Source: a virus. Taken from it: a stretch of 64,000 nt of DNA. Below, one piece after another: positions 1-64,000 of the stretch. The stretch's first letter is position 1, and the number at the start of each line of letters is the position of its first letter. The stretch lies in IMG/VR virus record IMGVR_UViG_3300046777_001387, positions 1 through 64,000 of that record, one strand, 5' to 3'. A program made the position numbers and the translations under genes. The notes beneath the pieces were generated by a model. It saw only the letters and a list, made by a program, of their open reading frames with translations. It was not told the DNA's origin and did not search any database.

Positions 1-1
1 G

Positions 2-340
2 ATCCGCACCGAGCTTCGGAGCAATATCCAAACGCTCCGAGCGATGAGGCTTCAGATTCGCGAGATTGATAATGAAATCAAGCGGGCGAAGCACATCCAG
101 CGTCTTGTTCGTCAAGAGGCTCGTGAAGAAATCCTTTCGGCGCGTGAGGCTCGCCGAAATGAAAGAATCGCGAGAAAGCGGGCTGAGCTCGAAGCTAAGA
201 AGGAACGCTTGGCTAAGATGAAGCAGGCTCGTCAGAAGAAAATGCCGAAGACGGAACCGGTAGAGCCGGTGGAGGAAATCGCGGCGGTGAGGGTGCAGAA
301 GACGCCGAAGAAGGCGACGCTTTCCGCCGCCGCCCACTAA
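2..340 (+). CDS. Charged coiled-coil protein, 5' end outside window
   Basis: The frame is open from base 2, so the gene probably starts before the window. The visible part is almost entirely Arg, Lys, Glu and Ala, with a long predicted helix (REIDNEIKRAKHIQRLVRQ onward) followed by a Pro/Lys tail. An internal ATG at 44 could be a start, but no clear Shine-Dalgarno sequence precedes it. I recognise no family. The composition suggests a helical rod or a nucleic-acid-binding protein, but that is inference from charge alone. It is followed directly by a strong intrinsic terminator and is more GC-rich than the tail genes. Confidence 0.6.
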   Translation: MRTELRSNIQTLRAMRLQIREIDNEIKRAKHIQRLVRQEAREEILSAREARRNERIARKRAELEAKKERLAKMKQARQKKMPKTEPVEPVEEIAAVRVQKTPKKATLSAAAH

Positions 341-361
341 CCGTTTGAAACCGGGGGAACC

Positions 362-401
362 GACGGGACTGGATAAAAACCGCACCAGTCCCGTCTTTTT
401 T
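362..401 (+). terminator. Intrinsic terminator
   Basis: A perfect 11-bp stem (GACGGGACTGG paired with CCAGTCCCGTC) encloses a 12-nt loop and is followed by six T. It lies just after the stop codon of the charged coiled-coil gene and ends that transcript. Confidence 0.93.
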
Positions 402-409
402 GGGAATCC

Positions 410-500
410 GTCCTCCGCGCCCCGACGGAGCCGTTAGAGGGGCTTTCGGAGTCCGGGAGGGCGCGTAGGAGGGGTCCCGGAGACGCCGCCCGAGGCGGTT
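410..500. other. GC-rich potentially structured spacer
   Basis: There is no gene between 341 and 589. Apart from the terminator and the downstream promoter, the spacer is very GC-rich and can fold. Bases 412-422 pair with 459-464 plus 468-472, giving an 11-bp helix with a 3-nt bulge. A second small hairpin (CCGCC-CGA-GGCGG) lies at 486-498. It could be a small RNA, a processing site or a DNA structure. No promoter was seen directly upstream of it and its function is unknown. Confidence 0.35.
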
Positions 501-524
501 TATAGGGCTCTCTCGGCGGTGCTG

Positions 525-537
525 TAAGTTGTTGATT
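525..537 (+). repeat. TAAGTTGTTGATT element, copy 1
   Basis: A 13-bp A/T-rich element upstream of the promoter for the gene at 590. The same sequence recurs at 916-928 upstream of the next promoter, with a one-base variant at 944-956. The repeated placement upstream of matching promoters suggests an upstream activating or binding element, which is inference. Confidence 0.5.
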
Positions 538-554
538 CTATTACAGTTTCTACG

Positions 555-583
555 GTTTACTTTTTCGCAGTTTCAGCTATAAT
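555..583 (+). promoter_or_regulatory. Promoter with leaderless geometry (copy 1)
   Basis: GTTTAC (555-560), a 17-bp spacer and a perfect TATAAT (578-583). The ATG of the next gene begins at 590, exactly 12 nt after the first T of TATAAT, which is where transcription should start. No Shine-Dalgarno sequence can fit. The promoter shares the TTTACTT..TT.CGCA core with the promoter at 974-1002. Confidence 0.7.
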
Positions 584-589
584 GGCTGC

Positions 590-907
590 ATGATGAGTGA
601 AACGGCACGGGCAGCCGCATTAGCCCAATACGACGCGCTTCAGCGCGAACGGGAAGAGGCGCGAGCGAAGGTTAAGGCGCTTCAGGAACGTAACGACGAC
701 ATTCAGGTAGAGCTTTATAAGCTAGAGGACGCGCTCAGGCTTACGGTTACGGAAGGTAAGGTTTACACCTCACCCCGGTCAACGCAGCGGCTCACCGTAA
801 AGAAGAAAGACAACAAGTATTACGTTTACGACGGCGAAACGCTAGAAATGGCGTATACCTCCGAGAGCGCGCTCGGGCTAGACCTCGGACTCTGGGGTGC
901 GTCGTAA
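590..907 (+). CDS. Small coiled-coil protein, leaderless start
   Basis: This 105-residue protein starts with two Met codons (ATGATG). Residues 5-50 form a charged amphipathic helix or coiled coil (QREREEARAKVKALQERND). The C-terminal half looks like a small beta domain (LTVKKKDNKYYVYDGETLE). I do not recognise the family. The start was chosen because it is 12 nt downstream of a perfect TATAAT. An mRNA starting at the ATG would be leaderless, and the next gene upstream of 1000 is arranged the same way. The unlinked promoter suggests early, host-polymerase-driven expression. Confidence 0.7.
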   Translation: MMSETARAAALAQYDALQREREEARAKVKALQERNDDIQVELYKLEDALRLTVTEGKVYTSPRSTQRLTVKKKDNKYYVYDGETLEMAYTSESALGLDLGLWGAS

Positions 908-915
908 GACGCCCC

Positions 916-956
916 TAAGTTGTTGATTTCCTTACACTTTTCGTAAGTTATTGATT
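916..956 (+). repeat. TAAGTTRTTGATT elements, copies 2 and 3
   Basis: Two further copies of the 13-bp element, TAAGTTGTTGATT at 916-928 and TAAGTTATTGATT at 944-956, stand 15 bp apart upstream of the second promoter. The first copy of the set is at 525-537. Confidence 0.5.
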
Positions 957-973
957 TTACTAAATTTTTCACC

Positions 974-1002
974 CTTTACTTCTTACGCAATACCGGTATA
1001 AT
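974..1002 (+). promoter_or_regulatory. Promoter with leaderless geometry (copy 2)
   Basis: CTTTAC (974-979), a 17-bp spacer and TATAAT (997-1002). The ATGATG of the next gene begins at 1009, again exactly 12 nt from the start of TATAAT. The core TTTACTTCTTACGCA matches the promoter at 555-583 closely. Confidence 0.72.
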
Positions 1003-1008
1003 GTAATT

Positions 1009-1209
1009 ATGATGAATAACGTCGAAAAGCGACAGGACGCTGAACTCCTGATCAAGTCTTTCGTTAACTTTATCCGCAATACGGCGGAAAGGGATCTCGG
1101 TAAGAGCAATACCTACGTCCTCGGTTATCTCGAGTCGTTTCTCGCCAATAACCTCACGCCGACCATGAAGCGTGAGATGCTCAAGCAGATGAGCCTGAAG
1201 TCGAAGTAA
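1009..1209 (+). CDS. Small helical protein, leaderless start
   Basis: A 66-residue protein, mostly helical and basic at its C-terminus (MKREMLKQMSLKSK). It begins with Met-Met, like the gene at 590, and has the same -10 to ATG spacing, so its message is probably leaderless. No family is recognised. It is followed 9 nt later by another tiny gene that probably shares its transcript. Confidence 0.7.
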   Translation: MMNNVEKRQDAELLIKSFVNFIRNTAERDLGKSNTYVLGYLESFLANNLTPTMKREMLKQMSLKSK

Positions 1210-1218
1210 GGTCATAAT

Positions 1219-1398
1219 ATGAAAAAGACTGCAAAGGCTACGAAGCCGGATCTCTCGCCGGTTCCCTTCAATCTGAAGGAGGTCCTCGTCGAGGTGTATA
1301 ACCTTAAAGACGACGGCACCGAAAAGCTGGATTACATTATCGTCAACGGTAAGGTAATTGACTCGGTGTCGCTCCGTAACGCTCGTCCGAATTCTTAA
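1219..1398 (+). CDS. 59-residue hypothetical protein
   Basis: ATG at 1219, TAA at 1396-1398. The product begins MKKTAKATKPDLSPVPFNLK and ends in a beta-like segment (YIIVNGKVIDSVSL). It lies between two well-supported small genes with short gaps, has normal codon use for the region and no competing frame, so it is likely real. No family is recognised. A CATAAT directly before the ATG may be chance. Confidence 0.6.
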   Translation: MKKTAKATKPDLSPVPFNLKEVLVEVYNLKDDGTEKLDYIIVNGKVIDSVSLRNARPNS

Positions 1399-1426
1399 TT
1401 TTTTCTTTACAAGGAAGCTTATAAAA

Positions 1427-1927
1427 ATGGCAAGTCGTCCCATTCAGCCGTTCGTTCTTTTCCAGATGCTCAAGTCTGCCGGTGTCGGCAACGTAGTCTC
1501 TCGCGCCGATATCGCGAAGACGCTCGGGGTGAATGAAGGTAGCGTCCCCGTCTACTTCTTCGTTCTTAAGAACAAGTTCAAGGTCAAGTTTGCAGTCGAG
1601 AAGAAGGGTCGAACAGTTATCGGCTACAAGCTTCTCGCAGATGACGTTGATGTGCGCGAGAACTGCCTCCCCCGTGGGCGTAAGGTGAGCGCAGCCGCTA
1701 AGGTCGCCAAGACGACCGTCGCTAAGGTCAAGCCGCCCAAGACGGCGAAGCCTGCAAAGGCTACCGAGCCGGAAGCGATCACCGTCGTCACCCGTGCCTC
1801 CAAGGAAGTCAAGAAGGCGAAGGAAGTCAAGCAGAAGCTGGCTCCGGTTGCCATGGAAGATCTTGAAATCGACGAAATCACGTCGAACGACCTCGAAGAT
1901 ATCAAGAGCCAGCTTGGGCTGGCTTAA
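1427..1927 (+). CDS. Winged-helix-like protein with Lys/Ala-rich tail
   Basis: A 166-residue protein. The ATG at 1427 is chosen because AAGGAAG lies about 10 nt upstream; the frame is open further upstream, but over the preceding gene. Residues 1-70 look like a small helix-turn-helix or winged-helix fold (FQMLKSAGVGNVVSRADIAK, then a beta hairpin at VEKKGRTVIGYKLL). Residues 80-145 are Lys/Ala/Pro-rich (AAAKVAKTTVAKVKPPKTAK), as in histone-H1-like or HU-tail proteins, and the C-terminus is acidic. Binding to DNA is likely. Whether it regulates or compacts is not shown. Confidence 0.65.
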   Translation: MASRPIQPFVLFQMLKSAGVGNVVSRADIAKTLGVNEGSVPVYFFVLKNKFKVKFAVEKKGRTVIGYKLLADDVDVRENCLPRGRKVSAAAKVAKTTVAKVKPPKTAKPAKATEPEAITVVTRASKEVKKAKEVKQKLAPVAMEDLEIDEITSNDLEDIKSQLGLA

Positions 1928-1990
1928 TCTTCGAATTACACGGAAGTAACAGGAGCATCACCAGTCCTGCGCTGGCTTGATTTTGTTGTT

Positions 1991-2509
1991 TTGGGTTCAG
2001 TTTATCGTGTGCGGAATCCGGGGGAATATGTCGCCATGCGCGACATATTCCTGAAGTTTAATCCTAAGTTGAAATATCTGCCGATTACTAAAAAGAAGTT
2101 GCTTCTGAAGATCGCTCAAGAAGGTAACATGCGAACAGAAACTCTTCTGGAAGAAACTATTTCGCTTGCTAGCAAGAAGCTTTCCCGTTCTGCTAAGTCG
2201 GGCGAGGATCTGAGCGACGGCAGCGAAGTTAAGTGGTGCTCGTTTTATAAGACCAAAAACGGTCAAACATATTCGTACACATCCAAGATCGGTTCCGTCC
2301 AAAATAAAAAAGGAACCCTTCGGGTTGCTGCGTATATCGACCACTGTGAGGAAATTCAGCTATTTGTTATTCCTGCTCGTAAGTGGAAGCTTATGACAAA
2401 CGGTAGTGGCAAAAAGCAGATCAGGCTTTCGTATAACACAAGAACGAATGCCGTGTCTAGAATTTCCGAGTTTAGGGTTGACTGGAAAAGCTTTATTTCT
2501 CTCAAATGA
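1991..2509 (+). CDS. Possible PD-(D/E)XK-type nuclease
   Basis: About 172 residues if translation starts at TTG 1991, or 157 from ATG 2036, which has GGGGGA about 10 nt upstream and may be the true start. The middle holds DLSDGSEVKWCSFY (D76, E79, K81 counted from 1991) followed by beta strands (LRVAAYIDHCEEIQLFVIPA). This resembles the Asp...Glu-X-Lys core of several type II restriction enzymes and related nucleases. The assignment is tentative, since no family was identified with certainty. It overlaps the next gene by 4 bp (ATGA), so the two are probably cotranslated. Confidence 0.5.
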   Translation: MGSVYRVRNPGEYVAMRDIFLKFNPKLKYLPITKKKLLLKIAQEGNMRTETLLEETISLASKKLSRSAKSGEDLSDGSEVKWCSFYKTKNGQTYSYTSKIGSVQNKKGTLRVAAYIDHCEEIQLFVIPARKWKLMTNGSGKKQIRLSYNTRTNAVSRISEFRVDWKSFISLK

Positions 2510-3042
2510 ACATCTTTTATCTAGACAAAGATCCGCAGGTAGCCGCGCAGTTTCATTGCGACAAGCATGTCGTTAAAATGATCCTCGAGTCGGCTCAGCT
2601 GCTTTCTACTGCGCACCGTATTATAGACGGTCAGCTGATTGCTGGTAAAACCAAGACTGGCAGAAACGCCAAAAGGTGGATTCTAAATGACTCTCGCGAA
2701 ACTGTACTTTATCAAGCTGGGCACGTCAATCACCCAAGTGCTGTATGGGTACGTGCCAATGTTGATCACTATCGCTGGCTACACGACCTCCTGTACTTCC
2801 TAATCGGCGAGTACAAGTATCGTTACAATGATAAGGATCATGCCTGCCAGAAACTTCAGAACGAACTTCTGAACTCGCCTATCAATATTCCCAATATTGG
2901 CTGGCAGGAACCGCCGCAGGCTATGCCCGATGAATGCAAGGTTCCGGGTGATAGCGTTCAAGCTTACAAGAATTATTACATGATGCATAAGCGAAGCATG
3001 GCTTCTTGGAAACGCAGGGGGCAGCCAAGCTGGTATAAATAG
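2506..3042 (+). CDS. Conserved phage protein of unknown function
   Basis: A 178-residue protein beginning MNIFYLDKDPQVAAQFHCDK and continuing with HVVKMILESAQLLSTAHR. This signature recurs in T4-type phages, including cyanophages, and is usually annotated as hypothetical. It is rich in conserved His, Asp and Trp residues (DKHVVK, AHR, NHPSAVW), consistent with an enzyme, but the reaction is unknown to me. The start overlaps the preceding stop (ATGA). A late promoter box is embedded in its last codons. Confidence 0.75.
   Translation: MNIFYLDKDPQVAAQFHCDKHVVKMILESAQLLSTAHRIIDGQLIAGKTKTGRNAKRWILNDSRETVLYQAGHVNHPSAVWVRANVDHYRWLHDLLYFLIGEYKYRYNDKDHACQKLQNELLNSPINIPNIGWQEPPQAMPDECKVPGDSVQAYKNYYMMHKRSMASWKRRGQPSWYK
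3034..3041 (+). promoter_or_regulatory. T4-type late promoter TATAAATA
   Basis: A perfect TATAAATA overlaps the stop of the preceding gene (Tyr-Lys-stop). Transcription would start near 3047, ahead of the small gene at 3074 and phoH. Confidence 0.65.
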
Positions 3043-3073
3043 AGGCATACAGTATTTCTCCTTGGAGACTCTA

Positions 3074-3412
3074 GTGCCCACTTATACATTTCGTAATACC
3101 AAGTCCGGTAAGATTGAAGAACACGTGATGTCGATGTCTGTATATGATGCGTTCAAGGCATCTAATCCTCACCTTGAACGCTACATCGACGAGGCTCCAA
3201 TTGTTTCATACATGGGTGTCGGGGATAATATCTCTAAGACCGACGACACCTTCAAAGAAGTAATGTCTAAGATTGCTGAGCAGAATCCTCGCAGTCCACT
3301 GGCTGATCGCTTTCTGAAGAAATCTTCGAAGCGAGTAAAGACTGACGAGGTGCTCAAGAAGCATCAGAAAATTCAGCAGCAGAAGCGAGCCAGTGCTCCT
3401 AAGAGAGGATAA
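3074..3412 (+). CDS. Conserved small T4-type phage protein
   Basis: A 112-residue protein. The start is set at GTG 3074 (product begins MPTYTFRNTKSGKIEEHVMS) because GGAG lies 6 nt upstream and the Pro-Thr-Tyr start is typical of this family. The N-terminus resembles FmdB-like zinc-ribbon proteins found in T4-like cyanophages, but no cysteine pairs are present, so the zinc site is missing or was never there. The C-terminal half is Lys-rich. It abuts phoH. Confidence 0.7.
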   Translation: MPTYTFRNTKSGKIEEHVMSMSVYDAFKASNPHLERYIDEAPIVSYMGVGDNISKTDDTFKEVMSKIAEQNPRSPLADRFLKKSSKRVKTDEVLKKHQKIQQQKRASAPKRG

Positions 3413-4171
3413 GTGTCTAAGAAGAAATACCCTTCAGCCAATACAGAAGCTGAAGTAGAAACAATCAAGCCGACGCCGCCCAGAGTAAAGCCTAGTGAGC
3501 TCAAGACCTTTGAGCCGCTAACCGAAAATCAGAAGTTGTTCTTTGAGGCTTATGGTCGCGGCGACTACTTCATTATGCTTACAGGTTCAGCGGGAACCGG
3601 TAAATCGTTCATTGCCTGCTACAAGGCAATCCAAGAAGTCTACGACAAGAACAGTTCCTTCAAGCGAGTTGTAATTGTTCGTAGCGCAGTACAGTCTCGC
3701 GACATCGGTTTCACTCCGGGTTCTCTGGAAGAAAAGATGTCACTGTACGAGCAGCCTTATATGCAGATCTTCCACACGCTGTTCAATCGCCGTGATGCAT
3801 ATGAAGGGCTGAAAGATGCCGGTCGCATCGAATTCATTTCAACCTCGTTCATTCGTGGTATGAGTTTCGATGACTCGATCATTATCGTAGATGAATGCCA
3901 GAACATGAACTTCGAAGAACTGGCTACGATTATGACTCGTGTCGGCTATCGTTCTAAGATTATTTTCTGCGGTGACTATCGTCAAACTGACTTGTACCGC
4001 CGCACAGGCGACAAGAGTGGACTACTGAAATTTCATCATGTCGCAAGACTGATGTCTTCCTTCACTAGCATCGAGTTCACTCCAGATGATATTGTTCGCT
4101 CAAGCCTAGTGAAAGACTTCTTGCTTGCAGTTGAAAAATATGAGAACCAAAACAATAGTGAAATCTCTTGA
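3413..4171 (+). CDS. phoH: PhoH-like P-loop ATPase
   Basis: A 252-residue protein of the PhoH family, starting at GTG 3413 after AGAGAGGA. It has a Walker A motif GSAGTGKS (residues 58-65), a Walker B region IIIVDECQN (156-164) and the downstream FCGDYRQTD motif, all in the order expected for the N-terminal helicase-like domain of PhoH. PhoH proteins are widespread in T4-type phages. They bind and hydrolyse ATP, and RNA-related or stress roles are proposed but unsettled. The first 35 residues are a charged, Pro-rich extension. The gene directly abuts its upstream neighbour. A consensus sigma70 promoter overlaps its stop codon. Confidence 0.92.
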   Translation: MSKKKYPSANTEAEVETIKPTPPRVKPSELKTFEPLTENQKLFFEAYGRGDYFIMLTGSAGTGKSFIACYKAIQEVYDKNSSFKRVVIVRSAVQSRDIGFTPGSLEEKMSLYEQPYMQIFHTLFNRRDAYEGLKDAGRIEFISTSFIRGMSFDDSIIIVDECQNMNFEELATIMTRVGYRSKIIFCGDYRQTDLYRRTGDKSGLLKFHHVARLMSSFTSIEFTPDDIVRSSLVKDFLLAVEKYENQNNSEIS

Positions 4172-4196
4172 CAAGTCTCTAGAAACACAGTATAAT
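4168..4196 (+). promoter_or_regulatory. Consensus sigma70 promoter
   Basis: TTGACA (4168-4173), a 17-bp spacer and TATAAT (4191-4196), matching the bacterial consensus at all twelve bases. It overlaps the phoH stop codon. It should drive the small membrane protein, methyltransferase and exonuclease genes from host RNA polymerase without phage factors. Confidence 0.88.
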
Positions 4197-4202
4197 CACT
4201 GT

Positions 4203-4316
4203 GTGGCTATTGATGATACTCCGGTCATGAGTTCTAAGGGTATCGTGTATGGGTTGTTCTTCTCTAGTATACTATGGGGTATGTTGATACTAACATGGCA
4301 AACATTAATAAACTAG
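4203..4316 (+). CDS. Very small membrane protein
   Basis: The reading frame encodes one clear transmembrane helix (GIVYGLFFSSILWGMLIL) near its end. Starting at GTG 4203 gives 37 residues. Other possible starts are ATG 4140, inside phoH and upstream of the promoter, and ATG 4228. None has a Shine-Dalgarno sequence. The GTG lies exactly 12 nt from the first T of TATAAT, the same geometry as the leaderless genes at 590 and 1009, which is why I prefer it. Small proteins of this type are common in alphaproteobacteria and their phages. The function is unknown. Confidence 0.5.
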   Translation: MAIDDTPVMSSKGIVYGLFFSSILWGMLILTWQTLIN

Positions 4317-4954
4317 TCATTGACTGTAACAACAGTAGAACTGACCTTTGTAATATCGCTGTAAAGCATAACATTGACAAGTGTGTCTATAGCAATAATC
4401 CTCCTCCGGTGGGTCATCTGCATCCGTACACTATGATCTATGATATGCTTTTCGGTGGTATGCGATACCTTCCGATCACTATCGGTGAGATTGGTATTCT
4501 TAAGAACGGAAGCATGAAGGCATGGCGAGACTACTTTGTCAATGCTACGCTGTACGGTTGGGACTTTGATCTTAACCTCATTAATAATGCTCTGATTGAG
4601 AATATTGATCGGTCTAACTATCACTACATGAACGTACATGATGTGAATAGTATTGATCGTGGGCTGAGTCGCTTCAATGGGAAGTATGACTTTATCATTG
4701 ACGACTCAGATCACCATGCTGAGTGGGCATATAATATCATGTCGGTGGTGCATAAGTATCTACGGACTGGTGGTGTTTTTGTTATTGAAGATGTTCAGGA
4801 TCCAGAGCCTTACGATCGGTTGATTGGTAATCACGCAGCTAAAAAGTATTTCAACTCAATGACGCTGGTTGATTGTCAGCACAACCTTAAGAAGTCTTGG
4901 GATAACGATAAATTTATTGTAATGTATAGGAACGACGTACCCTCCGATGTTTAA
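4295..4954 (+). CDS. Class I SAM-dependent methyltransferase-like protein
   Basis: About 219 residues from ATG 4295. The pattern GEIGILKNGSMKAWRDYF, then YGWDFD, then GKYDFIIDDSDHHAEW and TGGVFVIEDVQ matches the Rossmann methyltransferase layout seen in macrocin O-methyltransferase and CmcI-like proteins, where an Asp-Asp-(Gly/Ser)-x-His segment follows strand 4. The usual glycine-rich motif I is altered (GEIG). Substrate is unknown; a sugar, glycan or small molecule is possible. It overlaps the preceding small gene by 22 bp and the next gene by 8 bp, which implies one transcript. Confidence 0.7.
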   Translation: MANINKLVIDCNNSRTDLCNIAVKHNIDKCVYSNNPPPVGHLHPYTMIYDMLFGGMRYLPITIGEIGILKNGSMKAWRDYFVNATLYGWDFDLNLINNALIENIDRSNYHYMNVHDVNSIDRGLSRFNGKYDFIIDDSDHHAEWAYNIMSVVHKYLRTGGVFVIEDVQDPEPYDRLIGNHAAKKYFNSMTLVDCQHNLKKSWDNDKFIVMYRNDVPSDV

Positions 4955-5618
4955 TCATATTCACCATGACTTTCCCAAGCTTCTTCAGGAAAACGTTGAT
5001 GGCACTCGATGCTATGTGACGCCGGATGGGAAGAAGTATCCGTCAGTCACTACGGTTCTTTCTGACTATGGTAAGGAAGAACTAAATGCTTGGAAGGCGA
5101 GGGTGGGTGAGAAGGAGGCAGCGCGTGTTTCGCGAAAGGCGACCACTCGGGGAACTGCAGTTCACGCTGCCATTGAGCACTATCTCCATAACAAGGATAT
5201 CTCTGAGCTAGAGATGCTTCCTAACGTTAAGGAGATGTTTGTTAAGATGAAGCAGGAACTGGTGAAGCTTAACAATATTCACTGCCTTGAGACTAAGCTG
5301 TTTTCGCACGAACTCCGGTTGGCTGGGACGGTTGACTGTATTGCTGAGCACAATGGAGTTCTATCGGTCATTGACTTCAAGACTTCGCGTCGGCTGAAGA
5401 AGAAGGAATCTATTCAGCACTACTTTATGCAGGGTGCTGCATATGCCCATATGTTCCGGGAAATGACTAACCTAAATATTCAACAGGTTGTCATCCTCAT
5501 CGGAGTAGAGGGAGTTCCTTTCTGCCAGACGATGAAAGTTGATCCGAATGACCATATCGATGAACTTAAGAAGTATATTACACAATACGAAAATCGTCTT
5601 TTCGAAGGAGTTGCATAA
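4947..5618 (+). CDS. Cas4/RecB-like PD-(D/E)XK exonuclease
   Basis: A 223-residue nuclease. It shows the RG-T-x-VH motif (RGTAVHAAIEHYL), the AGTVDCIAEH strand carrying the metal-binding Asp, and VIDFKTSRR (Asp-x-Lys), then a helix with QGAAYAHMF. These are the ordered motifs of the RecB/Cas4 nuclease superfamily found in phages. The four cysteines of the Fe-S cluster form of Cas4 are not apparent, so it is more like the cluster-free phage exonucleases. It probably processes DNA ends in recombination or host DNA breakdown. The gene overlaps both neighbours. Confidence 0.85.
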   Translation: MFNHIHHDFPKLLQENVDGTRCYVTPDGKKYPSVTTVLSDYGKEELNAWKARVGEKEAARVSRKATTRGTAVHAAIEHYLHNKDISELEMLPNVKEMFVKMKQELVKLNNIHCLETKLFSHELRLAGTVDCIAEHNGVLSVIDFKTSRRLKKKESIQHYFMQGAAYAHMFREMTNLNIQQVVILIGVEGVPFCQTMKVDPNDHIDELKKYITQYENRLFEGVA

Positions 5619-5935
5619 TGATCGATCTATCAGCTGTTGACCCAGTGCTTGCTGGTGCTGTATTAGTTGGCGGTATGACGCTGGCTGTCGTTGCAAAGGT
5701 TCTGAATTCTTCTGCTCATAATAGCGTGCAGCCAGAGGTTCTTCCGGATCCAGCGCCGGAGGCTGTTGTGCAGGAACCTGTTATTGCAGAAGAAAAGTAT
5801 TCTTCAGGCTATCAAACCTCTTCTGCCGGTGTTGTTGAGGTTCCAGCAGAACCAACTCCTGCACCAAAGAAAGTCGCAAAGAAGAAGTCCCCTGCCAAGA
5901 AGAAGTCTGTAAAGAAGAAGTCGAAGGAGAACTAA
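5618..5935 (+). CDS. Membrane-anchored Lys-rich protein
   Basis: 105 residues with an N-terminal transmembrane helix (DPVLAGAVLVGGMTLAVVAK), a Pro/Glu/Val-rich linker and a strongly basic tail (KKVAKKKSPAKKKSVKKK). The ATG overlaps the preceding stop (TAATG) with AAGGAG upstream. This is a topology for an inner-membrane anchor with a basic cytoplasmic tail that could bind nucleic acid. It is the first of a run of tiny membrane genes. No family is recognised. Confidence 0.75.
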   Translation: MIDLSAVDPVLAGAVLVGGMTLAVVAKVLNSSAHNSVQPEVLPDPAPEAVVQEPVIAEEKYSSGYQTSSAGVVEVPAEPTPAPKKVAKKKSPAKKKSVKKKSKEN

Positions 5936-5936
5936 T

Positions 5937-6140
5937 ATGTTAGCCACTATTATGACTCTTGTAGTTGTTTCACTTATTGTAGTATTCCTAGTGCTCCGAG
6001 CGAAGAAAGAACCACGTGGTCCTTCCAAGCTTCCAACTGCACCTCCGGGTGGCACCACTTATCAGGAGCCTGTTGAGAATTATTCTGATGGTGGTTCGGA
6101 TCCTACCAGAGATCCAGTCACGGGTGAACCGAAAGGTTGA
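5937..6140 (+). CDS. Small membrane protein
   Basis: 67 residues: an N-terminal transmembrane helix (TIMTLVVVSLIVVFLVL), then a polar Pro/Gly-rich tail ending DPVTGEPKG. It begins one base after the preceding stop. It probably sits in the inner membrane; the function is unknown. Confidence 0.7.
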   Translation: MLATIMTLVVVSLIVVFLVLRAKKEPRGPSKLPTAPPGGTTYQEPVENYSDGGSDPTRDPVTGEPKG

Positions 6141-6143
6141 TGC

Positions 6144-6362
6144 ATGATATTTGCTATGTTTCTGTTATGGATCAGCAGTATGCTGATGATTGAAAGAATG
6201 AAGCAAAGGGATAATAAGCGAAGGATTGAACTTGAGCGAAGGTATGAAGAGGTTCTCGATCAGAAAAGAAAACAGATCGAAGCTTTCCAGCCAACGCTAG
6301 AGTCTAAGTCTAGATGCGTATTTTCTGCTGACAGAAATGTAGAGTATATCTTTAAGGAATAA
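6144..6362 (+). CDS. Small membrane/coiled-coil protein
   Basis: 72 residues: a short hydrophobic N-terminus (MIFAMFLLWISSMLMI) followed by a charged helix (KRRIELERRYEEVLDQKRKQ). The arrangement resembles small phage membrane proteins such as spanin- or holin-accessory peptides, but there is no specific match. The stop codon lies at the 5' edge of the tmRNA gene. Confidence 0.65.
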   Translation: MIFAMFLLWISSMLMIERMKQRDNKRRIELERRYEEVLDQKRKQIEAFQPTLESKSRCVFSADRNVEYIFKE

Positions 6363-6612
6363 TGGTAGTAAACTCTTAGCTAAAGGTGTTTCGGACGCGG
6401 GTGCGATTCCCGCCACCTCCACCACTACGGGGGTGACCAGTTTTGACGGGACAAGTAATAACCTCGGAGCTACCAGTGAGGCGACTGACTTAATCAGCGC
6501 AAACAAAGTAAACGCAAACGATGATGTTTACGACATGGCTCTAGCTGCTTAATAGCAGTCTAGGTTCCTGAGTTTTCGGTGGGTTTTCTTGGAAACAGAA
6601 TAAACCCACCTC
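6363..6612 (+). ncRNA. ssrA: Circularly permuted two-piece tmRNA
   Basis: The 3' (acceptor) piece comes first, at about 6363-6424. It has TTTCGGACGCGGG, a T-arm GCGGG-TGCGATT-CCCGC and the end CACCTCC-A-CCA. Only four bases (CTAC) follow before the 5' (coding) piece starts at 6429 with GGGGGTGACCAG and TTTTGACGGG. The 7-bp acceptor stem GGGGGTG/CACCTCC forms across this junction with one G-U pair. The resume codon GCA is at 6514, and the tag reads ANDDVYDMALAA ending in tandem stops TAA TAG (6550-6555) inside the typical CTGC-TTAATA-GCAG hairpin. A 9-bp stem at 6578-6610 probably closes the coding piece. The outer ends are approximate. The RNA rescues stalled ribosomes and tags the nascent protein; SmpB is not seen here. 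Confidence 0.93.
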
Positions 6613-6627
6613 TACTTAAGGTGCAAA

Positions 6628-6810
6628 ATGACAGAAACACACAAACGCACACTCGTCCGCGCTGCCTGTTGGCGATTAGTTGCTACGCTTATCACTGCTA
6701 TCTGGACTGGTCTTGAGGGTGCTATCGTTATCAATATCTTCATGACACTTGCGCACTATATTCATGAGCGGCTGTGGCTCAAGATTCGTTGGGGCAAAGA
6801 GCAAGTCTGA
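6628..6810 (+). CDS. DUF2061 family membrane protein
   Basis: A 60-residue protein matching DUF2061 (PF09834) in length and pattern: an N-terminal KRTLVRAACWRLVATLITA helix, a second hydrophobic helix (GAIVINIFMTLAHYIHERLW) and the closing HERLWLKIRWG. The family is a small predicted inner-membrane protein of unknown function, common in proteobacteria and in some phages. It follows the tmRNA by 15 bp, with AAGGTG as ribosome-binding site. Confidence 0.88.
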   Translation: MTETHKRTLVRAACWRLVATLITAIWTGLEGAIVINIFMTLAHYIHERLWLKIRWGKEQV

Positions 6811-6818
6811 GTCTGAAG

Positions 6819-7580
6819 ATGGATGTTCGTGTTTATCAGGTGTACTTCCGAGAGGATCAGCTGAGTCATCTTGACTCAGCCTTCGTTCCGTTCGCTAATC
6901 TCGAGAATACCAATCCAGAACTCAGAGAGTATCCGCTACTGAAGAGCCTGTACTCTATGCAACAGCCTGAGTATTGGGGTATGGTTAGCTGGCGATGGAA
7001 AGAGAAGACTGCGCTCGAAGGGCGAATGTTCCTTGATTGGATTGCAGATAACGCAGGATACGATGTGTATCACATCAATCCTTTCCCCGAAGTAGCAGCT
7101 AATCATCCAAACATCTTCCACCATGGTGAAGTTGTACACAAGGGAATGATCCCTTGCGTGGAAAGACTTATGCGGCTCATGGGACTAGATCGCATAGATC
7201 TACTGCACTCTAGTTTCCCAGTACGATACAACAGCACGTGCCATTTTTATATCGGCAACTCTAGCTTCTGGCAAGGATGGATGGAGTTTGCTGCTGAGTG
7301 TAATTCTGTTGTGCAGAAAGATGAGCTTCTATATGACTTCATGCACGTGCAGCGTAGTCGCCACAGAAAAGAACACTTGATCAACTATTCGTTTGTGATG
7401 GAACGATTGGTAAACCTGTATATGATCATCAACAAGGTTTCGGTCAAGTATTACCCATACGAAAAGTTAAACAACACTAAAGACACAAAGAAACGCGCTG
7501 AAGAGTTGCAAGTGATTGCTCTCAAAGAGTCTGACGTGTTCTACAAGACTCCAGACCGCAATAAGCCATTATGGTGGTGA
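6819..7580 (+). CDS. Conserved protein, glycan-biosynthesis-like
   Basis: 253 residues from ATG 6819; an earlier in-frame start would overlap the preceding gene. The N-terminus (VRVYQVYFREDQLSHLDSAF, then PFANLENTNPELREYP) and the internal GYDVYHINPFPE and YIGNSSFWQGWMEF segments resemble an uncharacterised family often found with glycosyltransferases in polysaccharide clusters. A role in modifying host or phage glycans is inferred from that resemblance only. It precedes the cell-wall hydrolase gene by 4 bp. Confidence 0.55.
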   Translation: MDVRVYQVYFREDQLSHLDSAFVPFANLENTNPELREYPLLKSLYSMQQPEYWGMVSWRWKEKTALEGRMFLDWIADNAGYDVYHINPFPEVAANHPNIFHHGEVVHKGMIPCVERLMRLMGLDRIDLLHSSFPVRYNSTCHFYIGNSSFWQGWMEFAAECNSVVQKDELLYDFMHVQRSRHRKEHLINYSFVMERLVNLYMIINKVSVKYYPYEKLNNTKDTKKRAEELQVIALKESDVFYKTPDRNKPLWW

Positions 7581-7584
7581 TGTC

Positions 7585-8148
7585 ATGAAGACATATGCGA
7601 TAATAACCTTACTGTTCATTACTAGTGTTCTCTCAGTCTATGCGTATATGCAGAACAAGTACAACAACCTAGAGAAGCAGTACCAACAGTATCAGTCGCA
7701 TATGCAGCAAGAAATGAGCGACCTAGAAATTGCATTCAACGAAGCAATGATGCGTGCACGCAAGTCACCATACGTCCAAAGAGAAGTTGAGTGCCTTGCA
7801 AAGAACATTTATTTTGAAGCTGCACACGAGCCGTATGCTGGTAAGATGGCAGTGGCTACGGTTACAAAGAACCGAGTCCAGTCTAACAAGTACCCAAAGA
7901 CTTTCTGTGCTGTAATTTATCAGGGGTGCCAGTTCTCTTGGACTTGTCAGCCGGGAAAGAAAGTTGTATTGAACAGCAGTGCTTACAGAGCCGCGAAGCG
8001 AGTTGCTGAAGAAGTTTTGATTATGGGCAAGCGATCAGCTATAATAGACAGTTCTGTGCTCTTTTATCATGCTGACTATGTCAGCCCTAGCTGGTCCAAA
8101 ACAAAAGAGGTCGTTGTAAAAATTGGAACTCATGTATTCTATAGGTGA
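7585..8148 (+). CDS. SleB-like cell-wall hydrolase with signal anchor
   Basis: 188 residues from ATG 7585. An N-terminal hydrophobic segment (YAIITLLFITSVLSVYAYM) is followed by a coiled coil of about 40 residues and then a Hydrolase_2/SleB-type domain (PF07486): CLAKNIYFEAAHEP with the catalytic Glu, then MAVATVTKNRV, CAVIYQGCQFSW and the C-terminal VLFYHADYVSPSW. The family consists of peptidoglycan-degrading transglycosylases. A membrane-anchored form fits a signal-anchor-release endolysin, but a host-envelope remodelling role is also possible. No obvious holin lies next to it, although several tiny membrane proteins are near. Confidence 0.83.
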   Translation: MKTYAIITLLFITSVLSVYAYMQNKYNNLEKQYQQYQSHMQQEMSDLEIAFNEAMMRARKSPYVQREVECLAKNIYFEAAHEPYAGKMAVATVTKNRVQSNKYPKTFCAVIYQGCQFSWTCQPGKKVVLNSSAYRAAKRVAEEVLIMGKRSAIIDSSVLFYHADYVSPSWSKTKEVVVKIGTHVFYR

Positions 8149-8155
8149 TGATGTA

Positions 8156-8377
8156 ATGGCAACCAAAGAAGAAAAAGACGAATTCTCCACACTGATGCTA
8201 TCTAGAGCAGACCAGTACAAGATCGATTGCATGGAGTGTATTGTGTCCTACTGTGAAGAACTTGGTCTTGAAGTTGAAACTGCAGCGTCACTGGTCAATG
8301 ACGTTCTGAAGGCAAGGCTGGAAGAAGAAGCAATGCAGCTGCGATACATTCAGAGAAGCGCAAAGCTACCGCTATGA
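8156..8377 (+). CDS. 33: gp33-like late transcription coactivator
   Basis: 73 residues from ATG 8156, beginning MATKEEKDEFSTLMLSRADQ. The segment YKIDCMECIVSYCEELGLEVETAASLV, then LKARLEEEAMQL, matches the short helical T4 gp33 family. gp33 bridges RNA polymerase and the sliding clamp for late transcription from TATAAATA promoters. The assignment is supported by position, since T4 has the order 33-59-32, as here, and by the late boxes in this window. Confidence 0.75.
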   Translation: MATKEEKDEFSTLMLSRADQYKIDCMECIVSYCEELGLEVETAASLVNDVLKARLEEEAMQLRYIQRSAKLPL

Positions 8378-8478
8378 ATAAGTTTGTAATAATAGTGGGT
8401 GGCATCGAAGCATTGATGACACTTTCTATCATGATCCTTTCTATTGTGGCACTGGTGAAATACATTTGGTTCGTATGA
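8374..8478 (+). CDS. 34-residue membrane peptide between gp33 and gp59
   Basis: ATG 8374 overlaps the gp33 stop (ATGA) and the stop TGA 8476-8478 overlaps the gp59 start (ATGA). The peptide (MNKFVIIVGGIEALMTLSIM and 14 more residues) is one hydrophobic transmembrane helix. The double 4-bp overlap strongly suggests a real, translationally coupled gene. The function is unknown. Confidence 0.65.
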   Translation: MNKFVIIVGGIEALMTLSIMILSIVALVKYIWFV

Positions 8479-9092
8479 ACGGGCATGATCTTTGCGCTAC
8501 TTACTTGGCTGTGAAGCTTCACTTCACAAACGAGAAGTACAACTTCTTTCTCGGCAGCGGAAAGGCAAAGATTGGAGTTGATGCGTTTCAAAAACGTCGC
8601 GACAAGTATATGTTCCATAAGCTTGCGCGGAAGCTGAGTGATGATGAGGTTGTACCGTTTCTGGTTGCAAACTTTATCAATGATGGGGAAACTTGGACGA
8701 GGTCGCTTCTAGAAGATGAGTCGCAAAAGACTTACACTGAATGGAAGCGTAAGGTTGAGTCGCTATCGTACATTTTTGAAAATGATCTGGTGAAGCTGCT
8801 AGAAACCGACAACGATGAACTACCAAAGCACAAGGTTCTAGAGCAGAAGTTCACTAGCAACGATGGTGACTATCCAGAGGTTTTGCAGATGTACATGCAG
8901 AAAGATATCTCTCTGGAAACTATGGTGATCTTTAACAACCTCATGGGTTGTTTCAAGCGTTGGGATAGAGAGCTAAGTGATACGGTCATCTATCCTAAAA
9001 TTGCAATGAGAGTTAGGAAGTATGGATCATTCTTGTCGCTTGATCTTGACAAGATGAAAGGGATTGTCAAAAAACATTTGACAAAGGAGTAG
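8475..9092 (+). CDS. 59: gp59-like helicase loader
   Basis: 205 residues, close to the 217 of T4 gp59. The hallmark AFQKRRDKYMFHKLARKL is followed by a helical region and the LETMVIFNNLMGCFKRWD segment corresponding to the C-terminal helical domain. gp59 loads the gp41 helicase onto gp32-coated ssDNA at forks and recombination intermediates. Start ATG 8475 overlaps the small peptide stop. The position directly upstream of gp32 matches T4. Confidence 0.87.
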   Translation: MNGHDLCATYLAVKLHFTNEKYNFFLGSGKAKIGVDAFQKRRDKYMFHKLARKLSDDEVVPFLVANFINDGETWTRSLLEDESQKTYTEWKRKVESLSYIFENDLVKLLETDNDELPKHKVLEQKFTSNDGDYPEVLQMYMQKDISLETMVIFNNLMGCFKRWDRELSDTVIYPKIAMRVRKYGSFLSLDLDKMKGIVKKHLTKE

Positions 9093-9106
9093 GTTTGATA
9101 TATACT
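9078..9106 (+). promoter_or_regulatory. sigma70-type promoter for gp32
   Basis: TTGACA (9078-9083), a 17-bp spacer and TATACT (9101-9106), overlapping the end of gp59. Transcription would begin near 9113, giving a leader of about 65 nt before gp32. T4 gp32 represses its own translation through its leader, but no clear pseudoknot is visible here. Confidence 0.8.
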
Positions 9107-9176
9107 ACTTGAATAGTTATGCGTTTGTGGACAAGAGCTAATACTTAAAATACATCTATATACGAGGTATACAAAT

Positions 9177-10085
9177 ATGGATTTCGCAAGTCTTAAGAAG
9201 AACAATTCGTCGCTCGATAAGCTGAAGAAGGCAATGGAGTCGTCGAAGGTTTCAACGGGTGGTCGTCGTGAGGACGATCGTTTCTGGCAGCCTGAAGTCG
9301 ATAAGACGGGCAACGGTTATGCAATCGTTCGCTTTCTCGACGCACCGGCAGTTGACGGTGAAGATGGTCTGCCTTGGGTTCAGATTTTCTCGCACGGTTT
9401 TCAGGGTCCCGGTGGCTGGTACATCGAGAACTCGCTGACCACTCTCGGTCAGAAGGATCCTGTTTCTGAGCTCAACACTAAGCTGTGGAACTCTGGCGTT
9501 GAAGCGAACAAGGAAATTGCTCGCAAGCAGAAGCGCAAGCTGACATATATCAGCAACATTCTAGTTGTTTCTGATCCGAAGCATCCTGAGAACGAAGGTA
9601 AGATCTTCCTCTATAAGTTTGGCAAGAAGATCTACGACAAGATTCAGGAAAAGCTTTCGCCTGAGTTCGAGGACGAGAAGCCGGTCAATCCTTTCGACTT
9701 CTGGAAGGGTGCCAACTTCAAGATCAAGATCCGTAACGTTGAAGGTTATCGTAACTACGACAAGTCGGAGTTTGATGAGCCGTCGGCAGTTCTGGGTGGC
9801 GACGATGCCAAGATCGAGAAGCTTTGGAAGTCTGCTTATTCGCTGAAGGAATTCCTCAAGGCTGAAAACTTCAAGAGCTATGATGAACTGAAGGCAAAGC
9901 TCGACAAGGTTCTGGGTGCTGGTGGTGCTGCGGCAACTGGTGCTAAGAAGATTGATGAGGAAGAACTTCCTTGGGATGAGCCGAAGGCAGCTGCTCCTGC
10001 AAAGCCCAAGGTTACTGCTGAAACGGTGACCGTGGACGATGAGGATGATGACCTGTCGTTCTTTAAGAAGCTGACAGAAGAGTAA
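9177..10085 (+). CDS. 32: gp32 single-stranded DNA-binding protein
   Basis: 302 residues (T4 gp32 has 301). The N-terminal basic segment (FASLKKNNSSLDKLKKAM) is the cooperativity domain that resembles the T4 LAST-type motif. The OB-fold core follows (DRFWQPEVDKTGNGYAIVRF, LPWVQIFSHGFQGPGGWYIE, FLYKFGKKIYDKI, NPFDFWKGANFKIKI). The tail is acidic (DDEDDDLSFFKKLTEE), as needed to bind partner proteins. The Cys/His zinc ligands of T4 gp32 are absent, as in cyanophage versions. It coats ssDNA in replication, repair and recombination. It has its own promoter and terminator. Confidence 0.95.
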   Translation: MDFASLKKNNSSLDKLKKAMESSKVSTGGRREDDRFWQPEVDKTGNGYAIVRFLDAPAVDGEDGLPWVQIFSHGFQGPGGWYIENSLTTLGQKDPVSELNTKLWNSGVEANKEIARKQKRKLTYISNILVVSDPKHPENEGKIFLYKFGKKIYDKIQEKLSPEFEDEKPVNPFDFWKGANFKIKIRNVEGYRNYDKSEFDEPSAVLGGDDAKIEKLWKSAYSLKEFLKAENFKSYDELKAKLDKVLGAGGAAATGAKKIDEEELPWDEPKAAAPAKPKVTAETVTVDDEDDDLSFFKKLTEE

Positions 10086-10109
10086 TCCTACTTACTGTAG
10101 GATCTATGA

Positions 10110-10136
10110 GAGGGGGCTGAATGCCCCCTCTTTTTT
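10110..10136 (+). terminator. Terminator after gp32
   Basis: An 8-bp stem GAGGGGGC/GCCCCCTC with a 5-nt loop is followed by six T. A second 7-bp hairpin (ATCCTAC/GTAGGAT, 10085-10103) stands just before it. It separates gp32 from the convergent minus-strand tail genes, and its T tract overlaps the stop codon of the minus-strand gene. Confidence 0.93.
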
Positions 10137-12999
10137 ATGCAGGCGAAGCTGACGTGAACGAGGTCGGGTGACTGAAATCTCTCGACAATGCACGATTAAA
10201 TGTATTTTCATTAGAACGCGCACCAGCAGAAGCTAGAGTCTGCTTGCTACCGGCACCGGCTGGTGCAGCAGGCGGTGGTGTCCCGGCGACAACAACCGGT
10301 GCAACTGTTGTACCAGAAGCTGCAGCTGCCTTGCCTTGTTCCATCGCCTTAGAACCATTGTCCAGCGTAGCGCCACTGGTAGAAGCCACTGGAGTTGCAG
10401 TCGCTTTAGGTGAAATTGCTGCAGACCCACCGGAAGCTGGTGCCATTGAACCTCCACCACCAGAAGGACTTGGCGCAGCAGAAGCTACCATACCACCTCC
10501 ACCACCAGAACCTCCAGCTGCTGGTTGAGGTTTTACAGTTCCCGGTGTTGTAACTGAAGGATCTTCCTTAAAGGAAGCGAAGTATGACTTTCTTTCAGCC
10601 AAGCCGTGGTGTCCGCCATTTACATATTTGGTAACAGAGTCTACGTCGCTCCAGTCACCCTTGTAACCTAGCATATAATCCAGAGCGTTCTCAGCTGCCT
10701 TTTCTGGCGACAGTAGCGAGTCTGGATTTGAAACTCCAAACTTCTTGTAATTGCTCTTGCCAGTCAATTGAATGAATCCTCTGCCTCTATAGTTCCAGCC
10801 GTCACCAGTCTCTGGTGGACCGTTGCCCATTCTCGAGCCATAGATCTTACTTGCAATAATTGCTGGCTTCTTGGCGTCCTGTGCAGCTTCGTCAGGGTTT
10901 CTCTTGTAGTAGCTGAACATGCTTGTAAGCACATTAGGTCTATAATTGAGATTCTCTGACAGCGTAGTGAAACCACCAGACTCATGAGCAACCTGTGCCA
11001 TAATCGCGGCGCGCTGAGTTGGGTCTGTAATACCTCTCTTGTCCATGGCAGCAATCATTGCATCACGACCCGCATTAGAGGAAACCTTCTTCGGCGTTGC
11101 GCTGCCTGAAGGAATATTTGGTGCAGCAGCAGGTGCAGCAGAAGGCGCAGAAGCTACTGGTGCCGATGGGGCTGAAATTGCAGGCTCGGCTGGCTTACCA
11201 GTTGGAGTAACTTCTTCAGCTTGGGTTGTTGTGGGTGCTGCACCGTAGCTGACTGAAGGTTCTTGTTGGGCTCTTGGTGCACCAACCACAGCAGCCATTG
11301 GCTCTGCTTCTCTTGGAGCAGCCACACTGATTTCTTGTAATGGTTCTTGGGTTGGTTGTGGCGTAGGAGCAGGGGCAGCTGCTGGTGCAGGCTGAGGCTC
11401 TCTGGGCGTACCAACCTTAACTTCTTGCAGTTCTTCCGCAGCAGGAGTATCATTTTTACCAGGAACTGCAATAGTTACACCAGATGCGGCTACTAGTTCT
11501 TGTACGGTAGGAACTGCACCTTTACCTTTAATCTTATCGAAGTATCCAAGGTAAGCATCAGCAGCGGCATTCTTTTGAACTCTATCAGCCGCCCAAGTCT
11601 TGGAGATCCACTCGGTTAGTTCTTTTTCTAGCCCGTCCCATGTTCTGGCGACAGGAACCTTTTCTCCCTTCTTGGCTGCTGCTAGAATTGCCTGATACTT
11701 GGCAGGGTTCTTTGACATTTCCTCTTGAGCATCGCGCGACTCTTTACTACGTGTGTCGCCAACGTTAGCTCTAATAATGGTCTTGTATTCAGCAGGCAGG
11801 TCTTCAAACTTGTATTCCTTTCCGTTCAACTCGTACTTAATGTCTTCAGGCATATTCGCCTTGCCGACTTTGTACTTCAGCTTAAGACCGTATGGCTCAA
11901 CTGCCTTGACATTCTTGTCCATTTGCTCTTTCTGGACACCACCTGTCGCCATCTTAGCAGTGCCATACATCACTGTGGCGACAGCACCAACTCCAACCGC
12001 AGTCTGTAAACTTCCACTGCGCAGTACCGTGTTTGCAACTCTACCTAATGCTCTAGTGGATCTGCCGATAGCTCTTCCAGCTTTCTTCAGACCACGCATT
12101 CCCTTTCTTCCAAGGAGTTCTGTTGGGTCTAATCCCTTGTCACTATTAGCTTCAACTTCATCGACCTTTTTGTCTAGCTTATCCAGTCTCTCGAAAACCT
12201 TTTGGAAGTTTTCTTCCATGCTGGTCTTCAGTGCCATCAATGGATCAGTGGCACCGAAGTCTTCGCTAGTGACGCTCTTTTCGGTTGGGTCTTTGAAACG
12301 ATTTAGCTCATAAGTCTTTTTGTCTTTTTCTTCTTTGTCGTCTGCCTTGACTGCAAGCTTAGATGCCAGCAGTGCTGCTTTCATGATGACAGACTTTTCG
12401 TCTTTGGCGCTGGGCTTCAGGGTGCTTAGTTTACCAGACTCGGTATAACCACGAACCTGCTCGCCACTAGGCGCTAGTGGATCAAACTGCATTGATTGTT
12501 TGTTTTGACCCTTACCAATATCGATCTGCTTTGGACTGACGCGCTCGCGAATGTATGCAACGTCGGTCAGAATCTTCTTAATATCCTCGCCGATCTGCTT
12601 GAGCTTTTGCTGTGCGCCACTGTTAGACTTTACTGGCTTGATCTTTTTCTTTTTATCGGTTTCTTCTTCGTCGTCTTTATAGCCGAGCTCTTTACGCGCC
12701 TGCTTGATTTCTTCTTCAGAACCTTTCTTGTCGAAGAAAGCACCAACAAAACTTCCCAGATTATCGAAGCCTGCACCCTTGAGCATTTCTCCGTAACCGG
12801 TTTTCTTTCCGGTCTTGGCAAGGCGCTCCTTGGCTGCAGTTTCTTTATAAGCAGAAAAGGCTGACTTCAAGCCACCAGCAGCAAAAGCTTCTTTGGCTTT
12901 TTCTGGTGCTTGCGACTCCATCTCGCGATCGCGCATGGACTTGCGTAGGTTCTCGACATCTTTGTCGTTGATACCTTTTCTGTTTCTTTTTCTTGCCAT
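10135..12999 (-). CDS. Tape-measure-like tail protein with GH19 muralytic domain
   Basis: 954 residues. The N-terminal 300 residues are Lys/Glu-rich and helical. A hydrophobic segment follows (TAVGVGAVATVMYGTAKMA, about residue 330-350), then an Ala/Pro linker (about 520-645). A GH19 chitinase/lysozyme-like domain spans about 645-812: AHESGGF with catalytic Glu673, then LSENLNYRP and YRGRGFIQLTGKSNYKKFG. The tail is Gly/Ala/Pro-rich. The gene comes directly after a chaperone gene with a frameshift site, the usual position of the tape measure protein, hence the call. The hydrolase domain would open host peptidoglycan on injection. A separate hub or internal muralytic protein is possible. Confidence 0.7.
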   Translation of the reverse strand: MARKRNRKGINDKDVENLRKSMRDREMESQAPEKAKEAFAAGGLKSAFSAYKETAAKERLAKTGKKTGYGEMLKGAGFDNLGSFVGAFFDKKGSEEEIKQARKELGYKDDEEETDKKKKIKPVKSNSGAQQKLKQIGEDIKKILTDVAYIRERVSPKQIDIGKGQNKQSMQFDPLAPSGEQVRGYTESGKLSTLKPSAKDEKSVIMKAALLASKLAVKADDKEEKDKKTYELNRFKDPTEKSVTSEDFGATDPLMALKTSMEENFQKVFERLDKLDKKVDEVEANSDKGLDPTELLGRKGMRGLKKAGRAIGRSTRALGRVANTVLRSGSLQTAVGVGAVATVMYGTAKMATGGVQKEQMDKNVKAVEPYGLKLKYKVGKANMPEDIKYELNGKEYKFEDLPAEYKTIIRANVGDTRSKESRDAQEEMSKNPAKYQAILAAAKKGEKVPVARTWDGLEKELTEWISKTWAADRVQKNAAADAYLGYFDKIKGKGAVPTVQELVAASGVTIAVPGKNDTPAAEELQEVKVGTPREPQPAPAAAPAPTPQPTQEPLQEISVAAPREAEPMAAVVGAPRAQQEPSVSYGAAPTTTQAEEVTPTGKPAEPAISAPSAPVASAPSAAPAAAPNIPSGSATPKKVSSNAGRDAMIAAMDKRGITDPTQRAAIMAQVAHESGGFTTLSENLNYRPNVLTSMFSYYKRNPDEAAQDAKKPAIIASKIYGSRMGNGPPETGDGWNYRGRGFIQLTGKSNYKKFGVSNPDSLLSPEKAAENALDYMLGYKGDWSDVDSVTKYVNGGHHGLAERKSYFASFKEDPSVTTPGTVKPQPAAGGSGGGGGMVASAAPSPSGGGGSMAPASGGSAAISPKATATPVASTSGATLDNGSKAMEQGKAAAASGTTVAPVVVAGTPPPAAPAGAGSKQTLASAGARSNENTFNRALSRDFSHPTSFTSASPA

Positions 13000-13002
13000 T
13001 TA

Positions 13003-13206
13003 CTATCTTCTTTTGGTCTGGGCTTCTAAGCGTAAACGTTCGTTTTCTTCCTTAACATAACCAGACAATAAAGTCATATACACTTGACGCTCCCAAGCAA
13101 GCATATTCTCAATATCACTGTAACTATACTTGTGGTGCTGCATCATTGCAAAATTAGTCTTGAAATAATTCTCAAGGCTATCATAACCAAAGATTAGATA
13201 AAAAAA
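13003..13206 (-). CDS. -1 frameshift extension of the tail assembly chaperone
   Basis: After the T TTT TTT slip site (13206-13200 read on the minus strand), the -1 frame stays open for 65 codons to TAG at 13005-13003, four bases before the tape-measure-like ATG. It encodes YLIFGYDSLENYFKTNFAMM and continues through HHKYSYSDIENMLAWERQVY to a charged end (EENERLRLEAQTKRR). The Trp-Glu-Arg segment is typical of the T half of frameshifted tail chaperones. It has no good independent start near its 5' end, so a fusion product is the natural reading. Confidence 0.75.
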   Translation of the reverse strand, partial: FFYLIFGYDSLENYFKTNFAMMQHHKYSYSDIENMLAWERQVYMTLLSGYVKEENERLRLEAQTKRR

Positions 13207-13910
13207 CCGTAGAGATCTCCTACGTTAACATCGTGCTCAAACTTGCACTTCTTACAAACCATCTTGTCGTTCAATACAACCTTTGGCAACGTGACAAAGA
13301 AGTTTCTGATTTCCTCGATCTGATCCATACTTAGATCATTCAAGAAATTCTCCATCTCATCGTCACCGATATCTTTTCTATAATACACCGAGTCTCCATC
13401 GTAGATGAGCTCGATGTTATCGGAAATAACCTTTAGCGCAACCGTGTACGCATCGTCCGATTGCTGGATGTCTAGGTTAATTGTTGGATACTTAAGCTTG
13501 ATTCCAACGTCCTTGCTGAGAGGAATAACGTTCTTATGACCTTCGGGGATTTCGTATCCAATCTTGTTGAGGTCCATGGAGTATTCCGTAACCTCGCCAC
13601 AAGGAACTTCTTCTATGATATTGTTGCAGGTGAATGCCATGTTTACCTTTTCGCCCACGGACTTAATGCGTAGGTGAATAAAGAACATCTCAATATCAAA
13701 CAAAGGCAGGCTGTCGATATCTACGTCCTCAAGGCAGCAATTACGCAGTACCTGTTTGATGGCGTTCTTGACGGTCTCGATTTCTTCCGACTCTTTGGAG
13801 ATCAGCAGCAGCTTTTCTTCCTTAACCAAGAAGGGACGAAACTTGACCTTACGATCCAGCGACTTTAGATACACTTCATGGATTGGATGTTCAATCTTTG
13901 GCAACGGCAT
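13194..13910 (-). CDS. 26: Tail assembly chaperone / gp26-like baseplate hub protein
   Basis: 238 residues in the zero frame, ending GFFI-stop. The sequence (KIEHPIHEVYLKSLDRKVKF, FLVKEEKLLLISKESEEIET, a C-terminal CKKCKFEHDV zinc-finger-like pair) matches the T4-type gp26 baseplate hub/chaperone group. It also has the position expected of a tape-measure chaperone. The last codons GGT TTT TTT ATC TAA hold a slip sequence that gives a 65-residue extension in the -1 frame. The short and extended forms would assist tape measure and hub assembly. Confidence 0.72.
   Translation of the reverse strand: MPLPKIEHPIHEVYLKSLDRKVKFRPFLVKEEKLLLISKESEEIETVKNAIKQVLRNCCLEDVDIDSLPLFDIEMFFIHLRIKSVGEKVNMAFTCNNIIEEVPCGEVTEYSMDLNKIGYEIPEGHKNVIPLSKDVGIKLKYPTINLDIQQSDDAYTVALKVISDNIELIYDGDSVYYRKDIGDDEMENFLNDLSMDQIEEIRNFFVTLPKVVLNDKMVCKKCKFEHDVNVGDLYGFFI
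13200..13206 (-). promoter_or_regulatory. Programmed -1 frameshift slip site
   Basis: Seven consecutive T on the minus strand in the phase T TTT TTT, fitting X XXY YYZ, two codons before the zero-frame stop. Slipping back one base keeps Phe-Phe and leads into a 65-codon open frame. Confidence 0.7.
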
Positions 13911-13925
13911 AACTATTCACCTCTA

Positions 13926-14450
13926 TTAACTTTTATCCCAATGTCTGTACTTGAATGTCACGTTCAATCTATTGATTCCGTCGTCTGCCCAGTTCAATGT
14001 AATTGGTGCAACGGAGGTTGGAAATGCTTCGAAGAAAGTTGCTCTGTATGCAATTTCTCCGGTCTCGAGGAACTGGCGAACTTCGATGTTGGCAGTGTAT
14101 GATTCGCGGAACTTCGCCAGATATTCGTACTCGCCCTTGGGTAGAATGAAGTCCATCCATGCATCGAAGAACTGCTTTTCCCACAGGTCGCCGGCGCAGA
14201 TAAACGTCAGGTTCAGGTCGTTGAATACTGGGGTGGCAGCCACCGCATACGACGCGCCATAGACTCTGCCCTCTACGATATTGATATTGTATCCGGGCAG
14301 TTCAGAAGTTTCGCACTGGAACTGCAGACCATTCGGTGAAGGCAGTGCCAGCGCAGGAGGCTTGACGATGAATACCTCGAACTTGGATGTCTTGGAATAT
14401 TCTTTATGCCCAGCATAGTGAGCCATAAAATCGTTAATATTGAAAGGCAT
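13926..14450 (-). CDS. gp19/gp54-type tail tube-fold protein
   Basis: 174 residues with the T4-type tail tube pattern: KTSKFEVFIVKPPALALP, LQFQCETSELPGYNI, then NDLNLTFICAGDLWEKQFF and DAWMDFILP, ending RLNVTFKYRHWDKS. It is either the tail tube (gp19) or the tube-initiating gp54 form, and the length fits both. It has AGAGGGAA before the ATG and a late-type box 25 bp upstream on the same strand. Confidence 0.78.
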   Translation of the reverse strand: MPFNINDFMAHYAGHKEYSKTSKFEVFIVKPPALALPSPNGLQFQCETSELPGYNINIVEGRVYGASYAVAATPVFNDLNLTFICAGDLWEKQFFDAWMDFILPKGEYEYLAKFRESYTANIEVRQFLETGEIAYRATFFEAFPTSVAPITLNWADDGINRLNVTFKYRHWDKS

Positions 14451-14474
14451 CTAGTTTCCCTCTGAAGGTCTTAT

Positions 14475-14482
14475 TATTTATC
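14475..14482 (-). promoter_or_regulatory. T4-type late promoter GATAAATA
   Basis: GATAAATA read on the minus strand, overlapping the stop of the upstream gene. The predicted start near 14469 gives an 18-20 nt leader for the tube-like gene at 14450. Confidence 0.5.
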
Positions 14483-15026
14483 TGTTGTAATAGAATCTTT
14501 CAGTTGGCAGGAAGATTGCCGTTTCCCAGCTATCGGGTTCAATATAAATCATCGACGAAACGATATGCGTATACAGATAACGTTTGATGCAAGGCTCGAT
14601 CATCTTGTATCGCTTGGATGCATTCAGCACCTGATACGAAAGCTTGAACCGAGTGCTGTCGTTGTACTTTTCGTTATTGATGAAGTCGTGTAGCAGGTCT
14701 AGTAGATACAGACGGCTGTATGGGTCTAGGTAGTGCAGATTTAGCCCAAGGAATCCATCACCGTATAGATCCATCGGAAGCACTAGCGGATATCTGTCCC
14801 AGACAGGCAGCGTGTCTTTATATTTTGGATCGTAGCGATAGAAGAACATCTTTCCTACGATTGCGAAACCCGTTGCACGCTTTGGATCATTCAGCAAACT
14901 AGAACGGTTGGTGGGGATCTTTAGCTGGGCGATTTTATTCACCAGCCAAGAACGCGCCAACGCTGTGCGAGGCTTCATCCCGACAGCGTTCATTTCTTTC
15001 TTTAGCTTTTCGTATAGTGACGGCAT
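14478..15026 (-). CDS. Conserved T4-type phage protein, function uncertain
   Basis: 182 residues. The centre carries FAIVGKMFFYRYDPKYKDTL, then DRYPLVLPMDLYGDGFLGLN and LHYLDPYSRLYLLDLLHDF. This block recurs in T4-like phages, including cyanophages, beside head-completion genes. The product is probably a structural or head/tail-completion factor. I cannot say which T4 gene it matches. It overlaps the gp4 stop by one base, so the two are cotranscribed. Confidence 0.65.
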   Translation of the reverse strand: MPSLYEKLKKEMNAVGMKPRTALARSWLVNKIAQLKIPTNRSSLLNDPKRATGFAIVGKMFFYRYDPKYKDTLPVWDRYPLVLPMDLYGDGFLGLNLHYLDPYSRLYLLDLLHDFINNEKYNDSTRFKLSYQVLNASKRYKMIEPCIKRYLYTHIVSSMIYIEPDSWETAIFLPTERFYYNR

Positions 15027-15445
15027 TAGATTCCTAGATCCTTTTCTGTGACAACCTTAAACTTCCATAATCTATCGGCGCAGTATTCTTCTGCAGCTTT
15101 CCACTTTGCCTGATTGACGCCATAGGTCATAACCTCAGCCAGATACTTCTTGGTTGCTCGACCACGCTTCGCGGGTGGAACAGACTGCGCTGCAGGCTTG
15201 ACCTCGATAATCATTGAACCCTCTTTAGTCTTCACATAGAAATCTGGGAAATAGCGGTGCCATCTTCCGTCTACCGGAGATAAATAAGGTATAACAATTT
15301 CTTCACTTGACCACTCAAGGATTGCACTGTTTTTGTCCAGATACACCATGACGCGCCGTTCCCAAAGACTTCTATAGAAAATCTTGGTCGGATCGCCGCG
15401 ATACTTCTTCGGGTTTTCTGGTACGAATCTTCCTGAATATGCCAT
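15026..15445 (-). CDS. 4: gp4-like head completion protein
   Basis: 139 residues from ATG 15445 (MAYSGRFVPENPKKYRGDPT), the same opening as T4 gp4. An endonuclease-like core follows: YRSLWERRVMVYLDKNSAIL, then WSSEEIVIPYLSP, HRYFPDFYVKTKEGSMIIEV and KP. The Asp in FPDF and Glu-Val-Lys fit the TnsA-like PD-(D/E)XK fold known for this family. gp4 acts when the filled head is completed and joined to the tail. A longer upstream frame exists, but it would run into the divergent gene. Confidence 0.9.
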   Translation of the reverse strand: MAYSGRFVPENPKKYRGDPTKIFYRSLWERRVMVYLDKNSAILEWSSEEIVIPYLSPVDGRWHRYFPDFYVKTKEGSMIIEVKPAAQSVPPAKRGRATKKYLAEVMTYGVNQAKWKAAEEYCADRLWKFKVVTEKDLGI

Positions 15446-15452
15446 ATAAATA
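15445..15452 (+). promoter_or_regulatory. T4-type late promoter TATAAATA for gp48
   Basis: A perfect TATAAATA on the plus strand, 25 bp before the gp48 ATG. Its first base is the first base of the divergent gp4 start codon. Confidence 0.7.
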
Positions 15453-15476
15453 TTTAGTCTCTTTCCAAGGAATAAG

Positions 15477-16718
15477 ATGTCAGATCTCAACAGAATATTT
15501 AATCTAAACTTGGCAGACACTTTTAACGACTTTCGAGCTCAGGCTGATTCGTTCACAAGTAGGATTGCCCAGAATATTCCCATTCTTGGTCCGATTAAAT
15601 CTCTAGACGAGCCTTCTAGATATGCTGCTAAAGAGGCATTGGCGTATCCAGAAAATATCCAAGGCTACGCACACAGCATTAAGTTCAATATCAATCTGCC
15701 GGAACGTTCGCAATATAACGGCAACCAAAACTTTGCACTAGATCCAAGCGGAATCTCTTCACAGGCAGACGCTAATAGAGCAGGAACCACCCAGCTAGGC
15801 AACACGCAAGGCATTACTGCCGGCGACGCAACGGTTGCAGGATTGGCTGGTGCGTTCGTTAAGAACCTTGGTAATATTTCAAAGTCTGTTTCAAAAGGCA
15901 ACTATGATAAGGCTGCTGGACAGGCATTCGGTTCGCTAGGCGCAGGTGCTGTTGCGTCGATTGTGGCAGCTAATGTCGACCTCACCAGAAAGACTCGTAG
16001 ACTTATGCAGTCTATCGTTCTGCATATTCCAGACACAGTACAGAATACCATGCTGAACGAGTATGATGCGATCAGCTTAACCGAAGCACTGGGTATGACA
16101 GGCTTTATTGCCCAAGGCTCGGATGCGGTGGGCAGTGGTATTGCTGATACGCTTAAGGAAGTGGGATCGTCTATCGCCAATGGCGGTTCTGGTAGAACTA
16201 AGGACCGCAGCAGTTCAACTTCTGCTGCCTTCTCAGAAGCCTTGGGTGCTGCAGCTAAAGCCACGGGGCAGTTTGGTGGGGGAATCGAGCAAGTTATTAA
16301 TGCGTCGTTTGGCGTGGCGCAGAACCCTCAAGTTGAAATTCTCTACAAGACAATCAACCACAGAGAGTTCCAGTTCGACTTCAAGTTCACCCCAAAGAGC
16401 AAGGCAGAAGCCGACAGCGTATTGAAGATTATTAAAGCCTTCCGCTTCCATGCTGCACCAGAGCTCGTCAAGGGTGGCGGTGGCGCTCGTTACTTTATTC
16501 CTCCTTCGGAATTCGACATTGAGTATCTGTTCAATATGAACGGACACCCAGCACTGCACAAGTTCTCGACTTGCGTTCTTTTGGGTGTCGATGTCAACTA
16601 CGTCACTGCCGGTCAGTTTGCTACCTTCGAGGACGGCACTCCAGTAGAGATTGCCATGCAGCTTCGCTTCAAAGAAGTGGAGATTATGCACAAAGAACTC
16701 ATCGATCAGGGATACTAA
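15477..16718 (+). CDS. 48: gp48-like baseplate tail-tube cap
   Basis: 413 residues (T4 gp48 has 364). The N-terminal part is helical, the middle is Ala/Gly-rich and the C-terminal half is beta-rich: NPQVEILYKTINHREFQFDF, FKFTPKSKAEADSVLKII, then YFIPPSEFDIEYLFN and ending VEIAMQLRFKEVEIMHKELI. This tube-like domain is characteristic of gp48/gp54 initiators. gp48 sits on the hub and starts tail-tube polymerisation. AAGGA precedes the ATG. It heads the plus-strand baseplate operon. Confidence 0.8.
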   Translation: MSDLNRIFNLNLADTFNDFRAQADSFTSRIAQNIPILGPIKSLDEPSRYAAKEALAYPENIQGYAHSIKFNINLPERSQYNGNQNFALDPSGISSQADANRAGTTQLGNTQGITAGDATVAGLAGAFVKNLGNISKSVSKGNYDKAAGQAFGSLGAGAVASIVAANVDLTRKTRRLMQSIVLHIPDTVQNTMLNEYDAISLTEALGMTGFIAQGSDAVGSGIADTLKEVGSSIANGGSGRTKDRSSSTSAAFSEALGAAAKATGQFGGGIEQVINASFGVAQNPQVEILYKTINHREFQFDFKFTPKSKAEADSVLKIIKAFRFHAAPELVKGGGGARYFIPPSEFDIEYLFNMNGHPALHKFSTCVLLGVDVNYVTAGQFATFEDGTPVEIAMQLRFKEVEIMHKELIDQGY

Positions 16719-16721
16719 TAA

Positions 16722-17408
16722 ATGGCTGGTTATTTCAAAAATTTCCCAGGTATTGCATACACCTTTTCGGATAATAATGCAGAAAATGTCCAGATTGTTA
16801 CAAACATTTTGGCGCGGTCTAATTTCTTAAAAGAAATCTCCGAAAACACTGCCATCTATTATACCTATCAGATCAAGGATACCGACACGCCGGAAATCAT
16901 TGCTGACAAGCTTTATAACGATCCACAGAGACACTGGATCGTACTGCTGTTCAATAAAATTCACGATCCGTTCTACCAATTCCCCATGCGCCAATCGGTG
17001 CTGGATAAGTATATTCCGAAGAAGTATAACCAGAGCCTGAGCCAGTCTCAGTCCACCATTCATCACTATGAGATGAGAATTAATAAAGTGACCACGCTGA
17101 ATTCTTCTATCGTAGAAAGAAGCGTGGACTATTACACAGTGAATGAGAATCAGGTTAACTTCCAGACGGGACAGATTATCCCTCGTGCCTCGCTGCCGGG
17201 AACTGCCGACTCGGAAGTGCAACAGTCGGTAGAAACCATTGCGCTGCCCGGAAACCTAGTCTGTAATATCACCACGACTATTCGTGCAGTTTCAAACTAT
17301 ACATACGAAGTCGAACAGAATGAAAAGCGTCGCACAATCAAGCTGCTAGATAAGCAATACATCCCCCAAGTCGAACAAGAATTCAGGTTATTGATGCAAA
17401 ATGGCTAG
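16722..17408 (+). CDS. 53: gp53-like baseplate wedge protein
   Basis: 228 residues, near T4 gp53 (196). The diagnostic part is PEIIADKLYNDPQRHWIVLL, FNKIHDPFYQFPMRQSVLDK, corresponding to the LysM-like wedge domain with the LA..LYG.P..YWVLL pattern of T4 gp53. It joins wedges together around the hub. It ends 8 bp inside the following gene, showing tight coupling. Confidence 0.85.
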   Translation: MAGYFKNFPGIAYTFSDNNAENVQIVTNILARSNFLKEISENTAIYYTYQIKDTDTPEIIADKLYNDPQRHWIVLLFNKIHDPFYQFPMRQSVLDKYIPKKYNQSLSQSQSTIHHYEMRINKVTTLNSSIVERSVDYYTVNENQVNFQTGQIIPRASLPGTADSEVQQSVETIALPGNLVCNITTTIRAVSNYTYEVEQNEKRRTIKLLDKQYIPQVEQEFRLLMQNG

Positions 17409-18702
17409 TGAATTAACTGATGGCGTATTTGGAACCAAAGACTATGAGATCAATAAACTCATTCTTTTCAGTTCCACCGGAGAATCTATCGACCTGAGAG
17501 CTGTGTTTCTTGAAATGCAGATCTTCCAGGATATATTCTCATCGGTTATGAATGGGAATATCGTTATTTCCGACGGTAATGATCTGTTCAATTCGTTCAG
17601 TATGTGTGGTAACGAATACCTGCAAATCTCCATCGACAAGCCATCGCTTAAACGACCTCTGGAAAAGACTTTCCGAGTCTACAAAGTCACCGATCGCGAG
17701 CCACAAAGAAACTCTGCCCACGCCCAGAACTATATCATTCACTTTTGCTCGGAGGAGATGATTCTCTCCAACTCTACGAGAATCAGCAAAGCCTACCAAA
17801 GTAAGTCGCCCACGGATATTATCACCGACGTATTGCTGAACGATCTAAAGGTGCTTCCAAAGCGAATCGATCGTATCGAGCAGACCAGTGGAACGTATGA
17901 CTTTATTGTTCCGTACTATCGCCCGCTGGAGGTTATTCAGTGGGCAGTGGCGAGAGCGTATGATGTTTCGCCGAAGTTTTGCTACTTCTTCTACGAAAGC
18001 ACCACTGGTTATAACTTCCGCAGTCTGCAGGGACTATACCAGCAAAAGCCTCTGAAGAAGATCAAGTTCGAAGCAAAGAATATCGATGCCCCAGAACCTA
18101 CCAAGAACATCGACTCTATCGACAAATTCCGTATTATTAATGACTTCGACGTTATTACTTCTATCAGTAATGGATCGTATGCGTCGAGTCTTTTGGCAGT
18201 GGATATCTTCTCACAGACCCACAAGAACTATAACTACTCGATGCAAGGCGCAGAAAATAACCTGCTCAACAAGAAGAAGCAACTAAACTCTGCGGTGAAC
18301 GTTCTGGGTAATACCGCATTTAATTCGTTTAATTCCTACGCAACCACCTATCTAGAGATTAACGACACCAAATCAGAGAAGCAAAACTCTGTGGATAAGT
18401 GGATGTTGCCTCGAGCTCTGCATATGGCAGCGATCAATTCTTTCAGAATTGAGATTGTTATTCCGGGTGATATTCTTTACAGAGCCGGGGATATTGTAGA
18501 AATCGAGTTCCCAAAATTCGTTGCTCCAGATGAAACTGGAAAAACAATGGACGAATATAGAACCTGCAAATATCTTGTTTCTGCAGTAAATCACAAATTC
18601 ACACAGGAAGGTTTTGAGTCGGTTATGGAATTGGTGACGGATTCTTTCGGTAAGGATCTGCCTGCTCCAGCTAATCTGACAAGAATCGCATCGGGTAATT
18701 GA
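17401..18702 (+). CDS. 27: gp27-like baseplate hub protein
   Basis: 433 residues. The opening strands (KLILFSSTGESIDLRAVFLE, MQIFQDIFSSVMNGNIVISD) and FRVYKVTDREPQRNSAHAQN fit the two tube-like domains of T4 gp27. A long insertion follows, then YLVSAVNHKFTQEGFESVME, typical of the late hub strand. gp27 forms the trimeric cup that links the spike (gp5, next gene) to the tube. The start overlaps the gp53 end. Confidence 0.8.
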   Translation: MASELTDGVFGTKDYEINKLILFSSTGESIDLRAVFLEMQIFQDIFSSVMNGNIVISDGNDLFNSFSMCGNEYLQISIDKPSLKRPLEKTFRVYKVTDREPQRNSAHAQNYIIHFCSEEMILSNSTRISKAYQSKSPTDIITDVLLNDLKVLPKRIDRIEQTSGTYDFIVPYYRPLEVIQWAVARAYDVSPKFCYFFYESTTGYNFRSLQGLYQQKPLKKIKFEAKNIDAPEPTKNIDSIDKFRIINDFDVITSISNGSYASSLLAVDIFSQTHKNYNYSMQGAENNLLNKKKQLNSAVNVLGNTAFNSFNSYATTYLEINDTKSEKQNSVDKWMLPRALHMAAINSFRIEIVIPGDILYRAGDIVEIEFPKFVAPDETGKTMDEYRTCKYLVSAVNHKFTQEGFESVMELVTDSFGKDLPAPANLTRIASGN

Positions 18703-18703
18703 T

Positions 18704-20644
18704 ATGGCAGGAATGAAGAATTTTATTGGTAAAGAGGGATTCGTCTGGTGGATTGGCGTGGTCGAAGACCGCAACGATCCCGAGTTCCTCGGCAGAGTGC
18801 GAGTTCGGTGCTTTGGTTGGCACAATGACGACAAGGCACTCCTGCCCACCGAAGCACTGCCTTGGGCACACCCAGTTCTACCGCCAAATTCCCCAGCCAC
18901 CTATACACCCAAAGAAGGTGACTATGTGCTGGGATTCTTTATGGACTCTGACAATGCTCAGAATCCAGTAATCCTTGGCGTCCTTCCCGGTAAACCTATT
19001 TCCAAGCCTGACTTTGAGAAAGGTTTCTCGGATCCAAGAAAAGACTTCGGCGCTGCGCCACAAAAAGAAACCTATCCGTTGGGCAGTCGCATTAATGAGC
19101 CCACGACCAGTCGTCTGGCTCGTAATAGACCCGACGGCACAGTGATTGAAAAGCGCAAGCGTTCGGTATTAAAGGGAGTGGCAACGGCAGGTGGTGCTAC
19201 GTGGGATGAACCCGATCCTCGCTACAATCCCACCTATCCATATAACTACGCACACGAGTCAGAGTCCGGTCACGCATTTGAACTCGACGATACCTTCGGC
19301 AACGAAAGAGTGCACCTCGCCCACAAAATGGGCACCTTTATGGAGTATGACAATACTGGTAGCAAGGTCGAGAAAGTTATCAAAGATAATTACTCCCTGA
19401 CTATTGGTAATGAATATATCTATGTGGAAGGCACTTGCAATATTACGGTTATTGGAAACTGTAATGTAAAGGTTGGTGGAAAGCTAAACGTAGAAGCTGC
19501 GTCGATTGATATGTCGGCAGCAGGCGACGTAAAGATCAAGGCAGGTGCGTCGCTGAAGCTAGAGTCCGGAAGCACCACAGATATTAAGTCTGGTGGTCCC
19601 GGAAAGTTCAGTTCTGGTGGTCCGATTAATCTAAAGGGCAGCACTGCCACTCTGGCTGGCTCTACGATTAACCTCGCAGGTAACGTCAGCAATAAGGTCA
19701 AGATTCCTCCCAAGACTGATAAACCGGGAGGTATTGGCAAGATTCTACCGAGTGGCTCGGGTTCTGACGCTGCAGCCACGGGTCTGCCAACTCCTTCCGC
19801 ACCAGCCACTGCCAATGGCTTCCGTATGGCACCGAATGGATCGTTGGTGGCTGCAGGGGCACCGGTTGTTTCCAGCTTCCGTTCGGCACTGGCAGCTTCC
19901 CCAGCGTTCAATGGAATCGACTTTGGAACGGTCAGTGGTTCGGTTGCCAGCGCTGCCGGTGGGCTGAATATAAACAGTATTGCTGGAGCAGGTATTGTGG
20001 GTGGCGTGGCTGGTATTGCACAAACTGTAACCACAGCAGCTTCGGATGCTCTAAGTTCGGTAATTCAGGGCAACAACTTCTTGGGTTCGCTGCAGGCATT
20101 GACTTCGCCGGGAGCAATTGCTTCGCTCCCAATTTCGATGTCTTCTGCGGTTTCTACAATTACCAATTCTCTGGGATCGATTTCTGGAAAGGATATTCTG
20201 GGAATCACTCAGTCAATTCCACAAATTTCTGGAATTGCAAAGTCGGCAATTGCAACCGCACAGATGACGCTGCAGAGAACCATTCCGTTCCTAGATTTGC
20301 AGACCTCGATGCTCGAGTTCGAGGATGTTATGAATGGTATTTCTGGATACATCCAGAATCTGGATATCGTGGACCAAGTGCTTATCCAGACCGGTTGCCA
20401 AGAGGTGGTGGATTTGGCACTCGCCAAGGAAGTGGTCGTCAGCCTTGTGGATACGCTACTACCACGCAGCGAAGATCGTCAGGAGTTCACCTACGAAACC
20501 GGCAAGCGTCTATATCCATCGACAGAAACCGTCGCCATTCCGGTTCCAGAAGAACCCGAACCATTCGTCGAACCAGTGCAGTCAACCCCAGTCGTGGAAG
20601 AATTGCCGCCTGAAGAACCACCAACCGATGAGTTGAGCGAATAA
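18704..20644 (+). CDS. 5: gp5-like central spike without lysozyme domain
   Basis: 646 residues. Residues 5-100 are an OB-fold (GFVWWIGVVEDRNDPEFLGR, VRVRCFGWHND, EGDYVLGFFMDSDNAQNPVI, LGVLPGK), as in gp5 N-termini. A beta-helix spike follows at about 215-335 with regular short strands (YIYVEGTCNITVIGNCNVKV, then GDVKIKAGASLKLESGS). The T4-type lysozyme domain expected between them is not visible. The last 300 residues are Ala/Ser/Gly-rich and end in a Pro/Glu tail. It would puncture the outer membrane, with peptidoglycan cutting done by another protein. Confidence 0.82.
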   Translation: MAGMKNFIGKEGFVWWIGVVEDRNDPEFLGRVRVRCFGWHNDDKALLPTEALPWAHPVLPPNSPATYTPKEGDYVLGFFMDSDNAQNPVILGVLPGKPISKPDFEKGFSDPRKDFGAAPQKETYPLGSRINEPTTSRLARNRPDGTVIEKRKRSVLKGVATAGGATWDEPDPRYNPTYPYNYAHESESGHAFELDDTFGNERVHLAHKMGTFMEYDNTGSKVEKVIKDNYSLTIGNEYIYVEGTCNITVIGNCNVKVGGKLNVEAASIDMSAAGDVKIKAGASLKLESGSTTDIKSGGPGKFSSGGPINLKGSTATLAGSTINLAGNVSNKVKIPPKTDKPGGIGKILPSGSGSDAAATGLPTPSAPATANGFRMAPNGSLVAAGAPVVSSFRSALAASPAFNGIDFGTVSGSVASAAGGLNINSIAGAGIVGGVAGIAQTVTTAASDALSSVIQGNNFLGSLQALTSPGAIASLPISMSSAVSTITNSLGSISGKDILGITQSIPQISGIAKSAIATAQMTLQRTIPFLDLQTSMLEFEDVMNGISGYIQNLDIVDQVLIQTGCQEVVDLALAKEVVVSLVDTLLPRSEDRQEFTYETGKRLYPSTETVAIPVPEEPEPFVEPVQSTPVVEELPPEEPPTDELSE

Positions 20645-20645
20645 T

Positions 20646-21764
20646 ATGGCTGAAGATAATCTATTAGCAGACAGTCTAGTGACGCTAGCCATGGGCGCTG
20701 CCAATGGCAATACAGGTCTGGAGCAAACTCTTTCCCAGATTTCCACCAATCCTCTGGGCACTGTGATTGCAGACCTAAAGTCGACCATTTCCTATTACAC
20801 GGCGAATAACTTTGCTGGACTAGACGTAGAGCTAGCGAGTATTGCGTCGAATCCTGCGATGAATACTGCCTATAACACTCTCAAGTCTGCACTGGGTGGA
20901 GGCGATGGATTGAGTGGTGCGGTGTCGTATTTGAATCGCTTTCAGGATCACACGGATCGTCTATCGGGAGTGGCACTCGCCAGCGACTCGCCATTCGCCA
21001 ATAACCAGAATGATTCCACCTCAGAGTACTCGACATTCTTTGGATTAGAAGCGAATTCTTTTACAAATATTATCTCCTTCCCTGCTAATAAGTATCGCTC
21101 GGGCAAGTATCTGGTGCAGGCTTCTGCCGACAAAGAACACCAGCTGACTGAGCTATATGTAATGCACGATAATAAAAACGTATTCCTGCGCGAAGTATTA
21201 ATGGTGATGACGCAGGATCCATTCGTGGTCTTTACGGGAACGCTGGTGGATAATACAGTTAGAGTTTTGGCAAACACCGCATACAGCAATACGGATATGG
21301 TGGTGGATGGCACTAGGCTGCAGATTGCCACCAAGGCAAAGTCCTCGGCACAGATTTCCCAGAAGAAGATTCTCGAGCAAGCAGCAGCCATGCGTGCTTA
21401 TGCACCGTCGAATAAAACCGACCACGTGGCAGCGCAGGCTGGGTCTATTCTAAAGGTGAGTCTGGTGGCGGATTTGTCGCAAAAGATTAAGGATATTGTT
21501 CCACTAATGCGCGACCCAAGCTTTGTTTCCTCTCAGGGAGGCGAGGCTGGTGCTCTTACATTTATGGCAAACACGATAAATACGATGTGTCTAGATTTAC
21601 AGAATTCTGTGGACAACGACATTGCCAGCTATGATAATATTGCTAAGCAAATCGAGGCACTAGAAGTTTTGTACATTCTCCAAACCCACTATGCAAACTC
21701 CAAATCTGTCGTAGAACTAACCACGACTTCCTCGGTAAAGGGCGACCTAAAGAAAGATGGCTGA
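20646..21764 (+). CDS. Baseplate-region structural protein, unknown
   Basis: 372 residues between the spike gene and gp25, overlapping gp25 by 8 bp. The N-terminus is helical and Ala/Ser-rich, followed by beta strands (KYLVQASADKEHQLTELYVM, then FLREVLMVMTQDPFVVFTGT) and a helical C-terminus. I do not recognise a family. Position and coupling argue for a baseplate or hub-associated virion protein. Confidence 0.65.
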   Translation: MAEDNLLADSLVTLAMGAANGNTGLEQTLSQISTNPLGTVIADLKSTISYYTANNFAGLDVELASIASNPAMNTAYNTLKSALGGGDGLSGAVSYLNRFQDHTDRLSGVALASDSPFANNQNDSTSEYSTFFGLEANSFTNIISFPANKYRSGKYLVQASADKEHQLTELYVMHDNKNVFLREVLMVMTQDPFVVFTGTLVDNTVRVLANTAYSNTDMVVDGTRLQIATKAKSSAQISQKKILEQAAAMRAYAPSNKTDHVAAQAGSILKVSLVADLSQKIKDIVPLMRDPSFVSSQGGEAGALTFMANTINTMCLDLQNSVDNDIASYDNIAKQIEALEVLYILQTHYANSKSVVELTTTSSVKGDLKKDG

Positions 21765-22149
21765 GAGCACCAAAAAATATACCGATCTGGATCTGGAGTT
21801 TTTACCGCATCCAGTCACCGGTGACATCACCAAAAAGAAAGACGTCGCTGCAGTTATGACGTCGGTTCGCAACTTGTTGTTGACTTCGTTCTACGAGCGT
21901 CCATTCCAGCCTGCTATTGGATCGAATCTGAGAAGGATGCTCTTCGAACCAATTGATCGACTGACGTCGCTACAGATTCGCGACGAGATTAAGAATGTGG
22001 TGTCAAACTTCGAGCCTCGTGTAAATCTACAGGGTATTGTCGTAGACCCAGACTATGATCGCCAACGATATGACGTCACGTTGACCTTTTTTATTGTTTC
22101 CAATCCTGATCCAATTACGATCAATCTTTTTCTAGAAAGAGTAAGATAA
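21757..22149 (+). CDS. 25: gp25-like baseplate wedge protein
   Basis: 130 residues (T4 gp25 has 132). It shows the gpW/gp25 fold pattern: DLDLEFLPHPVTGDITKKKD, then VRNLLLTSFYERPFQPAIGS with the conserved E-R-P-F and G-S-N-L-R-R, and FEPRVNLQGIVVDPDYDRQR near the end. The ERPF motif is conserved also in type VI secretion TssE proteins. It anchors the sheath to the wedges. Confidence 0.93.
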   Translation: MAESTKKYTDLDLEFLPHPVTGDITKKKDVAAVMTSVRNLLLTSFYERPFQPAIGSNLRRMLFEPIDRLTSLQIRDEIKNVVSNFEPRVNLQGIVVDPDYDRQRYDVTLTFFIVSNPDPITINLFLERVR

Positions 22150-22150
22150 A

Positions 22151-24214
22151 ATGGCAGATTCAGACGCAAAGCTAAAAATCGCTGAGCTCGACTTCGAGCA
22201 AATAAAGAATAACCTCAAGAATTATCTGAGGTCGCAGAACGAATTTAGCGATTACAACTTTGAAGGTTCTGGTATGGCAGTTCTGTTGGATCTGCTTGCC
22301 TACAATACTCACTACATGAGTTTCTACCTGAATATGGTCGCCAACGAGATGTTTATCGACACTGCGTTGACGCGTCCTTCGGTAGTTTCCCATGCCAAGC
22401 TTCTGGGTTATACACCGGGAAGCCGAGTGGCTTCGCAAGCCACAATTAATGTGGCATTCCAAGAAGTCAGTGGTGGCGCAAACTCGGCGATGACTCTGCC
22501 AAGATTCACTCGTTTCGTCACCTCGCCAAAAGACGGAAAGAGCTATGTGTTCGTCAACACGGAAACCCGAGTAGTTTCCAAGAACAATGCTGGATATTTT
22601 AACTTCGAAGGTGTCAAGCTAAAGGAAGGTCAGCCTGTCGGCTATACCTTTACTTACGATTCGACGAATAATCCAAAGCAGATTTTCGAGCTCCCCGATG
22701 CAGGAATCGATCTCGACACGCTAGTGGTTCAGGTGCAGCGATCCAACCAGAATGCCAATCTAGAGACGTTTGTATTGGCAGAGGACGCAACTGAGGTTCT
22801 TACTGATTCACCAGTTTATTACGTCGAGGAAAATAGAAATGGTAAGTACCAGATCTACTTCGGCGATGGAGTTATCGGTAAGCAGCTAGTGCAAGGCAAT
22901 ATTGTTATTGTGTCGTATATTGTAACCTCGGGCGATGCGGCGAATGGAATTCGAGTGTTTAGATTGGCAGATAATGTCAAGCCCGGATCCACACCCACTA
23001 TCACTCTGCTGACGGAATCCTCAGCGGGTCGACTCGAAGAAAGCATCGAGAATATCAAGTTCACTGCACCCAAGAGTTTTATCGCACAGAACCGTGCAGT
23101 TACCAAGAACGATTATATTGCAATGATCAATAAGAACTATCCATACTTCGACTCCGTCACCGTATGGGGTGGAGAAGAGGCAGTGCCTCCGGTTTATGGA
23201 AAGATTTTCTTCTCGGTCAAGCCACGCGGTAACTACGAAATCACAGAAACAGAAGTCGAGTATCTGAAAAACGATGTCATTCGCCCTGTTTCGGTGCTTA
23301 CGGTTACTCCAGAATACGTGCCTGCTGATTACAATTATCTAAACTTTGTTGTGGATGTTATGTACGATCCACGCAAGACAACGCTGACTGCGGGTGCAAT
23401 TCAAACTGCAGTGCGTAGTGCAATTGTTGGATTTGTGGATGAGAATCTAAACACTTTCAATAATACCTTTAAAGCTTCCAAGCTTATTCGTGCAATTGAC
23501 GATGCGGATCCATCGATCGAGAATAACTCTACAAAGATCTATATTGAGAAGCGTTTCCGTCCAGAACTAAACCAGTCCAAGAGCTATCGCCTAGACTTCT
23601 ACGTTCCCCTCAAGAAAGGAACCGCGCTGGACAGAGTTACTTCCTCGCCGTCGTTTGAGATTTACGACGAATTCAATGTTCTGCGTAATGCATTCATTGA
23701 GGAAGTTCCCCAGTCGTTCACCGGTATTGATGAGATCGAAGTGGTTACCACTGGCGATGGATACACTGACCTGCCAGAGATTATGATCGAAGGCGACGGA
23801 ACTGGTGCCAGTGCTGCACCGATTGTTGTCAACGGCAAGCTAAAGTCTATTGTGGTAACGAATCCGGGTGCTAATTATTCGGCAGCAATCGTTAGAATTT
23901 CTGGTGGTAATGGCACCGGAGCTACTGCAAGAGCAATTCTGCAAGGCAAGAAAGGCGCGCTGAGAATCTACTACTATGACTCCAACAATATCAAGCGTGT
24001 CATCAATAATAATGCCGGAACCATCTACTATAATCAGGGATATATCGAACTAAATAATTTCGCACCAGTAAGCGTCAAGGATCCATTCGGAACTATGGTC
24101 TTCAAGGCACAGCCGGAAACAAACGTGTTCTCAACCACTCGCAACGCCATTTTGACGGTTGATATTACGGATCCTGCTGCCATTGACATTCGAGTCGGCG
24201 CGGTAAGTTATTAA
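22151..24214 (+). CDS. 6: gp6-like baseplate wedge protein
   Basis: 687 residues (T4 gp6 has 660). The opening DFEQIKNNLKNYLRSQNEF followed by MAVLLDLLAYNTHYMSFYLN and MVANEMFIDTALTRPSVVSH is the strongly conserved gp6/baseplate-J start. Later QNRAVTKNDYIAMINKNYPY is also typical. gp6 dimers make the inner ring that connects wedges. A Gly-rich stretch around 525-590 (DGTGASAAPIVVNGKL, GGNGTGATARAIL) resembles beta-repeat inserts in the next two genes. Confidence 0.92.
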   Translation: MADSDAKLKIAELDFEQIKNNLKNYLRSQNEFSDYNFEGSGMAVLLDLLAYNTHYMSFYLNMVANEMFIDTALTRPSVVSHAKLLGYTPGSRVASQATINVAFQEVSGGANSAMTLPRFTRFVTSPKDGKSYVFVNTETRVVSKNNAGYFNFEGVKLKEGQPVGYTFTYDSTNNPKQIFELPDAGIDLDTLVVQVQRSNQNANLETFVLAEDATEVLTDSPVYYVEENRNGKYQIYFGDGVIGKQLVQGNIVIVSYIVTSGDAANGIRVFRLADNVKPGSTPTITLLTESSAGRLEESIENIKFTAPKSFIAQNRAVTKNDYIAMINKNYPYFDSVTVWGGEEAVPPVYGKIFFSVKPRGNYEITETEVEYLKNDVIRPVSVLTVTPEYVPADYNYLNFVVDVMYDPRKTTLTAGAIQTAVRSAIVGFVDENLNTFNNTFKASKLIRAIDDADPSIENNSTKIYIEKRFRPELNQSKSYRLDFYVPLKKGTALDRVTSSPSFEIYDEFNVLRNAFIEEVPQSFTGIDEIEVVTTGDGYTDLPEIMIEGDGTGASAAPIVVNGKLKSIVVTNPGANYSAAIVRISGGNGTGATARAILQGKKGALRIYYYDSNNIKRVINNNAGTIYYNQGYIELNNFAPVSVKDPFGTMVFKAQPETNVFSTTRNAILTVDITDPAAIDIRVGAVSY

Positions 24215-24215
24215 T

Positions 24216-27200
24216 ATGTCCAGCGTAGAAAAAACAGTTTCGGCACTGATTGAAACTCAGCTGCCTGAGTTCGTTCGCTCAGGTAGCTCGAAGTTTCAAA
24301 GATTTCTCGAGCTCTACTACACGTGGCTAGAGAATAATGGTTCGTTCCAAGGCGTAGGCAATACCACCTATCAATTTGGCAATACTGTCTTCCATATACA
24401 AAACATCGACAAGTATCGCGATATTGATGAGACGCTAGACCCATTCATTCGCCTGTTCAAGCAGGAACTGCTCCCATACTTCCCCGAAAATACTTCGCTG
24501 GATCTGGTTAAGATTCTCAAAGGCGCAAGAGAGTTCTATGTAAAGAAGGGCAGCGAAGAATCCGTCAAGTGGCTGTTCCGAGTATTATTCGACGAAGACG
24601 TCCAGATCTATTATCCAAAGCGTCAGATTCTAATTGCTTCGGACGGAAAGTGGAAACTGCCACAGGCATTCCAGCTAACGCTAACGGGGCAAAATCTTTC
24701 CATTAACCCAAACCTGCTCGAGAAGCACAAGGGTATTGGATCTATTTCTACTGCTACTTGTATTATCGAGTCGGCAAACAAGACCATTGACAGCGTATTT
24801 GGAAATGAGATTCTAGAAATCTATGTATCGAATGTTAGCAAAGAATTCGAAAACGGCGAAAATCTAGAAATCGAATATACTGACGAATTTGGCATCGAAA
24901 GAAGTTTCTCTGAGAAAATCATCGGTGCAATTTCTGGTATTCGTATTGACTCCAACATCAAGACCGATCCACAGCAAAGACGCAGAGGCTTGACCTATAA
25001 CGTTGGCGATCCAGTGGTGGTGTTTGGCGGTCTCGACAGCACTCCGCTAGCCAACGATGCCGTTGCGGTGGTGGGTAACGTTACGGTTGGATCGATTGAA
25101 GGTCTAAACATTCTATTCCCCGGTTATGGTTATCGCACTTATTGGAATACTGAGTCGATTGTATATCGCTCGGAAACCGATGACCCTAACGCCAACCAGA
25201 GCACGGACATTCGTGCGGTTGCAGCCAATTACTCTGTAAACTCCAACAGCCAATTTAACTTCTCAGAATATATCAGCGTCGATATGATGCCGATTAATTA
25301 TCTGGAAGGCGTGGCGTTGAGTGCTACGGAATATTCCATCTTCACACAGAATAACAGAAACATCGTAATCAACGTCACCGAGACTAACTCGACGTTGAAA
25401 TATAATAACTTCGAAGACGTTTACGCTAACGGTGCGTCGTACGAAACTGCCAATTTCAGAGGAAAAATCCTCACCTCGAATAGCTCAGTTGGCTTTGGTG
25501 CAGGTGGCGTTGCTTGTACTGCGACTATTATTCTGTTTGCGGTTTCGAATACGGTTCCGTTGAACACGACTGGATTCCTCGTAAATCGTCCGTTGATCGG
25601 AGCGAATACGCTAAAGCAATTCACTGTCAACAGCATCACTAACTCGCAGCTGCCTGCTAATATCGATAGCCAGATCCAACAGACACAAAACTATCAATTA
25701 ATCCAGACTGGTGGCGTTTCGCTGTTCAATATTATCAACGGTGGATACGGATTCCGTACTGCTCCGACGGTTGATGTTAGCAGTTACTTCGACACGTATG
25801 AGTCGGAAAACTACGATTATGCTCAGCAAAGAGCACTGTGGACTTCTACTAGACAGCCTATGGGTGCATTTGGATATATTGCACACGTTTATGTCGATAA
25901 TCCCGGAATCGGCTATGCCAACGGCGATAGTATTGTGGTCAGCGACAGAGGCTACGGATTCACTGGTTATGTGAACGTAAACAGTGCTGGCGCTATCATG
26001 ACCACCACTATTACTAATCGTGGTGAGGGTTATTATGGACCCAAGACTGCTCGCGTTGTTTCGGCGACGGGCACCGGTGGAGCAGTTTCAGCTTACGGAT
26101 TCGGCGAAGGTCTCAGAACCGTAACGGTGACGGGTGCAATTGGAAGAATCTCGGACGTCAGAATGAAGTCCAGAGGTTTTGATTATATCTCGGCACCTCT
26201 AGTTTCCTTCAAGGTTGTTGATATTGTTATTGATCCAATCTTGGAAAATGAGACTCTGACCGAAGGCGAAAGAGTCTATCAGGGTGCGTCGCTGGTTAAC
26301 CCAATCTTCACTGGTATTGTGAAGGAATATAACCGCACCACTAACGTGCTTAGATTGTTTAATTACTCGGGTGCGTCGTTCGGTAACTTCAATGCCTCCA
26401 TTCCTTTCACCAGCGAAGGTGGCGTGAGCTTTACTGTTAATCTGACCGCCAGAGTTCCTGCTCCTACCGAATACCCAATCGCCACCCGTGCCAATGGACT
26501 ACCAAATCCATGGTTCTACGGAAACGGCAGAGCCAGAGGTATTGCTGAGTTCTATAACGGTTTGATTAAGTATCCCGGATTCTTTATCAATACCGACGGC
26601 TTCCTGAGTGCAGATAAAAAAACTCAGGACGGCAAGACCTACCACAATTATTCCTATGTGATTGAGTCTGAGAAGTCGTTGGTGGAATATCGAGCTTCGT
26701 TGCGTGATATTGTCCACCCAGCTGGCATGTCGATGCAAGCACGCACCACTTCCCAGTCAAGCATTGTGAATACGCCACAGGCGAATACGGTTATCTACTT
26801 GAACGCGCAGAACCCTGCTTCTTCGTTGATCAATGTGCAAAACTCCTACACGACAAGAGTCAACGGAGTTTCAACCGAGTTCAATACTGCTAACGTAGGT
26901 GACTTGCTGATCATTACAGATACCACTAATCCGCTGCGTAGCCAAGTCAAGACTATTAAGACCATCGAGAGCGCAACCACGCTGAATGTCGATAGCAACT
27001 TTATCTACGTCGGTCAGGGTAGATTGACGCTGACTAACGGCAGTTCGCAGTATAGAATTACTGGAAACTCCAATAATATCTTTGAGTTCCTGCAAATCGG
27101 CGATCAGGTTCTGTATAATATTGCTGTGGCTAATGTGTTCTCTGCACAGACCGGTACCGTTGCAGTTACTTCGGGATCGGCTCTAGTTACTGGAACAGGC

Positions 27201-27503
27201 AGCGCGTTCAATACTCAATTGGCAGCGAATGATATTATTCGCATAAATAATCAAGTCAAGAAGGTTGTCAACATCGCTTCTGCGACAATACTGAACGTCA
27301 ATTCAGCCTTTACCGCAACCAACACCGGAATCCAAATTCAGAAGCTTGCAACCATAATTCGCGCTAATGTGACCGGTGTGATTGCTGATTATATCAACAC
27401 CGACGCTAGCGCAATTGCAAATGCCAATAATCTGGTATATAAAGTGAACCCAGATTATAAGAGCGTAAACTATGATTACGAAATCATCACTGTAACGGAA
27501 TAA
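24216..27503 (+). CDS. 7: gp7-like baseplate wedge protein
   Basis: 1095 residues (T4 gp7 has 1032), between gp6 and gp8 as in T4. The N-terminal region FQRFLELYYTWLENNGSF, then YRDIDETLDPFIRLFKQELL, FYVKKGSEESVKWLFRVLFD and IYYPKRQILIASDGKWKLP is characteristic of this T4-type family in marine and soil phages. The rest is a long chain of beta repeats, with Gly-rich motifs (GYGFRTAPTVDVSS, GIGYANGDSIVVSD). Similarity to T4 gp7 itself is weak by eye, so the number rests mainly on order and size. Confidence 0.72.
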   Translation: MSSVEKTVSALIETQLPEFVRSGSSKFQRFLELYYTWLENNGSFQGVGNTTYQFGNTVFHIQNIDKYRDIDETLDPFIRLFKQELLPYFPENTSLDLVKILKGAREFYVKKGSEESVKWLFRVLFDEDVQIYYPKRQILIASDGKWKLPQAFQLTLTGQNLSINPNLLEKHKGIGSISTATCIIESANKTIDSVFGNEILEIYVSNVSKEFENGENLEIEYTDEFGIERSFSEKIIGAISGIRIDSNIKTDPQQRRRGLTYNVGDPVVVFGGLDSTPLANDAVAVVGNVTVGSIEGLNILFPGYGYRTYWNTESIVYRSETDDPNANQSTDIRAVAANYSVNSNSQFNFSEYISVDMMPINYLEGVALSATEYSIFTQNNRNIVINVTETNSTLKYNNFEDVYANGASYETANFRGKILTSNSSVGFGAGGVACTATIILFAVSNTVPLNTTGFLVNRPLIGANTLKQFTVNSITNSQLPANIDSQIQQTQNYQLIQTGGVSLFNIINGGYGFRTAPTVDVSSYFDTYESENYDYAQQRALWTSTRQPMGAFGYIAHVYVDNPGIGYANGDSIVVSDRGYGFTGYVNVNSAGAIMTTTITNRGEGYYGPKTARVVSATGTGGAVSAYGFGEGLRTVTVTGAIGRISDVRMKSRGFDYISAPLVSFKVVDIVIDPILENETLTEGERVYQGASLVNPIFTGIVKEYNRTTNVLRLFNYSGASFGNFNASIPFTSEGGVSFTVNLTARVPAPTEYPIATRANGLPNPWFYGNGRARGIAEFYNGLIKYPGFFINTDGFLSADKKTQDGKTYHNYSYVIESEKSLVEYRASLRDIVHPAGMSMQARTTSQSSIVNTPQANTVIYLNAQNPASSLINVQNSYTTRVNGVSTEFNTANVGDLLIITDTTNPLRSQVKTIKTIESATTLNVDSNFIYVGQGRLTLTNGSSQYRITGNSNNIFEFLQIGDQVLYNIAVANVFSAQTGTVAVTSGSALVTGTGSAFNTQLAANDIIRINNQVKKVVNIASATILNVNSAFTATNTGIQIQKLATIIRANVTGVIADYINTDASAIANANNLVYKVNPDYKSVNYDYEIITVTE

Positions 27504-27505
27504 AC

Positions 27506-29113
27506 ATGAAATCAGTCATTACGCCACTTCTGAAGTATCAGATTGCAGAAACTCTAAAGAACGAAATGTTCTCGACGAGCGCCAATACCTATATTGGCAT
27601 CGGTAGACCTATTAGATGGGGCAACGATAATACTGAGGTTGCCGGAGAGATTGAAGAGGTTTCGTATACTACGAATTACATCAATCAAGTATACAGAGAT
27701 ATGGTGGCAGTGAAGAAGATTACTGCCTCGGATATTGCTCTGGTTGTTCCTCGAGTGGACTGGACAACCAGCACTCGCTATGACGAATACCTAGACCATA
27801 GAGAAATCTTCTCACACGACAGCTATACTTCTTTGGGTAATCTGACGGCATCTGCATCCTCGGGTTGCACCGCAATTAATATTGCGAGCTCGTACAATAC
27901 CAGCGTTGAGGTTGGATCGATTATTACAATCGGATCCAGAGAAGATAAAGAAGTCGTCACCGTACAAACTATCGCCACAAACACAATCCTGACACTGAAC
28001 TCGGCGACTTCTACTGCATACACCAATGCAAATACGCTGGCAGTATTGCAGAACACCTATCCAAAGTTCGCCAATAACTTCTATGTGCTGAACTCCAAGG
28101 ATCAGGTTTTCAAGTGCCTGTTCAATAACAGCAATGGTCTTTCGACGGTTGAGCCAACCATTGATATCGACGGTCAGCTTCCAGAGAATCCATACGTTGA
28201 GCCGGGAGACGGATATAAGTGGAAGTATCTCTACACTATTCCGTATGGCTACAAGCAAAAGTTCTTCACTAAGAATTGGATGCCAGTTCTGTCGGACAAT
28301 GCCGTTACTGCTGGTGCACTAGACGGAAGAATCGACATTATCAAGGTTGTCAACGGTGGCACAGGTTATTATCTGTCCGGACAATCTGGAAATAGCAATA
28401 CTCTGCCCATTATCACTGTTGTCGGCGACGGCACCGGCGCTAACGTAACCGCAAAGGTTGCCAGTGGCGTTATTGTGGACCTGAATATTCTGAATGGTGG
28501 TTTTGGTTATACCAAGGGCACAATCGTCGTAAACGATCCTGACCAGCTAGCCAATGGCACTCCAGCTTCCTTCGACGTAAACATCAGCCCCAAGGGTGGA
28601 CATGGATCTAATCCATTGAAGGAATTGGGTTGCTATACTGCGATGGTTTCTGTCGATCTAATTGGAACTGAGTCTGGACAGATTCCTGTCGGCTCACCAA
28701 CCACGGGTCAGTTTGACTTCCGTCAGATTTCTCTGATTCGTGATCCGCAGCTTGCCAATGGCAGATACGCAACCTCCAGCGTCTACAGAACAACCACTGT
28801 TCTTACGGTTTCTGATCCCGGTATCACCAACTTCACCAATGACGAAGTGGTCAGTACCACAGCAGGGTTCACAGCAACTGTTATTGACTGGGATCCGAAT
28901 AATAATCTTTTGTCCATAAATAACAAAGATGGAACTCTGTCTGTTGGCGATCAGGTATTCGGTAACGTCACCGGCGCAGTTTCAACAGTAACCGCTATTC
29001 AAGAACCCACTCTAAGCTTGTTCACCGGCGATCTGCTATATATTGAAAACAAACTAAAAGTGATTCGCGATATTGATCAGTCGGAACAAATCAGAGTAAT
29101 TCTATCATTCTAG
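27506..29113 (+). CDS. 8: gp8-like baseplate wedge protein
   Basis: 535 residues (T4 gp8 has 334). The conserved gp8 start is clear: TYIGIGRPIRWGNDNTE, then QVYRDMVAVKKITASDIALV and VPRVDWTTSTRYDEYLDHRE, followed by NFYVLNSKDQVFKCLFNNSN and EPGDGYKWKYLYTIPYGYKQ. The C-terminal extension carries beta repeats like those in gp7. gp8 forms the outer wedge edge. It completes the T4 order 6-7-8. Confidence 0.88.
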   Translation: MKSVITPLLKYQIAETLKNEMFSTSANTYIGIGRPIRWGNDNTEVAGEIEEVSYTTNYINQVYRDMVAVKKITASDIALVVPRVDWTTSTRYDEYLDHREIFSHDSYTSLGNLTASASSGCTAINIASSYNTSVEVGSIITIGSREDKEVVTVQTIATNTILTLNSATSTAYTNANTLAVLQNTYPKFANNFYVLNSKDQVFKCLFNNSNGLSTVEPTIDIDGQLPENPYVEPGDGYKWKYLYTIPYGYKQKFFTKNWMPVLSDNAVTAGALDGRIDIIKVVNGGTGYYLSGQSGNSNTLPIITVVGDGTGANVTAKVASGVIVDLNILNGGFGYTKGTIVVNDPDQLANGTPASFDVNISPKGGHGSNPLKELGCYTAMVSVDLIGTESGQIPVGSPTTGQFDFRQISLIRDPQLANGRYATSSVYRTTTVLTVSDPGITNFTNDEVVSTTAGFTATVIDWDPNNNLLSINNKDGTLSVGDQVFGNVTGAVSTVTAIQEPTLSLFTGDLLYIENKLKVIRDIDQSEQIRVILSF

Positions 29114-29126
29114 AGCAGGATAAACA

Positions 29127-32100
29127 ATGGAATTTAACGTAGAACCATATTATGACGACTTTACGCTAAACGCGAAAGACAATAACTATCTCAAGATTCT
29201 ATTCAAACCCGGATATTCTGTTCAGGCTCGCGAACTGACACAGATCCAGTCTATCCTGCAGAATCAGATCAAGCAGCTGGGAGATCATATCTTCCAGAAC
29301 GGTTCCCCAGTTATCGGTGGAAACCTTACGCTTGACAACAAGATCACCTATCTAAAGCTCGACGAAACTTACAACAATGAAGACATCGAGCTAGATTCTT
29401 TCATTGGTCGAATCATTGTGCGTGACTCGGATGGTGTGGTGCAAGCCAAGGTTATGGCTTCGTATTTCCCATCGGGTGGCGTGCCAACCATCATGATCAA
29501 GTACCTCAGCGGCGCTGAGTTCTCGGATGGTGATGTGTTTAAGGTTGCCGGCACTACGCTAAAGGCAAAGGCAGTAGACAGTGCTGCGTCGGGCAAGGGA
29601 ACGATTGTTTCTATTAACGACGGCATTTTCTACGTTGACGGTTATTTTGTAACTGTTGTTCCTCAGACTGCGGTCGTGGGTGCATACACTCAGAACGCTA
29701 ACGTTAAGATTGGTCTAGAAATCAGCGACGACGTTGTTGATTATGTCGTTGACTCGACCCTATTGGATCCAGCGCAGGCTTCGTTCAACTATCAGGCTCC
29801 GGGTGCAGACCGTTATCAATATAATCTAAACCTTTCGACTCGCCCACTAGAAACTGCGGTTGATGAGTCGAAGTTCTTCGAGTTGATGCGCGTAGAAAAT
29901 GGCGCAATCACTAAGCTTGTTCGTTATCCAATCTACTCAGAAATCGAAAAGACTCTGGCGCGTAGAACCTTCGACGAGTCGGGTGATTATACCGTCAGCC
30001 CATTCCGTGCTTCGATTGGAAAGTCCAGCGACGATAACAAGTACATTATTAATATCGAACCAGGAAAAGCCTACGTTAAAGGTTTTGAGTTCGAGACGCT
30101 GGGCACTCTAAAGCTAGAAGCCAACAAGCCAAGAACCACCGGCATCGACACCAGAGATATTGTTGATATTGACCTGAGCACTTCCTACGGTAATTACCTG
30201 AAGTTCAAGAACGTTACCGGATCCAGTTCCTCGTTTGTTGATATCAGCGCACTGGAAGTTGTCGACCTTCACTGCGTACCAGTGAACGTTGTCAATACTT
30301 CGGATCGTTTCATCTATCAAAATACTAAGATCGGTACTGCACGAGTCAGAAATATCCAAAGAGATACCACCGGTGCAACTGAGTTCACCAGTGACTTCCG
30401 TGTATACTTCACAGATATTAGTGTACAGCCTCGTACACTTATTATGAATACCATTAGCACTGGAATCACTGCTAACACGATTAACCTGACTCCATACGCT
30501 AGTGCCACTGAGAACGCTTACCAGAATACCACAATCACTATTCTGCCGGTCACTCTGTCGCCTATTGCTAACGTTAATGTGGCGAACGTTTTCGTTAATT
30601 CTACCAGAGTTAATGCTAACTCTACGGTCGCTAACGTATTCTACGATCCAACCACTGGCTTTGCTAACGTTGGAATTGGTACGATTATTAGAGTCGGCGA
30701 TGAAGTTCGTCAGGTTGTTAATATTGGCGTTGACGGTGCGGGTAACTATCTGCTGGTCAATAGTGCCTTCACTAAGACGGTTGTTGGATCGGACTCGACC
30801 ACCAATCCTCTACAAATCTTCCGTCAGAATGCTTATTCGTCTAACGTAACGAACCAGACTCGCCAGATCGTTCGCTACGACGGCACCACCAGACTTGCAT
30901 ACTTGGATCGTGCGTTTGATGAAAATGCTGTTCCTGTGCAAAATTCTGTCATCCAGCTGAACTTCGCGATCAAGGATCTCGAGTGCTTCATGGATGCCAA
31001 CGGAATCACTGGCGTAGTTAACTGCCACGCTAACGTTTCGCTACAGTCTAAGCTGATCAACGGCGACGTTGAGATGTTCCAGCCTTATGATACTGGATTG
31101 CTCTATAGACTGCCTGCTCCTTATATCAAGCGTGCTAGCTTGACCAATGTGGATCTAAACCACACCAAGTTCATCCAGCGTTCTGCCAGCCCTGCCGGCA
31201 CGTTTGTGATCAATAACGGTAACGGTCTAGAGTCATATGAATCCATTCCTTGGTCAGTAACCAATAGCAATATTGAAGATAATCTAATTGTCTTCGTTCG
31301 TGCTGGTGCTGGAACTGGTGATAATGCAACCGGTAAAATTCTAAACCTAACCACTGCCAACGTTTCTGCATCGGGTAGCGGTATCCAGATTACTGCAAAT
31401 ACTCTGATCACTGATATTGACGTTTATATCAATATCAAGCAGAACGACGTTCAGACCAGCTACCTGCGTCAAAAGACCTACAGAAGCAATGCTTCCTTCT
31501 CGACTTCGCCATTTAATTATCCGCAGTCGACTGGTGCATTCTCTGCTGACTACACAGTCACGGTTCCAAACATCGGTGCAGTTTCTAAGATCAACGTTTC
31601 CAATGGTCTGATCTTTATTACTAACACCCAGTTTACTAGAATTGACTCTGGTGATGCGATTAATCTGTTCGTTCCAGACGTAACCAAGGTTCGCCGTGTT
31701 CTTAAGGGACAGGGAGAATTCGAGGCTAACTCGACCAATTATGTGGATATTACGGACCACTTCATTGTCGACTACGGTCAGAAGGACGAAATCTACGAAC
31801 ACGCCAAGCTTATTCTTAAGCAAGGCTACCCAACGCCAAACGCCAAGCTGCTTGTGCACGTTGACTTCTTCGAGCACACTTATCCTGCGGGCGCTTCGTT
31901 CTTCTCGGTAGATTCGTATTCTGATGCACTGTATCAGTCTGGCGAAATTCCAATCTACACCTCTGCTCGTGGTGGTACATTCTTCCTGCGTGATTGCTTG
32001 GACTTCAGATCAACCCGTAGAATCGGCGTTGCTGACGGATCAATCCAGACCGCAAAGATTCCATCCCCCGATGCATCCACTAGCGTTTCGTACAGATATT

Positions 32101-33368
32101 ACCTACCAAGAATCGATAAGCTAGTTCTGAGCAAGAATAAAGAATTCCGAATCATTGAAGGTATTTCGGCATCTGCGCCAACTCCTCCAGATGATGAAGA
32201 AGGCTCGATGACGCTGTATAACATCTATCTGCCTCCTTATGTTTCGAATATCTCGGATATTCGCTTGAAGTATTTCGATAATAAGAGATACACCATGAAG
32301 GATATCTCTAGAATCGACAAGAGACTAGAGGCAGTTGAGTATTATACTGCGCTGAACAATATCGAAAGCCGCGCTCTTAACGACGTCACTCTATACGAGG
32401 ACGGCACGAATAAAGAGAAGTATGGTATTATCGGCGAAAACTTTAAGAACTATAACATTGCAGACTACAAGAATAAAGACTTCAATGTTCAGCTTAAAGA
32501 AAACAATATGTCGCCATATTCTGTGTCGAGACCACACACCCTTGAGGTTGTGTCGGTTTCTAACGCTATTGAAAATGGTAAGACCGTCAGCTTGAGCTAT
32601 TCGGAAACACCTGCAATTAGTCAGGGTGTGACCAGTAATAAGACTCTATCGGTTCAGCCATTCTTGTTCGCTCAGTTTATTGGAACAATGAAGCTGACGC
32701 CAGAAATTGACTACTGGGCATCGGAAGAACTGAAGCCAGAAGTTATTCGTGGTCCAGAGGTTACAACGATCGTTAAGGAAATTAACAACAGCGTTGTGAT
32801 CCATGAGAAGATTATTGAGAAGCAAATCACTGTCACCGTTCCTGCTCCTGTCAAGAACTGCGATTCGGTGATCATTATTACTCCGGGTGCTGATCTGCCA
32901 AGCGTGGTTCCAGAAGATATCGAGCCTGTGAAGAAGGACGATCCTCCGGTCGTCATTCCTCCGCAGCCAATCGATCCTCCTCCTGCAGCACCTCCTGCAG
33001 ACCCAGTTGCTGTTATTCCTCCAGTGTTTGTTCCTTCGCCAACCTATGCAGAACCTCCAACGTTCCAAGAGGACGTCATGGTGGTCGGTCAGGATTGGGG
33101 TGCTGCTACGAGCACCGATACATATAGTGGACAGAATCAAGGTTGGATTGGATCCACCGAGTGGATTCCAGTTATGGATATGTCGGCGACCATGGGTCAG
33201 ACACTTGTTGAACCTATGCCTTCGACCCCTGTTCAGGTCTACGATGCACCAATCGTCGCTAGCACCTCTACTGCATTCGCTGGATCTGGTCCGATGAATC
33301 TATCGCTAGGCAGCTATGATAACTACTATGCGATGTTGGCATATTATTATTCAGATTGGTATTTCTAA
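29127..33368 (+). CDS. DUF4815-type tail/baseplate protein
   Basis: 1413 residues. The opening YYDDFTLNAKDNNYLKILF and KPGYSVQARELTQIQSILQN with QIKQLGDHIFQNGSPVIGG is typical of DUF4815 (PF16075) virion proteins in T4-like phages. The middle has many beta domains. Near residue 1265-1315 is a Pro-rich hinge (KKDDPPVVIPPQPIDPPPAA). The C-terminus is Gly/Ser/Tyr-rich. It likely sits at the baseplate periphery and carries or contacts fibres. Confidence 0.78.
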   Translation: MEFNVEPYYDDFTLNAKDNNYLKILFKPGYSVQARELTQIQSILQNQIKQLGDHIFQNGSPVIGGNLTLDNKITYLKLDETYNNEDIELDSFIGRIIVRDSDGVVQAKVMASYFPSGGVPTIMIKYLSGAEFSDGDVFKVAGTTLKAKAVDSAASGKGTIVSINDGIFYVDGYFVTVVPQTAVVGAYTQNANVKIGLEISDDVVDYVVDSTLLDPAQASFNYQAPGADRYQYNLNLSTRPLETAVDESKFFELMRVENGAITKLVRYPIYSEIEKTLARRTFDESGDYTVSPFRASIGKSSDDNKYIINIEPGKAYVKGFEFETLGTLKLEANKPRTTGIDTRDIVDIDLSTSYGNYLKFKNVTGSSSSFVDISALEVVDLHCVPVNVVNTSDRFIYQNTKIGTARVRNIQRDTTGATEFTSDFRVYFTDISVQPRTLIMNTISTGITANTINLTPYASATENAYQNTTITILPVTLSPIANVNVANVFVNSTRVNANSTVANVFYDPTTGFANVGIGTIIRVGDEVRQVVNIGVDGAGNYLLVNSAFTKTVVGSDSTTNPLQIFRQNAYSSNVTNQTRQIVRYDGTTRLAYLDRAFDENAVPVQNSVIQLNFAIKDLECFMDANGITGVVNCHANVSLQSKLINGDVEMFQPYDTGLLYRLPAPYIKRASLTNVDLNHTKFIQRSASPAGTFVINNGNGLESYESIPWSVTNSNIEDNLIVFVRAGAGTGDNATGKILNLTTANVSASGSGIQITANTLITDIDVYINIKQNDVQTSYLRQKTYRSNASFSTSPFNYPQSTGAFSADYTVTVPNIGAVSKINVSNGLIFITNTQFTRIDSGDAINLFVPDVTKVRRVLKGQGEFEANSTNYVDITDHFIVDYGQKDEIYEHAKLILKQGYPTPNAKLLVHVDFFEHTYPAGASFFSVDSYSDALYQSGEIPIYTSARGGTFFLRDCLDFRSTRRIGVADGSIQTAKIPSPDASTSVSYRYYLPRIDKLVLSKNKEFRIIEGISASAPTPPDDEEGSMTLYNIYLPPYVSNISDIRLKYFDNKRYTMKDISRIDKRLEAVEYYTALNNIESRALNDVTLYEDGTNKEKYGIIGENFKNYNIADYKNKDFNVQLKENNMSPYSVSRPHTLEVVSVSNAIENGKTVSLSYSETPAISQGVTSNKTLSVQPFLFAQFIGTMKLTPEIDYWASEELKPEVIRGPEVTTIVKEINNSVVIHEKIIEKQITVTVPAPVKNCDSVIIITPGADLPSVVPEDIEPVKKDDPPVVIPPQPIDPPPAAPPADPVAVIPPVFVPSPTYAEPPTFQEDVMVVGQDWGAATSTDTYSGQNQGWIGSTEWIPVMDMSATMGQTLVEPMPSTPVQVYDAPIVASTSTAFAGSGPMNLSLGSYDNYYAMLAYYYSDWYF

Positions 33369-33385
33369 TCTTATAAGGCAAAGCA

Positions 33386-36300
33386 ATGTCATCAGAAAAT
33401 ATTTACGTTCAGCGTGGTAAACTAGTCACTGATTCTTCGTTGATTCCGTTCATCAGAAGACAGGACGTTGCCTTTGAGGCAGATAATCTGCGCCCCGGAA
33501 AGATCGCGAAGTTGTTCTTTGATGACATCGCGATGAATGGGTTCTCGCAGAAAGCCAACAGAATTGTTCTCGACTCAAAGAAAGTTATCTCTGTTAACAG
33601 TAATAGCTCGTCTATTTTGGCGGGTTATTACGTTTATCAGGGCAGTTCTCCTGCGGTCACTACGTTTACTGCAAACGTTGCGGCGTATGACTCTTCGTCG
33701 ACCACTCTGACTATCTCGAATATGAGTGGCAACTTTGATACTAGCGCCACTCTGTATATCCAGAACCTGACTTCCGGAATTATCACGGCACAGGCTAACG
33801 TTGTCAGCTTTATCAATGCTAACACTGCTGATATTTTCTACACCGGCGAAGGTGTTTACTCGCCAAACAATAACGTATACTTCGAGGTTCTTGGAACTTC
33901 TGGAGAAAATATTCTCTACGTTAACCAGAACTTCACGGTTCTGAACATTGCCAATGCTGACGTAGTAGACGTTCTGAGCACGATGACTAATGATTACCAG
34001 ATCGGTGATCTGGTTTATCAGACCACTCAGGGAAAGAGAAACCCAAACCTAGCAACTTATCTGGGTCGTGTGGTTTGGTATAATCCTGCTGTCGGTGGAA
34101 CTAAGCTGGTTCTTGAGACTATTCGTGGTACACTGAACACCAATAACCAAAACTTCACCACCAATCTAGACTGCAGAATCTGGAACGCAACTAACACTAG
34201 CTCTAGAACAATTCAGGCGACTCATCCTGTAACAATTGATCTTCAAGCTAACAACATTATTATCTCGGTCGAGGATCCTTCGAAGAAGGTTAATGTCAAG
34301 TCCCATATCCACAACTCTGGTGTTATTTCTAACACGTTTGTGAATGGAACTGACATCTATATTAACTCTGCCAATGCCTCGATTGCTGTTGGTAACTTGC
34401 TATACTTCACTGCCGGAACTGGTATGGGTCAGATCCGTAAGGTTATTGCTGTAAACGGAAATCGCGTTACGCTGAACCTTGCTCCTACTGTGAATGGAAA
34501 GACCTCTACCAAGTATTCTATCGGCAACCATGTCGTTGACGAAAACGGTACGCTGATTGGTATTCTGAATATTCCAGAAGAACCAAACTTCAAGTTCAAG
34601 ACCGGCGAAAGAATCTTCACGATCACAGACGCTTCTACAGTAACTGCGTCTGAGTTCACGATGAAGGCATCTGCCAAGTTTACTGCTGGTGGTATTCTGA
34701 ACAAGACTCAGAATATCGTAACCACTCCAGTCGGTCAGCCTCTGCCAGAATTTAATCTGGATAATCCTGTTGCGCCTCTGAAGCCAACGGAAAGAGCATA
34801 TAACTCTATCTCGAAGCAGCAGCCTTTGACTGATTCAGACTCGAGCAATATTCCTCGCGTTCCTCTGGCGGACGGTCTGTCGCAGACATTCTTCACTCCT
34901 AAGTCAAGAACCAATAAGGTCAATAATGGTATCTTCGTGACCTCGGTTGACCTGTTCTTCAAGAGCAAGCCAAGCGTTGCGAACGGCTCGTTGCAGCTAC
35001 CTATTACTGTCAGAATCGCCCAAGTGGTCAATGGATTCCCAACTAAGAATTACATTGCCTCTTCCACAGTAAAGGCAAAGGACGTAAAGATCTCAGACAG
35101 CCCTAGCGTTACGGACTCTGCTACTGTCACCAAGTTTACGTTTGATGATCCAGTTTATCTGGCACCGGATAGCGAATATGCATTCGTTGTTTCTTCTGAG
35201 TCGCCAGAATATGAACTGTATATCGCCGAGCTAGGTGGTGAGGTACTAGGTGCGGATCCTCCGCGTCGTATCTCGGAGCAGCCATACGCTGGTTCACTAT
35301 TCCGCGCACAGAACTCTTCGACTTGGACTCCGTACCAGAATGAAGACCTGATGTTTGTGATCAATAAGGCAGTGTTCCAGACCACGGGTTCTGTGACTAT
35401 GCGCTTCTCTGATCCTCCACTTGCATACGAAACTGTCGACAAGATTCTGCTGCACGTTAATGATCTGAGCTTCCCATCCGGCACTATTGACTTCAAGGTC
35501 AAGGGTGTTTGGAAGGCTAACCAGCAGCTAGAAAATTCTTGGAGATATATTAAGCCACAGGTTGAGTTCAACTATGGTTATCTACTAGATCAGTCTACTA
35601 ACCCAGCCTCGTCGAGCAACAATAACTCGAGAATGGTTGTTCACGGTAACGCAAACAGCTTTATCGTTATGGCTGAGTTCAATTCTACGGATACTGACGT
35701 TTCGCCAGTGTTTAATATGGAATCTGTGTCGCTAACTACTTCGCAGTTCCTAGTTAATAACGCTGAAATGTCTAATAACATTATCTCTATCACTAATAGA
35801 GGTATTGGTTATCTTGGTAACGCTACTGCGGTTGCTAGCTCGAACGTTCTCTACGGGTCAAGCAGCCCTGATCAGAATAACGCGGCGCAGCTGTTCAGAA
35901 TCAATTATCTGAACAATAACGCCAACGTTGGTCTGTATAACGTGACCATCACCGGTGGAAACGGAAGCGGCGCGCAAGGATTTGCTGTCGCTAATACTGA
36001 TGGATCGAATACGGTTAATTATATCGTTGTTCACCCACGCGGCAGCGGCTATATCGAAAACCCAACCATTTCGATCGCGAATGGTATTGCTACGGTTAAT
36101 GTTAGAGCAGCTGCTGTGGCTTCTGGTGAAACTGGTAAGTCTGGTGGCAATATTACAGCTAAATACTTAACGAGACAGATTACTCTGGATAAGCCTTCGG
36201 GTGACTTGACAGTTTATATGGACGCTATCAGCACTCCGGGAACTGATATTCAAGTTTACTACAAGGTCTTGGGATCTGAGGATCCAGAAGGATTTGCTGA

Positions 36301-36556
36301 TAAGTCTTGGGTTCGTATGCATAAGGAAGTCGACAGAAAGTCGAAGAACCAGCAGAATATTATCGAGCTCAAGTTTAGATCTTACCCAGAAGGCGCAAAT
36401 ACCATCAACAAGCTGCAGTATACTGAGAACGGTAAGCAATACCCGATTGGTGGAACGTTTACCTCGTTCGCTATCAAGGTTGGTCTGCTAACTTCCGATA
36501 CCTCTGTAATCCCTGTCGTTAAGAATCTGAGAATTCTAGCTACTCCAGAGGGATAA
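33386..36556 (+). CDS. Large tail/baseplate structural protein
   Basis: 1056 residues. It starts SSENIYVQRGKLVTDSSLIP, FIRRQDVAFEADNLRPGKIA, a recurring opening in T4-like phages for a protein encoded after the DUF4815 gene. It is beta-rich with jelly-roll-like segments (TFDDPVYLAPDSEYAFVVSS). It has no catalytic motif. It is probably a baseplate-peripheral or fibre-connecting subunit. AAGGCAAAG lies before the ATG. Confidence 0.72.
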   Translation: MSSENIYVQRGKLVTDSSLIPFIRRQDVAFEADNLRPGKIAKLFFDDIAMNGFSQKANRIVLDSKKVISVNSNSSSILAGYYVYQGSSPAVTTFTANVAAYDSSSTTLTISNMSGNFDTSATLYIQNLTSGIITAQANVVSFINANTADIFYTGEGVYSPNNNVYFEVLGTSGENILYVNQNFTVLNIANADVVDVLSTMTNDYQIGDLVYQTTQGKRNPNLATYLGRVVWYNPAVGGTKLVLETIRGTLNTNNQNFTTNLDCRIWNATNTSSRTIQATHPVTIDLQANNIIISVEDPSKKVNVKSHIHNSGVISNTFVNGTDIYINSANASIAVGNLLYFTAGTGMGQIRKVIAVNGNRVTLNLAPTVNGKTSTKYSIGNHVVDENGTLIGILNIPEEPNFKFKTGERIFTITDASTVTASEFTMKASAKFTAGGILNKTQNIVTTPVGQPLPEFNLDNPVAPLKPTERAYNSISKQQPLTDSDSSNIPRVPLADGLSQTFFTPKSRTNKVNNGIFVTSVDLFFKSKPSVANGSLQLPITVRIAQVVNGFPTKNYIASSTVKAKDVKISDSPSVTDSATVTKFTFDDPVYLAPDSEYAFVVSSESPEYELYIAELGGEVLGADPPRRISEQPYAGSLFRAQNSSTWTPYQNEDLMFVINKAVFQTTGSVTMRFSDPPLAYETVDKILLHVNDLSFPSGTIDFKVKGVWKANQQLENSWRYIKPQVEFNYGYLLDQSTNPASSSNNNSRMVVHGNANSFIVMAEFNSTDTDVSPVFNMESVSLTTSQFLVNNAEMSNNIISITNRGIGYLGNATAVASSNVLYGSSSPDQNNAAQLFRINYLNNNANVGLYNVTITGGNGSGAQGFAVANTDGSNTVNYIVVHPRGSGYIENPTISIANGIATVNVRAAAVASGETGKSGGNITAKYLTRQITLDKPSGDLTVYMDAISTPGTDIQVYYKVLGSEDPEGFADKSWVRMHKEVDRKSKNQQNIIELKFRSYPEGANTINKLQYTENGKQYPIGGTFTSFAIKVGLLTSDTSVIPVVKNLRILATPEG

Positions 36557-36559
36557 ACT

Positions 36560-36769
36560 ATGAAACTGAGAGTCAAAGAAAACGAAAAGCTTGTCAGAGA
36601 TTCTACAAACATGGCTATTTTGAACACTGATCCTGACGCTGTGAAGCGTCATGAACAGAAAATGGCTCAGCTGAGAAAGGCAAAGCAGCAGGAAGAAGAA
36701 ATAAATAATCTTCGTCAGGAAATCTCCGACATCAAAAGTATGATGCAAGAACTAATCAAGAGACTCTAA
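36560..36769 (+). CDS. Small coiled-coil protein
   Basis: 69 residues, one charged helix with heptad-like spacing (RKAKQQEEEINNLRQEISDI, KSMMQELIKRL). A similar short protein often lies at this position in T4-like phages. It may be a fibre chaperone or a trimerising linker. Two to three bases separate it from both neighbours, so it is cotranslated. Confidence 0.7.
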   Translation: MKLRVKENEKLVRDSTNMAILNTDPDAVKRHEQKMAQLRKAKQQEEEINNLRQEISDIKSMMQELIKRL

Positions 36770-36772
36770 TAA

Positions 36773-39268
36773 ATGGCAAGTACAACAAATATTTCGCAAG
36801 TAGTTACCGCCAATACTTTTGGTCAGTGGAGAATCCAAACCAATCTTTTGGTTAATGATCTCAACGAGGTAACTCGCGGTGAGTTTGTGAAGCCTACTGG
36901 TAACACAACATTTACTGTCGGAAGTCTAACTCTTGCAAACGCGACAGGAACCATGCTTACGGTTACTGCGGACGCTCGTATTTCTGGCAAGCTAAGTCTT
37001 AGAAACTACGAGCAGGACGGCGGTAACTCGTATTTGTATTCTCAGAGTCCAGATATTCAGTTCCAGAATGCTAACGTTATCTTTCAGGTTGCTGGAAATA
37101 CTAGAACCAGATTCCTGTACAATAATACTTTCTCAAGCCTAGCCAACGTCAATGCCAATGGTTATATTGAGACCACTGGCACGTTTGCAAACAATGGCTT
37201 GATTATGAACGTCGCCAACGTACTTACGGTGCAAACTGCATCGGGTCAGGCGAACGTTAATGTTTCCACCAACGTAACTGTTTCAAGAAACACCACGACG
37301 GGTAATCTGAGAGTTATTGATAGAGCCGATATTTCTTTGGCAAATATCGGCACTGCCTACGTCGACACTCTGTACGTTACTCAGCCGATTATTGCTCCTT
37401 CGGAAAGCGACACGAACCAGTATCGCCTGCGTGCTACATCGAATGATCGCGGCGACGGTTTCTTTGGTGTGAGACTGGGAACCTCGGCGAATGGTAATGC
37501 TTGGATCAGATTCGACACTACTTCAGGCAACGTTTGGAGAGCAACTTCAAACAGCACCGAAGGAACTTATTACACGCTGCTGACTATGCAGAATGTGATA
37601 ACTTCCACTGCATGCACTAGCACTTCTGATGTGGCTTCAGCTGCTTCTGTTAAGCAGGTGTATGACCTAGCGATCGCTGCCGCAGGATCTAACGACGCTG
37701 CAAATACTGCCGCAAATACCGCAAGAGTTTCTGCTAACGGTGGAAGCTCTTTGGCAGCGCGCCAGCTAAACTTCGTCAATACTTCTACTGTATCGGTTAC
37801 TGTAACTTCAGGCGCTGGTGCTGCTGCTGGTAATGCCAATATTGCTCTGAGTGTTATCGGTGCTATTGGTGCCCAAGGCGCGCAGGGCGCTCAGGGTGCC
37901 CAAGGCGCTACCGGTGCAGGAACTCAAGGTGCTCCCGGACCACAAGGTGCTGTTGGATTGCAAGGTCCACAAGGCGCTCTCGGACCGGGAACTCAAGGCG
38001 CTCCCGGACCACAAGGTGCTCAGGGCGCGCAGGGTGCTCGCGGCGGTGTGCCTTATGCATTCTCCAACTCAACCACCGATAGCGATCCTGGTAACGGAAC
38101 AATTCGTTACAACAACAGCACAATTGGTTCTGTTTCTCAGTTGTTCATTGACTCTCTGGACAGAACAGGCGTAACTCAGACTGCATGGTTTAATTCTTGG
38201 GACGATAGTACGAACTCTGTAAAGGGATTTGTTACTATTAGAAGTGCCGTAGATTCTGGCGTAGTTACAAATGTGTTCAAGATCACTGGCGCTGTTACTG
38301 CAGCAACTGGTTACCATAAGATTCCTGTGACCTATGTCAGCGGCAGTATCCCATCCAACGGATCTGAGTTGGTTATGGAGTTTTCTCCAGCCGGTGATAT
38401 TGGTCCCGGAACTCAAGGCGCTCCCGGACCACAAGGTGCTCAAGGTGCTCAAGGCGCACAAGGCGCAGTTGGTCCCGGAACTCAAGGTGCTCCCGGACCT
38501 CAAGGTGCTGTTGGATCGCAAGGTCCACAAGGCGCTCTTGGAATAGGAGCGCAGGGTGCTGTGGGTGCCCAAGGAGCAGTTGGACAGGTTGGCGCGCAAG
38601 GTACACAAGGGGCTCGCGGCGCACAAGGTGAAAGAGGTGTTCAGGGTGCACAAGGAGCGCCAGGAACTCAAGGTGTACAAGGAGCAACTGGATTTGGTGC
38701 CCAAGGATACCAAGGCGTGCAAGGTGCTGTTGGTCAAACTGGTCCACAAGGTCAAATCGGTCAAACTGGTCCGCAAGGCGTGCAAGGTGCTGTTGGTCAA
38801 ACTGGTCCACAAGGTCCACAAGGACAAACAGGAGCCTCTGGTCCAAGCACTGCAATTAATGCAACTCTAGTTTCCTCTGGAACTTATTACCTTGTTGGCG
38901 TTGGTGGATCTGGTACTAACCACACCCCAGCTGTCCAAGGAAGCATAACCTATAACGGTTCGAACGCCACGATTTATGCATATGACTTCGCTGCAACTTC
39001 GGATGCCACGCTGAAGAACGTTATTGGTTCGATTGAAGATCCTCTGTCCAAACTACACGGCATTAATGGCGTTCGATTCTATTGGAAGTCTGACGTTGAG
39101 CAGATTAAGATGGAAGTCGGTCTGTTGGCGCAAGAAGTCGAAGCAGTTCTACCAAGTGCAGTTGTCCATAATAATGGAAACATGTACGTTCTCTACGATA
39201 AGATTGTTCCGTTGCTAGTTGAAGCAATTAAAGAACTCGAAGCCAGAGTTAAGAAGTTAGAGGGGTAA
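36773..39268 (+). CDS. Tail fibre: collagen-like arrays plus S74 autochaperone
   Basis: 831 residues. Residues 1-360 are beta-rich and start TTNISQVVTANTFGQWRIQT, an N-terminal region typical of fibres that bind the baseplate. Gly-X-Y arrays run about 363-425 and 543-690 ([17 protein letters not shown] type), split by a globular domain. The C-terminus is a peptidase S74 intramolecular chaperone: Ser743-Asp-Ala-Thr-Leu-Lys748, then LLAQEVEAVLPSAV and a coiled coil. It is expected to trimerise the fibre and cut itself off before Ser743. Ser and Lys are both intact. Confidence 0.88.
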   Translation: MASTTNISQVVTANTFGQWRIQTNLLVNDLNEVTRGEFVKPTGNTTFTVGSLTLANATGTMLTVTADARISGKLSLRNYEQDGGNSYLYSQSPDIQFQNANVIFQVAGNTRTRFLYNNTFSSLANVNANGYIETTGTFANNGLIMNVANVLTVQTASGQANVNVSTNVTVSRNTTTGNLRVIDRADISLANIGTAYVDTLYVTQPIIAPSESDTNQYRLRATSNDRGDGFFGVRLGTSANGNAWIRFDTTSGNVWRATSNSTEGTYYTLLTMQNVITSTACTSTSDVASAASVKQVYDLAIAAAGSNDAANTAANTARVSANGGSSLAARQLNFVNTSTVSVTVTSGAGAAAGNANIALSVIGAIGAQGAQGAQGAQGATGAGTQGAPGPQGAVGLQGPQGALGPGTQGAPGPQGAQGAQGARGGVPYAFSNSTTDSDPGNGTIRYNNSTIGSVSQLFIDSLDRTGVTQTAWFNSWDDSTNSVKGFVTIRSAVDSGVVTNVFKITGAVTAATGYHKIPVTYVSGSIPSNGSELVMEFSPAGDIGPGTQGAPGPQGAQGAQGAQGAVGPGTQGAPGPQGAVGSQGPQGALGIGAQGAVGAQGAVGQVGAQGTQGARGAQGERGVQGAQGAPGTQGVQGATGFGAQGYQGVQGAVGQTGPQGQIGQTGPQGVQGAVGQTGPQGPQGQTGASGPSTAINATLVSSGTYYLVGVGGSGTNHTPAVQGSITYNGSNATIYAYDFAATSDATLKNVIGSIEDPLSKLHGINGVRFYWKSDVEQIKMEVGLLAQEVEAVLPSAVVHNNGNMYVLYDKIVPLLVEAIKELEARVKKLEG

Positions 39269-39271
39269 CTA

Positions 39272-39889
39272 ATGCCATTGCAAGGTAGCGCAAGTACTGG
39301 CGATCCTCTAACTCTTAGAGAAATCGCCGGAGAATTTGGAAACGATGGCGGGATCAGTCTTCGAGATTATTATCGAGGAGGTCCACTTGTTTCCAGTGGC
39401 TCATCCTCAAGTATATCTACAAATCCTTCTTCTTTAACCATTCTACAGTTTTTAGGTGCTTCTGCTGTAAGTATTAACTTCAATAACTATACTATATCTT
39501 CAGTTTCTGAGGTTTCTGGAAGTGCTACTGCAGCGTATGAAATTCATACTAATGGTAATGCATATCAAACGCTACAATACGACAGTGTAAATAGTACGAC
39601 ATTGCTGCAGAGTGGAGCAATTGTTCCAGGTTCTGCCACGACGTCATATGAAGTTTACGTTATTCCGTCTACTACTGCTCTGTCGACATATGGAACCTTG
39701 TATAGCTGGTTACCATTAACAAGTAATCGTGGATGGGGATTAACATACACTGATCCAACCTTTGGTGCTAGCGGTGGAAATGCGACCATAGTTCTAGATT
39801 TCCAACTCAGAGCAACTGGCGGATCAACAATTATCGACAACTGGCAAATTACTCTACAAGCAGCCGTTATTCCGTATCAAGGTTTTTAA
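39272..39889 (+). CDS. Small fibre-associated protein
   Basis: 205 residues. It begins with the phrase LTLREIAGEFGNDGGISLRD and YYRGG, found at the start of many phage structural proteins. The rest is Ser/Thr-rich beta sequence without Gly-X-Y repeats. It may be a fibre tip or a fibre-head attachment protein. The sequence looks somewhat more A/T-rich than the baseplate genes. Confidence 0.6.
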   Translation: MPLQGSASTGDPLTLREIAGEFGNDGGISLRDYYRGGPLVSSGSSSSISTNPSSLTILQFLGASAVSINFNNYTISSVSEVSGSATAAYEIHTNGNAYQTLQYDSVNSTTLLQSGAIVPGSATTSYEVYVIPSTTALSTYGTLYSWLPLTSNRGWGLTYTDPTFGASGGNATIVLDFQLRATGGSTIIDNWQITLQAAVIPYQGF

Positions 39890-39901
39890 TAGAGAAGTAA
39901 T

Positions 39902-40234
39902 ATGGCATACGCAGAACTAACAATCGATCAAGGAACAACCTTTGAAACTTCCATTGATCTGACCAACGATGACGGAACCAGCGTTAATGTTGCGGGTTAT
40001 GTCTTCAGCGCACAGGTTAGAAAATCATATTATTCTGTGAATCCTACTGCGAATATTACAGTTACTATCACTAATCCTGCTAGCGGCAATGTTAAGCTTT
40101 CGATTGATGCAGCCAATACGGCAAATATTAGGGCTGGAAGATACCTGTACGACGTAAAGATGACCAACACCACCGGTGTTACCACTAGAGTCATTGAGGG
40201 GATTATCACAGTAACTCCTCAGGTATCTAGATGA
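39902..40234 (+). CDS. Small beta-sandwich protein
   Basis: 110 residues of regular strands (AELTIDQGTTFETSIDLTND, YVFSAQVRKSYYS, RAGRYLYDVKMTNTTGVTTR). This resembles the N-terminal sandwich of receptor-binding-complex proteins such as BppU. The stop overlaps the start of the next collagen-like gene (ATGA), which suggests the two proteins work together, perhaps as a mount and a shaft. Confidence 0.6.
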   Translation: MAYAELTIDQGTTFETSIDLTNDDGTSVNVAGYVFSAQVRKSYYSVNPTANITVTITNPASGNVKLSIDAANTANIRAGRYLYDVKMTNTTGVTTRVIEGIITVTPQVSR

Positions 40235-41994
40235 AGATCGAGATTAAGAACCAAAATTCAGTTGGTTCTGTAAACGTCAATAACACTCCTGAAGTCGGCA
40301 AGGTCTCGATTAAGACCGGTGCTCCCGGACCCGCAGGCTCACAAGGTTCACAGGGCTTCCAAGGTACGCAAGGCTCTCAGGGTATTCAAGGCGCTCAAGG
40401 CGTCCAAGGCGCGCAGGGTGTCCAAGGTGCTCAAGGTGCACAAGGTGCACAAGGTTCGCAGGGACAGCAAGGTGCACAAGGCTTTCAAGGCGTTCAAGGC
40501 GCACAGGGTGTCCAAGGTGCTCAAGGTGCACAAGGTGCGCAAGGTGTACAAGGAGCTCAAGGCGTCCAAGGCGCGCAGGGTTCGCAAGGATTCCAAGGCG
40601 TTCAAGGAGCACAGGGAGTCCAAGGTGCGCAGGGAGTTCAAGGAGCTCAAGGTGCGCAAGGCGTTCAGGGTGCGCAGGGAGTTCAAGGAGCTCAAGGCGT
40701 TCAAGGTGCTACAGGAATTCAGGGCGCTCAAGGTGCACAGGGAGCACAAGGCGCTCAGGGTGTTCAAGGTGCTCAGGGATCACAGGGTTATCAAGGCGCT
40801 CTCAATAGATGGAAAGTCTTAACTGCAAACTATACGGCAGTAGACGGTGACCGTCTAATTGCAGACACTAGCTCTGGCACGTTTACTGTAACTCTACCAG
40901 CCTCTCCTACTTCTGGTGATTATGTACAGATCTCAGACGGTAATGATTGGAGAACAAATAACCTTCTAGTCAATCCGAATGGATCAACTATTGAGGGTGT
41001 TTCGGATACACTGGCGCTCAATATCAAGGGTGTTACTGTAGAGTGTATCTACGACGGCACGACTTGGGAAGTTACAGCAACTACTGGTGCTCGTGGTGCG
41101 CAGGGTGCAATTGGCGCTCAAGGTGCCCAAGGATTCCAAGGTGTTCAGGGTACTGCCGGTGTTCTGGGTGGAGAAGGTCCGCAAGGTGCACAAGGTGTGC
41201 AGGGCGCCCAAGGATTCCAAGGCGTTCAAGGTACTGCAGGCGCGCAGGGTTCTCAGGGATATCAAGGTTCTCTAGAACGCTGGAAAGTTATAACTTCAAC
41301 ATATACTGCTTCTGATGGTGAAAGAATTCTTGCTGACACATCAGCAGGAAGCTTTACTCTAACTCTGCCAGCTGCTCCCACTGTTGGAACTTATGTGCAG
41401 ATTAGTGATGGCGGCGACTGGTCAATCAACAACCTGACTGTAGGAAGAAACGGATCTTTAATTGAAGGTGTTGCTGATGATGTTCTTCTAGACTTTAAAA
41501 ACGTCACAGTAGAGTTTATCTACGACGGCACGACTTGGGAAATTACTGCGACCACCGGAGCCAAAGGTTCTCAAGGATTCCAAGGCGTGCAGGGTGCAGT
41601 AGGTGCACAGGGCGCACAAGGCTCTCAAGGTCCACAAGGCGCTCAGGGCGCGCAAGGAATAATTGGCGCACAAGGCTCTCAAGGATTCCAAGGCGTACAG
41701 GGTTCTGTCGGAAACCTGATTGAGAACCTATCAGTGGTGCAAACTGCCACTGATTATACCATGACTATCAATGATGATCTGGTTATTGGGACCAGCACCA
41801 GCGAGATTTTTATTACTCTTCCAGACGTTGCAGCCAGAAACAAAGCCTATTATTTTCAAAATTTCGGCACTGGCTTCATGACTATTCAAACAGTTTCATC
41901 TCAGCTTATAAATAGTGATACCAAGCTAACATTACAGTTCAAGAATAGTTCTGTGAAGCTTATTTCGATAGGAACTAAGTTCCTTATCTTCTAG
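40231..41994 (+). CDS. Collagen-like fibre with repeated beta modules
   Basis: 587 residues. Three Gly-X-Y arrays lie at about residues 30-190, 285-348 and 444-495 (DNA 40318-40800, 41083-41275, 41560-41715). Most triplets are Gly-Ala-Gln or Gly-Val-Gln. Between arrays sit two copies of a domain of about 90 residues (RWKVLTANYTAVDGDRLIAD and RWKVITSTYTASDGERILAD), ending CIYDGTTWEVTATTG or FIYDGTTWEITATTG. The C-terminal 90 residues are a degenerate third copy. The same domain also occurs in the gene at 51491. A trimeric, rod-like fibre is expected. Confidence 0.85.
   Translation: MKIEIKNQNSVGSVNVNNTPEVGKVSIKTGAPGPAGSQGSQGFQGTQGSQGIQGAQGVQGAQGVQGAQGAQGAQGSQGQQGAQGFQGVQGAQGVQGAQGAQGAQGVQGAQGVQGAQGSQGFQGVQGAQGVQGAQGVQGAQGAQGVQGAQGVQGAQGVQGATGIQGAQGAQGAQGAQGVQGAQGSQGYQGALNRWKVLTANYTAVDGDRLIADTSSGTFTVTLPASPTSGDYVQISDGNDWRTNNLLVNPNGSTIEGVSDTLALNIKGVTVECIYDGTTWEVTATTGARGAQGAIGAQGAQGFQGVQGTAGVLGGEGPQGAQGVQGAQGFQGVQGTAGAQGSQGYQGSLERWKVITSTYTASDGERILADTSAGSFTLTLPAAPTVGTYVQISDGGDWSINNLTVGRNGSLIEGVADDVLLDFKNVTVEFIYDGTTWEITATTGAKGSQGFQGVQGAVGAQGAQGSQGPQGAQGAQGIIGAQGSQGFQGVQGSVGNLIENLSVVQTATDYTMTINDDLVIGTSTSEIFITLPDVAARNKAYYFQNFGTGFMTIQTVSSQLINSDTKLTLQFKNSSVKLISIGTKFLIF
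41907..41914 (+). promoter_or_regulatory. Candidate late promoter TATAAATA
   Basis: A perfect TATAAATA lies in the last codons of the collagen-like gene, 89 bp before the ATG at 42003. It could give separate late transcription of the next genes. Being inside coding sequence, it may also be chance. Confidence 0.4.
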
Positions 41995-42002
41995 AGGTTT
42001 AA

Positions 42003-42353
42003 ATGTATCTGGAACAGACAAAACTAACCGATTCCACCGGCGCAGTAATTAATCCGGCTACAACTGACGTAAGCGATCAGATTATTCTGCTTCGTAGAAT
42101 TATTAAATTGCTCGAGGCGCAGTCGGCTGTCGATCCTCAGCAACGCCAGAGAGTTACGCTTGACGCTATTTCAGCTTCACTAACTCTTGGTGCTGTCACG
42201 ACAGTCGGTACTGTCACAACTGTCACAACTGTTACGACAGTTTCTTCAGTAACCAACATCGCAGCACTAAATGGTTGGAACCAGCAGATGTTTGCTGATC
42301 CAGCCAGAAACGCATACAACACTGGCATCAGAGCGCAGTTAACATTCTCTTAA
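42003..42353 (+). CDS. Small Val/Thr-repeat virion protein
   Basis: 116 residues: a helical N-terminal half (DQIILLRRIIKLLEAQSAVD), then a striking Val-Thr-Thr repeat (VTTVGTVTTVTTVTTVSSV) and the ending FADPARNAYNTGIRAQLTF. This layout is seen in small T4-like phage structural proteins. The repeat fits a short trimeric beta shaft. Function is unknown. Confidence 0.62.
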   Translation: MYLEQTKLTDSTGAVINPATTDVSDQIILLRRIIKLLEAQSAVDPQQRQRVTLDAISASLTLGAVTTVGTVTTVTTVTTVSSVTNIAALNGWNQQMFADPARNAYNTGIRAQLTFS

Positions 42354-42368
42354 TCGGAGTTTATATCA

Positions 42369-45300
42369 ATGTCACTATCGGCAAATAAGCTAATCAAACA
42401 AGTCGATCTACCAGTATGGGAGTGGACGCGCCCTCTTCCTGTTGCTCCGACAGCAGGTTTATCTTCTTCTTGCGTAGCTGATGCACCAGACTTTAATCCG
42501 ATCTCTGGTCGTTACATCTATATGCTTCTGAACGCTACCAACTTCTGGCGTTATGACACGGTTTCAGACACATACATGCAGATGGCTTCTCCCGGCATTA
42601 CGCCACTGTCTGCTACGAATATGCGTTTTGCCGGCGCTGCTGGGTATTATGGTCGCACGATTGCAGCAACATCGACTACGATGGACACTGGTCTTCCGTT
42701 CGGAAAACAGGCTATTGGATACAGAATTCGTATTATCTCGGGCAAGGGTGCAGGTCAGGAGCGCATTATCACTAATGTGAGCGACCCTATTGTTGCTGAT
42801 TTTGGCGGCGCAACTTCTACTACGACATTCAGCTTGACTGATACCAATAAAAACTGGGGTGTAGTTGGAGCTACAAACAACGTTAATAACTGGATCGGTT
42901 ATGTTATCAGAGTTATTGGCGGTACAGGCTTCACACAGGTTCGTAAGATTCTCCATAACAGTGCTACAGTAATTTCGGTGGCTGATACTAACATCTATTC
43001 GCACGATACTTGGTCGTTACCAATGTCGCCAACAGCAGGTACTCCAGGATGGACCTCTCCTGGTACTGGCGCGATTTACAATATTGAATACTCAACGATC
43101 ACTGTAGATACTGCTTGGGACGTAACACCTGATAACACCTCTAGATACGTTATTCAGTCAGGTGGTATTTGGTTGGCTTCTGGCGCAACTGTTGGTAACG
43201 GTACTGTGACTCTGCAGTACTACAGCGTTCTAGAGGATATTTGGTACGCCAAGACATCTGTTAACAACATTATCCCAACTAACTTGACTGATCTGTGTAT
43301 TGAGAGATTAACAGAAAACTCTACTCTCTGGTACACCGGATTAGCAACATCCGGAAGTACAACTACTCTAGTTGACGCTAACGCCAGCTGGACTGCAAAT
43401 CAGTGGAGTGGTTATGAGACCACTATTTGGTCGGGAACTGGAAGAGGTCAAATAGCTGTAGTTGCCAATAATACAGGCAACACACTAACATTCACCACTA
43501 CACTAGATACTGCTCTAGACGCAACCAGTAGATATAACATTACTGGTTATGATGGTGGAATCTTCACATCCACTGCTGGTAGAATTGTATCAGATTCTTC
43601 AAAGAACTGGGCAGTGAACCGTTGGACAAACTATGCTGTGCGAATTGTCTCCGGCACCGGCGTCGGACAAACTAGACAAATCCTTTCCAATGGATCCGAC
43701 AGCCTAGTTGTTTACGACTGCTGGAATGTTCAGCCAGATAACACTTCCAAGTACATTATCCAAAGCAACTCACAGGATATGTTCTTGGCTATCGGTGGTG
43801 GACAGCATACATATATGTATCGTGTCGGTGACACGGATATGCTCAGCCCAGCTAGAATCCTCGATGAGGGTATCAATGCTATAGCTTGTGCGATGCTGAC
43901 TGATGGCACAAGTACCGCAACTCATGAAATCTATGAGCAAAAGCCTATTGCTATCAGTGCAATCTCTGGCACTACAACTATCACAGCTACTACTGTACAC
44001 CCCCATCAGCTAAAGGTTGGGCAGTGGGTTTCTATTCGTGGCGTCACTTCGGCAGCGGCTGACGTATACAACGTAACTGGTAAGGTTCAGATCACTTCTG
44101 TTCCTTCGCTGACAACGTTCACATATACTCCATTTGCTGCTGGTACTGGCACATATCAATATTCCAACAATATTGCGCTTGGTACAACTACTCTTATTGA
44201 TGCTGCCAAGTATTTCGCTGATCTGGCTACTGGCGGTTCTACGACTACTGTAACGTTCAGCAGAGCAACTCCGTCGAATATCAACGGATGGTATGTGTAC
44301 GGTACCAATATTGCTGATGGTGCACAGATTGTAAGTGGTGCTGGAACAACAACTCTGACGCTAAACTTGACCGGTGCAGGCACTCCTTCGGGAACTATTA
44401 TCATCACTAAATGGCCAAGACCTGTGACAGCAACTTATGCTTCTGGTGGTGGTGCTGGTGTGTTCTCGGTTACACTTTCTGCGCCAATTCCAACCTATGT
44501 TAAAGGATGGTTGGCTACAGGAACTAACATCGGTCTGAGTGCAACAGTTACTGGCGGCGAAGGCACTGCCACTCCGTTATTCTCAATTCAGTGCTCGGGC
44601 ACTCCTTCTGGAACAATTACCTTTAGCTGCCCAACAAATAACTTGTTGCCAGTTACAGCGACATATAGCTCCGGATCGGGAACTTCGATTACTCTGAGCG
44701 GTAATGTGCCAAGCTATATTCGTGGTTGGCTAGTTTGCTGCTCGAACATTGCTAACGGAACTACTGTTACTGGTGGAGAGGGTACTTCTACAGTCACGCT
44801 ATCAACGCCAACAGCAGGAACTCCTTCTGGTACGGTAATATTCTATCCACCACCAATAGCGCCTGTTTTGCATTATGGAACAACTGGTATTCCAGCTTTA
44901 TCTGCTACAGGCATGGTTTCTACGGGTCAAGTTTTCCAAATGGTTGCTCAGAATGCAACTAATCCGACCATCATGACTTCTATTACAGCGTCAACAACCC
45001 CAACTGCTGGCGTCTCGAAGTATGTGCTCACCAGAAGATATGCGTTTGGACACGCATATGAAGGGCATAATATCAATTATCTTGATGGAATTGCGTTTGG
45101 TACACAGTCGACAACGACTCTAGTTGATACAAATGCTTTCTGGGCAACTGCTACAGGGTCTGGTGGATCTGCTGGTGCAACATCGTTCACTCTGTCTGCT
45201 CCAGGATCACCAATCCATAATGGATGGTACGTTTCAGGAACAGGTATCCCACTAGGCGCAAGAGTGGTGAGTGGTGCTGGCACCACTTCGATCACCATTG

Positions 45301-45932
45301 ACTTGCCGTTAACTGGTGTTGTTTCTGGTACGATTACGTTTACTGCTTGGTCTCAGTCTCTAGTTAACAGACGTCTTCGTATTTTCTCTGGAACTGGCTT
45401 CAACCAAGATCTGGTCATTACTGGCGTAACACCTGCAACAGGAACTATTACGTTTGGTGCGGCAACTGCTCCGGGTTCTGGTGTTTCTACCTACAGTATT
45501 CTACCGTTTGGTGCAACGTCAACTGGTCTTTCTCTGCAGTGGGTGTCGGACTCATCAACTATGACGAACAAGGGAAGATACCTGTTCAGATTCTACGGTG
45601 GTGGTAATACTCTAATTGATAGATACGATATCACTACCGATAGAGTCATGCAGGTAAGAACAACCCCATCAACGGAAACCTTGAGCTCTGGTTCGATGTA
45701 TGCATACGACCAGCTAGACAGAATCTATTTCACCAAGGACGTCACGAACCGCATCTACTATCTAGATGTAAATACTATGACATTGTATGGTTCTGGTATG
45801 TTCCCATACGTTGCTGGTACTGCAGGTATCGGTAATATGATGGAAATTTTCAAGACTGCTGATGGATTGAAGTATCTGTGGGTCAATCGTAAGGCTCAGG
45901 TTGAAACGTTCAGACAGCTGCTGTTCTATTAA
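42369..45932 (+). CDS. Large repeat-containing virion protein
   Basis: 1187 residues with two repeat families. One has about five copies of a strand motif ending in GSGxGQ-like turns (YVIRVIGGTGFTQVRKIL, YETTIWSGTGRGQIAVVAN, YAVRIVSGTGVGQTRQIL, RLRIFSGTGFNQDLVITG) followed by DNTSRYVIQ-type segments. The other has about four copies of a NGWYVYGTNIADGAQIVSG type with TPSGTIII. The N- and C-terminal parts look like propeller blades. It is probably a peripheral tail or baseplate protein with many stacked beta domains. No enzyme motif is visible. Confidence 0.68.
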   Translation: MSLSANKLIKQVDLPVWEWTRPLPVAPTAGLSSSCVADAPDFNPISGRYIYMLLNATNFWRYDTVSDTYMQMASPGITPLSATNMRFAGAAGYYGRTIAATSTTMDTGLPFGKQAIGYRIRIISGKGAGQERIITNVSDPIVADFGGATSTTTFSLTDTNKNWGVVGATNNVNNWIGYVIRVIGGTGFTQVRKILHNSATVISVADTNIYSHDTWSLPMSPTAGTPGWTSPGTGAIYNIEYSTITVDTAWDVTPDNTSRYVIQSGGIWLASGATVGNGTVTLQYYSVLEDIWYAKTSVNNIIPTNLTDLCIERLTENSTLWYTGLATSGSTTTLVDANASWTANQWSGYETTIWSGTGRGQIAVVANNTGNTLTFTTTLDTALDATSRYNITGYDGGIFTSTAGRIVSDSSKNWAVNRWTNYAVRIVSGTGVGQTRQILSNGSDSLVVYDCWNVQPDNTSKYIIQSNSQDMFLAIGGGQHTYMYRVGDTDMLSPARILDEGINAIACAMLTDGTSTATHEIYEQKPIAISAISGTTTITATTVHPHQLKVGQWVSIRGVTSAAADVYNVTGKVQITSVPSLTTFTYTPFAAGTGTYQYSNNIALGTTTLIDAAKYFADLATGGSTTTVTFSRATPSNINGWYVYGTNIADGAQIVSGAGTTTLTLNLTGAGTPSGTIIITKWPRPVTATYASGGGAGVFSVTLSAPIPTYVKGWLATGTNIGLSATVTGGEGTATPLFSIQCSGTPSGTITFSCPTNNLLPVTATYSSGSGTSITLSGNVPSYIRGWLVCCSNIANGTTVTGGEGTSTVTLSTPTAGTPSGTVIFYPPPIAPVLHYGTTGIPALSATGMVSTGQVFQMVAQNATNPTIMTSITASTTPTAGVSKYVLTRRYAFGHAYEGHNINYLDGIAFGTQSTTTLVDTNAFWATATGSGGSAGATSFTLSAPGSPIHNGWYVSGTGIPLGARVVSGAGTTSITIDLPLTGVVSGTITFTAWSQSLVNRRLRIFSGTGFNQDLVITGVTPATGTITFGAATAPGSGVSTYSILPFGATSTGLSLQWVSDSSTMTNKGRYLFRFYGGGNTLIDRYDITTDRVMQVRTTPSTETLSSGSMYAYDQLDRIYFTKDVTNRIYYLDVNTMTLYGSGMFPYVAGTAGIGNMMEIFKTADGLKYLWVNRKAQVETFRQLLFY

Positions 45933-45943
45933 GGAGTTATGAG

Positions 45944-46120
45944 ATGACGCTCAATGAGATTCTAGTTATTCTTCAAAATAGAATGGTTGCTCTGACCGAA
46001 GCCAGAAAGGGTGCTGTGGCATCCGGAGACCTTGAGAGTGTCGTTCGTATTGACGGCGACATTCTCACCACTCTAACAAGCATCGAAAGAATCGCAACTA
46101 CCATTAACGAAACCCAGTAA
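45944..46120 (+). CDS. 58-residue helical protein
   Basis: ATG 45944, preceded by AAGGAG, ends TAA 46120. The product (MTLNEILVILQNRMVALTEA and 38 more residues) is mainly helical, with regular hydrophobic positions. It fills the gap between two fibre genes and starts 11 bp after the preceding stop, so it is likely a real, cotranscribed gene. It may be a fibre assembly chaperone, which is inference from size and place. Confidence 0.65.
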   Translation: MTLNEILVILQNRMVALTEARKGAVASGDLESVVRIDGDILTTLTSIERIATTINETQ

Positions 46121-46122
46121 TT

Positions 46123-47667
46123 ATGCCGACTAGTATTCAGGATTATTTGTCGAGCAGCCTTCCTTTAGGTCCGCAAGGATCTCAAGGAGTGCAAGGTGCT
46201 GTCGGTCTGCAAGGACCACAGGGTGCACAGGGAGTACAGGGAGAGATTGGCGCTCAGGGCGCTATTGGAGCACAAGGTGCAGTAGGAGCTCAGGGTGCAG
46301 CGGCAGCTGTAGGTGGTTCCACAACACAACTGCAGTATAACAACGCTGGAGTTTTTGCTGGCGCTGCTGGTCTGACAACTACTGGAACAGAACTGAATAT
46401 TGTCAGTGGCGCAAAGACTACTGATACACCTGCGCTGGATGTCAGTCAGACTTGGAGCAATGCTTCTGCGACATTTGCAGGATTTAGATTAAACGTCGCA
46501 GACTCTGCAAGCTCTTCTGGTTCATCGCTAACTGACTTACAAATTGGCGGAGCTAGCAAATTCAGAGTATATAAGTCAGGAACAATTGAACTTGGTGATA
46601 TGAGCTCAACTGGCACATATTTACAGCTGACATCAACAGCTATTTCTACCGGCAGAGGAGCAAGTGCTGGTTATCCTCAATTAGATATTAATGTGCCAAC
46701 AAACACCAATGGTTTGGGGCTTAATGGTCGCCTCAGAGTTTCTTCCAGTGCTATTAATGCCATGGGTCCGTTTTATCTTGCCATCAGTAATAATTATGGG
46801 ACCGAAGTTGCACTGCAGGCTGATGCTTCTAATATTTTCGCTCAGCGTAACGCGACCAATGCACAAACATTTAGAGTTTACAACACATTTACAGATACAG
46901 GTAATTATGAAAGGATTTCTTTTGGATGGGGGTCGAATGAATTTGTTATTGCTGCTGAATCTGCTGGTAGTGGAGTTACAAGACCATTTAAGCTTGTAAA
47001 CAATAATGCCCAACAGTGGTTATCTATAGGTCAGGGGTGCATTAATGGTGGATATTCAAATGAAACTTCTGCTAGAAATGGTATAACCTTAAATGGTCCT
47101 GGATTTATAGGATATGCTTCAGGAGGTGAACATTGGTTTAGTGCTGGATCTGGTAGTGGTAGTATAAGTAGTCCACCATCAGCTGGTAATGCGGTTATAA
47201 TCTCTCCCTTTGCTGTAACTAATAATACATTGACGCACAGATTTATGCCATCTAAAAAGGATCGTGGTGGTGCATATACTGGTAATGGTCATAATCTTGA
47301 AGTTGCTGGTGGTGAAGCGTCTTCTTCAGGAACAAACAGCTATGATGGTGGGCATTTATACTTGGATGGTGGAAGAAAAACTGGCGCCAATGCCAATGGT
47401 TCTGTTTTTATTGGAACTATTAGCACCGCTAACGTTAATATCAGTAGCGTAATAACTGTCACCGAATCTAGCCTAAGAGTTGGAACTTCGTCTTCTTCAC
47501 TAGTGGGCTTCTGGAATGCAACTCCTATTGTACAGCCAACCACTGGAGTTGCAGCTGCCACGATTGTGACTAATAGCGGAACAGGCGTAAATAATGCAAC
47601 AACCTTTGATGGCTACACATTAGCGCAGGTTGTCAAAGCTCTCAGAAATGCTGGACTATTGGCATAA
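46123..47667 (+). CDS. Tail fibre with shared N- and C-terminal modules
   Basis: 514 residues. Residues 1-15 (PTSIQDYLSSSLPLGPQG) and a short Gly-X-Y run to about 60 match the starts of the genes at 47677 and 51491. A beta region follows with FAQRNATNAQTFRVYNTFTD. The C-terminus, GFWNATPIVQPTTGVAAAT then TTFDGYTLAQVVKALRNAGL-LA, is a recurrent phage fibre ending. The part near 46850-47400 is visibly more A/T-rich than its surroundings, as if acquired separately. Confidence 0.82.
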   Translation: MPTSIQDYLSSSLPLGPQGSQGVQGAVGLQGPQGAQGVQGEIGAQGAIGAQGAVGAQGAAAAVGGSTTQLQYNNAGVFAGAAGLTTTGTELNIVSGAKTTDTPALDVSQTWSNASATFAGFRLNVADSASSSGSSLTDLQIGGASKFRVYKSGTIELGDMSSTGTYLQLTSTAISTGRGASAGYPQLDINVPTNTNGLGLNGRLRVSSSAINAMGPFYLAISNNYGTEVALQADASNIFAQRNATNAQTFRVYNTFTDTGNYERISFGWGSNEFVIAAESAGSGVTRPFKLVNNNAQQWLSIGQGCINGGYSNETSARNGITLNGPGFIGYASGGEHWFSAGSGSGSISSPPSAGNAVIISPFAVTNNTLTHRFMPSKKDRGGAYTGNGHNLEVAGGEASSSGTNSYDGGHLYLDGGRKTGANANGSVFIGTISTANVNISSVITVTESSLRVGTSSSSLVGFWNATPIVQPTTGVAAATIVTNSGTGVNNATTFDGYTLAQVVKALRNAGLLA

Positions 47668-47676
47668 GGTAATTAA

Positions 47677-50600
47677 ATGGCTGTAAGCATTCAAACAATC
47701 ACACAAAGCAGTTTGCCTGCAGGACCACAAGGTGTGCAGGGTCCTCAAGGACCAGCGGGAGCATCTTCTACCCCCGGTGGTAATAACACAGAACTACAGT
47801 ACAATAATAACGGTGTATTTGCCGGCGCTTCTGGTCTGACCACTACAGGGACAGAACTGAACATTGCTTCTGGCATCAAGACGCTGAATACTTCTCCGGC
47901 AATAAACGTTTCTCAAACTTGGGATAATTCTGGAAACACATTCACTGCAATCAGATTAAATGTCACTGACACTGCAAGCGCCACTGGTTCTTTGCTATTT
48001 GATGGTAGGGTGGATAATGCCAGCGTGTTTACCGTCGACAAATCTGGTGGCGTTTATTCTTTGCTTGGAGCAATTTTAGGCAATAACAAATGGTCATTAG
48101 CACAAGCTAGATTTGCTGGAAATGCTTCTTATTATATTGGTTGGGCAAGCACGAGCACAGTCAGTAACTCCACCACACCAGATACTCGATTGTATCGCGA
48201 TGAAGCGTATACCATAGCCCAGCGAAATGCCACAAATCCTCAGAGTTTTCGAGTTTATAAAACCTTCACAGATGCAGATAATTATGAAAGAGGTTTCCTG
48301 CGTTGGAACGGTAATATTTTTGAAGTTGGTGACGAGGGAGCCGGCTCAGGTGTTTCTAGACAGCTGCGCCTAGTTGCAGCAAATGTCAGTTTCTCTACCA
48401 ATATCGAGGGCGGAAATTCCAGAACAAATCCAAACCTAATCAATTCGGCGTTCGCAATCACAAATACTGGTGCGTTTAACGCTAGCAATATGATCGGGTT
48501 GGTTAGTCGAGGTGAAAGTGCATATAATGCAGTTGGAGTTATTGGGTATGCTGCTAACTCCAGTACTTGGACATATAATACAACTGGATTAATGGGAGTC
48601 GCTGTTCGAAACTCTACAAGATCAGCGGTTGGCGTTTATGGTGCGATACAAAGCACCAATATTTTACCTGATTATGAGCACTATTCCCTATCTGCTGCTA
48701 TTTTTGATAATGGTGGTATAACAGGCGCAAATATTATTGAAGGCAGAAGTTCGGGGACATCTAGATTTTTGGTTAGTGGAGTTGGTGCAGTTACTGCAAA
48801 TAATGGCGCGATTACTGCTTCTACACCAGCATTAAACTTATTACAAGAATGGAATAATTCCGGCGTTGCGTTCACTGGATTAAAATTTAATGCTATAGAT
48901 ACAGCAAGCGCAAGTGGTTCACTTTTATTAGACGTGCAGCTTGGTGGTACTAGCAGATTTAAGGTTTCTCGCACTGGCGGAATTGCTACTGGTAATCCTT
49001 CTGGTTATAATCTAGATCTTGGTTTTACAAACAATAACTACATAACTGGTTTTTATCAAACTTCTAATCGTGGATCAATTGAGTTCGGTGCGGGTGCTGG
49101 TACAGATCTTGTTTGTAGAGCAGGAGCCTCAGGAGGAGGCACTGGAACATTTAAGATAACTGCTTATGGTGGAGTTACAGAAGTTGTCAATGATGGTAAC
49201 CCCCAAATATTTCGCATCTATAACACTTGGACAAACTCATCAGACCAATTCGAACGTGGACATATTCGATGGAACTCTAACGTTCTGCAAATTGGAACTG
49301 AGAAGGGTTCGGTCTCTGGAACGGCTCGACCACTAGAACTTCAAACTGATGGGATCACCAGAGCTACTATAGAAGCTGCAGGCACATTCAGAACTAACAC
49401 ACAACCAGTATATGTCAACGCCACGTATAACACTGGAATTTCTTCTAGTGCTGATGGATATGTTCTCTCAATTTCTACCAGATACGGTACTCATATCGAC
49501 ACTTCGCTTGGGCGTATCAATCTTTATTCCATTGTAAAATTTGGTGCTGCCAATTATTCACCCGGAATAACTGTTGCTCCATATGCGACTGGTCTATCTA
49601 CAGGCGATCCGATTTATGGTGGTCTATTAAACGCTTCTTCATCTACCTCTAGTCTATGGCTTTATGGTAAATATGGTGGAACTTATGCAGCTTCTACTGG
49701 ATACCATAATGGAACAGGAATTTCCATTTGGTGTGGTTTTGGTGCACAACCAACGGATGCTAATGCCAATGGCGGAAATGCTGGCAACTTCGATGTTTGG
49801 CTAAATGCTGGTGGAGCTGGTACAGGAACAGGTGTTTCTGGAAATCGTGGAAAGCTGCGTGTACTTAATGATTCTACTGACCTTGAAGTGTTCTCTGTTA
49901 ACCAGCTCGGTAATGTTGTAATTACATCGGCTATTACTGGCGATAACGGAACTCTGACTTCTTCTTCACCAATTTTAGATTTATCACAAACATGGAATGA
50001 TGCAGGAACCGCATTCGTTGGTTTGCGATTTAATGTTGTTCGTACTGCTTATGGCGCGAGCAGCAGATTACTGTCTCTTACGGCTGATTCGGGCGATCGC
50101 TTTTTTGTAACCAGCACAGGAGAAGCCACACTTCTTGGAACTCTGACCGCAGGAGCGTTTACAACCACAGGAACAGTTACTGCCGGAACAGTACTCGTAA
50201 CTGGAAGCTCAAATTATGTTGCATTAAACGGCAGTTCATTTTTGCAGCTTTCTGATGGAACTTATCCTGCTCGAATGCAGGCTGATGGAAACGGGTATAA
50301 TGTCTCTTTGCGAAATGGAACGAATCCACACAGTTTCTTAGTATACAACACATTTGTCAACTCTACCAACTATGAGCGCGGATTCCTTAAGTGGGACAGC
50401 AACACCTTCAAGATCGGCACTGAGAAAGGCAGCGGCGGAGGGACATCGCGTGCGCTGGAGCTGCAGACAGATGGTGTGACGCGAGCAGTGTTTTCTACCG
50501 CACCTTCAGGCACAATTCCCATTGCTCGCTTTACTGGCAATTCTGGGGCGCATATTTCTATCGAAAATACTAGCGCCACAAGCTCTGGTAATGGTGCGTT

Positions 50601-51078
50601 TTGTTTTCTTGTCTCAAATCCCCCAAGCGGCGCAATGGCAAACGGCGATCGTATTGGTGGGTTTGTTTTCGCTGGCAATTCTGCCACCGGCGTCTCTAGA
50701 AACAGCGCGCTGATTGCTGCCTTTGCCACGCAGGCATGGAACGACACCACGCCGCAGGCGGGAGCCGAGCTTCGGTTTGAGACCACTAATAACGGTACTA
50801 TAACTAGAACGGTGAAGCTAACGTTGGGCAGCGCCGCAACCTTTGCTGACGCGGTCAACATCGCAGTCGGCACCTCTACCGGCACAAAGATTGCTACAGC
50901 AACCTCCCAGAAGCTGGGCTTCTGGAATGCAACTCCAGTAGTTCAACCAACAACAGCAGTAACAGGAGCAGAACGTGTTGCCGGTGGTGGCGCAACAGTA
51001 ACTGCCACTGATACATTCGATGGATACACAATCGCACAAGTAGTCGCAGCACTGCGTAGTGCTGGACTATTAGCTTAA
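47677..51078 (+). CDS. Large modular tail fibre
   Basis: 1133 residues. It has the shared start ([19 protein letters not shown]) and shared end (GFWNATPVVQPTTAVTGAE, DTFDGYTIAQVVAALRSAGL). The body repeats two modules three times: SPAINVSQTWDNSGNTFTAI, PALNLLQEWNNSGVAFTGLK and PILDLSQTWNDAGTAFVGLR; and NPQSFRVYKTFTDADNYERG, NPQIFRIYNTWTNSSDQFER and NPHSFLVYNTFVNSTNYERG. This is a long, repeat-built beta fibre, paralogous to the gene just upstream. It is likely a receptor-binding fibre. Confidence 0.85.
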   Translation: MAVSIQTITQSSLPAGPQGVQGPQGPAGASSTPGGNNTELQYNNNGVFAGASGLTTTGTELNIASGIKTLNTSPAINVSQTWDNSGNTFTAIRLNVTDTASATGSLLFDGRVDNASVFTVDKSGGVYSLLGAILGNNKWSLAQARFAGNASYYIGWASTSTVSNSTTPDTRLYRDEAYTIAQRNATNPQSFRVYKTFTDADNYERGFLRWNGNIFEVGDEGAGSGVSRQLRLVAANVSFSTNIEGGNSRTNPNLINSAFAITNTGAFNASNMIGLVSRGESAYNAVGVIGYAANSSTWTYNTTGLMGVAVRNSTRSAVGVYGAIQSTNILPDYEHYSLSAAIFDNGGITGANIIEGRSSGTSRFLVSGVGAVTANNGAITASTPALNLLQEWNNSGVAFTGLKFNAIDTASASGSLLLDVQLGGTSRFKVSRTGGIATGNPSGYNLDLGFTNNNYITGFYQTSNRGSIEFGAGAGTDLVCRAGASGGGTGTFKITAYGGVTEVVNDGNPQIFRIYNTWTNSSDQFERGHIRWNSNVLQIGTEKGSVSGTARPLELQTDGITRATIEAAGTFRTNTQPVYVNATYNTGISSSADGYVLSISTRYGTHIDTSLGRINLYSIVKFGAANYSPGITVAPYATGLSTGDPIYGGLLNASSSTSSLWLYGKYGGTYAASTGYHNGTGISIWCGFGAQPTDANANGGNAGNFDVWLNAGGAGTGTGVSGNRGKLRVLNDSTDLEVFSVNQLGNVVITSAITGDNGTLTSSSPILDLSQTWNDAGTAFVGLRFNVVRTAYGASSRLLSLTADSGDRFFVTSTGEATLLGTLTAGAFTTTGTVTAGTVLVTGSSNYVALNGSSFLQLSDGTYPARMQADGNGYNVSLRNGTNPHSFLVYNTFVNSTNYERGFLKWDSNTFKIGTEKGSGGGTSRALELQTDGVTRAVFSTAPSGTIPIARFTGNSGAHISIENTSATSSGNGAFCFLVSNPPSGAMANGDRIGGFVFAGNSATGVSRNSALIAAFATQAWNDTTPQAGAELRFETTNNGTITRTVKLTLGSAATFADAVNIAVGTSTGTKIATATSQKLGFWNATPVVQPTTAVTGAERVAGGGATVTATDTFDGYTIAQVVAALRSAGLLA

Positions 51079-51088
51079 GGAGATTTTA

Positions 51089-51424
51089 ATGGCTACGTTT
51101 AATCTAAGAATCACTGGCGTCTCGGCTTATCCAACAGTGGATAATCTAGAGAATGTTGTATTTGATATTCACTGGGCATATGAAGGAACAGACGGCACCT
51201 TCTCAACTGCAATGTCTGGCACTACTATGGTTCCAGCCCCAAGTGCAGAAAATTTTGTTCCCTTCGATCAGCTGACAGAACAGATGGTCAAAGACTGGGT
51301 TATTGCCTTCACAGACGCCCAGACTTTCACCAATTTTGAGAATCTAATGACTGATTGGCTTGCTGCCCAGCATAATCCTCCCGTCGTGTATCCTCCACTC
51401 CCTTGGGCGACGGCAAACACTTAA
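51089..51424 (+). CDS. Conserved small phage protein
   Basis: 111 residues with VVFDIHWAYEGTDGTFSTAM, FVPFDQLTEQMVKDWVIAFT and a Pro-rich end (NPPVVYPPLPWA). The pattern is that of a widespread small phage protein family often found next to tail fibre genes, with no known role. AAGGAG precedes the ATG. It is the last gene before a hairpin and late promoter. Confidence 0.68.
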   Translation: MATFNLRITGVSAYPTVDNLENVVFDIHWAYEGTDGTFSTAMSGTTMVPAPSAENFVPFDQLTEQMVKDWVIAFTDAQTFTNFENLMTDWLAAQHNPPVVYPPLPWATANT

Positions 51425-51435
51425 TTGATCGATCG

Positions 51436-51443
51436 CATAAATA
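51436..51443 (+). promoter_or_regulatory. Late-type promoter CATAAATA
   Basis: CATAAATA, one base from the T4 consensus, 48 bp before the ATG of the giant collagen-like gene. The predicted start near 51449 lies inside the left arm of the hairpin that follows. Confidence 0.5.
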
Positions 51444-51445
51444 AA

Positions 51446-51476
51446 GGGGGTCTGATCAGACCCCCTAGATCTTTTA
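51446..51476 (+). terminator. Perfect GC-rich hairpin with short T tract
   Basis: GGGGGTCTGATCAGACCCCC (51446-51465) is a perfect palindrome, followed by TAGATCTTTT. It can end transcripts from the upstream fibre genes. The T tract begins several bases after the stem, so termination may be partial. Confidence 0.6.
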
Positions 51477-51490
51477 AGAGTTAAAAAAGA

Positions 51491-54400
51491 ATGTCTATTA
51501 CCCTCGAAGATATCCTCCAAAGTAGCCTTCCCGTCGGTCCACAGGGCATTCAGGGAGCTCAAGGCAATCAAGGCGTTCAAGGTTCTCAAGGCAATCAAGG
51601 AGTTCAAGGTTCTCAAGGTCCCCAAGGCGCACAAGGTGTGCAAGGAGCCCAAGGCGTTCAGGGATCGCAGGGTGTACAAGGTTCGCAAGGAGTTCAAGGC
51701 GCACAAGGTGTGCAAGGAGCCCAAGGCTACCAAGGATTTGATGGTCTTAAGGGATGGACTTTAAAGACTTCTAATTATAACGCTTCTAGTAATGATCGCA
51801 TTATTGCGGATTCTAGCGGCGGCTCTTTTGTAATCTATCTTCCTACTACTCCTCCTGTTGGCTCATATGTTCAAATTACTGATGGAGCTAACTGGAATCT
51901 CAATAGTGTCACGGTAAATTCTAGCGGAACAATTATCGAATCTGGTTTCGATGAGGTTATTCTAGATGCTGCCGGCATAACCACTGAGTTCATTTATACT
52001 GGAACAAATTGGCAAGTCACCTCTACGCTAGGTGCAATGGGTTCCCAAGGATTTCAAGGCACTCAAGGAGCAACTGGTGCACAAGGCTCTCCCGGTCCTC
52101 AAGGTGCGCAAGGTCTCACGGGCGATAGATATGCCACTACCAGTTCTAGCACAAATACTATCGGAACTGGTTCTAAGACATTCACAGTAGAAACTGGACT
52201 TTCTTACACTCCTGGTCAAGCTGTAAAAGTTTATTATGATATTTCTAATTATATGGACGGCACAGTCGTCTCATATAATTCTGGGACTGGAAGTCTGGTA
52301 TTAAGTATTTCGGCAGTGACCGGAACAGGAACATATAGTTCTTGGGTTGTTAATCTTTCCGCTATTACCGGCGCACAAGGTTCACAAGGTATTCAAGGCG
52401 TCACTGGTGCACAAGGCGTTCAAGGTTCTATCGGAGCACAGGGCGCACAGGGTTCTCAAGGAACACAAGGTCCCCAAGGTGCAGCAGGTGTGCAAGGCGC
52501 TCAGGGTGCATCGGGTGCACAAGGTGCTCAGGGTGCTGCTGGTACTCAAGGTGCCCAAGGTTCTGTGGGCGCACAAGGTGCTCAAGGATCAGTGGGTGCT
52601 CAGGGTGCTCAGGGTGCTGCTGGGACTCAAGGCGCACAGGGGACGACAGGAGCACAAGGAGCGCAAGGTTCTGCTGGAGTTCAGGGTGCACAAGGTGCTC
52701 AGGGTATTCAAGGCGATCAAGGCGCAGTTGGTCCACAAGGTTCTGCTGGTCCACAAGGTGTGCAAGGTTCAACTGGAGCGCAAGGTGTACAGGGATCTGT
52801 AGGAGCTCAAGGCGCGCAAGGTTCAGAAGGTGCCCAAGGATCTGTTGGTGCGCAAGGTGTGCAAGGAACACAAGGTCCTCAAGGTGCAACAGGAGCGCAA
52901 GGTTCCGTTGGTGCTACCGGCAGTGAGGGTGCTGTCGGCGCTCAGGGTGCACAAGGTTCTGTTGGAGCACAGGGTTCTGTCGGAGCTCAAGGTGTTCAGG
53001 GATCTGTTGGAGCTCAAGGTGCGCAAGGTTCTGTTGGTGCACAGGGTGAACAAGGTGTCACCGGTGCGCAAGGTTCTGTTGGTGCACAAGGATCAGTCGG
53101 AACTCAAGGAGCACAAGGTGCTGCTGGAGCTCAAGGTTCTGTTGGTGCACAAGGATCTGTTGGAGCGCAAGGCGCACAGGGTGCTCAAGGTGCTGCTGGA
53201 GTGCAAGGCGCTCAAGGTGCAGTAGGTGCGCAAGGTACAGTTGGAACCCAAGGCGCACAGGGTGCTGTAGGTACTCAAGGATCTGCTGGAGCACAGGGTG
53301 CTCAAGGATCAGTTGGTCCACAAGGAGCGCAAGGCGCTACAGGAGCCACGGGCACTCAAGGTGCACAGGGCGCTTCTGGTGTACAAGGTGCTCAAGGATC
53401 TGTCGGAGCACAAGGTTCTGTCGGAGCACAAGGTGCAATTGGTCCGCAAGGCGCACAAGGTTCCACTGGAACAACTGGTTCTCAGGGTCCACAAGGAGCC
53501 CAAGGTGCCGCAGGTGTGCAAGGCGCTCAAGGTTCTGCCGGCGCACAGGGATCAGTAGGTGCTCAAGGCTCAGTTGGTCCGCAAGGTGCACAAGGTGCTA
53601 CTGGAACAACTGGAGCACAGGGATCAGTTGGCGCGCAAGGTGCCCAAGGTGCTAATGGAGTTCAGGGCGCGCAAGGTGCTGTCGGAGTTCAGGGTGCACA
53701 GGGTGCTACTGGAACAACTGGAGCGCAGGGATCAGTTGGTCCACAAGGTGCACAGGGTTCTGTTGGAGCTTCTGGCGCACAGGGATCAGTTGGTGCTCAA
53801 GGTGCAGTAGGTGCACAAGGAGCACAAGGCGCACAAGGCGCTACCGGTGTACAAGGTGCACAGGGTTCTGTTGGAACACAAGGATCAGTCGGAGCACAAG
53901 GATCAGTTGGTCCGCAAGGCGCTCAAGGATCTATCGGTGTACAGGGAGCACAAGGTGCTCAAGGCGCAGCTGGTGTTCAAGGCGCACAAGGCGCTACTGG
54001 AGTTCAAGGTGCTCAAGGTGCAGTTGGTCCGCAAGGTGCACAGGGTGCTAATGGAGTTCAAGGTGCTCAAGGCTCAGTTGGTCCACAAGGCGCACAGGGC
54101 GCTGCTGGTGTTCAGGGTGCAGTAGGCACTCAAGGTGCGCAAGGTGCTTCTGGAGTTCAAGGCTCAGTCGGTCCACAAGGAGCACAGGGTGCTGCTGGAG
54201 TTCAGGGTGCTCAAGGTGCGGTGGGCGTACAAGGTGCAATTGGTCCACAAGGCGCACAAGGTGCTGCCGGAGTTCAAGGTGCACAGGGTGCTGCTGGTGT
54301 GCAGGGAGCACAAGGTGCTGCCGGTGTTCAGGGTGCTAATGGAGTTCAAGGTGCACAGGGTGCCATAGGCGTTCAAGGTGCACAAGGTGCTAATGGAGTG

Positions 54401-55579
54401 CAAGGCGCTCAAGGTGCCATAGGCGTTCAAGGTGCACAAGGTGCTGCTGGATTCCAAGGTGCCCAAGGCTCAGTCGGTCCACAAGGCGCACAAGGCGCAC
54501 AAGGTGCTGGTGGAGTTCAAGGTGCGCAAGGAGCACAAGGTGCTGCTGGAGTCCAAGGTGCTCAGGGAGCACAAGGCGCTAATGGAGTTCAAGGTGCACA
54601 AGGTGCTGCTGGGATACAGGGAGCACAAGGTGCTGCTGGGGTACAAGGCGCTCAAGGAGCACAAGGTGCTGCTGGCGTACAAGGCTCAGTAGGCGCGCAA
54701 GGTGCAATTGGTCCACAAGGCGCACAAGGTGCTGGTGGAGTTCAAGGTGCGCAAGGAGCACAAGGTGCTGCTGGAGTTCAAGGTGCCCAAGGTGCTCAGG
54801 GAGCAGTAGGAGTCCAAGGCGCTCAGGGTGCTGCTGGTATACAAGGTGCTCAAGGAGCACAAGGCGCTAATGGAGTTCAAGGTGCTCAGGGAGCACAAGG
54901 TGCTGTGGGCGTTCAAGGCGCGCAAGGTGCTGCTGGAGTCCAAGGCGCTCAGGGAGCACAGGGTGCAGTAGGTGTTCAAGGCGCGCAGGGTGCGCAAGGT
55001 GCCGCAGGTGTTCAGGGCGCTCAAGGTGCTCAAGGTGCAGTAGGTGTGCAAGGTGCTCAAGGAGCGCAGGGCGCACAAGGAGCACAGGGTGCAGTAGGTG
55101 TTCAAGGCGCTCAAGGTGCTCAAGGTGCTGCTGGCGCACAAGGACAATCTTTTGTGGGGGCTCAAGGAGCGCAGGGCGCACAAGGAGCACAAGGAGCGCA
55201 GGGTTCTGTCGGAGCACAAGGTGCCCAAGGATCTCAGGGTCCTGCAACTTTCCGAGTTAGCTCCACAACCTCTATCGCATCTCCTCTAGCATGGAATAGT
55301 GACAACTTTGAAATGTATGCAGCAACTGCCCAAGCAGTTGCTCTGACCATTAGTGCTGATGCTGGAACGCCAACTAATGGTCGCAGAATTATCTTCAGAT
55401 TCAAGGACAATGGAACTGCAAGATCTCTAAACTGGACAACTGGAACGTCCAAATCATTCAGAGCAGTTGGTGCAACTCTCCCAACCACAACTGTAGTCAA
55501 TAAGACCGTATACATTGGTTGCATATATAACGCTGCAGACGACAGATGGGATGCTATTGCAGTATCGCAAGAAGCTTAA
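51491..55579 (+). CDS. Giant collagen-like fibre protein
   Basis: 1362 residues. After the shared start ([18 protein letters not shown]), Gly-X-Y arrays cover about residues 16-84, 180-212 and 295-1251, the last being about 319 triplets. Triplets are mainly [12 protein letters not shown] and GPQ, with Gln common at Y and few Pro. Two globular beta domains separate the arrays; one ([20 protein letters not shown]) is shared with the gene at 40231. The last 110 residues form a beta cap. A collagen-like triple-helical shaft would be very long. It lacks the hydroxyproline of animal collagen, as bacterial collagens do. Confidence 0.88.
52372..55243 (+). repeat. Long array of 9-bp Gly-X-Y coding units
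   Basis: About 319 units of the form GGN-NNN-NNN, dominated by GGTGCACAA-, GGCGCGCAA- and GGTGCTCAG-like variants. Synonymous bases alternate (GGT/GGC/GGA, CAA/CAG), so units are rarely identical for long, but higher-order blocks recur. It is a likely site of recombination or length change. Confidence 0.85.
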
Positions 55580-55588
55580 TGACATAAT

Positions 55589-58255
55589 ATGGCTACCTAT
55601 AGAAAATTCGTAGCAATCACCGCTAATGGAACTTGGACAGTTCCTACCGACTGGAGCAATACAAGTAACAGAATTGCTTGTATTGGTGCCGGTGGAAACG
55701 GTGCAGCTGTTGCCGACGGATCAGGTTCCGGTGGTGGTGGAGGTGGAGCATATTCTGCTGTTCCCAACGTTTCACTGACTCCAGGAGCCACAGTTTATGT
55801 GACTATTGGTGCGGGTGGAGGTGGTGCTACTGGCGCAGATACTTGGGTCAATTGGGTTTCTAATACTGCTCCAGCTGCTACAACTAATGGCGTTCTTGCT
55901 GACGGTGGTCTTAACGGTTCAGGTCTGACTGGTGGTGCTGGTGGAACAGTAGCCAACTCTGTTGGAGATGCATCTCTAGAATTTGCAGGCGGTTCTGGTG
56001 GCAACGGTAACAATACTGGCGACACCGGTGGTGGCGGTGGTGGAGCAGCAGGTCCCGGTGGTGCTGGCAAAGACGGTGGTACTGGTGGTACTGGTGCTGG
56101 CGACGGCGGCGGTGGCGGTGGTGGTGCAGGCGGTGGTTCATCAACTGCTGGTTCTGGCACAACCACAGCAACTGGCGGTGCAGGTGGTAACGGTCCTCTA
56201 GGAACGGGCAGCGGCGCTGGCGCAACTGGCACAGGTACAGGTACTGCTGGCGGTGCTGGTACTGGTGCCGGTGGTGGTGGCGGCGGTGGTACTGCTGGTG
56301 TTGGTGGTGCTGGTGGATCTGGCAGCGACCTTGGTACTATTAGCAGCGTTTCTTATGGTGCTGGCGGCGGTGGTGGTGGTAATGGCGACAACAACGCAGC
56401 CACAGGAACTCCCGGCGCTGGTAACGGCGGTCTTTATGGTGGTGGAGGTGGAGGTCGCGAAACTGGTGGTACTGGTGGATCGGGCGCGGCTGGTGTTGTT
56501 TGGATTTGGTATGATGTTATTATCGATAGCCTATACTGGATTGGTGGTTCTGGCAACTGGGACACGACTACAACTTCTAAGTGGTCGACCACTTCTGGTG
56601 GTACTGCCAACACTGCTGTTCCTGACGAGTTCTGCGACGTTATCTTTAATGCAGCGTCAGATGCAGGCTCTGCATTCACAGTGTCTATATTAGCAGGCGC
56701 TAACTGCAAGAATCTAACTGTATCTGGTCTAGATCAGACAATGAACCTGTTCCAAGGCGCGAATACTCTTAACGTCAATGGATCTCTAGTTTTCTCTGGA
56801 ACAAACCAGACATATTCACTGACCACAGGAGTGACTAGATTCACGTCTCCTTCTTCAGTGAATATTGACACTGCAAATATTGCATTCGGAAATGTGGTGT
56901 TTGTGGGAAGCGGAACGTTTACTCTTAGCAATACGCTCAACACTGCCTTCGGTACGATTACACATTTAAATGGCAACATCAACGCCAACAATCGTAACGT
57001 GAGTGCCGGCGCGTTCTTCTCAAACACAACCAATACCAGATCTATCACAATGGGTTCTGGTACTTGGGAAGTAAGATCAAACTCCGATTGCTGGGACGTT
57101 GTTGGAACCAACCTAACGGTAACACCAAACACATCCACGATTTATTTGTCGAATACTAGTTCAGACACAAGAACATTCGCTGGTGGAACTGAGCCATACT
57201 ACAACTTACGAATTGGTGGTCCTACCGGAAGTTCAGTCACTATTGTTACAGGGAATAATACCTTTAATGAGATATCTAGCGATAAAACTGTAGCTCACAC
57301 AATTCAATTCGAAAGCGGCTCTCTAACAAAAACCAACAGTTTCATAATTAGTGGATCATCAGGAAATCTTGCTAAGATAAACTCAGCGCCTGGAACTTCT
57401 CAAGTCACACTTTTGCAATCCAAGTTTGCAACTAACGCTAGCGGTTCTACTGTGACCGCAACCTTTGATAACGCAACTACTGCAGGTTCTGTCATTGTTG
57501 CATTTCCTGTTGGTGATGATGCTTCTTCGGCTACGTTGTCCTCAGTAAGCGACAATAGAAGCGGTTCATACACACAACAATTCGGAGACATCATCAGCAG
57601 TTCGCGTTTCGTTCTTGCAGCATTCACAAATATTGCTGGTACAAGAGGAACTGCGCACAGTGTCACTGCGACATTTACAGCTGCTGTAACTTTTACAGGA
57701 TTGATGTTGGCAGAGTTTTCCGGGGTGAATACATCTAGTATTCTAGCAGGATCAGGAAGTGCCGAGGCACCATCAGACTACGCAGTACCGTACCAAGTAA
57801 TCGGTCCTTCTGTCACCCCAACTGCTAATGGTATCCACATAGCTGCATTCTTCCAAGACGGTGCCTCTAATAGTGCATTCGTTGGATCGTCTGGATGGAC
57901 AGAACAATTTGAATTGCCACTAGGACAATTTGCTGGTGCAGGGTTATATACAAGAACTGCTACTAATGGTGCGGCGCAGCAACTTACAGTCGATGTAACA
58001 AATAACGTTGTTGACGTTGGTGGTATTATTCATCTGGTGATTCGAGAAGGAGTTGGCGCTTCCGGACATACTCTAGAGAAAACTGGTGGCGGTACCATTT
58101 CAGTTAACTATCTAGACATAGCCAACTCCTCAGCAACTCCGAGTTCAACTTGGTATGCGTATAATTCAGTAGATTCAGGAAGCAATACTGGTTGGATTAT
58201 TTCAACAGGTGGTGCAGCCACTGCTGGAAACTTCTTTATGTTGCTGTTTGCTTGA
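55589..58255 (+). CDS. Glycine-rich fibre or tip adhesin
   Basis: 888 residues. It begins with a beta segment (KFVAITANGTWTVPTDWSNT) and then a glycine-rich domain at about residues 34-310 (GSGSGGGGGGAYSAV, GTGAGDGGGGGGGAGGG, GTGTGTAGGAGTGAGGGGGG), ending AAGVVWIWYD. This matches the glycine-rich domain found in many phage fibres and recalls the polyglycine-II sandwich of T-even gp38-type adhesins. A beta-helix-like region follows (NVNGSLVFSGTNQTYSLTTG), then a C-terminal beta-sandwich. It probably binds the host surface. Confidence 0.75.
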   Translation: MATYRKFVAITANGTWTVPTDWSNTSNRIACIGAGGNGAAVADGSGSGGGGGGAYSAVPNVSLTPGATVYVTIGAGGGGATGADTWVNWVSNTAPAATTNGVLADGGLNGSGLTGGAGGTVANSVGDASLEFAGGSGGNGNNTGDTGGGGGGAAGPGGAGKDGGTGGTGAGDGGGGGGGAGGGSSTAGSGTTTATGGAGGNGPLGTGSGAGATGTGTGTAGGAGTGAGGGGGGGTAGVGGAGGSGSDLGTISSVSYGAGGGGGGNGDNNAATGTPGAGNGGLYGGGGGGRETGGTGGSGAAGVVWIWYDVIIDSLYWIGGSGNWDTTTTSKWSTTSGGTANTAVPDEFCDVIFNAASDAGSAFTVSILAGANCKNLTVSGLDQTMNLFQGANTLNVNGSLVFSGTNQTYSLTTGVTRFTSPSSVNIDTANIAFGNVVFVGSGTFTLSNTLNTAFGTITHLNGNINANNRNVSAGAFFSNTTNTRSITMGSGTWEVRSNSDCWDVVGTNLTVTPNTSTIYLSNTSSDTRTFAGGTEPYYNLRIGGPTGSSVTIVTGNNTFNEISSDKTVAHTIQFESGSLTKTNSFIISGSSGNLAKINSAPGTSQVTLLQSKFATNASGSTVTATFDNATTAGSVIVAFPVGDDASSATLSSVSDNRSGSYTQQFGDIISSSRFVLAAFTNIAGTRGTAHSVTATFTAAVTFTGLMLAEFSGVNTSSILAGSGSAEAPSDYAVPYQVIGPSVTPTANGIHIAAFFQDGASNSAFVGSSGWTEQFELPLGQFAGAGLYTRTATNGAAQQLTVDVTNNVVDVGGIIHLVIREGVGASGHTLEKTGGGTISVNYLDIANSSATPSSTWYAYNSVDSGSNTGWIISTGGAATAGNFFMLLFA

Positions 58256-58261
58256 TAAATA
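58254..58261 (+). promoter_or_regulatory. Late-type promoter GATAAATA
   Basis: GATAAATA overlaps the stop of the glycine-rich gene (TGA 58253-58255), 27 bp before the next ATG. Confidence 0.5.
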
Positions 58262-58288
58262 TGTAAGCCTAAACTACAGAAGAACCCC

Positions 58289-61200
58289 ATGGCAGACTTC
58301 CCAGCTAATCCCACTCTCGGTATTATATTCAAAACTACTGATAACACTCAGTGGTATTTTGATGGCTATTCTTGGAAAGCAGGAACCTTCGCGCCCAATC
58401 AGGCACTGATTCACTTCGCCACTTCTGCGAATAGTGGATCTACCGTAAATGCCAACTCTCTAAATTTCATTAATACTCAGTATATTCTGGCAAACGTCCA
58501 GCCGGGACTCACAGGCAACGCGAATATATCCTTCGCTTTGCAGTATCCAGTTATTGCTAATAACGAATTGATCGTCACTGCTAACGGTATTAATTTCGTC
58601 AATAATAACTCGGTTTTCGTCAACGTTGGTACTGGTATTAACGGCAACGCTAACGTTCAGTTCGGAATCACTATTCCTACTGCAGTAAACAGTGGAACTG
58701 TAGTTATTGCCAACAGCTTCAACTACACCAATACAAATACAGTTAATGTTACTGTTTCTTCTGGTATTGCTGGCAATGCCAATATTGCTTTTGAAAGCTA
58801 TATGGTGGCTAGTGCCAATGGAGGAAGTGGAGTTAAGACAAACTCTATAAACTTCGTAAATTCTCCTAGTGTGATTGTGAATGTGTCTCCTGATCCTGCA
58901 GGAAACGCTAATGTAGGATTCTCCAGCTTCTTCCCCACATCGGCTAATAGCGGATCTACAGTAACTTCTAACGGAATCAACTTCGTTAATACTTCTAGTG
59001 TTCAGGTTAACGTTCAATCTGGCTTAACTGGTAATGCAAACATTTCGCTGGAAAGCTTTTTCCCTACATCGGCTAACAGTGGATCCACGATAACATCCAA
59101 CGGTATTAACTTCATAAACACCAGAAGCGTTCAGGTAAACGTTCAATCTGGGTTGACTGGAAATGCGAATATCTCTTTCCAGAGCTTCTTTCCAGTTTCA
59201 GCCAATACTGGAAGCACCGTAACAGCCAATGGAATCAACTTTACGAATACAGAGTCTATTCTGGTTGCGGTTCAGACTGGACAAACTGGCAACGCGAATA
59301 TTTCTTTCTCTGTTGCTACTACCAGAGCAATCAACGCGGACGCCACTCTAGGTGGTACAAACTATTACGTCGTCGGTGTAGCTGCTACTGGAGTCAATTC
59401 AGTTCCCAATGCGAATACTGGATTTTATTTCAATGGTAATACGGCAACAATACTAGGCAGCCTTGGTGTGGGAGTCACACCCACACAAAAACTAGAGGTT
59501 AATCTAACTTCTGGTGGAACAAATATGTTCCTAGCTTCTACCACACAAACTCCATCTATTGGTGGCGGTGGTCAAGGACTTAGGTTTGGTTGGAATACAA
59601 CTTCTGCTGGACCAACGATAAGACTGCTGCATGGTGGGTCATATAGCGACGCAGGATTATTATTCTCTACTTGGACTTCTGCAGCTGAAGTTGAGCGCAT
59701 GCGCCTCGACACTGCTGGCAATCTTGGTATTGGTGCATCACCCTCATATCCATTGGATGTTGTTAAAAATGGTGTTCAAGTCGGCAGCACTACAGCATAT
59801 TTGATTACTAGATTTAGCGATGCGACGCCAAATAAAGGTATACACCTTGGGTATGATAGCGGTTCTCAAACTGGTATTGTTCTCAGCGCCAGTTCAGCGG
59901 CTTCCAGTAATCTAGCTTTCTGGAATTTTGACAGTGTTTCAACCGGTTGGGCAGAGCGCGCAAGAATCACTAGCACTGGCAGACTGGGCATCGGCACTAC
60001 TAATCCAGCATACAGATTGCAAGTAAGCGATTCCTCATCCAACTTTGTTTCTGTTATTTCTGGTACTAGCGCGACAGCAGGACTTCTTCTCGGCGACACC
60101 GACAGTGCAACTGTTGGTCGTGTTGAGTACGAAAATCTTAATAATGCGATGACAATGTTTACTAATGGTTCTGAGCGTATAAGGATAACATCAGGCGGTA
60201 ATGTTGGAGTTGGTGTCAGCCCTTCTGTAAGATTGCATGTTTTGACTGGCAACTCAGGCGAGGGAGAGGTTCGTGTAGAGAACTCCAGTGCAGTTCATTC
60301 TTCAGGAATTAATTTCTGGACTGGCACACAGAGAGGATTTGTTGGTTGGAGAGGAACCAGCTCAACTTCTCCATTCAATGTCAGTGGAATGTATCTGATC
60401 AATTTCGACAACTCTAGCCTGATTCTCGGCACGAATAATCTTGAAAGAATGCGTATCGATTCTAATGGTAATGTGGGAATTGGATCCACTCCATCTGCTT
60501 CGTATAGACTACAGATTACAAGTTCCGGTACAGTTAATGGTATTTTGGTTACTACAGGCACTGGTGGTTATCCACAAGTTACTGGAACTGATGGCACAGT
60601 TACGCAGTTTGGAGTATATGCTGCCAATGGAATTGGTTATGCCGGAACGCAAAGCAACCATCCTTACGTTCTACTAACCAACAATACTGAAAGAATTCGT
60701 GTTGATACAAGTGGTAATATGGGTGTAGGTATCTCGCCAGCAGCAAAACTTGATGTGCTTGGCGTGATCAGATCGACTAGTCCCGATTCCGGAACAGTTC
60801 TAGATGCGACTGCCTTGAACGGCGGAACATCTTATATTGACTCTTTCCGATCTACTGGAAGTGCGTTAGTGTTCCGCACAAATAGCTCTGGATCTGGAGT
60901 TTCTGAGAGAGTCAGAATAGATAGCAGCGGCAATGTTGGTATTGGACTGTCGCCATCAACAAATCTCGATGTTCGAAGCGTCATACGAAGCACCAGCCCT
61001 GACAGTGGAACTCTGCTTTCCGTTCAAGCCACAAACGGAGGAGCAACATACATCGATGCCTTTAGAACTGCTGGAGCCACACTGTATCTAAGAGTTACGA
61101 ACGGATCTGGAACGCTATTAGAAAGATTTACTGTTACGCAAAACGGTATAACTGTCACTGGAGGCGTTGGTGTTACACAGGGAATTTATGCTAACGCTAC

Positions 61201-62167
61201 TGACATAACTGCAGCCAGAACTTCTACGGCAGGCGCATATTATTTTGGTACTGGTGGATCAAAGTATCTATTTTTCGACGGAAGCAGCTACTTGTTTGGC
61301 GATACTGGAGTTTCTATCACTTCAACAACTCTTAATGCTACAGCGATCGCAGCTTCTTCTTTAACATTAACAACAGCATTGAGTGTTGCTAATGGTGGAA
61401 CTGCATCCACCACTAGAAAAGCTGCCTCGTCTAGCATAGCCAACTTTGGACAGCTAGAAAATCACGGTACATATACTGATTTTAATTCAGTGCAGCAATG
61501 GGGCGGCACATATGTACAAGGTAGCACTAACGGACCGGGAATTCCTAGTGCAGGACAGTATTACCAGTGCATGTATTCAATCGGAGCGGACTATGATTGG
61601 GCAGGGGGTAATGCTTATGCTATGCAAATGGCTATTCCAAGAACTCCAGTTGGTGGTGCGCCATATCTGTCTGTAAGATTTAAAGAGGGTGGTGGTGCTA
61701 CTTCTGGGTGGGGAAGCTGGTCGAAGATTCATGCAGGATATGCTGACACAGCGGGTTCTGTTGCCACTAGCAGTAATGTGCAGATGAGTTCTCTTGGAGT
61801 CAATACGGCTGCGTCAGGAACTGCTGGAGAAATACGCGCCACCAATAACATCACTGCGTACTATTCTGATATGCGCCTCAAAAAGTATTTGGGTGCTATT
61901 GAAAACCCATTAGAAAAATTGATGTCGCTTAAGGGTTTCTATTATACAGGTAATGAAGAGGCAGGGAAGCTAGGTTACAATACAGAGACTCCAGAGGTTG
62001 GTGTTTCTGCTCAGGATGTTCTGGAAGTGCTTCCTGAGATCGTAAAGCCTGCTCCTATTGACGATAAATACTATACTCTAGATTATTCCAGACTAGTTCC
62101 TTTATTGATTGAAGCTATCAAGGAACAGCAGAATCAAATAAACGAGCTAAAAGCCCGTTTGCACTGA
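58289..62167 (+). CDS. Tail fibre with 43-residue repeats and S74 autochaperone
   Basis: 1292 residues. The N-terminus (ADFPANPTLGIIFKTTDNTQ, WYFDGYSWKAG) is a small domain seen at the start of many fibres. Seven repeats of about 43 residues follow, marked by GNAN at residues 76, 119, 162, 206, 248, 291 and 334. The body is a beta region with many RMRID-like and GNVGIGxSP segments (MRIDSNGNVGIGSTPSASY), typical of S74-processed fibres. The C-terminal chaperone has Ser1193-Asp-Met-Arg-Leu-Lys1198 and VGVSAQDVLEVLPEIV. It is predicted to self-cleave before Ser1193. Confidence 0.9.
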   Translation: MADFPANPTLGIIFKTTDNTQWYFDGYSWKAGTFAPNQALIHFATSANSGSTVNANSLNFINTQYILANVQPGLTGNANISFALQYPVIANNELIVTANGINFVNNNSVFVNVGTGINGNANVQFGITIPTAVNSGTVVIANSFNYTNTNTVNVTVSSGIAGNANIAFESYMVASANGGSGVKTNSINFVNSPSVIVNVSPDPAGNANVGFSSFFPTSANSGSTVTSNGINFVNTSSVQVNVQSGLTGNANISLESFFPTSANSGSTITSNGINFINTRSVQVNVQSGLTGNANISFQSFFPVSANTGSTVTANGINFTNTESILVAVQTGQTGNANISFSVATTRAINADATLGGTNYYVVGVAATGVNSVPNANTGFYFNGNTATILGSLGVGVTPTQKLEVNLTSGGTNMFLASTTQTPSIGGGGQGLRFGWNTTSAGPTIRLLHGGSYSDAGLLFSTWTSAAEVERMRLDTAGNLGIGASPSYPLDVVKNGVQVGSTTAYLITRFSDATPNKGIHLGYDSGSQTGIVLSASSAASSNLAFWNFDSVSTGWAERARITSTGRLGIGTTNPAYRLQVSDSSSNFVSVISGTSATAGLLLGDTDSATVGRVEYENLNNAMTMFTNGSERIRITSGGNVGVGVSPSVRLHVLTGNSGEGEVRVENSSAVHSSGINFWTGTQRGFVGWRGTSSTSPFNVSGMYLINFDNSSLILGTNNLERMRIDSNGNVGIGSTPSASYRLQITSSGTVNGILVTTGTGGYPQVTGTDGTVTQFGVYAANGIGYAGTQSNHPYVLLTNNTERIRVDTSGNMGVGISPAAKLDVLGVIRSTSPDSGTVLDATALNGGTSYIDSFRSTGSALVFRTNSSGSGVSERVRIDSSGNVGIGLSPSTNLDVRSVIRSTSPDSGTLLSVQATNGGATYIDAFRTAGATLYLRVTNGSGTLLERFTVTQNGITVTGGVGVTQGIYANATDITAARTSTAGAYYFGTGGSKYLFFDGSSYLFGDTGVSITSTTLNATAIAASSLTLTTALSVANGGTASTTRKAASSSIANFGQLENHGTYTDFNSVQQWGGTYVQGSTNGPGIPSAGQYYQCMYSIGADYDWAGGNAYAMQMAIPRTPVGGAPYLSVRFKEGGGATSGWGSWSKIHAGYADTAGSVATSSNVQMSSLGVNTAASGTAGEIRATNNITAYYSDMRLKKYLGAIENPLEKLMSLKGFYYTGNEEAGKLGYNTETPEVGVSAQDVLEVLPEIVKPAPIDDKYYTLDYSRLVPLLIEAIKEQQNQINELKARLH

Positions 62168-62175
62168 TATAAATA
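62168..62175 (+). promoter_or_regulatory. T4-type late promoter TATAAATA
   Basis: A perfect TATAAATA directly after the fibre stop codon and outside coding sequence, 38 bp before the ATG at 62206. Confidence 0.7.
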
Positions 62176-62205
62176 TAACCGTTGTAATTACTATAGGAGA
62201 CTATT

Positions 62206-62394
62206 ATGTCGAATGAACAGTTGGATGCTATCTCGCAGCCGGTAGAGCAGACTGCTAAGATTGATTTGAGTATCGCTGAGTTGAATGTTGTGCTTGCGGC
62301 GCTTCAGGAACTTCCTCACAGAATCGCCGATCCAGTGATTAAGAAGGTTGTTGCTCAGGCACAGTCTCAGTTGGGTCAGCCCCAGCAAGGATAA
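62206..62394 (+). CDS. Small helical protein
   Basis: 62 residues (SNEQLDAISQPVEQTAKIDL, then SIAELNVVLAALQELPHRIA and a Gln-rich end). Mostly helix, with AGGAG before the ATG. A comparable short helical protein often precedes neck genes in T4-like phages. The function is unknown. Confidence 0.68.
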   Translation: MSNEQLDAISQPVEQTAKIDLSIAELNVVLAALQELPHRIADPVIKKVVAQAQSQLGQPQQG

Positions 62395-62403
62395 AATCTA
62401 CAA

Positions 62404-63006
62404 ATGTCTTGGGATGGTCGTATATCTCAAGTATCAATCAGCGAAGTAAACAGTGCTGTTGGGTATTCCTCAACAGCACAAACTTCTTTGAATGATACTA
62501 GATTCAGGAACCTAGCAAACAAAACAGGTTCTGGTACAACAATTCCTATGGCAGACCTCAGATTCGGTCTGCAATTACCTCTTGTTGAATTCACGTCAAG
62601 CAATACTGCCATTCTTGAAGTAGAAGATGCTTCTGCAGTAGCAGGGTACTCTTTCGCGAGTATCTCTATCCAGTTAAATTCTAACGGAACCGGTTCTTAT
62701 AATTACACTTATATTAATAACAGCCCCAGTAGTGCAAGTCAATCTTTTACTTGGTTGACTGTCGGATCGGCTAGTGATTATGAGTGTCAAATGACAGTGC
62801 ACTCTGGTTCTTTATCCTCTAGCTCTGGTACTGGAACTTCATTATCTTTATCTAGCACTAGATTTTGGACTTTGAGCGCAGAAGCAAGTGGAGGCGGTGG
62901 TGTCAGCCAAGTTAACACCTTTGAGGGTACCCTAGTTATTACCAGAAGCGGCGTGGTTGGTCCGTTTAGAAGATATTCTCTTTCTGCTGGCGCTGCTTCA
63001 TTCTAA
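62404..63006 (+). CDS. Ser/Thr-rich beta virion protein
   Basis: 200 residues. The opening SWDGRISQVSISEVNSAVGY resembles the opening of other phage structural proteins in fibre regions. Beta strands with many Ser and Thr follow (FWTLSAEASGGGGVSQVNTF). It may be a head or tail decoration protein or a small fibre. It is transcribed with the small gene upstream, from the late promoter at 62168. Confidence 0.6.
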   Translation: MSWDGRISQVSISEVNSAVGYSSTAQTSLNDTRFRNLANKTGSGTTIPMADLRFGLQLPLVEFTSSNTAILEVEDASAVAGYSFASISIQLNSNGTGSYNYTYINNSPSSASQSFTWLTVGSASDYECQMTVHSGSLSSSSGTGTSLSLSSTRFWTLSAEASGGGGVSQVNTFEGTLVITRSGVVGPFRRYSLSAGAASF

Positions 63007-63007
63007 A

Positions 63008-63015
63008 CCTAAATA
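63008..63015 (+). promoter_or_regulatory. Weak late-type box CCTAAATA
   Basis: CCTAAATA, two bases from the T4 consensus, 28 bp before the gp13 ATG and in the only spacer before the neck genes. Confidence 0.3.
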
Positions 63016-63043
63016 GAGTAAATTGGGCTTCGAGCACTAACAA

Positions 63044-63808
63044 ATGGCACAACCTGCGTCAAAACAAGAACTCAAAGATTACTGCCTTCGTCGTCTGGGA
63101 TTCCCAGTCGTCGACATTAACGTTGACGAAGATCAGGTCGACGATAGAATCGATGATGCGCTGCAGAAGTATGCGCTGTTCCATTTTGATGGAACCTCGA
63201 AAGAGTATCTGAGATACCAGCTTACCCAGCAGGACTACAATAACAAGTACCTGACTCTGCCAGACGCTATTGTTGGCGTTAACCGTGTGTTCCCGATCTC
63301 CAGCGACACAGTTAACTCCGGCTCTGGATCGAACTTCAATATCTTCGACCTAAACTATCAGCTTCGCCTAAACGAGTTGTATGAGTTCACCTCGTCCTCG
63401 TACACTTACTACTGGATCGCCAGAAGCCATATCCGTATGCTGGAGATGATTCTGATTGGAGAGAACCCAGTTCGCTTCAACAAGAAGATGAACCGCCTGT
63501 ACGTTGATATGAACTGGGCGAACGAAGAAGTCAAGATCGGTAATTATATCATTATCGAGTGCTCGGCTGTTCTCGATCCAAACACCTACACAAAGGTGTA
63601 TAACGATAACTGGCTCAAAGAATACAGTACCCAGCTTATCAAGAAGCAATGGGGCGAGAACCTCAAGAAGTATGGTAATTACTCGCTCCCCGGCGGTATG
63701 ATTATCAACGGTCAGCAGATCTATGATGAAGCTGTCGCTGATATTATTCGTCTTGAGGAACAGATCCGCGATATCTACGAAGAACCACCAACCTTCGAAG
63801 TAGGCTAA
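63044..63808 (+). CDS. 13: gp13-like neck protein
   Basis: 254 residues. The T4-type gp13 pattern is clear: SKQELKDYCLRRLGFPVVDI, NVDEDQVDDRIDDALQKYAL, FHFDGTSKEYLRYQLTQQDY, then NRVFPISSD and YYWIARSHIRMLEMILIGEN, ending with a helical IKKQWGENLKKYGNYSLPGG region. gp13 forms part of the neck that closes the filled head and connects it to the tail. Confidence 0.93.
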   Translation: MAQPASKQELKDYCLRRLGFPVVDINVDEDQVDDRIDDALQKYALFHFDGTSKEYLRYQLTQQDYNNKYLTLPDAIVGVNRVFPISSDTVNSGSGSNFNIFDLNYQLRLNELYEFTSSSYTYYWIARSHIRMLEMILIGENPVRFNKKMNRLYVDMNWANEEVKIGNYIIIECSAVLDPNTYTKVYNDNWLKEYSTQLIKKQWGENLKKYGNYSLPGGMIINGQQIYDEAVADIIRLEEQIRDIYEEPPTFEVG

Positions 63809-63812
63809 CTAG

Positions 63813-64000
63813 ATGGCAACCTCGGTATATTTTAATAACCAAGGCGCTTCCAGAGAGCAGATTCTTCTGGAAGATATGGTCATCGAATCGATCCGTAACC
63901 ACGGAATTGATATCTACTATATGCCGAGAACTTCCCAAAGCGTACTCGATACGCTGTTTGGCGATGATCCTGTCAAGTATTATGACTCAGCCTATAAGGT
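63813..64000 (+). CDS. 14: gp14-like neck protein, 3' end outside window
   Basis: Starts ATG 63813, five bases after the gp13 stop, and remains open to the window end (62 full codons plus two bases). The product (ATSVYFNNQGASREQILLED, MVIESIRNHGIDIYYMPRTS) matches the gp14 N-terminus of T4-like phages. Together with gp13 it builds the head-neck joint. Confidence 0.9.
   Translation, partial: MATSVYFNNQGASREQILLEDMVIESIRNHGIDIYYMPRTSQSVLDTLFGDDPVKYYDSAYK

Follow-up and report, generated by a model that had tools for sequence, protein, structure and literature searches.

A beta-type permuted tmRNA gene with a four-nucleotide spacer, conserved in position among related T4-like phages

The stretch of DNA analysed here (64,000 nucleotides, hereafter the window) comes from a virus record of 83,696 bases and carries, at approximately 6363-6613 on the + strand, a permuted tmRNA gene borne by a T4-like phage. 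With a probability of roughly 80%, it is a functional beta-type two-piece tmRNA gene that keeps its position across a clade of T4-like phages, a reading in which structure, conservation, spacer and tag are matters of observation, while we infer how the RNA is processed and charged and what the phage gains from it. A single RNase P cut followed by exonuclease trimming would turn the transcript into a two-piece tmRNA that works with the SmpB and the Clp protease of the host. Phage-borne two-piece tmRNA is already known from phage Melnitz (2022), and a 4-nt spacer has precedents in both hosts and phages. What is new here is the fixed slot in a T4-like clade, the covarying helices, the finding of no SmpB, the RNase P-like letters of the spacer and the extended tags. 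A ribosome-rescue RNA is thus a conserved and structurally constrained gene of a T4-like clade, kept at a fixed place, rather than an accidental capture.

Both the dedicated gene finder and the covariance models recognized the gene. ARAGORN called a permuted tmRNA at 6332-6643 (+ strand) with the tag ANDDVYDMALAA followed by two stops. The Rfam model RF04321 (tmRNA_permuted) matched 6364-6552 over its full length with 142.8 bits (cut-off 47, E 4.5e-28), and RF01850 (beta_tmRNA) matched 6297-6613 with 110.5 bits (cut-off 84). The sequence-only reading had proposed a phage-borne permuted tmRNA at this place and had named a covariance-model search as a check; the proposal is confirmed by ARAGORN and by these two models.

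The acceptor piece (6363-6424, + strand) lies upstream of the coding piece and is supported by ARAGORN, RF04321, RF01850 and covariation. It comprises the arm of a GGTAG helix, the T-arm, the 3' strand CACCTCC, A73 and an encoded CCA. The sequence runs ...CACCTCCACCA up to 6424, then CTAC (6425-6428), then GGGGGTG from 6429, exactly as the sequence-only reading had described for the end of the acceptor piece, the spacer and the start of the coding piece. The acceptor stem that it had seen across the junction is complete as well, with 7 of 7 pairs, and the combined junction and T-arm pattern did not occur in 100 dinucleotide shuffles of the window. G 6431 stands opposite T 6418 as the G3-U70 pair, and A73 is at 6421. 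The G3-U70 pair is the alanine identity mark and, together with A73, is expected for charging with alanine. The coding piece (6429-6610, + strand; ARAGORN, Rfam) contains the acceptor 5' strand GGGGGTG, the resume region, the tag frame and a terminal helix, GGTGGGTTT/AAACCCACC, found at 6578-6610 by folding and by the beta_tmRNA alignment. According to the model alignment the piece probably ends at about 6610, beyond the terminal helix, which could play an additional part in the formation of the 3' end. The tag frame (6514-6555, + strand; coding part 183-224 of the ARAGORN gene) starts at the resume codon GCA, encodes ANDDVYDMALAA and ends with TAA TAG. An open frame of 72 codons (6144-6362) stops immediately upstream of the acceptor piece; the clade yielded no protein similar to its product, so that it may be either a gene with little conservation or a chance frame.

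The gene is of the beta type. The Rfam alpha, beta and cyano tmRNA models form one clan of which only the best is retained, and RF01850 was retained over the alpha and cyano models for the window gene. The permutation had been likened to that of alphaproteobacterial hosts, a comparison which is not supported; the alpha_tmRNA type (RF01849) was rejected as it was not the best of the clan and RF01850 was reported in its place. Most of the tested relatives also match the beta model. In Burkholderiales, clear permuted genes were found in a minority of genomes (8 of 200 sampled, above 130 bits). The T-arm of the window gene (6397-6413, + strand; stem GCGGG/CCCGC) has the loop TGCGATT, in which, at 6402-6408, a G occupies the position where U55 is expected. 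This U55 is normally a pseudouridine. About one third of the phage tmRNAs sampled have the T-loop form TGCGA, with G55, whereas it was not seen in any of about 60 beta-host tmRNAs, whose loops read TTCGA. Sampled host genes, mostly alphaproteobacterial, have a T-loop unlike that of the window.

The genomic setting is T4-like, with PhoH, a PDDEXK exonuclease, a cell-wall hydrolase, gp59, gp32 and baseplate genes. On the + strand, the conserved upstream neighbours are a PhoH-like gene (3413-4171; Pfam PF02562) and a PDDEXK exonuclease gene (4947-5618; PF12705, phrog_298). The conserved downstream neighbour is an endolysin-like cell-wall hydrolase gene (7516-8148; PF07486, phrog_938), accompanied by those of the gp59 helicase loader (8466-9092; PF08993, phrog_269) and the gp32 single-stranded DNA binding protein (9177-10085; PF08804, phrog_224), all five being supported by synteny in addition. 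The order PhoH, PDDEXK, tmRNA, hydrolase, gp59, gp32, on one strand, was found in about 20 viral contigs as far as each of them extends, and at least part of it is common to three relatives with long spacers (L202, L203 and L209). A comparison with 50,697 phage records brought up nothing closely related to the tmRNA region, nor was a close relative found among isolated phages or plasmids.

Selection on the RNA itself can be read from its helices. In 19 distinct relatives, 23 pairs distributed over four helices are 100% paired, and both sides have changed in 8 of these pairs (42 cells), two of them in the acceptor stem. Sliding the partner by 1-3 columns lowered pairing to 47-65%, and the covariation score exceeded all 500 shuffles and every slid control. 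Maintained pairing together with covariation is taken as selection on function. Moreover, the tag frame and its stop codon are intact in all clade members.

How such a gene would be matured is suggested by the letters of the spacer. Read as an RNase P leader, CTAC, which is predicted to be removed, has C at -4, U at -3, A at -2 and C at -1. C(-4) and A(-2) each occur in 21 of 22 clade genes, and every one of the 22 has a pyrimidine at -1, although the members are related and their spacer letters are therefore not independent. Spacers of 5 nt in the clade (TCGAC, TCTAC, ACTAC, TCTAT) still have C at -4, and across the clade C(-4) and A(-2) are in register with G1 and not with CCA. For the E. 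coli RNase P, A(-2) and C(-4) are positive determinants, AU, AA or AC at -2 and -1 are optimal, and inhibition occurs when the leader pairs with the 3' RCCA (PMC9433436); the substrate on which the E. coli enzyme showed these preferences was tRNA-Met rather than a closed loop of 8 nt. The clade spacer may represent a minimal RNase P leader, whose C(-4), A(-2) and pyrimidine(-1) match the E. coli optimum. The precursor would fold into the seven-pair acceptor stem closed by the 8-nt loop ACCA-CUAC, and RNase P would cut once, before G1 (6429), with CUAC as 5' leader. The same CUAC, left on the acceptor piece, would form a 4-nt 3' trailer that host exonucleases trim to CCA, and the two pieces would remain base-paired and be charged with alanine through G3-U70. 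When spacers were folded, the long ones mostly gave a hairpin that extends the acceptor stem, whereas with those of 4 nt 6-8 nt remained as an open loop, which in the window is ACCA-CUAC.

A different origin of the short spacer, which we regard as unlikely, is genome compaction or deletion only, CTAC being removed by another enzyme, for instance a 3' endonuclease that cuts first after CCA, without any tuning to RNase P. Spacer length does change easily, as two near-identical phage tmRNAs (L183, 2955-3266, and L202, 1469-1828) have spacers of 4 and 52 nt, and in betaproteobacterial hosts most genes with a 4-nt spacer carry G at -2, so that A(-2) is not required. Compaction accounts less well for the register that C(-4) and A(-2) keep with G1 and not with CCA, and for the lengths seen in viral contigs, where a scan for spacers of 3-6 nt found dozens that cluster at 3-5 nt with a mode of 4. 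The pair L183 and L202 makes the question of one cut directly testable, and so small a spacer offers a clean natural substrate to learn how one nuclease cut makes a two-piece RNA from a permuted precursor. The longer spacer of L202 includes a ACCATGGGGGTCAC stretch that resembles a second copy of the junction.

The spacer to be removed is indeed CTAC, 4 nt in length, but the claim that it is far shorter than in host genes is contradicted by at least 41 bacterial genes with exactly 4 nt. These were found by a pattern scan of bacterial genomes restricted to spacers of 1-9 nt, in which 41 of the 43 genes called by ARAGORN had exactly 4 nt; they come mostly from Rhodocyclaceae/Accumulibacter and several read CTAC. 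Since the scans were confined to short gaps and to a CTCCACCA end, they show that short spacers exist and not how frequent they are. In samples not selected by spacer, 6 of 13 permuted genes of the Rhodocyclaceae-like family had 4 nt, and a phylum-wide host sample had mostly 22-57 nt with one spacer of 5 nt. A short spacer confined to phages was rejected on the 4-nt spacers of bacterial genomes, the unselected family sample included. With precedents in hosts, viral contigs and cyanophages, the short spacer is a recurrent form and is not peculiar to the window phage. Placed on a weakly supported tree, the short or long state requires at least 14 changes as compared with about 60 when labels are shuffled, which suggests that it is inherited but not fixed. 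The tree rests on a tmRNA of about 250 nt, its deep nodes have weak support, and no donor is named from it. The Rhodocyclaceae/Accumulibacter genes resemble the window gene in matching RF01850, in their GGGGGTG/CACCTCC stem and in their 4-nt spacer, some of which are exactly CTAC, but they differ by 10-residue tags (ANDERFALAA and similar) and by a spacer that mostly has G(-2). One Rhodocyclaceae-like permuted tmRNA with a 4-nt spacer (L256, 409-444) was found in a contig labelled Mycobacteriaceae, which is probably misbinned. As to the encoded CCA, it is absent from 14 of 38 long-spacer host genes (including L339, L341, L369-L374 and L398) and present in 7 of 7 short-spacer host genes of the unselected samples.

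The tag ANDDVYDMALAA ends in ALAA, as the sequence-only reading had noted. The acidic body also claimed for it is only mildly unusual, since its net charge is -3 and that of beta-host tags -1 to -2; a clearer distinction lies in the 2 residues inserted before ALAA. Almost all of the parsed tags of beta hosts have 10 residues of the form AND-xx-[FY]-xxAA, whereas nearly all clade tags contain 2-4 inserted residues before the LAA end (DM, EM, DL, TPM, DQEL). In the window tag, a short acidic linker joins an ANDxxY part for adaptor binding to the ALAA degron, a layout with which tagged proteins should still reach the host Clp protease. SmpB was not found in the 83.7-kb record or in 19 relatives, two of which are 152 and 161 kb long; in the phage of the window it could lie outside the 83.7-kb fragment. 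Host SmpB is thus presumably used, and the paired pieces would bind it to rescue stalled ribosomes. The most likely role would be to keep ribosome rescue running while phage nucleases generate mRNAs devoid of stop codons.

It has also to be considered whether the phage tmRNA is a modified competitor, displacing that of the host and altering the fate of tagged proteins through a longer tag, in which a linker of 2-4 residues separates the adaptor contact from LAA. Such a role would agree with the insertions of nearly all clade tags in comparison with the 10-residue tags of beta hosts, and engineered DAS+4 degrons use a comparable spacer to separate the SspB site from the ClpX site (PMC8138137). 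Nevertheless, a SENY linker in front of an ALAA end left degradation by ClpXP/SspB unchanged in vitro (PMC8512704), from which a modest effect is expected for the linker of the clade, and 12-residue tags are also found in other phages and many alpha hosts. Altogether we consider a competitor improbable, and ribosome rescue with host SmpB and Clp protease remains the preferred role.

On a broader scale, and at somewhat less than even odds, short-spacer permuted tmRNAs may form a distinct processing class that was reached several times in phages and bacteria. Its spacer would be a minimal RNase P leader, one cut separating the pieces and leaving a trailer of a size suited to exonucleases, while in the long-spacer class a hairpin would prolong the acceptor stem. 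The short-spacer class would be tied to the lengthened tag in the clade of the window phage. If so, the tmRNA is no passenger but a core gene adapted to the phage.

It is very improbable that the gene is a captured host gene or a functionless, drifting pseudogene, left for instance by imprecise excision, which has been suggested for ssrA fragments in other phages: gene exchange with a temperate phage is the origin that the Melnitz paper suggests for its ssrA (PMC9004378), but the present clade is strongly diverged and yet keeps all scored pairs with compensatory changes, its locus is syntenic across many phages, its tag frames and stops are intact, and the drifting passenger was rejected on synteny and covariation.

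Melnitz, a phage of Methylophilales, is a published precedent: a two-piece tmRNA was described in this related myophage in 2022, in a paper that regards 53 of 133 unique phage tmRNA structures as probable two-piece forms (PMC9004378). The 2025 database update from which RF04321 originates comprises 11,946 permuted genes overall, and the unique tmRNAs that it lists for bacteriophages number 79 (PMC11915505). Like the phage of the window, Melnitz is a T4-like (Kyanoviridae) myophage with a permuted tmRNA, and it is among the isolated phages nearest to the baseplate wedge protein of the window (39.8%, with pelagiphage HTVC008M at 37.7%). Unlike the window gene, with its 4 nt, it has a spacer of about 142 nt and the tag ANDNYVPVDYALAA, and its ssrA was placed with Alphaproteobacteria (PMC9004378) whereas the window gene is of the beta type.

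Other isolated phages carry permuted tmRNAs as well. Those of Stenotrophomonas phages Marzo and DLP_6 and Xanthomonas phage XacN1 are of the beta type with related acceptor or coding pieces, but their spacers are long (about 57, 31 and 114 nt, respectively) and their neighbours also differ from those of the window. The beta-type permuted tmRNAs of XacN1 (AP018399.1; L337, 1473-1893) and DLP_6 (KU682439.2; L338, 1451-1794) are unannotated in their records. Finally, the cyanophages S-CAM1, S-CAM3 and S-SSM7 are isolated T4-like phages which share with the window phage a permuted tmRNA with a very short junction, and differ in that theirs is of the cyano type (RF01851), with long tags and no encoded CCA. 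These three genes (L429 in S-CAM1, L430 in S-SSM7 and L431 in S-CAM3, at about 444-795) are likewise unannotated, and in S-SSM7 and S-CAM3 the gene overlaps with possibly spurious calls of a hypothetical protein.
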